Source: Spinacia oleracea (Eukaryota > Streptophyta > Magnoliopsida > Caryophyllales > Amaranthaceae). Taken from it: a stretch of DNA of 64,000 bases. Below are positions 1 through 64,000 of the stretch, in pieces; position 1 is the first letter of the stretch; each line of letters begins with the position of its first letter. The DNA lies in NCBI RefSeq assembly GCF_020520425.1, contig NC_079490.1, positions 1,612,001 to 1,676,000 on the forward strand. Reading direction: 5' to 3'. Under the pieces are notes generated by a model. That model saw only the letters and a list, made by a program, of their open reading frames with translations. It was not told where the DNA came from and searched no databases. Made by a program: the position numbers and the translations under genes.

Positions 1-2340
1 TCCTACTATGGGGATGGAGTGGAAAGATCAGGATTGGCACTCTGGTTTCATCTGTTAATACTACATGTATTAATCAAACCAACTCAAAATATCTTCACAC
101 TTCCAACCAAGCTAATAAGATCGGCTGACTGGAGCAAAAGTAAGTCGGACAATGTTGATGGGTGGGTAAAGCAAGGAACGAATGGAGAAAACGATGATAA
201 GTGTGATACTCAATCTTATGTGAAGAAATTGTCAGGAAAAGTGAAGAAGAGAGTCAAGGATGACCTGTTAATACAGGATGGCCTCATTCCCTCCATACAT
301 ATTATACAACAGGTGGCTCAATACCTTTTGACTGCTAGAAAAGCTTTGTCAAATGATAAATATACTTCTGATATCCTCCTAAATCTGGAGAGAGAGAGCC
401 AAGATGGGTAAGAGACATTTCTTCCTTGCTGTATTCTCTTTGGATTTTTTTTTTCCGACCTATTCTTCTCCCTGATAGAAGGCGAGTTTACTTGAACTCG
501 TCCATATCACCCCTGCTTTTTCTAGGGAGGGAGTTGTAAGCTTCTTCCGAAGCCTAAATATCGAGCCAAATGACACTATTGATTCTGTTGAGCAAACACT
601 TGCTGAATTTCTTTATTAGTGTAACATAGCATGCAGATAATATCCAGCAAAATCTACTGCATCGCGTGCTATTCTCCTGATTTTCACTTATCTTAACTGA
701 ACTTAACTGAACTTATTAGAACTTATCAAAACTTGTTTTAGTTATAAATTGTACTTGGTCAATCCTTATTTTTCATGAACTTATTTTTCCTGAAATAAGT
801 GGAAATAAATTCTGATGTACATTCTTTACTTCTTTGGTTGGTAACAGGATTATCAAAAGAGACCTCATGACTGTCATGAAGCAATTAATTGAAGGTGGAA
901 ACAGCGCAAATGAGGAGGTCCATCAATCATCTGGAGCTTCTAAAAATGGAAGAGTGAAGCATGAATTTGACTATTTTCAAGATCAATTACCCGATCAGCC
1001 ACTTGAAATGAAAGAAGAAACAGAGCTTGAAAGAATAAGAAAATGGATGGTACATTATCAATCATCGCTATATAATCCCGTTCTTTTTGTACTCCGTATA
1101 TTGTTTTTTTGTGTTGAAGCACAGTGGTAGTTAGAATGACTTCTGGTACAACACTATCACTAACACCTTGGATTCTACCTTTATCAGGAAGGGGCACGTA
1201 CCAATTGTTTGCTCCTTGCAAATACATTGAGCAGTGCAAAAGAGGTTGTGGATTGTTTGAACAAAATAATCAGCACACTTCTAATCGCGGCAACTTTTGT
1301 GATGTGGTTGCTTCTAACTGGATTGGCTACTACGAAATTATTAGTCGTCATAGCATCACCATTGTTGGCTGCAACATTTATATTTGGAGATTCTTGCAAG
1401 ACCCTATTTCAAGGCATCATATTTACATATGTGGTGCATCCTTTTGATGTTGGCGATTTATGCGTCATTGATCAGAAAATGGTTAGTTAATTAGGCTCTG
1501 TTCTATTCGACTTATTTTTTCTGAACTTATATTATCCAAACTTATCTGAACTTGTTTTGTCTGAAATAAACTTATTTGTGTGTGCAAATGTATGGAAAAA
1601 CTTTTTTTTTCTGAACTTATTTTGTCTGAAATAAGTCAAGCCTGAATCTTTACCTCTTTTTACTGTCACAGATGGAGGTTAGAACTATTGGGGTGTGGAA
1701 AACAACTTTCACAAAAGTTGGTACGCAAGAAGAAGTAATATTTACAAATACACAATTAGCCAACAAAGATATCATCAACCACAAGACCGAGTTTGATTGG
1801 AACGACTGTGTAGAGCTTGATGTAGCTTCTCTGAATAAGAAACAAATCATGACACTGAAAGAAAAAATTGAAAAGTAAGATATCAATTCCAGTATATTTT
1901 TTTCCATTGAGATTTTTATATGCCATATCATGAACTTATTTATCTGCTCGTTGTATCCATTTGTTTGTTCAGACATCTTGATGATAGCAAAGACAAGAAA
2001 TTCGCCACAGATTATAATTGTGTCACGGTGTTGACAACTGGAGATAATAACCTAAAGCTAGCCATGAGTTTTAGACACAATGAGGATCGTAGAAACTGCA
2101 TTTACTCTGAATGTCTGAAGACGAAGCACAATCTAAGATCCGAGTTGATTCTCCATGTACACGACCTCTTGGAGCAAGCGAAAGCTGAGACATTAAAAAC
2201 TCCAGGTTAGTATTCATGTCGGTGAATCATTGAAGATTTAGTGATGAGAATTAGAGAGGAATTTTGAATACTTAATGGTTTATCTTAACTGTATTGCAGA
2301 GGAATCTACAAAGCAAGCTGAAGAAAAGAAGGAAATTTGA
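1..2340 (+). CDS. MSL-type mechanosensitive ion channel, 3' part of gene
   Basis: Plant MscS-like (MSL8/9/10 class) channels open under membrane tension. The gene enters from the left edge. Exons inferred from GT..AG and frame: 1-407, 526-618, 848-1049, 1188-1481, 1672-1874, 1973-2205 and 2300-2340, ending in TGA. Exon 4 carries the best family match: the stretch after LSSAKEVVDCLNKI, then hydrophobic helices and the pore-side motif HPFDVGD. Exon 5 holds the beta-domain segment with TNTQLANKDI, equivalent to the family's PNSVL..KPI. The C-terminal part is divergent and short. The only phase-compatible donor for exon 2 (619-620) makes a TAG codon across the join with exon 3, so this copy may be decaying or I have misread that intron. 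Family assignment is fairly sure; functionality is not. Confidence 0.6.
690..805. repeat. GAACTTA-rich dispersed repeat, short copy in MSL intron
   Basis: Repeated GAACTTA/AACTTATT words ending in GAAATAAGTGGAA. The same words recur at 1493-1647, 5722-5950, 45000-45247, 52853-53163, 59090-59205 and 60638-61047, always outside exons. It is probably a non-autonomous DNA element; this copy is too worn to set its ends. Confidence 0.5.
1493..1647 (+). repeat. GAACTTA-rich dispersed repeat in MSL intron
   Basis: Begins AGGCTCTGTTCTATTC, continues with AACTTATTTTGTCTGAAATAAG words and ends near AAATAAGTC. Start and end are inverted versions of each other. It lies in the intron between exons 4 and 5. 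Confidence 0.55.
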
Positions 2341-2589
2341 ATGGTATGTATTCCAAACCAGATTGGCAACAGACCCAAAATTTCAATATGCAAAATGTTA
2401 CTAGGTTGTTATTAGCTACTAGTGAGTGATATGATGCTTTACTAGAGTGGAATAAGTTTTCTCCTTGATATAACAAGTTATAAATAGGCATTTCAAAGTT
2501 TCATTTCATTTTTCCACTTATCTCCAAGATGAATTTAATTAAGTAGTGCTTATATATGTCCATTTAGGTGGGTAATAAGGCGGGATAAA

Positions 2590-3270
2590 GTGGTTTTTAT
2601 AAGAAATCGACTATGAAGTCAGTTAAGAGTGGAAGTAGATTGTTCTAACTTCTAAGCACCTAACATGACTCCCGGGAACTCATGGAGTGTATGGGGAGCA
2701 TCCGGACCTCTAACCTTTCGGGGTCCGAAAAATTCCAAATTATCCAAAAATGAAGGCTATTACATTGTTTTTGACCAAATTTGGAGATTCTAGGGCTCGT
2801 CTCAGAAACTCCTCAAATTTTGGGAAATGTGTCTGTGAGTCATATAAGGAAGTTTGGAACCATAAAACCCACTAGTTGGCCACTTAAAGGCTCAGAATGA
2901 CCCTAATTCAATAAAATGGATTTTGTAAGAAAATCAACTATAATGTCATTTAAGTGTGGAAGTATATGGTTCTAAGCACCCAACATGCCTTCTAGGGACC
3001 CATGGGGTATATGGGAAGCACCCGTACCTCAAACCTTTTGGTGTCCGAATAAGTCCAAATTTGGAGATTTCGGTGCCTTGTCTTGGTAGCTCCTAAAATT
3101 TGGAGGAATGTTCCAACGGTCATATAAGGAAGTTTGGAACCATAAAACCCAATAGTTGACCACTTTAAGGCTCGGAATAACCCTCATTAACCAAAATGAT
3201 TTTGTAAGAAATCGACTATAATATCATTGAAGAGCGAAGTAGATGGTTCTAAACACCCAACTTGCCGATC
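2590..3270 (+). repeat. Satellite-like tandem repeat, about 320-bp monomer
   Basis: Slightly more than two diverged monomers. The anchor TAAGCACC(T/C)AACATG recurs at about 2655 and 2975, a spacing of 320 bp, and a third partial unit ends near 3270. Shared blocks include GGTCCGAA, CTCCTAAAATTT-like and CATATAAGGAAGTTTGGAAC. The same monomer appears at 34440-34850 with the same 320-bp spacing, and as a short inverted piece near 4555-4660. It has no coding sense. Confidence 0.75.
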
Positions 3271-3719
3271 CATTTATTACTCATTCATATTCCTGACAAT
3301 TATTATCGGCTGCTAAATGGGCCGTTGGATGACTACCCGGTCAAAAATGTGGCTAGGTTATTGGCCTTTAGCTTTTTATGCCAATTATTATTATCAAGAA
3401 ATAGCAGCCATAGGTTGGTGAAGAATAATTGAATCAAATAAATCCACATGTTTATGTCTTCATTTAAGTGTACAGTAAGATTTAGTATTGTCTTATCAAC
3501 TTCTTTTCAAGTTAATTTGAACGTAGTATTAAACATCAATCATTATAATTTGAAACTCAACACTTGCATAATGTGGAGATTGTACCATGTTGATACCCAA
3601 CTTTAGCATCACAATTTCGAGTTTCGACTATAACTAGTGTACTTCTTAGCCTTTTCTGTCATTTAAATTACTAAACTAGGAATAGACCGTGATCTTAATG
3701 AGACATAAGTGCAATACAA
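3271..3719. other. Intergenic, nothing recognised
   Basis: AT-rich sequence between the satellite block and a SINE. I see no open frame of note, inverted repeat or RNA gene. Confidence 0.5.
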
Positions 3720-3815
3720 ATTACAAATGAGAGAGGGGTGATTCGAACCTGTGACCTTTGTACACTGACCCTCAATCTGAACTAGCCACTAGGCTAATTC
3801 ATCACTGGTTTATTC
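3720..3815 (-). mobile_element. tRNA-derived SINE, worn copy
   Basis: On the minus strand there is an A-box-like TAGCCTAGTGGCTAG followed by a B-box-like AGGTTCGAATCACC, the promoter layout of tRNA-derived SINEs. A related copy lies at 60586-60629 plus 61056-61090, where it is split by another element. No clear target duplication was found here. Confidence 0.55.
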
Positions 3816-4200
3816 ATCACTGGTAATAATACAGTTTAGTTGATGATTAAAAAAGAAAATTTGTTGATTAAACAAATGGAAAATCAGGGGCCAACAAAAG
3901 AAGAACTTATTACCTTTCTGTCTTTTATGACCTTGTTTTTAAGTTGGGTTTAAGTAATGTAAGGGGTTTAAATGACCCTAGTAGTTTAGTTTGTTTTAGT
4001 TTATTGTTATAATAGGTGAACCTTGTTTAAAGTAAATACAAATTGAGCTTATGTCAAAAAAAGTAAATAAAAATTAGAGCAATGGCGTGAATTTGTAGTT
4101 GTTAGCGAACACATTGGCTGCAAGTCGTGTACATAGACTCGACATGCATGACATCATTGACCTGAGAATTTTACTAGCTTACAACGACGTCGTCCTCTTA

Positions 4201-4319
4201 CAGTGTGTTTGGGTAGCAATATAGAAGGGAAAGGAAGGAAATTGAAAGAGAAACGAGCTTGTATCCCTCCCTTTCCCGTCCCTCCATTTCTTTTCATTTC
4301 CTCCTATCCAAACAAAGTG
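4201..4319. mobile_element. Tourist/PIF-Harbinger-like MITE
   Basis: A 119-bp element bounded by CAGTGTGTTTGG at the left and CCAAACAAAGTG at the right, which are inverted copies. It is flanked by TTA on both sides (4198-4200 and 4320-4322), the target duplication typical of PIF-Harbinger elements. The body is purine-rich on one half and pyrimidine-rich on the other. Confidence 0.6.
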
Positions 4320-4554
4320 TTAATGGTCAATGCGAATAATGATGTTTGTCATGTTGATCAAATTGTCCTTCAATAATGCATATGGGTCCTGAATTGAATC
4401 CGGATCCTTTGGCTTTTCTCAAATGACTTTTGAATCTTCTTCTAGGAATAAGATGCATTTGATTTCCATGAGTAATAATAGAACTAGGTTGTACGTACTT
4501 ATTTCCACACAAGGTTAAAGACTGAACTTTTAGACATTTCGGAAATCGAAAACG

Positions 4555-4660
4555 TTAGAGGCCGGTCCGAGCGCTTACCATATACCCATGGGTCCTCGGA
4601 GAGCATGTTGGGTGCTTAGAACCATCCCCTTGGTCTTTAAATGACATTTTAGACAACTTT
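4555..4660 (-). repeat. Fragment of the 320-bp satellite monomer, inverted
   Basis: Reverse-strand match to the anchor region of the repeat at 2590-3270: GGTTCTAAGCACCCAACATG, then the block around CCCATGGG. Only about a third of a monomer is present. Confidence 0.6.
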
Positions 4661-4922
4661 CTTAAAAAACGCGCAGGTTAGGATATTCTTTTGATTATGT
4701 AAAGTCTTACTTGTTTCTTATTTTCACGGCTTGTTGACCGTTACTAGATTTTTTTCTTGGGGAACTATTTAGCTAGGGTAGTATTTAGGGTTTTGCTAAA
4801 GTACCATTGTTGAATTATCAACAAAATCAAGTCTTTTGCAATAAATTAAGACTCACCCCTTGTAACCATTTTGTTCCTCCACTAGTAGTGAAGAAAGCTT
4901 CCTAATCCCCCTACATGTGAAC

Positions 4923-5126
4923 TAGAGGTGATCAAGTTGGGTCAGGCTGGGTTTTACACAAAATTCAAGCCCAAACCCATAAAAGTAGTGCGGGCTTTGC
5001 GGGCCTTAATGGGCTTTTCGGGCTCAACTCGGATTTTGGTCTTAAAATGCATATTTTATGCTACCCAAACCCATACTGGGTCGGGTCGGGCCGGGCTACA
5101 AGCAGGGCTATAGATGATCAGGTCTA
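4923..5126 (+). mobile_element. hAT-type MITE, GC-rich family, 204 bp
   Basis: Ends TAGAGGTGATCA and TGATCAGGTCTA form terminal inverted repeats. Perfect 8-bp target duplications ATGTGAAC lie at 4915-4922 and 5127-5134, as expected for hAT elements. The body is rich in GGGCC/GGGTCGGG words and stands out from the AT-rich surroundings. It is the same family as the copy at 13270-13438 in RH47. Confidence 0.88.
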
Positions 5127-5370
5127 ATGTGAACTAGGTCATATTAACGGAATCATGTAAACCATTGTGTCTTTTACTTATCTTCGATCTTTATATGTTG
5201 TTTTTCTCTTTATATTTTTTATATTCACTATATTGTTCTACACTAATCAAACACGATACACCGCCTATTTCATTCACATGCATCAATTGCACCTAAAAGA
5301 TCAGTTTCTTGTTGAGATATTACACATATAGATTATTGATGGCGGCTAAATATATGATTTACTTTATTAT

Positions 5371-5477
5371 TATTTTTCTTGGTACAAATGAGTCACAAGG
5401 GCGGAGATGAGAATCGATCCCAGAATCACCTGAAACCGGAATGGAAGCTCTAACCAACTGAGCTATCCATCACTCTC
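5371..5477 (-). mobile_element. Short tRNA-derived SINE with 17-bp target duplications
   Basis: On the minus strand: GATGGATAGCTCAGTTGG (A box) and GGGATCGATTCTC (B box), then a short T/A tail. Identical 17-bp direct repeats ATGATTTACTTTATTAT flank it at 5354-5370 and 5478-5494. It resembles a tRNA, but the fold is incomplete and the flanking duplications show retroposition. Confidence 0.85.
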
Positions 5478-5721
5478 ATGATTTACTTTATTATGGAGTA
5501 CTATTAATATAGATTCTTTTAGTAATTTTGGCTCTAATAATTCAAGGACAATCAACCTAGCTTTTAACTTTACATGTCAAGAATTATCCCAAAAAACAAT
5601 CATCTTAATGTATATACACTTTTATGCTAGCTATTTTAGTGAACGTATAGTTGTTTGTTGCATGTAATTAATCAGTAATTATGGCTAATTAATGAAATAA
5701 TGTTCAAAGTAACTAAGTAAG

Positions 5722-5950
5722 ACTCTGTTTGTTCTACACTTCTACTAAATTTGATCAAACTTAACATATTTGAACTTAGCTGAATTTATTTTATGTTGAA
5801 AATAACTTATTTGTGTATTGGGTTGTCTTGAAGAAAGAATAATTTATGTTTGCTAAACTTATTTGAACTATACTTATCTAAATTTTAATTCTACATAGAC
5901 TTATTTTTGCTGAATTAAGTTTAAATAAGTTGAAACTAACAAGCATACCC
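5722..5950. repeat. GAACTTA-rich dispersed repeat
   Basis: Begins GACTCTGTTTGTTCTAC and ends near GAAACTAACAAGCATACCC, with AACTTATTTGAACT-type words between. It is the same family as the copies in the MSL, RBP45 and ALDH3F1 introns. No clean target duplication. Confidence 0.5.
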
Positions 5951-6278
5951 TAATTAAAGCCGTGAATTAAAGTACATTTTTCACTTTTTAATATGCCTAT
6001 CATAGTTACGTCCTATTCGATCATATTGCTATTTGGCTCAAATGTCGACATTAGTTATATGAAAACTACATGCATGATGAAAAGAAGAATATATATGTTT
6101 TTTTTTTTTAGAATTTTTGTAGCTAAATTATTATTCGATTGATATTGGTCTTTATTTGTCTACTTATTTGGTACGTACTTCAATATGGAAGTTTCATCTT
6201 TGTGCCCTACTTGCTTTCTCACCTAGCACCACACATACTACTTATCCACCCGAGTTGACTACTACTACGTACTACATA

Positions 6279-6452
6279 GTACTAATTGTCTGTTGATTCA
6301 GTTGTGATTGAGGCTGAACTTGGTAGGGAGGACCCGTGTTTGAACCCCCGCAACAACAATTTGGAGGGGACTGTTATCTATCCACTCAGAACTCGCCCTG
6401 AATCCGGATTAGCCATAAGGGTAAATCGGGTGGTACACCAAAAAAAAAAAAA
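6279..6452 (+). mobile_element. tRNA-derived SINE, full copy with poly-A tail
   Basis: 174 bp with an A-box-like region around TTGATTCAGTTGTG, a B-box-like GTGTTTGAACCCC, a body with GGAGGGGACTG and CCGGATTAGCC, and an A-run tail. Perfect 15-bp target duplications ACTACGTACTACATA flank it at 6264-6278 and 6453-6467. Two relatives lie at 10885-10998 and 51480-51652. Confidence 0.85.
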
Positions 6453-6559
6453 ACTACGTACTACATATTCAATCTTTTGCAAGATGTACCAGTGAAGACT
6501 GAGGGCCTAGTAATTAAAACTGAGAACATGTACACAATCTGGTGATATACAATATGGTG

Positions 6560-6830
6560 AAGACTGAGGGTTTAGTGATTAAAACCGACAACATGTATTC
6601 AATATGTTATATGCTCAGCTCATTTGCAATAATCCAATGAAGCAATAATTTGATTAGAATTAAGTAACTTATTTATATAAATCCATAATAATAATAATAA
6701 TAATGCATACTTCAACTGACATATGTTACATGCTCATCCAATGAAGCAATAATTTGACTAGAATTAAGTAACTTCTTTCTATAAATCCATAATAGTAATA
6801 ATGCATACTTCAATTGAGATATATATGTCC
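6560..6830. repeat. Degenerate local duplication
   Basis: The block containing CCAATGAAGCAATAATTTGA, ATTAAGTAACTT and AATAATAATGCATACTTCAA occurs twice, at about 6634-6720 and 6730-6815. It also contains a short ATA/ATT microsatellite. Confidence 0.6.
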
Positions 6831-6954
6831 CATGCATGCACATATTGACTGTGTGAAAGCATCATATTTAGTAGACCAGAATTTGATGCGATTTTGTTAT
6901 ATGTTTGTAAAGGAAAAGTAACTAAGATTAGATGCTATTCTATCACATATCCTG

Positions 6955-7690
6955 ATAGCAACTACGTATTTACGTACTAGTAGGTTACACGCGCACTTAA
7001 ACAAAAATCATACTTCATAATAATTAGACAATTATATACATTGAAAAAATATTTTGAATTTCATTTTATGATTGGTTGGAATTACAAATGATGTTCAGAG
7101 TTGTAATTAACCGATTATGAATATCTTTTTTGAGTATTGAGGCAAGCATTAATCAAAGACAACACTATATTCTCTTCGCCTGGTCTAGTCACCTTTTCTA
7201 GTTTATGATTTGGACCGGTATGATTTTCCTTAATCTGATCTTAATTTTTTTAGTGTGGTCTAGTTTGAATGTGGGTATTTACGGATTAGTAGGTTACACA
7301 CGCACATAAACACAAATCATACTTCATATCAATTAGACAATTATATACATTGAGAAAATATCTTGGATTATATTTTATGATTGGTCGGAATTACAAATGA
7401 TGTTGAGAGTTGTAATTAATCCTCTTTTGGGTATTGAGGCAAGGATTAATCAAAGGTAAGGGCTATATTCTCTTTGCTTGGTCTAGTTAGTTTTTCTAGT
7501 TTCTGGTCTGTACTAGTCTGAATTTTCTTGTTTGATCTTAATTATGTTTTTTTTGGTATTGAGATAAACATTAATCAAAGGCAAGGGCTATATTCTCTTC
7601 GCCTGGTTTAGTCAGCTTTTTCTAGTTTTTGGTCTATACTGGTCTGATTTTTCCTTATCTAGTCTGGTGTGATTTGACTGTGGATGTTTT
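6955..7690 (+). repeat. Tandem duplication upstream of the extensin gene
   Basis: Two units spaced by about 310 bp start at TACGTACTAGTAGGTTACAC (about 6970) and the near-identical block at about 7280. Both then carry ATTAGACAATTATATACATTGA and, further on, AATCAAAG..ATATTCTCTTCGCCTGGTCTAG. A third partial unit spans about 7550-7690. It ends some 330 bp before the extensin start codon, so it may overlap the promoter. Confidence 0.75.
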
Positions 7691-7948
7691 TACTTTTTCT
7701 GATCTGATCTGATTTTCAAGTGAAGAGAAGATACCCTAATTTCAAGTTGTCACTAACTTTGACCTATTTAATTGGCAGCTCTTGGAACTCTGGCCCATCC
7801 ACGGGTGAAAACATTAAACCAACCAATCAATCAAAATTTTATTTGACATTTCTAAAGTTTTTTGCAAATATTTGGATGATGATATTTGTTCTTCATCCAG
7901 GCTGTAATTCTTTGTATTAGTTAGAATACTATTCTTGTACTACCTCCC

Positions 7949-7956
7949 TATATAAA
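7949..7956 (+). promoter_or_regulatory. TATA box of the extensin gene
   Basis: TATATAAA lies 65 bases before the extensin ATG at 8021. This would put the transcription start near 7980 and leave a leader of about 40 bases. Confidence 0.65.
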
Positions 7957-8020
7957 GGAGTACATTTGCCACTAATCTTGCCAAACCACACTTGATTTTC
8001 CCAAAATCAAGTACCAAAAC

Positions 8021-9334
8021 ATGGGAAATCAAAGAGGACCAAGGCAATGGCCTTGGCTAGTGTACACCTTAATGTTATGCATGCTATCTACTTGTAATGT
8101 TTTAGCCATGGAACCTTACATGTATGTTTCTCCTCCACCGCCTCACCACGGCCACCAAGGCCACCTATACGAACACCACGGCCACCAAGGTCATGTATAC
8201 GAACACCACGGCCATATTAAGTCTCCTCCACCACAATCTCCGTACTACTACAAATCGCCACCACCTCCAAAACAATCACCACCTCCTTACATCTATATGT
8301 CCCCACCGCCACCTCCTCCTTATGTCTATAAATCTCCACCACCACCGGTACACTCACCACCACCTCCTTATATTTATAAATCTCCACCACCACCCGTACA
8401 CTCACCACCTCCACCTTACATCTATAAATCTCCACCACCACCCGTACACTCACCACCTCCACCACCGCCCGTGCACTCACCACCACCTCCTTACATCTAT
8501 AAATCTCCACCACCACCCGTGCACTCACCACCACCTCCTTACATCTATAAATCTCCACCGCCACCCGTACACTCACCACCTCCTCCTTATATTTATAAAT
8601 CCCCATCACCTCCTCCTTATATTTATAAATCTCCACCACCACCTGTACACTCACCACCGCCTCCTTACATCTATAAATCCCCACCACCTCCCGTGCACTC
8701 ACCACCACCTCCTTACATCTATAAATCTCCACCACCTCCCGTGCACTCACCACCACCTCCTTACATCTATAAATCTCCACCACCACCCGTGCACTCACCA
8801 CCACCTCCTTACATCTATAAATCTCCACCACCACCTGTACACTCACCACCTCCACCTTACATTTATAATTCTCCTCCACCACCTGTACATTCACCACCAC
8901 CCCCCTATATCTACAAGTCTCCTCCACCACCTCCTCCAAAGAAGTCTCATTCACCGCCACCATACATTTACAAGTCTCCTCCACCACCAGTACATTCACC
9001 ACCACCTCCGTACATCTACAAGTCTCCCCCTCCACCGGTACACTCACCACCATCTCCATACATCTACAAGTCACCCCCACCTCCGGTACACTCACCACCA
9101 CCTCCATACATCTACAAATCACCCCCACCACCGGTACACTCACCACCACCACCATACATTTACAAGTCACCACCACCACCGGTACACTCACCACCACCTC
9201 CGTACATCTACAAGTCTCCCCCACCTCCAATGAAATCTCCTCCACCACCATACGTTTACGCGTCACCACCTCCACCAGCGCACAAACCACCCACCCCATA
9301 CTATTACAACTCTCCACCACCTCCTTACTATTAG
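8021..9334 (+). CDS. Extensin, hydroxyproline-rich cell-wall glycoprotein
   Basis: Extensins are secreted, hydroxylated and glycosylated on Ser-Pro4 blocks and crosslinked through Tyr to strengthen the wall. This intronless 437-residue protein has a signal peptide (1-29, hydrophobic core LVYTLMLCML, cleavage after VLA). A His-rich linker follows (about 42-67, three HHGH units, two of them extended to HHGHQGH-x-YE). Then come about 17 units of SPPPPVHSPPPPYIYK with small variants, and a tail ending YYYNSPPPPYY. YIY and YYY are candidate Tyr-crosslink motifs. The start is set by the signal peptide and the TATA box at 7949. The repeats are very alike at DNA level, so the unit number could differ between alleles or be mis-assembled. 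The long open frames on the other strand and frame here are by-products of the repeat. Confidence 0.95.
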   Translation: MGNQRGPRQWPWLVYTLMLCMLSTCNVLAMEPYMYVSPPPPHHGHQGHLYEHHGHQGHVYEHHGHIKSPPPQSPYYYKSPPPPKQSPPPYIYMSPPPPPPYVYKSPPPPVHSPPPPYIYKSPPPPVHSPPPPYIYKSPPPPVHSPPPPPPVHSPPPPYIYKSPPPPVHSPPPPYIYKSPPPPVHSPPPPYIYKSPSPPPYIYKSPPPPVHSPPPPYIYKSPPPPVHSPPPPYIYKSPPPPVHSPPPPYIYKSPPPPVHSPPPPYIYKSPPPPVHSPPPPYIYNSPPPPVHSPPPPYIYKSPPPPPPKKSHSPPPYIYKSPPPPVHSPPPPYIYKSPPPPVHSPPSPYIYKSPPPPVHSPPPPYIYKSPPPPVHSPPPPYIYKSPPPPVHSPPPPYIYKSPPPPMKSPPPPYVYASPPPPAHKPPTPYYYNSPPPPYY

Positions 9335-9623
9335 TAACGTGTTGATCAAAAGTGCTCAATTTCAGTAGATACATATATACACATTAGAGAAGAATATTGT
9401 AATGTGTAGAGTTGCCACGACAATAAGTGTTCATTTTGGCCAGCCATCATGTTATAGAGATCAATTGAATAATTGTTTTTGTTCATGTGAAAATGTAATA
9501 TATTTTTATTATCATTGGAAAAGGTTCCTAAATTTAGTATCAATATATGTGACATGTTTAAGTGCAATTATCAAAATATAATCCGTAACATAGTACATAA
9601 AAATATTATACTTCGTACGTACA
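9335..9623. other. 3' flank of the extensin gene
   Basis: AT-rich 3' UTR and flank with several AATATA/AATGTAAT-type possible polyadenylation signals, none certain. Nothing else is seen. Confidence 0.4.
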
Positions 9624-9995
9624 ATGAGCTTGTAAATGAGCCGACACATTTATGAATAACTCGCGGATAAGCTCGGTCAAAGCTCGTTCATTAAGAAAAT
9701 GAACAAGCTTGAGCAAATGTTTAAGACTCGTTTACTAAACGAGATTTACGTGCTTGAACCCATCGTGTTCGACTCGATAGTATTCATGAATAACATCTCG
9801 TCTAACTCGTTAATAGAATAATATGAAAAATATATGTACTCCTAAAATTATTATAACTAATTCAAAGATAAAAGCTCACCTCGAACCATAAAAGTAAAAG
9901 CTTGTTCAAGCTCGAGCACGTTCCAACACCAATATTCCTTAACAAACTTAGCTCATTAACGTTAATACTCAGCTTGATTCGGCTCATTTACACCC
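9624..9995 (+). mobile_element. hAT-like MITE, GAGCC family
   Basis: Inverted ends contain TGTAAATGAGCCGA at the left and TCGGCTCATTTACA at the right. Near-identical 8-bp duplications TACGTACA (9616-9623) and TACGTGCA (9996-10003) fit a hAT element. Inside are many GCTCG/GAGCT words. Decayed relatives may lie near 57455-57640 and 58240-58400. Confidence 0.65.
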
Positions 9996-10139
9996 TACGT
10001 GCAATATTGTTATCAATTATCAAGTGACAAAATGCTTTGGAATCTCGAAGTTCAAAATCTTATACCAATGATATCTTACAACAAACAAATTCATATTGTA
10101 ACACAATTTCGATGTTGCTACGTCTCATACTTTTATGTG

Positions 10140-10290
10140 TCCGTACCGATAAAGTGAATATCAGGTGGGGCCCTTGGCCCAAATCAAGTATGGTTCGGGT
10201 CGGCAGGTTTTACGTCCCTGTTTGTGGGCCCACATGTGGGCCTTACCTTGGGCTTAATGGGTTGATTCGTGAAGGGCCCCAAAGGTAGAT
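10140..10290. repeat. Degenerate GC-rich repeat
   Basis: GC-rich stretch with GGGCC, GGTTCGGGTCGG and GGGCTTAATGGG words like those of the hAT MITE family at 4923. No intact ends. Confidence 0.4.
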
Positions 10291-10477
10291 AATGGTTACG
10301 TACTACTATTGGCATATTGCATATGTATTGCTTATACATTGGTAATGCACTATATGCATGTGTTTTTCGTAGTTTACTAATAATGCCATGATCCGGGCCC
10401 GGGCCTTTAGGTTTTCTTGTATCTATGTAACTAGGGCCAGGGCCCAGGGGTATTCAAGGTCTGGATAGTGTGTCGAC

Positions 10478-10861
10478 TAGACCTGGTTATTAGACGGGTC
10501 AGTGTCAACGAGGGTCATTAGCGAGGTTGAGTATTAGAGGGCCACTTTTAAAAGAGCTGTAATAGATCTGGTTGATGCGGGTTAAGGGTCAATAGCGGAT
10601 CGATAGCGGACATGTCAATAAACTAACAAAAAAAGAGATGAATATAGACACTTAATTTAAATACTAATCTATTCATATGCTTACTTTTAAGTTGTCTATT
10701 TTCTTTTACTAGACTATTTGGCTGATATTCTGACTCTGTATCGACCCTGTTCAATTAAGGCTATATCCACTAATCACCATGTCCAATAAAGATCATTTTA
10801 CATCGACCTTAACCCTTTATCCAATGGTTCGACTACTAGCCATATCCAATAACCAGGTCTA
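10478..10861 (+). mobile_element. hAT-type MITE, second family, 384 bp
   Basis: Ends TAGACCTGGTTATTAG and the inverted CAATAACCAGGTCTA. Flanks GTGTCGAC (10470-10477) and GTATCAAC (10862-10869) match at 6 of 8 positions, consistent with an old 8-bp duplication. The interior has GGGTCAAT/CAATAG words. A relative is at 51116-51475. Confidence 0.65.
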
Positions 10862-10884
10862 GTATCAACATATATATGATTTAT

Positions 10885-10998
10885 AATCCCGCAACAACAA
10901 TTGGGAGGGGACTGGAACCTATCCACCCAGAACTCGCCCCGAATCCGGATTAGCCTTAAGGTTGAACCGGGTGCTAACACCAAAAAAAAAAAAAAAAA
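10885..10998 (+). mobile_element. 5'-truncated SINE
   Basis: Matches the 3' two thirds of the SINE at 6279-6452, from CGCAACAACAATTGGGAGG to an A-run tail. The tRNA-like head is missing. Confidence 0.75.
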
Positions 10999-12390
10999 TC
11001 CCGGTTAATTATTAAATTGTTAATTATATCGATCAATTAGTATTGTTTAAGGTGTCAAGACCGTTCCATAATTACTCTTTCGTCTAATAGTTTTTGTCAC
11101 AATGTTCTCTAATGAATTATTTAGTTACAAATTAATTGTATTCACGTCATGAATAGTATTCAACTCTCAAATCATAAAAATGCATACTATATACAATTAT
11201 TTCAATTAATAAAACAATAGGAAAAGACAATAAGGAGTAATTACACACAATATTGGGAGATCTATCGATCAAGGGATGAGGACACAAAACCAATATATAT
11301 TCAACATTGATAGAGATAGTCAACTAAAGTCAATTGATGTTTTGTGCATTATTATTATTATTTTATTTTCATATATTATTTTCTAGATAATATATCATCA
11401 AATTTGCTCTTTATTTATTGTTATTTAGTAAGCACTGTAATTCCAAAAGGCGAAAATCTCACCCTAGGGACTTCTACCGCCGCCTGACCATTCGAGTATC
11501 GTGTAGGAGGTAAGTCGCAGCATGTACTCAATTGGTCAATTTACCATGAACACGCTATACATTTTCAAACAATTGACTTATTTGCCCATTATATATATGA
11601 GGACATAAAGTATTGCTCAATAATATAATGGATGTACCATTTACGATCTACAAACTTAGTATGTGCTAAGTAGCAAAATTCCATCCTAAGATCAACTTGT
11701 AAAAGTAAGACAAAAATGAATTTCTACTTGTATGTATATATTATCTTAATTGAATTATTTGGTTAAAAGTTCACCATTCTTTTCGAATTTTATTATTTGT
11801 TTGGTATACAGATTACTTTTGGCAACCAATCCAACTAATTAACTATAATTTTAGTATCTAGATTATGAGTTTTGAGGCTTGTCATCATTTCATAAGTCAT
11901 CCTCATAACAACCCTTGCACTAACCTACTTACTATGACACTAGGTTGGGCCAAAAATCGGTACAGACACGGACACATCTCAACACGAAAAAAGCGCAACA
12001 CGACACGTTATTGTATGCAGGCTTGAGTCATATTTTTCTTGGAAAAGTACCACAAAACATAACACGGCTAAATTAACCGCTAAAATATGCAAATTTTTTG
12101 TTGGGCTTTGCATTTTGACACAAGAATTAATGAGGAGTTAAAATAAAGTCCAATAATAATGCTATAACTTGTACCTACCTATAATACTCACCTTCAAAAC
12201 ATAAAGTGGGACAAGGGTAGAATTGAAATTGCATCTTACAAACCGTTCCAAAAAAGAAACGTGTCAATTAAAAAAAAAAAATGTTCCAAAAAGGAATGTG
12301 AGTTAAGTGGTCAACTAAAAAACACGATGAAGTAAACTGTATAAATGGAACAAGGGTAGATTTCAAAAACTGAATAAATGGCAAAATTTT
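10999..12390. other. Intergenic, no gene seen
   Basis: Very AT-rich, with short simple repeats. Around 11945-12060 there is a GACACGACAC-rich segment like that at 39270-39480, which may be a worn dispersed repeat. No open frame or RNA gene is supportable. Confidence 0.5.
12383..12386 (-). terminator. Pol III terminator of tRNA-Leu
   Basis: A run of four T on the minus strand begins four bases after the mature 3' end. It is short, but is the usual minimal Pol III stop. Confidence 0.5.
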
Positions 12391-12474
12391 TGTCAGAAGT
12401 GGGGTTCGAACCCACGCCCTCGTAAGAGGACCAGAACTTGAGTCTGGCGCCTTAGACCACTCGGCCATCCTGAC
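12391..12474 (-). tRNA. tRNA-Leu (anticodon CAA)
   Basis: Nuclear tRNA-Leu, 84 nt, without an intron. The acceptor stem pairs GTCAGGA with TTCTGAC and the discriminator base is A. The anticodon stem CCAGA/TCTGG encloses loop CTCAAGT, giving CAA, which reads UUG. It has the long variable arm expected of a class II tRNA, and B box GGTTCGAACCC. Upstream on the minus strand lies CAACAA, matching the CAA start motif common before plant tRNA genes, and a T run follows. The full cloverleaf suggests it is functional. Confidence 0.95.
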
Positions 12475-13261
12475 TTGTTGAGAATATTCTGTGTTTTAAT
12501 TTACATAACATAATAAACATTATCATTGGAACTTAATTGATTAATATATTGTGTTAGGGTATAGTTAATGTGTAACAAACCCTATCATATTCGGATTTAA
12601 TTTGTAAAAACGAATGTTTTATCTGAGCCAAAAAGTATAATTTGAAAATATAGTTGCACTCATGTCAAAACAAATTTGACCCTGTTTGACGGTAGCAATT
12701 CAGGGACTCGTAAATTACTAATATTAACAACTGCTACTTTGACAATTAACCTTTACCCGCTATTATTTGGCAACTATCTGCTTATAGTTTCCGCTACTTT
12801 GACAACTAACATTTACCCGCTACTAGTTTTAAACTCATGATTCACGAGTTCACGACCCTGAAATCATCGAATTCTTCCTTCTTCTCCATGTTCATATTCA
12901 TATTTATAGAAATCTAGAAAGCAGTCCATGCTATTTTCAGAATTCCAGCATCAGTTTCATTTGATTTCATATTCAGATGCAGGAATTCTGAAAACACTTG
13001 ATTTGCAGAACATTGACATGCAGAAATCTGGAAAGCAGTCCAGTGAACTGACTGCTTTACTGTTATACTTCAGTTGAATGACAAAATTCGTTGAACTTGG
13101 ATCAAATTCGAGTTTATTTCTCAGTATAAACACAAAAACCTACTCCGTAATAATGTCAGAAAGATTCAAAGAAGTATACATACTACATATGAATGAAAAA
13201 ACACGACTTTCTTCAGTTCACTAAACAAAGAGGTATACAATCGAAAGGTTAATCCTGCTAA
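12475..13261. other. Intergenic between tRNA-Leu and RH47
   Basis: Contains the presumed 3' UTR of RH47 on the minus strand and small local repeats: CTGCTACTTTGACAATTAAC at about 12731 recurs in altered form near 12794, and CAGAAATCTGGAAAGCAGTCC recurs around 12910-13040. No gene seen. Confidence 0.45.
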
Positions 13262-13269
13262 TTCTCTTC

Positions 13270-13438
13270 TAGACCTGATCAACTATAGCCCGACCCAAAA
13301 AAGTATGGGTTCGGGCATCCCCAAATACCCATTTTAGACCAGAGCCTAAGCCCGGCCCAAAAGCCTGCATCAAGTTTATGGGTTTGGGCACGAGTTTTGT
13401 GCTAAAACCCGACCCGGCCCAAATTTTGATCGCCTCTG
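13270..13438 (-). mobile_element. hAT-type MITE in the RH47 stop region, 169 bp
   Basis: Terminal inverted repeats TAGACCTGATCA (left) and TGATCGCCTCTG (right). Perfect 8-bp target duplications TTCTCTTC lie at 13262-13269 and 13439-13446. The interior matches the copy at 4923-5126, including GCCCAAACCCATAA. It disrupts the end of the RH47 reading frame and supplies its current stop codon. Confidence 0.92.
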
Positions 13439-15114
13439 TTCTCTTCATGTTCGGTGCTTCTCTTCTCCATCTCTTCCTCAACAAGAAGTTTACCTTCCAC
13501 GAATTCACACGACTGAATGGCCACCCCGAGCTGCTTTTGAATCTTCTTCATCACGAAAACTTCGTGCTGTTCACAAATGCTAACCACAACACCCTTCCTT
13601 CCTAGCCGGCCCGTCCTTCCAGCCCGATGTGCATAGTGAATCGAGTCCGTGGGCAAGTCAAAATTCACAACAAGATCACACTCTGCAACATCCAAACCTC
13701 TTGCAGCGAGCTCGTTCGTCACGAGTATTCTCAACTCCCCATTTTTGAACTTCTTTAGAACAGTTGACCGGGCCAGCTTGTTCAAATCCCCGTGAAGTTC
13801 TGCAGCTTGAATCCCACGCGCCTCCAACTTGTACACAGTGTCCTTCAACTGTCTGTTTAAGTTCATGAACACTATAACATACTTAGCATCAAGTGCATGA
13901 ACACATCTTCTTAATGTATCAACCTTGTGCTGTAACCTAGCTGTGCAGTAATAATGCTTCAGAAGCGGTGGTAAACTCTCAGATGATGCGGGAGATGGTG
14001 AGTTCGAGTTCTTGGAGTTTACTGAATTCACCGGGCCAGATGTCGGGTTCGGGGTTGAATCAAGTGGGGTCACACTTTTGGCTCTGACAAGAACCGGGTC
14101 TCTTCCCCAGCTTAAAGCCGCTCTTACTACTGAAGTTGGCACAGTTGCAGACACCATTATAGTTTGCCGTTCAGTTCGAGGGTTGTTCCCCGTTTGGGAA
14201 CCAACTACTGACTTCTTTTTCCCGACATGTTCCAGAATCCTGTGCATATCTTCACGAAAGTTGAACGCAAGAAGTTCATCTACTTCGTCCAACACCAAAA
14301 ACCGACATCCATGTGTATGAAGCTTACCAGCAGCACTAATCTCAGCTATGCGGCCTGGTGTACCAACAACAATGGCGGGCTTGTTTTTCTTAAGAGCTTC
14401 TTCCTGCCTCGATCTGTTAGCACCCCCTACCAACTGCTGAACCATTCTCTTATGTGTGGGTCCCAATAGCTTCTCAACTTCCCGAACAATCTGCATTCCC
14501 AGTTCCCTAGAAGGAGCAACGATAACCGCTTCCACATCCTTCTTCTTTCCAGAATCTTCCGGAATACCAGATTGCTTCTTCTTAAGAGGGCCCACCTCGG
14601 AGAGTATTGGAAGTAAATACGCGAGAGTTTTCCCGGACCCAGTGTAGGATTGGATCACAGCATCATGCCCTTTCAAAACAGTTGGAACTGCAGTTGATTG
14701 TACATCAGTAGGAACTGTAAAACCTTCCTCTTCTAATCTCCGTAACAACAATGGTGGAAGTCCTATTTCAGGAAATGATTCGGCAGCAAATGGAGCTCCC
14801 TCTATTTCAATGGAGTTTCTCACAGTATTCACACTAGCTTCTTTGACACGAACTAGCTTTGTTTTCCTTTTCGGCACTTCAATTGTAGTAGGATTCAACT
14901 CACCAACTCTATCAACTTCACTCCCTTTACTTGTTTCCACTTTATCTCTAAACCCGAGGCTAGCAAGAGTAAGTGGGGTATTTTCGTTCCTTAATCTACT
15001 AAGAAACCGAACATTTCTGGGGTAACAAGCTGTTCTAGGAACAAGTAATAATCTCCCCAATGGTAAAGACTCCCCTACTAGGAAAAGCAAGCGTGATGAC
15101 AACAATGCTGGCAT
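13402..15114 (-). CDS. RH47: DEAD-box RNA helicase 47, organelle-targeted
   Basis: ATP-dependent RNA helicase. The Arabidopsis orthologue RH47 (ISE1) is mitochondrial and affects plasmodesmata. Single coding exon, 570 residues. The N terminus is rich in Leu, Arg and Ser and poor in acidic residues, fitting a transit peptide. Helicase motifs in order: Q motif (Gln139), TGSGKT 158-163, PSREL 201-205, TPGR 252-255, DEVD 276-279 in place of DEAD, SAT 322-324, HGD 441-443, ARGLD 471-475 and HRAGRTGR 496-503. All catalytic residues are present. Residues 560-570 and the stop come from a MITE (13270-13438). Removing the insert and one target copy would give Glu-Glu-Asn then TAG, so the old protein ended at residue 559. 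A 5'-UTR intron lies upstream. The family is certain; the orthologue assignment is very likely. Confidence 0.95.
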   Translation of the reverse strand: MPALLSSRLLFLVGESLPLGRLLLVPRTACYPRNVRFLSRLRNENTPLTLASLGFRDKVETSKGSEVDRVGELNPTTIEVPKRKTKLVRVKEASVNTVRNSIEIEGAPFAAESFPEIGLPPLLLRRLEEEGFTVPTDVQSTAVPTVLKGHDAVIQSYTGSGKTLAYLLPILSEVGPLKKKQSGIPEDSGKKKDVEAVIVAPSRELGMQIVREVEKLLGPTHKRMVQQLVGGANRSRQEEALKKNKPAIVVGTPGRIAEISAAGKLHTHGCRFLVLDEVDELLAFNFREDMHRILEHVGKKKSVVGSQTGNNPRTERQTIMVSATVPTSVVRAALSWGRDPVLVRAKSVTPLDSTPNPTSGPVNSVNSKNSNSPSPASSESLPPLLKHYYCTARLQHKVDTLRRCVHALDAKYVIVFMNLNRQLKDTVYKLEARGIQAAELHGDLNKLARSTVLKKFKNGELRILVTNELAARGLDVAECDLVVNFDLPTDSIHYAHRAGRTGRLGRKGVVVSICEQHEVFVMKKIQKQLGVAIQSCEFVEGKLLVEEEMEKRSTEHEENRGDQNLGRVGF

Positions 15115-15127
15115 TTTCAGAAGATGT

Positions 15128-16090
15128 TCTTAAACTATTGTTAATCAACAAACAGTTTTGTTACCCAGCACAAGGTAAGATGTTCTTTAACCAATTGTTA
15201 ATCCAACAATCAGTTTCTTTACAGCACAAGGTAAGATGTTCTTGACCAATTGTTAATCAACAAACATTCCCATTACAGCACTAGTTTCAGAGTTCAGACT
15301 GCCCAGAAAATTACCAATTGTTAATCAACAAATAGTTTTGTTACCGAACAAGAACAAGATAACGCAGCCGGTTGGTAACAAAGGCTTCAGAGTTCAGACT
15401 GCCAATAAATAACCAATTGTTAATTAACAAACAGTTTCTTTACAACCCATTAACATGAAAATCAATCAATAACCAATAATTATAAATTCCACATGCTTCA
15501 GACTGAAAGAACACACAAGAACTAAAACCCAACAAATAACCAAAAATTATTGCTCAAATTCAGCTCAATCAAACCCTAATTAACAGTTCTTAAACTATTG
15601 TTAATCAACAAACAGTTTCGTTACTAACACGAGGTAAGATGTTCATTAACCAATTGTTAACCCAACATATAGTTTGGTTGCAGCACAAGGTAAGATGTTC
15701 TTAATCAATTGTTAATCAACAAACACTCCCCATTACAGCACTAGCTTCAGAGTTCAGATTGCCCAGTAATCAACCAATTGTTAATCAACAAACAGTTTCT
15801 TTACAGCCCATTAACATGAAAATCAATCAATCACCAATAATTATAAAATCCACATGCTTCAGACTGAAGAACACATAAGAGTTAAAACTCACTAACTAAC
15901 CAAAATTAGCACCAATTACTGCTCAAATTCAGCTTAATCAGACCTTAAGAAACAGTTCCTTCAACAACCCATTAACATGGAACCAATTATTGCTCAAATT
16001 CAGCTTAATCAGAGTATCAGACCCTAATAAAATGTTCCTTTAACAACCCATTAACATGAAAATCAATCAATAAAAAAACCTGGTTGAGAA
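15128..16090. repeat. Tandem duplication, about 463-bp unit, in the RH47 leader intron
   Basis: TAAACTATTGTTAATCAACA at about 15132 recurs at about 15595, and the order of later blocks (GAGGTAAGATGTTC-like, CAGAGTTCAGA, CCATTAACATGAAAATC, CCACATGCTTCAGACTG) repeats too. Within each unit the word CCAATTGTTAATCAACAAA recurs several times, so it is a two-level repeat. Confidence 0.8.
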
Positions 16091-16195
16091 CTTATAAAAT
16101 CCACAGCAAAATTACTACCACTCACTTACTCAGTTGCCTGAAATCTTACTTGAAATCGAAAAGAGTTTAGCAACGAAAGAAATTGAGTGGTTTAC
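15129..16195 (-). other. Probable 5'-UTR intron of RH47
   Basis: On the minus strand a CT-rich leader ends TTGAG followed by GTAAACC (donor at 16195), and TTTAAG (acceptor at 15129) precedes the ATG by 14 bases. The intron is about 1067 nt. It is built largely of a tandem duplication (15128-16090). The splice sites are inferred without transcript evidence. Confidence 0.55.
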
Positions 16196-16196
16196 C

Positions 16197-16330
16197 TCAA
16201 GAGAGAGAGAGACCGCGACTCTGGAATTCGATTTCTGAAAAAAAAAATGATCCTCAAAACCTCATTTTGGGGAATTGGAGAAGACGGAAAATCTGGTTTG
16301 AGACTGTGGAGGGAGAAGATAATGAGGATA
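16197..16330 (-). promoter_or_regulatory. RH47 first non-coding exon and promoter-proximal region
   Basis: On the minus strand a TCTCTCTCTCTTGAG tract leads into the leader-intron donor. Pyrimidine-rich leaders like this are common in plant 5' UTRs. The transcription start is not identifiable. Confidence 0.4.
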
Positions 16331-17205
16331 TTAAGTGAGGTATTTTTTTTCTAAATGGCATTCTAGACCTAAAATACTCTTATGAAAAGAAAAAATAAAA
16401 AACCATTTAAAAATACTTCATTTTCTAAATAAAAACATTTTACTCCTAAATTTTTTTACTCAAAATGCTTAGAAATTACACGACATATTGTAAAAGTTAT
16501 ACGCAAACGTAAATAACAATGAAAATATGTAACAAAAATAACTACATAATTCCGTATTATTTTTACTTGACCTGATCCACACTAATATTATTATCTTATG
16601 AATTACAGCAACCCTATGTTTTTAAACGATTCGACATAAAATCACTTTATTAAAGCACAAAATATACTAATGACACCCATCTAATACATTTTTCATAATA
16701 ATTATACACGTCACGTCAAAATAAATTAGAATCAAGTTGTTGAATTTTTTTTTAAGACATGGTCCACACTAAATTGATTGTGGACCAGATCCATTTAAAA
16801 ATTAGTGCAAAATTTCACTTATTTGGTAATTTGACAAGCAAACCAACTATTAAGATAACCAAAAATTCTTAGATGCATCCGGATATGTCGTGCACCCAAT
16901 GTACTTTTATGTCTATTGATAGTCCCTTATATTTTCTCTTCACGTGTAAGGAAAAAGACGTGAGAGGATGTAGGATGCACTCGGGTGGCACCTTAGATGT
17001 GCTATAAAATACATAGTAAAATCACATAACCCTTTATTGACTTTTACTGTAGTTAGCAAGTACTTTTGCTAAAAATCAATATTCAAGCAAGCAAATTACC
17101 AGTATTGATTGACAGTATCTATTCACAAGAAAGAAGCTTAACAGATTACAAATACAGAGTTTGGACATTCTTCCTAAAGATTTGTGTACATGCCACAAGA
17201 AAATA
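16331..17205. other. Intergenic upstream of RH47
   Basis: AT-rich sequence that should hold the RH47 promoter on the minus strand. No TATA element is clear enough to call and no gene is seen. Confidence 0.4.
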
Positions 17206-17469
17206 CTCATCTGTTCCTAAATAGGTGTCCATATTGAGGGAATTCACGGTAATTAAGAAAAATGAAAAGTGTGTAAGAAAAACAACGATTATGAGTGTTT
17301 TTTTTTTGGAGAAAGAATAAAGTAGATGATTGTTTATTAATAAAGTGCAAATAAAAGTGGATGTGGGATGGAAAAGTGGAAAAAGTTTTTATCCAAAAAT
17401 AGAAAGAAGACAATTATTAAGGAACTGCTTGATTTAGAATTATGGACACTTATTTAGAAACCGATGGAA
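17206..17469. mobile_element. Stowaway-like MITE, 264 bp
   Basis: Inverted ends: CTGTTCCTAAATAGGTGTCC at the left pairs with GGACACTTATTTAGAAACCG at the right. TA dinucleotides flank both sides (17204-17205 and 17470-17471). Typical Tc1/mariner-derived MITE between RH47 and XDH1. Confidence 0.75.
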
Positions 17470-17562
17470 TACGTATTACGTGTGAAGTATCTTTCTTCCT
17501 TTCGGAGGGTGCAGCTCGTGTCAATCCATTCACATTTGCGGCCATAGGAGAGTCGGTCGCAA

Positions 17563-17612
17563 CACCACCAGCCACCAGCCACCAGCCACCAGCCGCCAGC
17601 CACCAGCCACCA
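17563..17612 (+). repeat. Heptamer microsatellite (CACCAGC)n
   Basis: About six or seven nearly perfect copies of CACCAGC, one reading CGCCAGC. It lies about 50 bp beyond the XDH1 stop, probably in its 3' UTR on the other strand. Confidence 0.85.
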
Positions 17613-17660
17613 GGGCAAACCTCTTTTTCATAAAATTTTCACTATAAACACCTCAGAAAC

Positions 17661-20600
17661 TCAGATACTAAGTTTAGGACGAAATTCTGAACCGACAAAT
17701 CTTGAGGTAATATCATCTATACAAGCCATACGAATTCTCTCGGGTGTAGCAGGATTGTCAAGAGGAAACCATCCACTGTAACCTGCTTCTGCTCTAGCAG
17801 CTGTAATGGCATCCTTGATAGCAAATAAGACAGCAGAAGCTAGGAAGAAAGGAGGCTCGCCAACGGCTTTAGAGGAATGTATTGCCTTCACATTTGGAGA
17901 ACCCTGCATATATATCAACCCAACAGTAGAATAAGTTATAGCAAAATTTAACCAAAGTCTGCAGATATCAGATTCTGTAAATTAGTACGAGAACGGAGAG
18001 ACGGCACATCAAAGGGGCATCGCAGAGGTACGCTGGTAATTTCGCATCACATAAACACGCCATTGGCCTTAATTTTTATACCATTGTTCTTATTTTATAC
18101 ACCATTGTTCTTATTTTTATACCATTGTTCTTCTATCTTATTATATCAACCCAACAGTAGAAGATGTTATAGCAAATTTAACCCAAAGTCTAAGAATTGG
18201 TTATATAATTAATGTTGCATATAAATACCCAAAACTAAGGTAGCTGATTTGGTAGCATGTATTTGGTTTTTTGATGTAAGTGTCATGAAGTCTAAAGTTC
18301 GAGCCCCAACACTTGCTTTTTCTAAATTGTATTATTCTATTTTATTTCGCTCACAAACATTTTATTTTTCATGATTATAAGATATTGTAATATTATTCGA
18401 AAGATATAAAGACTTAAATTAACTAAGACCTCGGAAATTTAAATTCTACTGTTTTGTTTTGATACTTAAGATATAGATTGGCCCCCCTAACAAAAATATT
18501 CTGGCTTCGCCCCTGGTCTGCAGATAGCAGATTCTGGTATACTGTTTTGGTAAATTAGCTACCAAGCCGTTTGAACTTGTAATATCACATGTAAGGACAA
18601 CTTAAAACAATAACACACGGATAATAAGGGATCACTTGACTTCGAAAGAAAATATGTATACGTTTCTGAGTTTCTCTTGTTTACTACTCCCTCCATTCTT
18701 GAAAGGTCTTCCCATTTCCCTTGCGCACATTTTCCAAAGCACATTTTGTACAATATGTCTAGTTACATGTTAGTAAAAATCATAAAAATTTTGACATTGT
18801 TAAAGTACTCATTGAGACGAATCAAACAAGACCCAACACGACTATGTTTTTTTCTTACATATCGGAAAGAATTTTGAAGATTCTCTTATACTGTGAATAG
18901 TGTTAAGATTCCAAATGGGAAGAACTTTGTGGAACGGAAGGAATACATTGCAAAAGAATAGACAGAACCCAGTCTACTCTTTCAAAACACATTAGTTAGA
19001 AAACACCACCGTAATTTTTGACTAGTCAAGTCTATTCTTGTGGTAAATCCTACCATTTTCACTCTACTCTTTACAAAACACCCTTGCTAATAGTAGTGAA
19101 GAAAATACTCATTTCCTAGAAACCAAATTTCAAAATGATATAAAACACACAAGATTTTAGCCATTAGCATTTAGCTCAAGCTTTCTTCTTGCATGCATGC
19201 CCCTCCGGAATCCAGAAGCATTGAATTGAAGCACATACTATAACAAGGGTGTGGATTAATTGATTTATTGGAAGCGTACTCAATCAACCAGATGATGTAC
19301 ATTGAAGCAACCGGAAATAACATACTTCCTCTGTTCTTATTTACATGACATAGTTATTTAGTCACGTGACTCATGTTTGCCAATGCACGATTTCAAACAT
19401 TAATATCTTCAATTATGGATAAGAAAAAATTATAAAAAGTTAATATTTAAAACATATTTATTGAGATGTATCTAATAAGACCCCACACGACGATATTTTT
19501 TCTTAAGTATAAATCACAAAAGGAAGTCAAATGAGCTTGTCTGAATAGTGCCCAAAACCCAATTGTGCTATCTTAATAAGATACGGAGAAAGTATACTAA
19601 CCTTCAAAAGAGAGACACTGAATTTTGAGGGAACATCATTTAGCGATGGTATTTTGTAGTTCCCAGGTCCACATGTGTACAGGAATCCAGGAGGTATCCA
19701 CTTATGAGCAGCATCTCCCCACTTGAGCTCCTCTAAAGCAACCCAACCCAGCCCCTGTATGAATGCCCCTTCAATCTGAAATAAACATTGGGTGTAAAGA
19801 ATGAATATGCAGGATATATAGTTATATACAGTAATGTTCTGAACTGCTTTCCTCTGATTAATAAGTGACTATCCTGTGTTCTATGAAAACAAGAGATAGA
19901 GTCATATCATCCAGATACGAGCAGCAAAACAGAATTAAACTACTGCAGTCAATCATATACCAAACACCAGTCCTAGCCCGCTCTGACTATATGTAGTTTA
20001 AACGCGGCCACAACTTCAAGCGACTATAACCTTCCAATCACCTTAAACATAAAAATAAAATAAAAATCATTTTCTCTATGGTCATACCGTAAGGATTCAC
20101 TGCTCCTTGGAGTTTTAAGTTGATTAATCCTTCACGGCCCTTTTGGTAGCCGGTAATAAATGGTGGGAATGAGAATAAATCTTAGTGTTATTTGGCAAGA
20201 AAATAACATCATGATGTCCAATTGTCCATAGTAATGAAACTTTGTCTCAAACTTTTTCTTCATAAATTTACATTCCCACTTAATACCACTCCCCAAATGG
20301 ATGGTAATGGAAATTTATAAAGAAAAAGAGATAATTTTGAGTGAACTAGCATCACCATGGGAATGGATATTGATTTTCTTTACAAATTTACATATAAATT
20401 CATTCCCATTGACACCATTTATGGCGCCTACCAAACGGGCCGTCAAAGTAATCACTAGAAAGAAGAAAAATGGAGCTTGATGACAAACGGAACTTCTGAC
20501 CAGCATAAATGATGCAAATGCAAGAATATGGGGTTGTAAACTTATAACCAAACCATACTTCCCCAACCATTCATGGAGAGTTATGCAGTGGAAAGTACCT

Positions 20601-22221
20601 GACCAACATCAATGGCCGGATTAAGAGAATGTCCAAGATCGAGAATGATGTTTGCATCTCTTGTGTGGAAATCTCCGGTCAATGTGTCTATTTCGACCTC
20701 AGAAAAAGCAGCACCATACGTGAAATAACTGAAAGGTTTCCCCTTAGAAGTTTTCCAGTCAAAGCCAATATCAGGAGTAGCATGAAAACCATGAGCAGAT
20801 AGGTCTATTCTCTCCAGATAGCATGCTTGTGCCAGCTGAAAGTAACAAAAGTGGTCATCATCTCCGATATTTTTTTTAAAAATGGCAATGTTATTATCTA
20901 GACATATTACACATACCTCAGCAAATGAAAAAAAGTTGCGTTTTGAAGCAATCGGATCCATCCTTGCTTTTATTTGCTCACAAGCATCTAATGTCGCAGC
21001 ACCGTACATATCAGAACTTGCTGATGCTGCAGTTGGTGATGAATTTGGAACCTGTTTAGCAGAATAAAGAAAGAGGAAAATACAAGTGAATTTTGTTACT
21101 CTAAAATAGGAGTTTTTTTCATATTTACCACCTTTTAAGTTTCAGGTTTTTGAATTACCACCTTATAAAATATAATTTCATATTTACCTCATATTCACCA
21201 CTTTTTAGCGAATTTTATCCGATTTTTCATCCATGTGAGCTCCACTTAACCAACTTCTTTAATTTTCCTCATCTTTCATTAGGTTTCCAATTAAAGAAGT
21301 TATTTAAATAGGGTTCAAATGGACAGAAAGTTGGATGAAAACCGTTAAGAGGTGGTGAATTTAAAACATTTCATAAATTTAAGGGGTAAATATGAAATTA
21401 CATTTTATAAGGTGGAAAATACAAAAACTTGAAACTTAAAAGGTGGTAAATAACAAAATATCCTCTAAAATATTAATGAATAAGAATTTGACATTTTCTG
21501 CTGGTTCGTTACCTTATCTGTACTAGTCTCTGATATGAATACAGAGCTAAGAGGAATGCTAAAAGCAGAAGCAGCAACCTGGGCAACTTTTGTATGTAAG
21601 CCTTGTCCCATCTCAACACCCCCATGAGTAACTAGTACTGTGCCATCAGTATACACTTGGACAAGGGCGCCTGCCTGCATTTATAGCAATCAATAACTTC
21701 AATAAAAAAAAACAAGAGCAGAATTAAAGAATCTCCTCTCCCTCCTCACTATATACTATATAGATACATGTACATTGTAAAAAACTGCATACGACTATAT
21801 CTAGACAGTTTATTGGTCAAAGTTTAAGAAACCAGACCTCAAAGTCTATAGGAGGCAATCTTTTCCTGGCAGAGGGAAGCTAGTGACCTTAACAGTTAAC
21901 AGCTTAACTTGGAAGCGCGTGATAAAATGTAGGGTCAACCATATTTACAAATATAGAGTGCACATTGGAACGGCTACATTGTGGGCTCACATCAAGGATC
22001 AAATTGTCATGCATAATCTTTCAACCAAAACGCCAAAAACTGATACAGAACCTTTCAATATATTCCAGAAAGAAAAGAAAGAGAGGAGAAAAGAAGGAAA
22101 ATTTCAAAAGCCAAATGGAGTACTAAATCAATTCCAGTTGACATTGGTTTGTTATTCAATACAACTATGTTCAGGTATTATAGTTCAGAGACACATACTA
22201 AGTTCTCCATTCACTTACTTT

Positions 22222-22257
<36 letters not shown>

Positions 22258-25200
22258 GGGGGAAGGGGGGGGGGTGTAAAATCTCAAAGATCAACTGGCA
22301 TCAACAGGTTGGTATGTTGCTTATGTTCGAGGATCTAATAAGAGTTAGGTTCCAGGGTTCTGGTTCTAGTATTTTAAAATGCCATGACAACTTCACTTGG
22401 TCAAGACGTTGCAACTTGCACATTCTACAAGTGTAACGCAGTCAAGAAGATAAAGAAAAAGTAACTTAGGACCTCGATTTGTCTGCTTAATGCCCAAACT
22501 ATAGCAAAAGAAATCGAACATCTCATTTTGTTGGTTAAAAACTTAACATCTATATACAGATATACTTACAGAATAAATAAATAGGCTTATAAAATGTTGG
22601 AAGATCTGGAGGCAAGTACATACCGAAGAAAATTATTCACGTCACTCAGCTTAAGTAAACAAACATTCAAGAAAAAATGAAGTGGAGAGGACAACAAGGA
22701 GAATTCGGTACCCACGTTTTCCCTTTACACAAATAAAACCAAAGGACGATGACAGCACAGCACAACAACAACTACAAATCCGTGCTGACTTTGTGTCTAA
22801 TCACTTATGGGCCATGCTACAGTGCTGCACCCATCAAGGAGGAGGAGAGTTGGACCACTTATAAGTCAAAGAGGGTTCCATCCCAAAACCTATGACAATG
22901 GAAGGATTTTCTCCAGAGGCTAAAAATTGGTCAACAACTCAAAATCTCTCCTCTTCTACAATGTGGGGGACAAATCAAAAAGTCTATTGCATAATAGCTT
23001 ACCTGATTCATAAACTTAGTTGTAAACGAGATGCCAAATTTAGTGGGAATCATAGCAATTCCACGTTTTTTCCATCGATTTTGAACATTAAACTCATCAA
23101 CCTCTGCACGTGCCCGTGGAAAGTTGCATGATAATTTGAGTTGATTCCACAGCTCAGGCAATGTGAAATGCTCGAGGACTTGGCCATAGTGCAATATTGA
23201 TCCTTCACTTTGGAAGTTTATTTCCTAAGACAATACAAATTTGAGAACATTTTATAAACCTTAATCACAGGAATACTCACAACTAATACGCTAAATTTCA
23301 TCAAAAAAGAAAATATCTTTATAAGCTTTATAAGCAAAGCCATAGTACCACACAATGAAGCAAATATAGCTATTAGTCTTACCCTGATCTCCTCCGGGCT
23401 CTTTTTGAGCTCCATGGCTATCCTCTGGATCCAGTTTTCGACAATAAGCATCCCTTGCGGGCCACCGAATCCACGGAAGGCAGTGTTGCTTGGAAAATTA
23501 GTGAAGCAAACATTTCCATTTATGCGAATATTTGGTATCTCATAAACATTGTCCGAATGAAACATTGCACGTTCAAGGACAGGAAGAGAGAGATCATGTG
23601 AATTTCCGGCATTGTTATATATCTCAAGGTCCAAAGCAAGCACCTTCCCCTCATTTGTAAATCCTACCTGTATACAGTGGTTTACTTAAGTCAAATATAT
23701 TTCAAAACTGAAATTCATGAAACCAGTTCATAAAAAGCTATTTCCATAAAGTTGCAGTGTGACAATCTCGTTTCTTCTCAGCAAGTGAAAAGCATACAGA
23801 GTGATGGAGGTAGCTTATTTGATGCAATTACAAGTTGTGAATAACCTTTGATAAAAAGAATTGAGGTGCTAATGGGTAATACTCTGATCGTGGCATTTCA
23901 AAACACAATTATGCATTACCTTACAGTACATAACAAACCACATTAGGTGTTACCTTATTTTTTTTCTTTTTTATCTTTGTTGGAGCTTTTTGTTTGGAAT
24001 GAAGATGCTACTCGGTGGAGAAATAACCCAAATGCAAAATCCAACAATGTGTGAGGTGTTCTACTGTTGTTTTAGTTTTCAATATGTTACAACAAGCATG
24101 CTAATCACAGCCATCATAGTCATACTAGCCAACTAGAGAAATTAAACTATACCTTATACTTCCCAAGAAAGCTGTGACGCTGTCCAGTTATCATCATGTC
24201 TACATCTCGGTCTAATGTAAGTTTTACAGGCCGGTTTAACAGATAAGATGGAACAGAAGCTGCAGCAGCAATAAAAGCTGACCTTGTCTCCTTGCCACCA
24301 AATCCCCCACCAATTCTCTTAGTTTTGCAAACTACTTTTGACATAGGAAGACCGAGTACGTGACTGACATACTTCTGGTGCTTCTGCGGTGCCTGCAGAA
24401 GGATAATAATAATGACAATCCTTTACTTAAAAAGGGAAAATTTACATGCTTAAGACATCTAAAACTAAAATTTAACACAATGCCGTTAATTTTATGTTGG
24501 ATAAGAGAAACAAGAAACTATAAACTGATGCATAATAAGTGGTATTTTTATCAACTATTAAGTGCGTATTTTCTCCCATTTTTATCCTTTTTCCATCCTC
24601 ATTGTGCTTTTTCTAGCTTATTTTGCTCAGTTTTGGATAATTGTTATAGTTGTAGGTCTTACGTAAATTTTAGTTAATTTGTCACTTTTCTAAAATTAAT
24701 TTATGTTGGATAAGAGAAACAAGAAACTTTAAACTGATGCATACCTGAGTAGATGAGATCATATGGACCTCATTACCACTGTCTAGGGTCCACACTAAAC
24801 TGCTCATTGATTCCAAGTAGAAATGTTCCTGACCACCTACTTGTACTTCTCCTTCTATGATCCTGTCACATTCATTTGACTGAAAGCAGATATCAACGTC
24901 ACCTTTCTTGAATTGCCTTTCTGAGCCAGGATGAAAACTTTCAGATTTAATTGCGTCCTCTATAGATAAAATAGGAGTCAGTTCTTCATACTCCACATGC
25001 ACACTCCTCGCTGCCAGTTTTGCATTTTCATGAGTATCAGCAACAACTACACCGATCACCTGTGAAATTCACAGATACTTGTTCGGAAGCTGCCTAAATA
25101 AGATTCAAACAAAGCATTATATTTTGAAAAGATTATTACCTGACCCACACAAGTTACCAATTTCGAAGCAAAGAGCTCCTCATCAGCAACAACTGGTCCA

Positions 25201-28200
25201 ATATCATTATCCCCTGGGACATCTTTGGCATAAAATACGCCTTCAAAACCAGGTAAAGACTTGGCACTCGAATCATCAATTGAGACTATGTGGGCATGAG
25301 GCTTTCTGCTCAGAATCAGTGCAGCATGTAAACCATTAGGTGGCATTGCCATATCATCAGCATATTCTGCCTCACCTGTGACCTAAAACAAGTGACATAC
25401 TAATATGGTAAGAGTGCTGAAATTACTGTATGAAATCTGGCTTGATAAACAAGATTGAAAAACAGAAATAAAGAATAACCACTAAAAATCATCAGATGCT
25501 TTACATTTGAAGTTATGTTACATTACTGATGCCAATTTCAGCTTGTACCTTTGTAATGAATAACCATTTGTAATAAGCAGATAGAAAAAGTTATAAAGTT
25601 TAGTAACTGTAAAAAGTTACACTATTCCACCTGCCCCCAAAAGATTAAAAAAATAAGCTATATATATTAGTAACTGTAAAAATACCATTAACCTTCCTTG
25701 CCCCAGTGGTTTAAGGAGCCAGTAAGGTATTTTGAACCTTTGACACAATGTTCAAATCCCATCTTCTATCCAGTTTTTGTTTTTTCCCCATTTCTCATTG
25801 GTTTGGCGTATTCATTTTTGTATTTGTTTCGCTTTCTTTTTTTTATTTTCTTTTTTCCTTTTCATTTTTGTATGTAAACAGTATTTGAATAAATGAACAT
25901 GTCCAAGTTTAGTACTCCATGTATTTTATACTCCAATGAACATTTTTAAACACACTATTATACACTGTATAATGATAAATAAATTTTTTGAGAAAGAAAA
26001 GGGATATTCCAGAGATCATTGTTGCACACCTGAAGTGCTGCAGATAGATGAACCTCTGGAGACCCCACAGCTGTTCCATGTTTGACAATCTCATAGTCCT
26101 GACTCCCAATAACAGATGGCCTATGTGATGGTTGTATAGCTGAAAGATATGATGGCGGTATAGTCTCTGGCAAAGATTTCTTTACATCCAATTCTTGAGA
26201 CACCCACCAAAAAAATTTGAAGAAAAAACTCAAAGTCAAAGATTTTCTGAACTCCACCATCCCACCTGGTGCATCTTCCTTCAGTAAAACATCCTCCTCC
26301 AAAACTTTTAAGGCCCCCTCTAGCAACTCCTTGTTCCAACTCTTTCCTATGAGAAAAGCCTTTGTATTTGAAGCGATAAAAGAAACGGCAGCAACACCTC
26401 CATATACAATTGATGCATCTGAAACAAGCCATTCTTCGTCCTTTTTCTCAAGATGAACACGAATCCCGGCATTCACTAGTGCAATATCATCATCTCTGCG
26501 ATGAGCCTGCTTAAACTCTTTTACAAACTCAAAAGGCCTAGTCCATGGTAAATGTATTGATAGTAGAATCTCATCACTTGACAGATCGACCTTACGATAG
26601 CCCAGGAAAAACCTTTCTGCCAAAACTTTTCTGATGTTTCCCTTGCTATCAATAATCTGAAACTTTGCTCCAGCAGCCATCCAAAGAGGATTCAAATCTG
26701 ATATTGGACTAGCGGTGCATATATTCCCACCAACAGATGCAACATTTCTTATCTGAGTTCCAGCAAACCATTTTATTTGCTCAATTAAAGCATTACAGGA
26801 TGAAATTTCATGTGCAGCACGCTCTAAAGAAACACGTCTTAAAACACTTAGAAGCTCAGACAGTGTCACAGCAGCACCTATCTCTAATTCATCGTCTTTC
26901 ACGTGTAATATATTTAACTCCGGCACCTGTGCAACTGATACAAGAACTTTATACTGCATTCTCTTCAGCCTCATTTCAATTCCAACCTCAGTGTTACCGT
27001 TTACCAACTTTGTATCTGGATATTTGGCTTTTAACTCAAGGACATGTTGAAGTGATAAAGGTCTATACCATTTAAGCCCGCCAAAACCACTCAAGCTCAA
27101 AAAGGAAGATCTCCTTAGCAATAGCTCGGGAGGAAATATAAGCTCTCTATCATTGTATTTGCTACCATCAATATCACTGTAAGAAAGTTGTTTGTACCTT
27201 TCATTGCAAACCCCGCTTTCCTTCGTATTATTAGCGTTGCCATCAGATTTTTCCCCGCATGAGCAGGGTTTACCAGTCGATGGACAAATGAACTCATTGC
27301 CTTGATGACTTGCTGAGGTACCACAAGTGTATATCATGTTATCGGTTTTAGCAAAAACTCTGAAGGCATCCATAATTGGCCTATAACCTGTGCAACGGCA
27401 CAAGTTCCCTGCCAGACTTTCTTCAATTTGCTGCTCAGTTGGAGGAGTTTGACATGATCTTAGTAAAGCATACATGGACATGACAAATCCAGGAGTACAA
27501 AATCCACACTGGGAACCATGTGAGCTTGCTAATGATTCCTGCAAAGATACATACAATAAACAATAGGGAAGCTTACAAACTGTCCTTCTTACATTAAAAT
27601 TTGGTAGAAAAGTTCTATCCAGTTGACTGAGGAGCTTCAGAAAAAAAAAAAAAAAAAAGCTGAAAAATGGAAAATAAATCTTGGACTCGTGTCAGAGTTT
27701 CGGTTTTATCTCCTGCTTTGTTTCTAGAAAGAGTAGTTTGGCAATCTTCGCCAAAATTTTACTTCGGGATGGGGGAGTATTGCAGGCAAATCCACTGCGC
27801 AATGCCTTCATTACTAGCGGACGTAACGTTTTCAATAACATAATAGTGGATAGGATATAGTTAGCCATGAGTAAGTCTTGCTAAAACTTTTGCTACTTCG
27901 ACTTTGCCAGATTGTTCATTGAATTACTAGCGAAAAAATCTCAAGATCTCAAAAATTCTGGAGTATTTATAATGATATACAAAGTATGATCTTCATGCCA
28001 GATGTTAAAATCACTCGGCACTTTACAACCTTCAATGAAATCATAAAGAAAATGCAGAAACATACCTGGACCGGGTGCAACCCCAGTTTGCGGTTCCCAA
28101 TGCCCTCCACTGTGATTACATGCATTCCTTCTACAGAGTACAGTGGAGCCAAGCACGCATTTACCGCATGGTGCCTAGTAAAGGAAACAATATGAAAATT

Positions 28201-30830
28201 GAAACAATTTCTTCAATTTGGTTCGTTATTCATTAAGGATGAACAGTAGTAATAGAAGTAATTAAATAAATGCTAGACCCACACATTAATGTCCTAATCC
28301 TGCTGGAGCAAAGTGCAGCTATGCCAAAATCTCAAATGGAAGTAACTGTTACCAGGATTGTTTAAAAGATAAGCAAGTATAGGCCAATAGGGTGAGCCAA
28401 AATTTTGAAAATGAAACTTTATACCATTCTTCTTAGCTAACTCCGAACGGTGGGGGCGGGGATTGTAATACAGTCACCATTGCAACCATGGTCACGAATC
28501 ACATTCACAACCACCACCATGTCAATTGATATGCTGGAAAATATTCCAATTCATCTTTGACACCATTGTTTTTTGGAGTATAGTTTTAGGATATACTGGG
28601 ATAGCATTTGTATAATCAGAAGTTCTAAACATTTGTAGTGGCAAAGATATGTATTTTAAAGTTATCTAAAATGTGAATTCAGATAATATCAAAGTACTAA
28701 GATTCATCATGACATTAATAACGGTTATAAAGGATGATGAAACAACATGATGTTTTATAAGACTCCAAACTGCTTGCGGAACATTAAGTTGAAAAACCTT
28801 TATAGAACTTTCTATGACAGAATGGCCTTGATTCAATCACATGCTCCCTACACCCATTCGTAGCCCCCATAAAGTGCCAGCAACTTCCTGCACCATGGTT
28901 AGTTGATTACAGTCACCGTACTACCAGTTTGCCATTTCAAATTTTTCAGTAATATCTGTGAATAGTTGTTCAAAGGAAAAAACAAAGGTCCGACCACTAG
29001 ACTACCAAACTGTCCAAGCAAAGAATGTCCTGAAGAGTTGCCAACTTATAGATGGACAGGCTGACGGCAATCATAACTTAAGATTCTTATAAAAGGAATA
29101 CTCCGTCAGTCCAAGACTCCCAACAAGACATTATGTAATGTCACATATAGCTGTAAGTGAGTATGAGTCAAGCAAAACAGGAGAAAACAAGCACATAATT
29201 AAGTTAAAGAGAGACTCACACACATTTCTTGTGCTGCTGATCAAAGTAGGAGACCATAACTGTGCAAGCACCACAACCTCCTTCACCACAGCCTAATTTT
29301 GTTCCAGTTAGATTAAGATCTGCATCCAAAAGCATTAAAAAGGAACAGCACAGATCATGACGTGGTTATACAGAAACAAACAGAACATTATTGTTAAAGC
29401 CATATTCAAAGACGGCTAAATTGCCAAAATGTTATACCATAAATGCTGAATTCACCAAATTGGTAGGCCGTTTTAAGGTATTAAAAGAATGAAGAGGATT
29501 ATTGGGGATTATTTTGTCTCTGTGTCTGAGTGAATGGGGTTCCCCTTATTTCGTTTTTCCCTATTTCCTAAGGTTCCCTGCTCCTTTCTCCTCCCCTTCC
29601 CCTACTTCCCTCCCCCTTCCACGGCCTCTTTCTCCTGCTTGTCTCCCCCCTTCCATTTCCATAGGAGATAAGAAAAACTGGTTACTCACTCAGTCACTCT
29701 ATCTTAGCTTGATCGCTTGATGTCAAAGGCATTTTCCCAATGAATCAAACTATACATGACAAAATATTGGGAACGCTTGCAATTACCCATACTTTGTAGT
29801 GTTTTCTTCATTTGAGACAAGCATGAAACAAAAGAATGTATGGATGGAAAAGGAAATCAATGTTGTAAATGTAAATGTTGTCATATTCCCACGAAATACA
29901 TAATTAATTTGCACAGCGTGTTATGTGCCTAGCCATGTCAATATCTTCTTTCGGATTTTGGTGTTGGAACATTCATGAATTCAGGTAGTGGTTGGATTAT
30001 GTAGGAGAAATTCCTGCTACTCAATGGTGAATCCAAGTAAATTCATGTTACTAATCGAAAACAATTGAAACAAGACAATTGCAACAAGTTCATGTCGTCT
30101 CCGTGCCAAAAATGCTACTTGCACATAATTTCCTTAAATGTCTAAATTTGGATGAATGACAAAAAAGGAAATTTTGGTTCTTTTTTCTTAATCATCCTCC
30201 CACCCCACTCCACTTCAACTCAAGCTAAACCTTCAAAAGCGGAATCAACACTTATTTTCGCGAAATCCATCAATGAAACGACAGTTATTTCGAATTCGAG
30301 GGACTCGGGGACTATAATTGATCAAGAGTCCCCCACTAAAGCTAAAATGCTCAACCCTAACAAGCATGCAAGTCAATGATTTCCCCACCAAAGCCAAACA
30401 TCATTCCTCAATAATAAATCACAGTATTAACAACTACATAATTCCTTAAGATCACGAACTTCACAAACTACATAAATTAATACGAATCATGAACAATTTC
30501 GAACTCGATGAATTTATAAAGAACAATTCAAATAACAATTTAAAAATGGAAACTACATAATTCCTTAAAGATCACGAATTTCACAAACTACAGAAATCAA
30601 TACGAATTATGAACAATTCTGTCAACCCAGAAAATTCAATAACAATGTAAACAACAAATTAAAAATGGAAATTAAGGAATAATGATAATACCTCGTAGAT
30701 ACTCAAGAAGAGTCAAGTGAGCTAAACCATCAGGAATTACTTTCCGAACACCATTGATGTAAATTATAGCTTCATTTGAATCTTTCGCTTCGATCACTCC
30801 AATTTCTTCTTCGCTTTTCAAAGATCCCAT
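17661..30830 (-). CDS. XDH1: Xanthine dehydrogenase, 14 exons, complete
   Basis: Oxidises hypoxanthine to xanthine and urate in purine breakdown; NAD-linked molybdo-flavoenzyme of cytosol. Exons, 5' to 3': 30692-30830, 29220-29319, 28066-28174, 26030-27538, 25140-25382, 24745-25059, 24153-24392, 23383-23667, 23003-23224, 21513-21674, 20917-21051, 20599-20835, 19602-19775, 17661-17903. All introns are GT..AG and the frame is kept to give 1370 residues, close to the plant norm. First 2Fe-2S cluster: Cys57, 62, 65 and 87. Second: Cys127, 130, 163 and 165. FAD motif [11 protein letters not shown] at 294-304. Molybdenum domain GGGFGGKE at 833-840, Arg950 in FRGFGG, and catalytic Glu1306 in GEPPFF. 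The run [16 protein letters not shown] separates it from aldehyde oxidase. The introns carry several MITEs. Confidence 0.97.
18687..18943. mobile_element. Stowaway-like MITE in XDH1 last intron
   Basis: Ends CTCCCTCCATTC and GGAACGGAAGGAA are inverted copies, flanked by TA at 18685-18686 and 18944-18945. Further inside, GGTCTTCCCATTT pairs with AAATGGGAAGAAC. Confidence 0.75.
19325..19592. mobile_element. Stowaway-like MITE next to an XDH1 splice donor
   Basis: Ends CTTCCTCTGTTCTTATTTAC and ATAAGATACGGAGAAAG, with TA flanks at 19323-19324 and 19593-19594. On the coding strand the element begins only about 8 bases after the exon 13 donor at 19601. Confidence 0.72.
20134..20443. mobile_element. 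Foldback MITE in an XDH1 intron
   Basis: Inverted ends ACGGCCCTTTTGGTAGCCGG and CCTACCAAACGGGCCGT, with ATAAATGGTG pairing against CACCATTTAT further in. No target duplication is clear, so the superfamily is open (hAT or Harbinger). A half copy may lie at about 60190-60245. Confidence 0.65.
21109..21463. mobile_element. Mutator-type MITE with 9-bp target duplication
   Basis: Long inverted arms carry TTTACCACCTTTTAAGTTTC at the left and its counterpart GAAACTTAAAAGGTGGTAAA at the right. Ends are GG...CC. Perfect 9-bp flanks TCTAAAATA lie at 21100-21108 and 21464-21472, the Mutator signature. It lies in the XDH1 intron between exons 10 and 11; a sister is at 57731-58107. Confidence 0.85.
22226..22256 (+). 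repeat. (GT)n microsatellite in XDH1 intron
   Basis: About 15 uninterrupted GT units followed by a G-rich run. A likely length-variable marker. Confidence 0.95.
25690..25850 (+). mobile_element. tRNA-derived SINE in XDH1 intron
   Basis: TGCCCCAGTGGTTTAAGGAG fits an A box and GTTCAAATCCC a B box, about 45 bases apart, followed by a T-rich body. No clear target duplication, so moderate confidence. Confidence 0.5.
30424..30660. repeat. Local tandem duplication in XDH1 intron 1
   Basis: ACTACATAATTCCTTAA, GATCACGAA and TCACAAACTACA blocks occur twice about 120 bases apart, each followed by AATACGAAT.ATGAACAATT. Confidence 0.7.
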
Positions 30831-31879
30831 TATTTTTTTTCCCAAAATCACTGTGATTTCCTACTGATAAACAATCGTTTTCATGAATTTCCAAAGGTAT
30901 TGTTAAAATTGGATAAACACTGGTTTTGTGAATTGAGCATTTGTAGTATTGTTTTCGATCGGTTGAAGAAAGCAAGATGAACACGATAATTCCTGGATAA
31001 ATGTTTTTTAATCGTCTTTTTGTTTGGTAGTGAAATTAGTTTCTAAATAAAACCAAAAAATACTTCTCATTTACTTCACTTTTTTTCCAAAAAAAAAAAT
31101 TAGTGAATTAATGTGACGGACAGTAATATCTCTTTTTAAACTTACATATTTATCGAAATTCTAAAATGTATGATATAATCTTGATTAGTTTCGAATGTTA
31201 ATCAAGAAGATTGTCACGATATAACTCTTTTTAAGCTCTTGCAATAGCAAATTAGTAATCCACGACATAAGAATCATTTACCTTGGTGATTTTTCATTCA
31301 CTAAAAAAAAAAAAATTACTCAGTCAGGGTGCATTTTCTTCGCCTTATAAAAATAAATTTCAAGTCCAACACATGCAAATAAGTTGCAATTTAGTCCTAT
31401 CAAGTCAATAATTCTATTAGGTTCTATAAGATCTAATCAGTTCATAAGTTGCAAACAGGTCATATCACGTCAATCAAATTGATCCAGGTCCAGATAAATT
31501 CAGTTAAAATAAGTACAAGTTTCATGTAATAAAGAGAACGGCTCTATAATACATTCGATTAATTTTACAATATGAAAGTAGAGAGTAAAACATATCTTCT
31601 CGTAGTGGTAAAGAGTAGAAACAACATTGTCAAAACATGATCACTTTCTTCTAGGAAATGATTTTACCATTCCAAAATTGATTTTGGCACTCCAATTGCG
31701 AGAAATTTCAAGTCATCAATCAAAAAAATATACAAGTATATGTTTTAACACAAAAAAAAAATTTGAAAAAAAAAAGAACAGAATGAATGAATGGCTAACT
31801 TTCACCTATGCATGATTAATTGATCACATAAAAGTTCAGCTCAAAGAATCTTCTATCTTTGCTCTGAATAATAATCTGT
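30831..31879. promoter_or_regulatory. XDH1 upstream region and LPAT 3' flank
   Basis: About 1 kb between the XDH1 start and the LPAT stop, both on the minus strand. It should hold the XDH1 promoter and 5' UTR near 30831-31100 and the LPAT 3' UTR near 31700-31879. AT-rich with A and T runs. I could not pick a convincing TATA box. Confidence 0.4.
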
Positions 31880-34800
31880 TCATCTTTTAAGAAGAATCTC
31901 TTTTGTTGGATCTTGTGTGAGTATCTTGATTGGCATAGAATCAATGTTTGGTTCTGACTGTGTGAACAGAATCAGGGTCTGCATGGTGACTATAACAAGT
32001 AGCAGAACTGCAGCTGATACTATAATTCCTGGCCATGTCGCGAAAACTTGAGTCCAGAAAAAGAACCCGAAAGCACCCATGCCAAGTAAACAAGACCAAA
32101 CAATCATCACCTGTTCATAAACAAAAAACCGAGAAAATCAAATCAATCATACGCCAAAAGGCCGTGACTCCGTGAGGATAAGCTAGACGCCTAGACCTGA
32201 TCAAATTGCGGGTTGGGCTGGGTTCGGGTTGGGCTGGGTTCGGGTCGGGCCACACCATTAGGTCGGCCGGGCCAAATTTCAAGTTGAATTTTTCTGCCCA
32301 AAACCAAATTTTAGGGCCAAAATAGCGGGATTTTTAGGCCAATTTCGGGCAAGACCAAATTTATAACTAAATTGCAATTTTGAGTTGCCCAACACCCACC
32401 CAAAAACAAAAACAAAAAAAGGTCGGGCCCGAAAAACAGGCTTAAAAGTTCTGCCCATAACCCGCTGCTTTCGGACCGGGTTGGCTGGGCCAGCGGGCCG
32501 GGATCATGATGATTAGGTCTAGGATAAGCTAATCAGTTTTGTTATGCTGCAAGCCTGCTATCAGGCCTTGTTCTCTTCACCTATTTTGGTTGATCTAGTC
32601 TGATTTTTCTCGTCTGATTTTTCTCGTCTGATCTAATAAGCAATAAAATAATGTGAAAAAGAACAGAGCCTTATTAGTGTCTTACAATTAATGATTTCTT
32701 TGGTCGACCAAAATCTTGAAGTTCTTCGCTACCAAAACTGCCACCTGAAAAGTACTGATCCAAGAATGCGTCCTGGTGAAGTTCAAAGGACACAAGGTTA
32801 AAATCAAGCAGAATCAAAGGAATCAACCAGGCAGGATATAAATGATTATCTTTTCTTTTTGAAAAATTTCATGATAAGAATGATTTATTGGTCAAATACT
32901 CTGTAAGATGTTCTTCAGAGCTTGTTTTCCAATAGAACAGCTAAAATCAGTTTCATATTTGAAACAGATGCAATTTCAGTATAGTGTGATTTTATTTGAG
33001 CTTATTTTCCAACAGAACAGCTAAAATCAGCTTCATATTTTAAACAGATGCAATTTCAGTATAGTGCGATTTATTTTACGCCTAAAGGTCTAAACCTACC
33101 TTATTACATACTCAATTTTATGGCATAAATTGTGAGACAAATTGATTTGGACTCAACTAAAATGAGTAGATAACTCCCACCACCTTGTAAACTTTGGGGA
33201 TCAACCTCCCATGCTTCCCCTTCACTCCCTTCCCCTAGTGAGACTCATCAGTCATCATTTTTTACCTTCCTAAAAAGTAAAAAAAAAAAGATGAAAGGCA
33301 TAAATACCACCCAAACAACCAGTTAAATCAAACGGTTTCACATTCTTTTCCCCTTCTTTCCCTTTACCCCGTTCAAACCAAACGGCCCCTAATAGTATGA
33401 TATCCATTTTAGGTACCTAAAATAGATGGGACTTTCTACTTCATATTATACATCGAAGGAAATAAGTCTTGACACAAATAGTTAAATCAAACGGTTTCAC
33501 ATTCTTTTCCCCTTCTTTCCCTTTCTTGATTTCATTCCCTTTACCCCGTTCAAACCAAACGGCCCCTAAGACGCTGATATTCATTATGGGTACCTACAAT
33601 AGATGGGACTTTCTAGTTCATATTATACATCGAAGGAAATAAGTCTTGATGCAAAAGGTACACTTATGCCCCCCTCCCCCCTTCTTTTCCAGGTGAAAGT
33701 TGTCATTATCCTAAGCTGCAGAATTTTAGTGGTTCTTACTGTAGTTCTTAGTCTCCTTACCTTGGCCACAAACAGGTTTGTGCACCACTGTGCAATACCA
33801 TCACTAGTTTCGGGCAATTCGTGCATCAAATGCCGCTTAACATGCACTTTTACCTGGAACAAAAAGTAGCTAGAACATCAACATAGGGAATTAGCAAAAG
33901 AAAGAAATGACAGTTTCCTTTGGTGGAAGACCAAAGCATACAGCATTTTTTTTACCATATACACTAGTTGTCTTTTACTATACTTCTCTTTCCATTATGA
34001 GAAAAGGGTCTACAGCTTACCACAGAAGATTTTCCCTTTAGTAATGATAGCATTGAAGGTGGGTGACTATCTCTGGCTACGGTGAAGGTAACATCATACA
34101 CTGCTGGAACAAATGACCGCATATGTTTTACAGCTAGAACAAGACCCTGAAAACACCCAGATGGAAGTAACAGTATGTCAACATATATTATTAGCCGGTA
34201 GTTGTATTGAAGAAGAAAAAAGAGGCAATAGACATGATACCACATAAGTCTAAATTATAGCTAGAATAAGACCCTGAAATCACCCAGATGGGAGGTATTA
34301 GTCTCCCTAGAACCGGTAACATGAGTTGTGCATTGGAAATAGATTAGACAATAGGCACAAACGATACCAGTAATACCCCAAAATCCAAAAAATCATATGT
34401 AGTATTGGAAATACAGTTATAATTGTCTGTAGTAGTAAACACCGTTTTTGACATAATTTGGAGGTTCCCGGGCCCGGTTTCGGAAACTCCTAAAATTTGG
34501 GGGAATGTTCCTATGGTCTTATAAGGAAATTTTGAATCATAAAAAACCCACTCGTTGGTTACTTAAGGAGTTAAGGGCACGGAATGGCCTTGATTCAACA
34601 TTATCCGATTTTAAGAAAATCGGCTAAAATGTCATTTAAGAGGTGAAGTAGATGGTTCTAAGCACCCAATATGCCCCCAAGGGACCCACGGGGTATACGG
34701 GAAGCATTTGGACCTCTTACCTTTTCGGGTTCAAAAATGTCCAAAAATGAAGGCTAATACACCATTTTTTACCAAATTTGGAGGTTTCGGGACCCGGTCT

Positions 34801-37800
34801 CGGAAACTCCTAAAATTTCGGGGATTGTGTCCTATGGTCATATAAGATGTTGTAATCTTATAATTCCTATAGTAATTTATAACTGACCATTTTTGTAGAG
34901 AATAGTTTGAATGCATATGTATATTATGATGCTTGATGCACATGTGGGAGAAAAATAGAGGCAACAAATTTAGGCCATAATAGAACCAACTCATCAAGGC
35001 CTTGCAAAATCAATCAAACGACAAACATAAGAAAATTAACAAAAAGAAAAGAGCACGCTAAAGAAAACAAAGAAAAGAGAGACTACGAGAAGAACCTTGG
35101 TACGAGGAAGCAAAACGTTTCTGGGGACATTTAACCCTTTTGAAATAGCAAACTGCTGAGCATCTAACAGTTTTGGTTGTGTGAAGCGAGTTCCTTCAAC
35201 GAAGAGAGCCAACCAAAAGGGAACAGGAAAATCCTTTAATTTCTCGTAACCTGACTGTGACATTTACCATTAATCAACTATTTAACAAGAAAAACCAAAC
35301 CAAAAGTTTGATATGCATTTGGAAGTACCTTTAGGGTGCTTTCATCTTCAGCCCATCTCCTTTTGACAAAAATGTACTCAGAGAAACACATCGACCAACC
35401 AATAACCTGCATTTGGTGCAAAAAATTATTTTATTCAAAACATAAAGAAGTATCAAGACACCATATAATTCCGTTTGAAGTTTGTTCGCTATTATATCTG
35501 GTAATTACTGATGAGAGGACTATTAATGAGCAAGGATATTTCATTACTCGTGTTCTGATGTGACCATTAAGACATTACTCATGAGTCATTAAGAAATTTT
35601 ACTTTTTAAGTTCTGAAGTACTATTCAGAGGAGTAATTTGGGATCTGTATACATGTCAATGAGCATCCTTTACTCTGCGATTTCTTATTGATGGAATAGG
35701 ATTAAATCTCGTAGAATAGCTGTACTTTAGCCCAGAAAAGCAATATCTAGAAAGAAAAATAATGTAAATACAACCAGTAAGGAAATACTCATGAACTATT
35801 GAACTGCATAATGCCATAATCATACATAAATCATAGGAGTCAGCAACTATCAGCATTAGCTATCTTAGGAGATTAATATTGTTAGTCAAATGATTCTTTT
35901 AACATCATTATTCAAGAAAACAACAAAGATTATCAAAGATGTATCTTATTCATCGGTTGCATACTTGCATCAATGTAAATCTGCTGTTGAGGAAACACAT
36001 TAGTCTCAGCCAAATGCAGAGAAAAATACATCAAATGTGCAAATTGTAAATGTCAACATGAAAACTTTTGATTCTAGTTTACAAACTTGTAATAAATTTC
36101 ACTCATATTAGTTTAGAGTCTTAAGCTCCCACAACAGTTGAAGCAATAGAAACTCACCGGAAGATACCTTAAAACATTCTTCATGATAGCCATAGTACAA
36201 CCTAGGCAACCTGCTCTCTGTTTCAGAACAAACAGACAGCTGTTAATGACTGAAAACTGAACATTTGGATGATGATCATTAAATCTAGACATTACTCTGA
36301 TTCAAATAAGCAAGTGTTATGTTTTTTTTATAAAAGATACGGAATTCTGTTAAATATACAGAACTGCATTGCAGAAAGTCTTAACAACTACAGTATTCTG
36401 GTGACATCATATTTCTATGAAGTATGAACTATGAAGTATTTGGATTAATGTTGCACACAGAAATTTCAGCAATGTGGTATAAGACATGTATGCAACAAAA
36501 AAATTATAAATGCGAAATGAGTGTTTCATTCATAGAGTTTTAGTTCTGAAATTTATATTGGATTTCTTGAAGAGCACCTGAGCTAAGACCCATCCAATAA
36601 GCCAATCAATGTCACTTCTATGGTTGGAGATAAGAAGAGCGTGTTCTTTACCTGAAAAAGTGTCACTAAATTATGTAAGTTCACCAAAAACGGAATATAT
36701 TATACATTAACTTAAATCTGGAAGTGATAGGCAAAAACAACAAATTCAGACACTTCAAAACAACTGCAAAGAACTTAAAAATAGGAATTCTTAGGATTCA
36801 GAACTAATGTATCTCACCCATCAAACGCAATGTCTCAGAATCAGTGTGCAGCTCCACCTGCAACAACCCAACTTTTTAATACAAAAACAGAAAAAATAAA
36901 GATATCTAAAAGGAAACTGTCAATGGTGATTACCAACCTTCACACCTGCCCACCAATCAAAGAGCCAAACAGCCTCTGACCACAACAGTTCTGTTACTAC
37001 TTTGTTTAATCTCCGATACATATTCTTTGATAGAGGTCGAACTAAGACATAAAGGATAGCCTGGAAATACAAGCACATGCAAATAAAGGATTCAAGATAT
37101 GCATATTAGTCTAAGAAAATCATCATCATCATCTAAGTTTTTCACACAAAGCAATCATACAACAAGTCAGCACCGAAAAACAAAAAGTACAGAAGCAAAG
37201 AACAATCACATATCTGTTCTAAATTAAATACAAGATGTTTATGAATTGATATTATTTAGTGGCCTTGGATCATACAGTGTACTATACAACATCAGTGACA
37301 TGAAATAGTCGCATCTCAATTTGATTAACACGCGAACTCCAAAGCCAATGATCCATCCACCTCAGTGACAAGAAGTACATTTGTTACCTCGATTCTTCAT
37401 TTTACCTCAAATACCCATGTCGGATCCTCGACACTCGGACATGGGTATGGACACTTGGACACTTCATTTTGGTCCAAAATCATTCAACTTTTTCACAACA
37501 AGGGCGTGTCGGGTACTTAGACACGTACCCGTGTCCGATATGGGTATCCGAGTCCGGGTAACATACTAACATACTAACATAGAGTACATGATATATGATG
37601 TATATATCAACCTAGTCCTAAGCCCCTAGCAACAAGTTAACAATACCCATTTTGATCCTACTTTCTGTAGGATTGAAGATTATAATGTACTCGACTGCTC
37701 GTAGTACAATATTTTGTAGGCCAATATCGAGACTCGTTCCAGAAAACCCTAATCCTATAAACATCCCACAGCCATTACACATTCACCATCTCCTCCGAAC

Positions 37801-38501
37801 TTCTATTCAATTGAAGCCAAATACAAAGGGAATATAGCAGCTACTTCCCTCCTACTCAAGCATAAATCTAAGGTGAAATTATCACTTTCATTTTCCTATT
37901 CCTATGAATATAATACCAGTGATTGGGAAAAACTTCTCAGTTAATCTCAGTGATTACAATATTGCCATTTGATTGGGAAGATTTCCCAATCACTGAGATT
38001 AAGTCAGAATTTCTCTATTTCCCTTCCTTCACTATCAAATCGCATGTAATTTTTAAAACCAAACATGGGAAATGCTATTTTTCTTTTCTTTTCCTTCCAA
38101 TTCCCTTCTACCAAATGGTTTATGAACAAAATTCCCATCCATAATCTGTTTGCAATTGCAACATCGTTCCAACAATCCAAAACCATCCTTCTGATGATTA
38201 ATTAGCCTAATTACATAAAATAAAATCTTATGAAATCTCCCTCAAAAAATTCAAGCTGTCAATTTCACTCGTAAAATTGAAAACCCATCAAACAATTTAT
38301 TCATCAAAACCAACATTCGACGCAAATTTAAGAAAACTTATATGCAACAATCAAATTAAACAAATTATGAAATTTAGCAGAAAAACATGATGATAATGGA
38401 AATGGGGTTTACGGGTTTACCTGAATGAGATTAACAATTAGGCCTGAAAGAAGAAAAACTAATCCCACTGGAATAATAACAAAAATAACAGGAATTTCCA
38501 T
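31880..38501 (-). CDS. LPAT2: 1-acyl-glycerol-3-phosphate acyltransferase (LPAT2/3 class)
   Basis: Transfers an acyl chain from acyl-CoA to lysophosphatidic acid to make phosphatidic acid, in the ER. Exons, 5' to 3': 38421-38501, 36938-37060, 36818-36857, 36578-36651, 36158-36217, 35329-35406, 35096-35254, 34021-34146, 33761-33853, 32686-32772, 31880-32110. Frame is kept across all joins, giving 383 residues, near the 376-389 of Arabidopsis LPAT3 and LPAT2. A membrane segment spans about 3-30. The acyltransferase NHX4D motif is Asn91-His92..Asp97, and the second motif FVEGTR is at 170-175. Two hydrophobic stretches lie in the last 76 residues. The protein ends LLKR, a possible dilysine-like ER signal, but that is weak. 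LPAT2 versus LPAT3 is not settled by eye. Introns carry a hAT MITE and satellite monomers. Confidence 0.93.
32184..32521 (+). mobile_element. hAT-type MITE in LPAT intron, 338 bp
   Basis: Same GC-rich family as 4923 and 13270. The right end is GATTAGGTCTA. The left begins TAGACGCC and then TAGACCTGATCA, as if the tip were doubled. Perfect 8-bp duplications GGATAAGC lie at 32176-32183 and 32522-32529. Confidence 0.88.
32925..33075. repeat. Tandem duplication in LPAT intron
   Basis: TTTTCCAA.AGAACAGCTAAAATCAG followed by CAGATGCAATTTCAGTATAG occurs twice, about 70 bases apart and nearly identical. Confidence 0.8.
33340..33650. repeat. Duplicated block, about 176-bp spacing, in LPAT intron
   Basis: CCCTTTACCCCGTTCAAACC then AAACGGCCCCTAA occurs at about 33360 and 33538. 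AGATGGGACTTTCTA and CATCGAAGGAAATAAGTC follow each copy. Confidence 0.8.
34440..34850 (+). repeat. 320-bp satellite monomers in LPAT intron
   Basis: About 1.3 monomers of the repeat at 2590-3270. The anchor AATTTGGAGGTT recurs at about 34457 and 34777, again 320 bp apart. GGTTCTAAGCACCCAATATG and GGGTATACGGGAAGCA match the other locus. Confidence 0.75.
37395..37565. repeat. Palindromic CGGACA/TGTCCG repeat in LPAT intron 1
   Basis: Left arm contains ATACCCATGTCGGATCC and right arm GTGTCCGATATGGGTATCCG. It is likely a worn MITE, with ends not resolved. Confidence 0.45.
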
Positions 38502-40104
38502 TTCTTCAATAATTTTCAGATTGAAATAAATTAGATTCTTAATCAAGATTAAGACAATGAATTAGGAAGAAATTGATTTGAAGAAAAGTGGGAGAAAATC
38601 TAATTAAAATGTTGGAATTTTCATAGTTTGTAGTTTGTACGCACATGACGTGCGAAGCAACAACCTGGAGTGATGAATATCATGGGTTAGACTCATTAAG
38701 AACTTAAATTAATTTGGGGTTGACTCTTGTGAAGAAAATTGAAAATGGCGTTGACTTTTGTTCAAACATAAAAAGTCCAAAATAGGCAACTCAACACCAT
38801 AATAAGACATGAATCCGATAAAATGATGAAGAAGTGTGAATTAGACTAATTTAATGTTAATGTTATATGGTCATATATAAATGTTCAAATATCACGTGTT
38901 GGGCATGACTTAATAAAGATGGTATTGGGTCAGGTTGGCTCGTGACAAGACACGTTTTGAGTACATAATTAAATAACATTATGAGATAAATATTTCGCAA
39001 GGAATAATCTAATTAGGACTTCTTCTTTTTTTCCTTTTAGTACTTTTCTATTGTAATCTTTTTGGGATCATGTGCTGATAGCCTGATAGCATTGTTGTCT
39101 AACGCTCATATTATATTTTACAAGTGATAAGTCAATGTGAGACGTAATGCTCCTCCTAATATAAATAGAATGTACACTCTTCTTTATGCAAAGTCAATAT
39201 AACATCTTCCCTCATGTTCACTCTATAATTTTATATATATGAGCTATGCATTTCAGTTACTATTTCAGGATAGACACGACACGACACATTACTGTGTGTA
39301 TTTCTCTTGGGCCACATCTTGTTAGAAAAAGTATGATAAGAAACGACAAATTATGCCAAAATACGCGAGATTGACTTACATATGCAAACTCGACTTGGTG
39401 GCACACCAATACACTTGGTTGCTCGCTTGCATGGGGATCCCTTTTAAATGTTTCAGTATGACACGACACTTACGTGATGGCAATAACTCAAATCTATCCA
39501 AGTCTCTTTATAACTAATAATTTTAGTAACACATTTCATATTAACTTATAAAGTAGGACAACATTTGTTAACAAGCTTTTCATATACCTCCATCAAATTA
39601 ATTCAAAGTCCTTTTGAAGAGAGTGGATTATTTACAAGATTTTATCGATTAAAATTTCAAAACTCTAAATTTCAAATCAAGTGAGACGGATTTTACTTTC
39701 GAATAAATTTTCGTCCAATTTTAAACCTTATTATTATTTGAAAATTTTCATCAATTACTAACTACATGTTTAGTGAGTATGTCAATTACTATCTAGGTTG
39801 TTAAAAAATGTCAACTACTACGATTACTACTACTTTTTAAATTATTTATTATCAATTACTAACTTAACCCATATTTCAACCAATTAGTCTATCATAATTA
39901 ATCGTTAATCATAATCTTTTTTTCTACAACACATTGCACCTTCTTGATTAGTCTACTAGAGGTTGGGTTAGTTGTTGGAGAAGTCTTTGTCACAAGTGAC
40001 TTGTGTCCATATTGGACACAAGTGAGTACCAATACAGAATTTGGAGTACCAATACAGAATATGTTAGTACCAATACAAATTATGTGAATACCAATAATAA
40101 CACA
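38502..40104. other. Divergent intergenic region between LPAT and RBP45
   Basis: Head-to-head region of about 2 kb up to the RBP45 start. It should contain the LPAT promoter at the left. A GACACGACAC-rich worn repeat lies at about 39270-39480. Elsewhere it is AT-rich with nothing recognised. Confidence 0.45.
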
Positions 40105-40106
40105 TA

Positions 40107-40365
40107 CTTCCTCCGTCTTTTAATACTCGCAACGTTTGTTAGTTTCACGCATGCCGATGCACAACTTTGATCAATTATATCTTAAATTCTCTTTATGTAA
40201 AAATTATAAAAAGTTGATATTTTGAAAATATATATTGAGACGAATCTAACAAGATCCCACGTGACTATATTTTATCTTATATAAAAAACACTACGAATAG
40301 TCAAAGTAGATTATATGAATAGTGACAAAATTCCAAACGTTGCGACTATTAAAAGACGGAGGAAG
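40107..40365. mobile_element. Stowaway-like MITE upstream of RBP45
   Basis: Near-perfect inverted ends: CTTCCTCCGTCTTTTAATA and its partner TATTAAAAGACGGAGGAAG, with AACGTTTG/CAAACGTT inside. TA flanks at 40105-40106 and 40366-40367. It lies 135 bp before the RBP45 ATG, so probably within the promoter. A decayed sister is at 62799-63063. Confidence 0.88.
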
Positions 40366-40500
40366 TATGACTTATATTGGTGGTATTTCTAAGCAATTTT
40401 GCATTTTGGTACTTCCGTTACTAAAGAAAGGAGGCTAATAAGTTCCGGTTTGGGTCGACGAAACCAGAAGTAGGAGAAAGCGCGAAGACGAAGCACAAGA

Positions 40501-43500
40501 ATGGCAGCTCCTCAACCGCACCATCATCAACCACAAACCCTAGAAGAAGTTCGAACTCTTTGGATTGGTGACCTTCAAATTTGGGTCGACGAGTCCTATA
40601 TTCTCAATTGCTTCGCACAATCTGGGGAGGTAATTTTCTCTCTCCTATCCTCTCCTCACCCCCTTCTCTTTTCTGTTGATTATCTGCTGTTTAACTTCAA
40701 TTTGGGTGCTAAATTTATCATTAGTTTAGTCAATCATACGATTTTGGAGGTGGGGTTTTGTTGGTTTACCATTTTTTATGGTTTAATTTCAATTTCAACT
40801 TTGTTGCTGGGAAATATCTTTTCTGTTGATTATCTGCTGTTTAACTTCAATTGGGGTGCTAAATTTATCATTAGTGTTATAACGGATGCAAAGAAAGATT
40901 AAATAACGTAATTAAAGAACGCAGAGATTTAACGTGGTTCACTAACAATGTGTTAGCTACGTCCACAGGCAGAGGGGAGGAAAGTTTTATTGATCTTGAG
41001 GAATACAGATTACAGAATACGGCTAGGTTTTCACCTAAAGAGTTTATATACTACTCTCTAGACAGATGCGGAAAAGCCCAGAAAATAGGCCCAAAATAGA
41101 TAACCCGTGTCCAAAATAACAGATACCGTAAAGTTCGGGGGCGTTGCCCCCGAACCCCTAAACCAGGACCCCGACTCGCTGACCGGTCAGCGAGATCCCC
41201 GTGCTGGGGCGTTTCAGTAAGGGGTTTGACCAATTCAAGGCATTATCTAACAATTAGTTTAGTTAATCATACGATTTTGGAGGTGGGGTTTTGTTGGTTT
41301 ACCAAATTGTTAGTGTTAATTTCAATTTCAACTTTTTTGCTGGGAAATATAAACTTTGAATTTGGGAGTCGATTCATCTGTTGAAGGGGTTGTATTAAAA
41401 CTCGATTTTCCATCGATTTGTAGCAAGAAATAAAAGCTAGCTAGTTTGTATAATCCCTGTTTCTTTGAGCTGAATCTTGGTTTTCCAAGAATGTAGTTAA
41501 TCATAGGATTTTGGAGGTGGGGTTTTGTTGGTTTTCCTATTGTTATTGTTAATTTTCAATTTCAACTTCGTTGCTGGGAACTAAAAACTTAGAATTTGGC
41601 ATCCGAGCTTGATTTTTGATTGATTTATCGCAAGAAATAAAGCTAGATAGTTTGTATGGTCCCTGTTTCTTTGAGTTGAATCTAGGTTTTCTAAGAATGT
41701 AGGTAATCATAGGATTTTGGGGGTGGGGTTTTCTTGGTTTACCAATTGTTATTGTTAAATTGCAATTTCAACTCTGTTGCTGGGAAATAAAAACTTTGAA
41801 TTTGGCATAATCTATTCCTGTTTCTTTGAGCTGAATCTAGGTTTTCTGAGAATGTAGTTTCAACTGAAACTCAGAATATGCACTTCTTTTGTCGAAGTGA
41901 AGCCTCTTATTTTCCCTTGTATGATCTAATGGTCTAGATATTGTTGAGAGTTGGAAAAGAAGTTATGAGTATTAGGTTTGGGAGGAAGATTTGGAGGTCC
42001 AGTGAGGCAGTTGGGGGAGACTTAAGGGTTTGGTTAGAGGAGAGACAAAAGATTATTGCGGTGTAAATAGTTATGAGTATTAGGTTTGGGAGGAAGATAT
42101 GGAGGTCCAGTGAGGAAGTCGGGTGAGACTTAAGGGTTTGGTTAGGGGAGAGACAAAAGATTATTGCTGGGTAAAAATCATGGACTTGTAAATTATGCAC
42201 TCCGTACGTTCTATAACCATAACAAACACCACCTTGTTTAGTTAGAGGAGAGATAAAAGATTGTCGCAGTGTAAGAAATTATGGACCGTGTAAACTATGG
42301 ACCTTCTATGACAATAACAAACACCACCACCTAGTTAGGCGGCGAGGCATCTCCCTTTGGTGCACTTGGAGAAGATTAGATGTATGAAGCTCAATGTTGT
42401 TCCTTTTTGCTATTAGAAAAAGAAAGTTTTTTGTGACCAGATTGAAGTTTTGCACATTATCATATCATCAAGTAGTGCTGGTGCAACCAGTGGTTGAATA
42501 AAGAGGGGTGTGATGTTCAGATACAACATGTTTGCTGGGTTGGAAATCACTTTGGGAATAGTCTGTTTGGAGATATACGAGAAAGCGCCAGTCCACTACT
42601 TGCTGAAGACATGACCCTTAACAGGGATTTATTGGCATGCTATAATTTATGCAGCTGATCACAAGTAAAGAAGTTTCTTTTCCCTTTTTGAATAATTTTA
42701 TTGGCAATGTTCCTTTTGCCCACCTCTCACTCCCCAACCCCCTCCTTTCCACTTATGTATGTTTTATCTGGTATGACTTGGGGTCAAGGTTGTTAGATTT
42801 CATTAGGTAGGAGCCGTAGGAAATGTCCCGTTACGGAGAGCATGGCCATGGACCTAGATAGGAATCAACACAAGTAGGGACATTTTTATTCCCTCTTAGG
42901 ATATTTTGTTGGCAGTGTACCTTTTCCATTCCTCTTATCCCCCCCCCCCTCCTCCTTTTTACTTGTATGTGTACTACCCTAGAATCCTATATGACTTGGT
43001 GTCGAGGACTCCTTGTGCTTTCCTTGGTATTTGCTATTTTCTATTTTAATCTACTTTCTTAACTATTTAGTCAGTACCCATAGATGTCATCCTAGTGCAC
43101 ATTTCCCCCCTTATTCACCTATAGTTGTTGATGTTTGGTTGTTGTATCATCGTTAAAATATTTTCCTATCCGGCTATCCTTCTTCTTATTACTGTGAATC
43201 TGTGATGGTGTTTCACCTACACTTCAACGAACTTCATTATGTTTTTTCTTAAGAAGAAAAATGATTCAATCTGGGCCTTTCACTTATAGCCTTTAAAATA
43301 GTTGATACTTTCTATGATGAATTGATGAGTAAGGGGTACGGCAGTGTACACTTTGTTCCTCCAGTTCCTGTTTAAGTGGAATTGATATTGAGTGTGGTGG
43401 CCGTTTTAATAATTACTGTTAGCGGAGATGTAGAGCCATAGTAATATACTTTTATGTGTTATTATGTAGGTTATTTCTGTGAAGGTCATCCGTAACAAGC

Positions 43501-46500
43501 TTACTGGCCATCCAGAGGGGTATGGATTTGTCGAGTTTGTTTCGCATGCAGCTGCTGAACGTGTTTTGCAATCGTATAACGGAACTCCCATGCCAGGAAC
43601 TGAGCAGCCTTTCAGACTAAATTGGGCATCATTTGGGATTGGAGAAAGAAGACCTGATGCGGGTCCCGAGCATTCTATCTTTGTGGGTGATTTGGCACCT
43701 GATGTTTCAGATTATTTGTTGCAAGAAACCTTTAGAGCTCACTATCCTTCAGTAAGGGGAGCAAAGGTTGTAACTGATCCGAGCACTGGTCGTTCAAAGG
43801 GATACGGGTTTGTTAAATTTGCAGATGAAATGGAGAGAAACCGGGCCATGACTGAAATGAATGGCCAATACTGTTTATCAAGGCCTATGCGTATTAGTGC
43901 TGCAACTCCTAAAAAGTCACCAGGGATCCAGCAACAGTATGCTGTAGCCAAAGGTAACCTTTTTTTCAGGCATACTTTATTCTAGACCTGGTCAAAGGCG
44001 GGCCGGGCTGCGACCATAAAAATCTGCCCATTATGCTGGGCCGGGCCAATTTTGTGTGCCCAAAACTGCTATTTCAGGCCAAAAATAACGGGCTTTTGGG
44101 CCACTTTGGGCTAGGTCAAATTTATAACTAAAAATTGGTGTTTTACGTTGCCCAAAGCCCGTTTTTTAAATACCGGGCAGGGCCCGAAAACTGGGCCGAA
44201 ATATTCTGCCCAAAACCCGCTACTTTTCGGGCCGGTCGGACCGGGATCATGTTGATCAGATCTACTTTATTCTTATTTGCAAGATTTCTCATAACATTTT
44301 AGCATTTTGGATCTTTTCCTGTGTGATTTCGAACATGTAGAATGTACTCAGCTTTATTTTACTTTGACAGCCCTATATCCTGCTCCAACATACGTAGTGC
44401 CAGCAGTTCAACCAGTTCAACAATTACCAGTGGAGAATGATCCGAATAATACAACGGTAAGTGGGAAGCAGAGATGGGCCATGTCAGTGTATCTGGACTT
44501 ATGATACCTTGTCTTATTAGCTTTTATGTGTACTTTCTTTTTTTTGCAGATTTATGTTGGTAATTTGGACCCAAATGTAACCGAAGAAGAGCTGAGACAA
44601 CATTGCTTGCATTTTGGAGAGATTGGCTATGTCAAGATCCCAGCTAGTAAAGGATGTGGTTTTGTGCAGTATGCAGTTAGGTAGGTATATTTATAGCTTT
44701 CTATAACGCATGACTTAGTCTCCATTAATATATGGTTATGCCTGTGTAATCTTTCTCTTTTGACTAATAACTTATCAATTCCTTAAATGTATTGTGTTGT
44801 TTGCAGGGCATCTGCTGAAGAAGCTATACTGAAGATGCAAGGAACTGTGATAGGTCAGCAACCAGTTCGTGTTTCATGGGGCAAGAGCCCAACTGCTAAA
44901 CAGGTAATGTTTCCCTGGAAAATTTTCAAGCCCTCTGTATAATTACATCCATTTAGAGTACATTTACTTTCAGCTTCGAGTTTACGCAAATTCAGAAGTC
45001 AGGCTCCATTCTATTCAACTTATTTTGACTGAACTTATATTATCTGAACTTATATTATCTGAACTTAACTGAACTTATTTGAACTTATTTTATGTGAAAA
45101 AAACTTATTTTGTCTGAAATAAACTTATTTGTGTGTGAAAATGTCTGAAAAAAACTTATTTTTTTCTGAACTTATCTGAACTTATTTGAACTTAACTAAA
45201 TTTTTCTGAACTTATTTTGTCTGAAATAAGTCGAACTGAACTCTGAAACATCTTTAGGACTCTGCTGCATGGGGTCAGCAAGTGGATCCGAGCCAGTGGG
45301 GTGCATACTATGGATATGGGCAAGGTTATGACGCCTACGCATATGGTGCTGGTGCTCAGGACCCATATGCTTACAATGCATATGCTGGGTATGCTCAGTA
45401 TCCTCAGCAGGTGAGATCTTTGTCCCTAACTTCTAAATTACAGATGTTTCTGTCATAATGTAAATGGAATTGCATTTGATTTGTTAGTAGCAGTTGTTTA
45501 GTGTCTTTTATTTATTTACCTTTCAAGTTTCATCAACACTAAAACAGATCATTTGACCCTCGCTTTGACCGTATTGATGTTTCTGTCATAATGGAAATGG
45601 AATTGCATTTGATTTGTTAGTAGCAGTTGTTTAGTGTCTTTTTTTTTTTTTTTTTACCTTTCAAGTTTCATCAACACTAAAACAGATCATTTGGCCCTCG
45701 CTTTGACCGTATTGATGTTTCTGTCATAATGGAAATGGAATTGCATTTGATTTGTTAGTATCAGTTGTTTAGTGTCTTTTATTTATTTACCTTTCAAGTT
45801 TCATCAAGACTAAAACAGATCATTTGCCCTCGCTTTGACCGTATTGATGTTTCTGTCATAATGGAAATGGAATTGCATTTGATTTGTTAGTAGCAGTTGT
45901 TTAGTGTCTTTTATTTATTTACCTTTCAAGTTTCATCAACACTAACAGATCATTTGCCCTCTCTTTGATCGTATTGTCTTTCCTTCAGGCCTTTCTGCAA
46001 CTTTTCTATTACATATCCTGATTCAAACTTCTCATAGTTGGGTACTTGGATTTTGGGATGATATATGAATGCCTGTTTCTGATAAACCTTGTATAGGATT
46101 GAAAGGAAAACATCCTCTAGAACAAAAAAAACAAATAGAAAAAGAAAATGTTGGACTTATAACTGGCATTAATATATGAATATACTTCTGCCAAAAAAAT
46201 ATGATGTTAGTCGGAATAACATCATTAACAATTTGAACTTGCTAGATGACTGATAGGCTTGACATAGATCTGGCTAATACACAACCTATATACATTATGG
46301 ACTTTTTTTTGTGGGGTTAGAAAGAGTGTTTAAACCTCTGAAGTTTGATTAAAGTACAAAAGTGGGTTTGGTAATTATGCTCGACTCTTGACGGATGTTG
46401 GACTTGGTAGTCTTCATGGTCTTTACTCTTTACGTTACGGATTTCTTTTTTGTCAGGGACTCGGGACCGGGGGATGGGAAGGGAGTGTTTATGTCTACGA

Positions 46501-47847
46501 CACATCACACATGAGTCTGTGATGGTCAGTGCCGGGGCTACAACGATGTCATGATTATGGGCCATCTGCAATTTCTCAAAATGAAGCCCTTATTCAATTA
46601 AAAGATAAAAGGAAAGAGATGTAAAAAAGGACTTTGAGCCCATGACCTTGGGTATTCCGTAACAAGACCTTAACCACTACTTCAATCTTGTTTTTGCTAG
46701 TACTTAGGAAACTAACCATATTATACTCCCTCCGTCCCAAAATGTAGTGCTAGTTTTCCTATTCCGTTGTCCCTAAATGATGTGCCTATTTCTATTTTGA
46801 ACCGTTAATTTTTTCCCATAATACCCTCAGACACAAATTAAGGAATTAAGGAAAATGATAGCATAGATAATTGGCAATAATTTGGGGGCCCTGTGCCGTT
46901 GCTCACCTCGCACACCCCAAGAACCGCCCTTAATGATGGTGCACAGGTTTTGATATAGGAAAGTCAGAAGACAAACAAACCTAAAATAGCCAGTCTTGTG
47001 TCTTTTTAATAGCTCTAAGTTTTCACAATAGCTAATTTTGATGTCTATTACAGCCTGAAGGTGTTCAAGATATGACCGCGGCAGCAAGCGTTGCTCCAGG
47101 AATGGAGCAGAGAGAGGATGATCCCCTTGCTACACCTGATGTTGACAGGTTCTCTCTTCCCTTCCCTCCCCTCCCTTTCCACTTTTGTATTTCACTACAA
47201 AAAAAAAAAGTATTATTAACGACATGATTTCCCGCCGTAAAATAACATTATTACGCAAGCCCGTCGTGAAAGGTGGCTTCATAATTGACTACCCCGTTGC
47301 AAATATCATGTCGGTCATTTGATTTATTAGATTTTCTGGGCTATGTTATAACGGGTCTAAATACTACCTCCGTTTCTCATTTTGACACTATTCATCAATC
47401 AACTTTAATAATCTTTATTTCACCATTATGTAAGAAAAAACGTAGTCAAGTGATTAAAATCGTATCAATGAGAGGATTCCAAATTTTTACTTATACATAA
47501 TTAGAGATATTAATTTTCAAAGAAACGTGTTGGAATACGTGAAAAAAAGAAATGATGCAAGTATTGTGAAACGGAGGTAGTAGTAAATACCATGTTGTAG
47601 AATTTTTCACATAAAAGATGGGATTTGAGCCCGTCTTAAATAGCCTTATCGTTATGAAATTGTGTCTGTAGTGTTTTCACCCGGAAAACTTTCCTGTCAA
47701 AATCCGATGCTGATTTTTATTTTTTCTCCATCCAGACTTAATGCAGCTTATCTTTCCGTCCACGGAAGTTCAATCCTCGGCCGTCAAATGTGGTTAACGA
47801 CCTCTCCATTTGCGATGCAAGCTTCATCCGTTAATGGATGTCAGTAG
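40501..47847 (+). CDS. RBP45: Three-RRM RNA-binding protein, RBP45/RBP47 class
   Basis: Oligouridylate/poly(A)-type RNA-binding proteins, mainly nuclear, and found in stress granules in the RBP47 group. Exons: 40501-40629, 43470-43953, 44371-44456, 44550-44680, 44807-44903, 45258-45410, 47054-47148, 47736-47847. Frame is kept, giving 428 residues. RRM1 has LWIGDL (20-25) and GYGFVEF (60-66). RRM2 has IFVGDL (113-118) and GYGFVKF (154-160). RRM3 has IYVGNL (234-239) and GCGFVQY (268-274). Then comes a Tyr/Gly/Gln-rich tail with AYAYG-type repeats, and the family ending DVDRLNAAYLSVHGS..LGRQMW. The N-terminal Gln-rich region is short, which favours RBP45 over RBP47. Intron 1 is 2.8 kb, full of duplications and a solo LTR. 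Introns 2 and 7 hold MITEs. Confidence 0.94.
40660..41880 (+). repeat. Multi-copy duplication in RBP45 intron 1
   Basis: TTTTGGAGGTGGGGTTTTGT recurs at about 40742, 41275, 41502 and, slightly changed, 41713. TTCTGTTGATTATCTGCTGT occurs at about 40670 and 40818. GTTTCTTTGAG.TGAATCT also repeats. A solo LTR (40875-41252) sits inside the array, so that insertion postdates at least the first duplication. Confidence 0.8.
40875..41252 (+). mobile_element. Solo LTR, probably Copia-type, fossil
   Basis: 378 bp, begins TG and ends CA, with perfect 5-bp target duplications ATTAG at 40870-40874 and 41253-41257. The interior contains ACGTGGTTCACTAAC and TAGCTACGTCCACAGG, words common in plant Copia LTRs. 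There is no internal region, so it is a solo LTR left by recombination. The intact duplications suggest moderate age at most. Family naming is from memory of such words, not a search. Confidence 0.78.
41955..42180 (+). repeat. Tandem duplication, about 111-bp unit, in RBP45 intron 1
   Basis: TTATGAGTATTAGGTTTGGG at about 41961 and 42070, each followed by GGAGGTCCAGTGAGG and GAGAGACAAAAGATTATTGC. Confidence 0.85.
42690..43020 (+). repeat. Diverged duplication, about 200-bp spacing, in RBP45 intron 1
   Basis: TTTTATTGGCAATGTTCCTTTT near 42708 resembles TTTTGTTGGCAGTGTACCTTTT near 42905. Both are followed by C-rich tracts and then ATGACTTGG.GTC.AGG. Confidence 0.65.
43983..44264 (+). mobile_element. 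hAT-type MITE in RBP45 intron 2, 282 bp
   Basis: Ends TAGACCTGGTCA and TGATCAGATCTA. Perfect 8-bp duplications CTTTATTC lie at 43975-43982 and 44265-44272. GC-rich family as at 4923, 13270 and 32184. It begins 30 bases after the exon 2 donor. Confidence 0.9.
45000..45247 (+). repeat. GAACTTA-rich dispersed repeat in RBP45 intron 5
   Basis: Starts AGGCTCCATTCTATTCAAC, contains tandem CTGAACTTAT words, and ends GAAATAAGTCGAACTGAACT, an inverted version of the start. It ends only about 10 bases before the exon 6 acceptor. Confidence 0.6.
45440..45985 (+). repeat. Minisatellite, about 134-bp unit, four copies, RBP45 intron 6
   Basis: GATGTTTCTGTCATAATG starts units at about 45442, 45575, 45713 and 45847. 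Each continues with GGAATTGCATTTGATTTGTT and TTTCAAGTTTCATCAA and ends in CTCGCTTTGACCGTATT. Units differ by few bases, so the array is recent. Confidence 0.92.
46317..46700. other. RBP45 intron 6, middle part, with possible SINE remnant
   Basis: On the minus strand at 46610-46690 TAGTGGTTAAGG and GGTCATGGGCTCAAAG resemble A and B boxes of a worn SINE. The rest shows nothing recognisable. Confidence 0.35.
47193..47673. mobile_element. CACTA-type mini-element with nested Stowaway MITE
   Basis: Begins CACTACAAAAAA and ends CTGTAGTG, the CACTA terminal motif, flanked by TTT on both sides (47190-47192 and 47674-47676). Inside are GACATGATTTCCCG and CCCGTCGTGAAA words shared with 50601 and 52349. 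A Stowaway-like MITE sits in the middle at 47364-47580. Confidence 0.8.
47364..47580. mobile_element. Stowaway-like MITE nested in CACTA element
   Basis: Ends CTACCTCCGTTTC and GAAACGGAGGTAG are perfect inverted repeats of 13 bases, flanked by TA at 47362-47363 and 47581-47582. 217 bp. Confidence 0.85.
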
Positions 47848-48240
47848 TTGATTAACACTGTTATTGGTGGAGGAACTGGATACGTTAATGGATCTCCGGT
47901 ACGGTATATAATGATGGTATTCGTGAACCTGTTGGGCTGTTTTTTATTTGCATCAGTCTACTAACGAGCCGGAGGTCACGCAAGCTCGGTCATCGGCGGC
48001 TAGCTTTTTTCAGATGTTGATGCAGAAGATGGAAGACATAAATTTGTTGTGGCATAGTTTTCTAGCAGTTTTCTTTTGCCATTGTATTAGTTTTTTTTAA
48101 AAAAATCTGATACCTTTTATCAATTTTTGGGATCACCTTTGGCTATGTCTTGAATTAGTATTGAAAAAATTATTTTTTTTTGCAACAAATTAGGCTAGGA
48201 AAAATATGCTAGTACTATTCATGTATTTGCAATTTTTTTT
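47848..48240 (+). other. RBP45 3' UTR and flank
   Basis: Follows the RBP45 stop. Moderately mixed sequence to about 48060, then T-rich. No distinct gene. Polyadenylation probably falls near 48100-48240, inferred only from composition. Confidence 0.4.
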
Positions 48241-48350
48241 TTTTTTTGGTGTAGAGAAAGCCATAAAGGGCAAGGTAACAAATGATATGGGCGTGATTCG
48301 ATTCCAGGTCTTGGGTATCACCCTTCACGATTTTACCAAATAAGCTAGTT
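48241..48350 (-). mobile_element. tRNA-derived SINE, worn copy
   Basis: On the minus strand: TAGCTTATTTGGTAA, then GGAATCGAATCACG, then an A-rich tail (T run at 48231-48247 on the plus strand). Weak A box, good B box. Confidence 0.5.
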
Positions 48351-48913
48351 GACATCCCCCATTTACGATATAATTGGCGTTCATTTAAATAGAATCAAGC
48401 TATTAAAAATGTTTCACTTCGTGATTAGACTTACATATTTAGGGTTTAACGAAAATTGGATAAATTGAATAAGCAACGAAATATTAAAATTGAGCCCAAT
48501 TGTAGTAATTAGGTTCATATTGCATGCATGACTGAGTTTTCATTAATTTTGAAGTCATAACTTAAGGTTTTCCTTGTCAAAAAAAAAAAAAAAACTTAAG
48601 GTTTTCAAAACTTAAGGTTTATGCTATGAATTGTAGAGCATATCAGATGCATCCAGGTATACTGTGCACAAACTTTATTTTACAAGTTTTTCAATAAATG
48701 GTCGAGAATTATTGTGATACTATGAATTGAGTAACTTTTTACTACCCAATTAAAAAATGTATAATTTTCGTACAAATTGTAAACCTCAAACATTAGTACA
48801 TTACTTATAATTTCATTCTCTATTTTCGAGTCATGCATCACACGGACTTAAATAAAATATAGAATATATCATACTTATACCGTTACACTTATACAATATT
48901 TAATTTAAAATGC

Positions 48914-58823
<9,910 letters not shown>

Positions 58824-58868
58824 TTTGCTTATGTATTTTGAACTGTTAATAGTTTGTAATTTGGAAGA

Positions 58869-58878
58869 TTTATATATA
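58869..58878 (-). promoter_or_regulatory. Possible TATA box of ALDH3F1
   Basis: TATATATAAA on the minus strand, about 46-55 bases before the ATG. This would leave a leader of only about 20 bases, so a more distal start is also possible. Confidence 0.4.
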
Positions 58879-59089
58879 CGAGTAGTAGCTCTAAATAAAT
58901 ATAATATAATATTACGTAGTACTACTACTATATTTAATTTTTTTTTACAACCGTATGGGATGATTAAATATTTAAGTGACGTTACTTACTTTGCTTTCCC
59001 CCAACCATAGGACACCATTTACTAATTTATGTGTATTTACAGTTTGTTGAATTCATATCAATGAATTCTAATAAATATATTTATGTATG

Positions 59090-59205
59090 ATAGGTCTCAA
59101 GTTCGGATAAATTTAATTACGTTTAGATAAAATATGTTCAGAAAAAATAAGTTTTTTTTTCGGATAAATAAATTTAGATAACAAAATAAGTGGAATAGAA
59201 CAAAA
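59090..59205. repeat. GAACTTA-family repeat, short inverted copy
   Basis: GTTCAGAAAAAATAAGTTTT and AAAATAAGTGGAATAGAAC at the right end match the inverted start of the family (GTTCTATTC). Confidence 0.5.
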
Positions 59206-59334
59206 AGTAAGTATTAATTTCTCCATGACAAATTGACACATATTTGAATCGATAAGGTCTTGGTTTAGTGGTAAAGAAAATTAAAGACATGTGTATAATA
59301 AGTAACATGTTTGAATCTCTAGCCCTTATTTGTA

Positions 59335-59830
59335 ACTAGATTTTAGCTTGTGCGATGCACGGATTCTATAAATTGTTAAATTAAAATAAGACTCTCATAC
59401 ATACCAACTGTTATATTTTATATATTAGGTTAGGTTGTATTGAATTTCATTTTAGATTTATTTTTTAATTATTAGAGTGTTTCATTTTGGATGAAATTGT
59501 ATATGTGTCATATTAATAATTAATTAATTCAGAAATAATTTCAAAATCTTATTTTTCATTGGCCAAAACTATTAGATTTCCTACGTGGCACTCTAATATT
59601 GGATTAATGTTTGATTTTGGATTGAATTTTATTTTAGATTAGTGTTTGAATTTTATTTTAGATTTTTTTTAAATTATTAGAGTGTTTTATTTTGGATGGA
59701 GTTGTATATATATTAGTAATTAATTAATTAATTAAAATATCGATGTGGCACTAATTAATTATCTACGTGGCACTCGATTTTTTTAATTCAAATTAGAAAT
59801 CTTAATTTTCGTTGGTCGAGAACATTCGTA
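59335..59830 (-). mobile_element. Possible Helitron end with internal duplication
   Basis: Read on the minus strand, a hairpin GTGC-ATC-GCAC is followed by AAGCTAAAAT and CTAG before T, matching a Helitron 3' end. The 5' end is not found, so the limit at 59830 is a guess. Inside, ATTAGAGTGTTT.ATTTTGGAT and CTACGTGGCACTC occur twice, about 195 bases apart. Confidence 0.4.
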
Positions 59831-60321
59831 GCTAGTTCGAAACAAAAATATCGCAAATTAACAATTTCATCTTTTTTTATATTAATTAATTTCAGTTAAT
59901 TAAGACTTCCACGTTGTCATGACTCATGGGCCATTGTGGACGGGTGGTTGTAACCGTTTTTTTGTTGGCCCAAAATTAGACTCCCCCATCTAGCTTTAAA
60001 ATAATGATTCCACTAATTAATTCGAGTAAATGAGTCGATCCTCCAGAGACAAGCACATGTTAGTATGTTACGAATAATGTTTATCTATTTTCACTTATTT
60101 GAGAGAAAATAAGTTTAAAAAGTCTTAGAAAAAATAAGGATTAGTCAAATACAGTACAATATATAAGTAATTAAGTTTTGATCACTTTTATTAAGGCTCC
60201 TCTGATAGTCGGTAATGAATGGTGATAATGAGAATGACTATCGTAAACTTACGAGAAAAGTCATATACGATGCTCATTTTTATTTTGTTTTGCGAATGAG
60301 CCACAAAGGCAATAAATTATA

Positions 60322-60579
60322 CTTCCTTTGTTCTTTTTTAAATGACACAATTATTTAGGCACGTTTGCCAATGTATAATTTCAAACATTAATATCTTTTA
60401 TTATGGATAAGAAAAAAATATAAAAAATTGATATTTAAAAAATATTTATTGAGACGAATTTAATAAGAACCCACACGACTATATTTTTTCTTATGTATAA
60501 ATCACAAAATGAAGTCAAAGGAGGTTGTGTGAATAGTGTCAAAAATACAATTGTGTCATGTAATTGAGAACGGAGGAAG
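60322..60579. mobile_element. Stowaway-like MITE, 258 bp
   Basis: Ends CTTCCTTTGTTC and GAACGGAGGAAG, with TA flanks at 60320-60321 and 60580-60581. ATGACACAATT pairs with AATTGTGTCAT inside. Confidence 0.8.
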
Positions 60580-60585
60580 TACATG

Positions 60586-61090
60586 GGAGTAGGGGGATTC
60601 GAACCTGAAACCTAGCATACACAGACCCTCAATCTTAGGTTATGTTATGTTTTCCCTGTTTCCACTTATTTTAGGAAAAAAAAAGTTTACATAAATTCAA
60701 ATACGGTAACTTTTGTGTAAAACCGTCTTACCGGAAAGACCACTTTAATTGCTTAACTAATTAGTTCTAATGCTTTACTAATTAGTTTTATTGTTTAACT
60801 AATTGGTTTCAGTGCTTAATTAATTAATTATAGTGTTTAACAAATTGATTTTATCGCTTAACTTAAATGACACAAAGATGGTCTTTTGTGTAAGACAACC
60901 TTATATAAAAGTTTGTAATTCAGATAAAATAAGTTCAGGAAAATAAGGGTCACCAATTACAAATTATAACTTAGGTTTTGATAAGTTCAGGTAAGTTCAG
61001 ATAAGATAAATTTAAGAAAAATAGGTTAAAATCATGTGAATAGAACGCAATCTTAACCACTAGACTGAGACCTTATCGATTCATGTACCG
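60586..61090 (-). mobile_element. tRNA-derived SINE split by another element
   Basis: Left part (60586-60629) holds the B-box side GGATTCGAACCTG seen on the plus strand; right part (61056-61090) holds the A-box side ACCACTAGACTGAGACC. Together they align with the SINE at 3720-3815. The insertion between them is described separately. Confidence 0.65.
60638..61047. mobile_element. GAACTTA-family element with 8-bp duplication
   Basis: 410 bp inserted in a SINE, flanked by perfect CAATCTTA at 60630-60637 and 61048-61055. The left end is GGTTATGTTATG and the right end GTGAATAGAACG. An 8-bp duplication points to the hAT superfamily for this otherwise unplaced repeat family. Confidence 0.7.
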
Positions 61091-62798
61091 TGATGGCTAT
61101 TATGAAGCAACCACGTAACACTGTACCATGATCCTTGACCGAACAATTATGAAAATGGTTGGTTGCAATTCATCTTATTTATTTGTGTATAGGACAGGGG
61201 AGACCCATCTTTATTAAGATCATAAATTGACAACGGATATATCTTATTATTCTATTTTTTTTCCTTTTTTATATCGACTACCTTATTTATATATTTTCAT
61301 AGTAAAAATATTGCATTGGTAGTAAAAATATTCGGATGACGCATAGCCTACGTGGCGCCTACATGTACCAATTAAACTGCGAAACATAAGATTGCGACAA
61401 CTAAAAGTTGTCGCAACTTGCGACCTTTATCATCACCCAAAAAAAACTACGTAACAAACAAAAAGAAACGGAGGGAGTAGTATATTAGAATAACAAATAT
61501 CGGTCTAATTTAAGTAGCATTATTGGGATTTGTTTCTAATTTAAGTTGCAAAGATCGATGTTTACCTGTAATTTTAATAGAGACAACTCTTAAGTCTTAA
61601 CTACTCCACCCCCTAGTACGTGTTTGTGAGCATTAATGGTGATGAACTAAGCCCCTAGGAAAGGATCTTCCACGAGGCTATTTGGGGTCAGGCCCGGATA
61701 AGTTTTAAGAAATGTACAAATAAAATGTTATTAAATATTAATTGGATCATTTGTATTCAGTAGTTGTTGAATTTTTAAACCTTGGTTTCTCATAATTTTG
61801 GCCAAGAGATGGAATAGACCCGGCAAAATTGATCATTATCTCAAAAACTGACCCTATTAATCCGATATATAACCAGAATTAGACCTGAAACGACGGTACA
61901 AAATTCACCCAATAATCAAATAGATCCTACTCGAAATTAGAACCGACCCGAAAGTAATTTGATCTAAAATAACCTGATACCTGAATGACCGGCTATAGTG
62001 TTAACCTGTAAATATCTTCATTGTGCATTTGTGTTAGTGTACGATAGCCGATAGGGTCCCGCTGTTGATGCTCTAATACGTCTTCAATTCTTTCAATCTA
62101 TTTTACTTGACCATCTAAGATGTTGAAAGTAAAAAACCATTAAAAAGAAAGTAAGATCCACTGAAATTGGATAAGAATTAATTAATCATGATTTTTTATT
62201 CTAAAGGTAAAATGAAAGACCTTAGCGGACTGAAACCTCACTAAGGTTAACCCAACCCTGCTTAATAACTTAGGCACTTTTAGAGAAGAGAAAAGTTTTA
62301 AACCCCAGCCTAATAAAAAGGTGAAGTCTCTTCCACTACGCTAAAGAAGATAGATGGACGTATTGCATGATTCGGTAGCAACATATTCTACTACGTATTA
62401 CTAAATACTAATTCATACAATCAAAAGGTTAATTATCAAGTTAAGGTCTTGCGACTCTTGGCTGAGATAAAATCTCGTCTACACCATTTATCATCTTACC
62501 TTAACTCTCTTTAAACCAAAATAATAACGTATACTCGATCTCATGCAATATGATACTCCTTAAAATAATAACGTAGTTTTAATTCACGTTAGATTTACCA
62601 TTGGCTTTCTCCTTGATTAGTTGCTAAACATTACCTTATTAAATGCAAAGGGCTAAAATGTATGATCGTAAGTTCGTAACACACGAATAGCACGTTCTGG
62701 TTTCTCATCATCAGATTTATTGTCAATGCTCGACACACCACATTAATAGGATGTCCTATCCTACATTCCTACCTATATGGACTGTTAAATACTCTATA
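61091..62798. other. Intergenic, nothing recognised
   Basis: AT-rich, with no exon-like open frame, RNA gene or clear foldback. Confidence 0.5.
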
Positions 62799-63063
62799 TT
62801 TCCCCTGTTATTTTATTTGCAACGTTTGATATTTTCATGCATGCCAATGACACAATTTTGGTTATTAATATCTTTATATCTCTTTAATTAAAAATTATAA
62901 AAAATTGATATTTTGAAAATACACATTGAGATTAATATAACAGAATCCCACAACATAATATGTTATCTTACATATAAATCACCAACAAATAATCAAAGTA
63001 GAATATGTGAACAGTGTTTAAATTTAAAGTTTAAACGTTGGGAGTATTAAAAGTCGGATGAAA
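62799..63063. mobile_element. Decayed Stowaway-like MITE
   Basis: ATTTGCAACGTTTGATA at the left and AAACGTTGGGAGTATTAAAA at the right match the inverted structure of 40107-40365, with many changes. Ends are approximate. Confidence 0.6.
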
Positions 63064-64000
63064 TATTTTATTTTACCCATTTACACCACCGAGTACCGAA
63101 ATCATTCACGGTACATAACGAAGAATAGAAATAGAAGCCCAAGAAAATATGGGCCCTAATCTCGTCAATGTTCAAGGCCCAACTAAAGACAACTTTCAAA
63201 TTTAAGACTATATTACGGAGATGATTGGGTTGTCGTCTAAAAGTAGGGTTGTTAAATGGGTTATCAGTCAGTTACGGATTGGGTATAATCATTTTAGATA
63301 TAAACGGATAATGTATTGTGTGAATTATTATGTTCATGCGGATTGAATGTGTGAATATTTTTTTCGGGTTACTTCGATTTTTGTTATATGTCGCCCGATT
63401 TGAGTCCCTTTTTAACAACTCTATCTAAAAGTTCTCAGTAATTAGTAAGGTGTGACTCATATAGGCAAATTCAATCTTAAAATGTCGTATAAGTCAAACC
63501 AAAATCATACTACAACAAATAATAGTAACAATAGCGTGTTTATTACGCTTAAAGTTATTCATAATCTCAATTATTACTATTAGTACAACGATTTTCAATC
63601 AGCTCGGTCATAAAAAGATTCAGTTATTTTTCGATTTATTCGGGTTCAAATAAAACTGGGTTTCAGAAAGATACATAGCACATTCACAAGATAGAAAATC
63701 CTAGCCTGTATCTAAGAAAATGAAACCTAAAAAAAGCAAAAAAAAAAAATCAGAAACTCAAGCCAAATTTTTAAGCAAAATTCTTGATTAAATTTTTTCT
63801 GATCTAGTATACCACTAATCTCCTAATGAATTAAGTTTTCATTCCATGGGCCGTCCTCAGTTAAACTGGGCCATGGTTCACTAAATTATCTTCATGTTTG
63901 AACCTTCAGCCACCACCCATTAAATTAATAAGTCAATTTAAGTATCTTAAACTCTGCACCGGTCAAACCGGTGCGAGTATTAAGGGACGGAGTAAGTATA
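63064..64000. other. Intergenic, nothing recognised except a MITE tip
   Basis: No gene seen. The last bases, from about 63982 (TTAAGGGACGGAGTAAGTA), look like the right tip of a Stowaway-like MITE whose other end I cannot find here. Confidence 0.4.

Follow-up and report, generated by a model that had tools for sequence, protein, structure and literature searches.

How does the reading frame of a single-copy RNA helicase gene of spinach come to end inside a transposable element, and what did the protein gain or lose by it? The gene lies in the window, a stretch of 64,000 nucleotides of Spinacia oleracea contig NC_079490.1. Its predicted product carries the two domains of the RH47/ISE1 helicases, DEAD (residues 136-329) and Helicase_C (residues 397-505), both above the Pfam cut-off. 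The next best of 61 matches in the host genome is only 34% identical, and the window locus is the only well-matching one; neither a second copy of the gene nor an empty site was found in this genome. Six peptide patterns run against each of two non-plant collections brought up no relatives among 91 pattern stretches (genome_contigs) and 19 (viral_contigs). The name RH47 comes from an earlier note on this DNA, and we take RH47 to be the same gene as ISE1. A published account describes ISE1/EMB1586 of Arabidopsis (At1g12770) as a DEAD-box helicase of mitochondria that embryogenesis depends on (PMC11122041). A putative Arabidopsis counterpart is identical to the spinach protein at 342 of 548 aligned residues (62%). 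In this alignment the spinach protein extends 15 residues beyond the end of the other, the surplus corresponding to HEEN plus 11 residues encoded by the element; the comparison serves as a lead rather than as a test.

The junction between gene and element can be read to the base. The earlier note had described a MITE of 169 bp with perfect 8-bp duplications, and its coordinates and counts proved right: TTCTCTTC stands on both sides, identical at 8/8 positions, and the local chance of equal 8-mers between two flanks of about 200 bp amounts to 1 of 40,000 comparisons. On the coding strand the order is ...GAACAT, GAAGAGAA, element, GAAGAGAA, TTAGCAGG..., and nothing interrupts the helicase frame on its way into the element. 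As the note had also read correctly, the frame enters at the third base of codon 559 (13440-13438). This base is the first of the element on the coding strand and turns AAT into AAC, with Asn being kept. Codons 560-570 (RGDQNLGRVGF) all come from the element, as does the stop codon TAG at 13404-13402, and the last 37 coding-strand bases of the open reading frame, stop included, thus lie within the 169 bp. If the element and one duplication are taken out, the flanks read GAA GAG AAT TAG; an empty site would accordingly end with Glu-Glu-Asn-stop, and on this point we agree with the earlier note, the ancestral state being deduced from the flanks.

Table 1. Features at the end of the helicase gene (window coordinates)
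Feature	Position	Strand	Remarks
DEAD-box helicase open reading frame	13402..15114	-	570 codons and stop; RH47 according to the earlier note
hAT-type MITE of 169 bp forming the end of the helicase gene	13270..13438	- (strand of the gene)	family, termini, duplications
Frame end encoded by the element (third base of codon 559, codons 560-570, stop TAG)	13402..13438	-	same register read in 78 other copies
Near-side copy of the target site duplication, TTCTCTTC, within codons 557-559	13439..13446	.	
Far-side copy of the target site duplication, TTCTCTTC, in the presumed 3' UTR	13262..13269	.	
Putative ancestral stop TAG	13258..13260	-	in frame only without the element and one duplication; flanks side by side
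Candidate polyadenylation signal AATAAA	13113..13118	-	sequence match; no second exact copy on the coding strand from 13560 to 12900

Our preferred reading is that a MITE inserted into the last sense codon, replaced the stop and added 11 residues, and that the old stop now lies in the 3' UTR; we give this reading as a whole a probability of about 85%. The event would comprise three steps: (i) A non-autonomous hAT-type MITE landed two bases into the last sense codon and made the 8-bp duplication, the split Asn codon remaining Asn. (ii) Translation now enters the element for 11 codons and ends at the stop that is usual to the MITE family in that register. (iii) The old stop, presumably the TAG at 13260-13258, and 132 bases of the element became 3' UTR. 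Because the insertion hit the last codon, which comes 54 residues after the Helicase_C match has ended, none of the old residues would have been lost, and the effect was probably close to neutral. Because the frame runs directly into the element, no splicing would be needed to make the tail, and the mRNA is presumably read unspliced at the junction. Peptides from the tail, if it is translated as predicted, would span STEHEENRGDQNLGR. The earlier note had spoken of exonisation, a term that usually means recruitment by splicing. Going by the sequence, the element went directly into the last sense codon, and an insertion that replaced the stop describes the event better. The observation made in that note is confirmed, and its interpretation is supported in part, namely for a hAT-type MITE in which the frame ends and for the reading of the empty site.

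It is improbable that the tail is missing from most transcripts, be it through a cryptic intron or through polyadenylation ahead of the stop. A donor-like AAG/GTAAAC at 13493 (the slash marks the cut) and an acceptor-like ...TTGATGCAG/G ending at 13365 lie 129 nt apart, and further acceptor-like sites occur within the element; however, with a frame that is open into the element splicing is unnecessary. Early polyadenylation is disfavoured by the position of the one exact AATAAA between 13560 and 12900, which follows the new stop after 284 nt and the old one after 140 nt. Since this candidate signal is past both stops, the same polyadenylation region could have served before and after the insertion. 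As RNA, the element is predicted to fold at -66.9 kcal/mol (z -3.48), more stably than 200/200 shuffles, as would suit inverted repeats; we claim no function for this fold.

We give equally little credence to the idea that the gene did not originally end with EEN-stop, the TAG past the element being a later or a chance product, and that the old protein was longer. Once the MITE was in place, the sequence behind it could change freely, and stop codons make up 5.7% of the triplets in the roughly 300 nt downstream of it, so that an adjoining in-frame stop falls short of proof: a stop would stand in the very next codon by chance with a probability of about 6%. Still, the stop follows the joined duplication at once, as the first whole codon, which is suggestive of the old end, and the putative Arabidopsis counterpart ends before the EEN position. 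An ancestral end with EEN-stop is thus what the flanks suggest. An assembly misjoin is an unlikely source of the whole arrangement, because it would hardly be expected to leave exact duplications precisely at the ends typical of the family, and this within a frame that stays open.

What kind of element is it? It is a short, non-coding, multi-copy transposon with terminal inverted repeats. The genome that we searched (894,210,420 bases in 242 contigs, six of them of 115-189 Mb) contains 41 matches to the window copy in a whole-element search, for which 40 of 144 candidates were scored. The exact 17-mer of the terminus has 83 copies (0 in a reversed control), and the 21-nt terminus with up to two mismatches 315 matches (7 in the control). 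We scanned 109 loci, 27 of which held no new delimited element, some because they repeated another copy. From the 106 delimited candidates, which include some copies counted in both orientations, 28 were dropped: they showed a kept copy in its opposite orientation or a second time, fell outside our length filter of 120-230 bp or scored below 60. The 78 kept copies stem from the whole-element search (26) and from the exact 17-mer search (52), in which 70 of the 83 matches were read.

Three lines of evidence speak for the hAT type that the earlier note had proposed. First, the duplications are of 8 bp: among the 78 unique copies 17 are exact and 27 have one mismatch (44/78), the other 34 having two or more, whereas mispaired flanks, used as a control, agreed with at most one mismatch over 8 bp in 14 of 11,130 pairs. 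Among the 106 candidates, 26 have exact duplications at 8 bp and none at 5, 6, 7, 9, 10 or 11. Second, the termini are inverted; those of the family, TAGACCTGATCA and TAGAGGTGATCA, are alike at 10/12 positions, and those of the window copy, TAGACCTGATCA and CAGAGGCGATCA, at 8/12. Third, the element is short and multi-copy. We therefore class it as a non-autonomous hAT-type MITE. Like other plant MITEs of the hAT superfamily it combines 8-bp duplications and short terminal inverted repeats with the lack of coding capacity and with many diverged copies; the median distance of the copies from their consensus is 0.168, and the family is thus old. Of the duplication consensus of hAT elements, nTnnnnAn, there are only weak traces: 22 of the 44 duplications have T at position 2 and 18 have A at position 7, each being the commonest base there, and TTCTCTTC itself fits at position 2 only.

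The window holds further elements of this kind. A second copy of the same family (4923-5126, 204 bp) lies in opposite orientation within an exact 8-bp duplication, ATGTGAAC, and a longer MITE of 282 bp (43983-44264) has the related termini TAGACCTGGTCA and TAGATCTGATCA and the exact duplication CTTTATTC. A stretch of 330 bp (32192-32521) has MITE-like inverted termini and a GGGCC-rich interior; no 8-bp duplication matches there. For the spinach genome at large, a repeat survey (PMC6337768) gives 397 hAT elements, together with 445 MITEs of unknown kind.

Did the helicase gene shape its new end, or did it receive it ready-made? In the register in which the helicase frame enters, 34 of the 78 other copies run for exactly 11 codons of the element before they meet a stop, often as NRGDQNSGRVGL or something similar; the remaining 44 stop earlier, later or not at all. 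As so many copies share this reading, the 11-codon tail is not peculiar to the helicase gene: by its sequence it is the usual reading of the family, common though not universal, rather than something built at this locus. At the stop position, 60 copies have TAA, one has TGA, 14 have a sense codon and three a gap, while TAG is found in the window copy only (0/78 others). Over all six registers 301 of 468 copy-by-register cases end within 15 codons, so that a short tail would be the usual outcome of such an insertion, and the family acts as a ready-made short tail plus stop. In a search for other genes ended in the same way, 3 of 78 copies (L136, L148 and L151) were entered by an outside frame of at least 80 codons, a count that is a lower bound since most of the 26 copies from the whole-element search have flanks of about 100 bases, which is too short, and most of the others 400. 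Judged by reading, these three frames resemble repeats or chance frames, and to that of L151 the element contributes no sense codon; we claim no further gene as ended by the family.

The earlier note had called the insertion dated and had shown no date; an estimate can now be given. The window copy and the consensus of the 78 copies disagree at 22 of the 169 positions, through 19 transitions and 3 transversions, corresponding to a distance K of 0.148, or 0.111 without CpG sites; with a 29-copy consensus there are 23 differences and the distance is 0.156. Twelve of the 22 differences are common family variants and ten are private, i.e. bases present in less than 10% of the 78 other copies. The private changes give a distance of 0.062, and hence 9.5 My at a substitution rate of 6.5e-9 per site per year and 4.7 My at 1.3e-8, both being assumed rates. 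The total divergence at the lower rate sets an upper bound of about 17-23 My. This suggests an age of roughly 5-10 My and of at most about 23 My, and because of this age it is unlikely that the insertion is polymorphic within the species.

If the tail were made and selectively kept, the case would matter more. That purifying selection has maintained it in this lineage, and that it serves a mitochondrial RNA helicase as an exapted C terminus with a function, is the least probable of the alternatives that we weighed, and the sequence gives a weak hint of it. Three of the ten private changes fall into the 37 nt of the tail, and all are silent or preserve the stop (TAA to TAG). As 15 of the 37 possible transitions would be silent, three out of three has a probability of 0.067 if transitions fall at random. 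The rare changes of the other copies in that register, in comparison, comprise 34 silent ones and 89 that are not, and 14 of the 78 have, as mentioned, a sense codon where the stop would be. Yet these are three changes only, examined post hoc, and if the L-to-F site is counted as derived as well, the score becomes 3/4 with P = 0.19. Moreover, the window copy departs from the consensus at 7 of 37 tail positions and at 15 of 132 elsewhere, whereas across all copies divergence is lower in the tail than in the rest (0.101 vs 0.151): the window copy thus shows the opposite of constraint. For 52 of the 78 copies an exact match to a 17-mer within the tail was the ground of selection, and this inflates the conservation of the tail in the other copies.

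As for the source of the MITE, sequence similarity may point to a hAT element. Three of the 30 hAT-transposase loci that we scanned, out of 150 scored matches, carry downstream of the transposase domain a terminus, TAGACCTGTTCA, that matches the first MITE terminus at 11/12 positions and is followed by a GGGCCGGGC run. At the hAT-transposase loci L095, L096 and L099 the downstream terminus TAGACCTGTTCAACGGGCCGGGC resembles the MITE end and may mark autonomous relatives of the MITE. The other MITE end was not found in the stretches scanned, and a complete autonomous partner was not seen among the 30; the 3-kb loci held no larger element with MITE termini and an 8-bp duplication.

A transposon that replaces the stop at the end of a gene is a known kind of event, of which the spinach helicase is a clean but ordinary example. 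Among the titles and abstract openings listed in a literature search, a part of the papers found, there was no earlier report of this insertion. The closest parallel is RU-1 (ERIC) of enterobacteria, a repeat resembling a MITE to which the amidase gene ECA3499 is fused at its 3' end (PMC2759123). The two cases share a short mobile repeat at the 3' end of a gene for a conserved enzyme, the displacement of the normal stop, the gain of residues past the conserved domain and a frame that closes at a stop within the repeat. RU-1 is, however, bacterial and a different kind of repeat that added about 35 residues rather than 11, and for ECA3499 the authors compared orthologues, whereas the old end of the helicase is read from its own sequence. 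The value of the spinach case lies in its being a base-exact record of a transposon that took over a stop codon without the loss of a residue.

A few other features of the surroundings should be mentioned. Upstream of the helicase open reading frame (15120-16080) degenerate CCAATTGTTAATCAACAAACAGTTT-like motifs, repeated many times over, can be recognized by eye. Between 12000 and 16000, comparison with Rfam gave tRNA only, namely a tRNA gene on the minus strand (12391-12474) that scores 56.9 bits against the tRNA family. Finally, an open reading frame of 437 codons (8021-9334) is made of SPPPPYIYKSPPPP-type repeats, and we presume that it is extensin-like.
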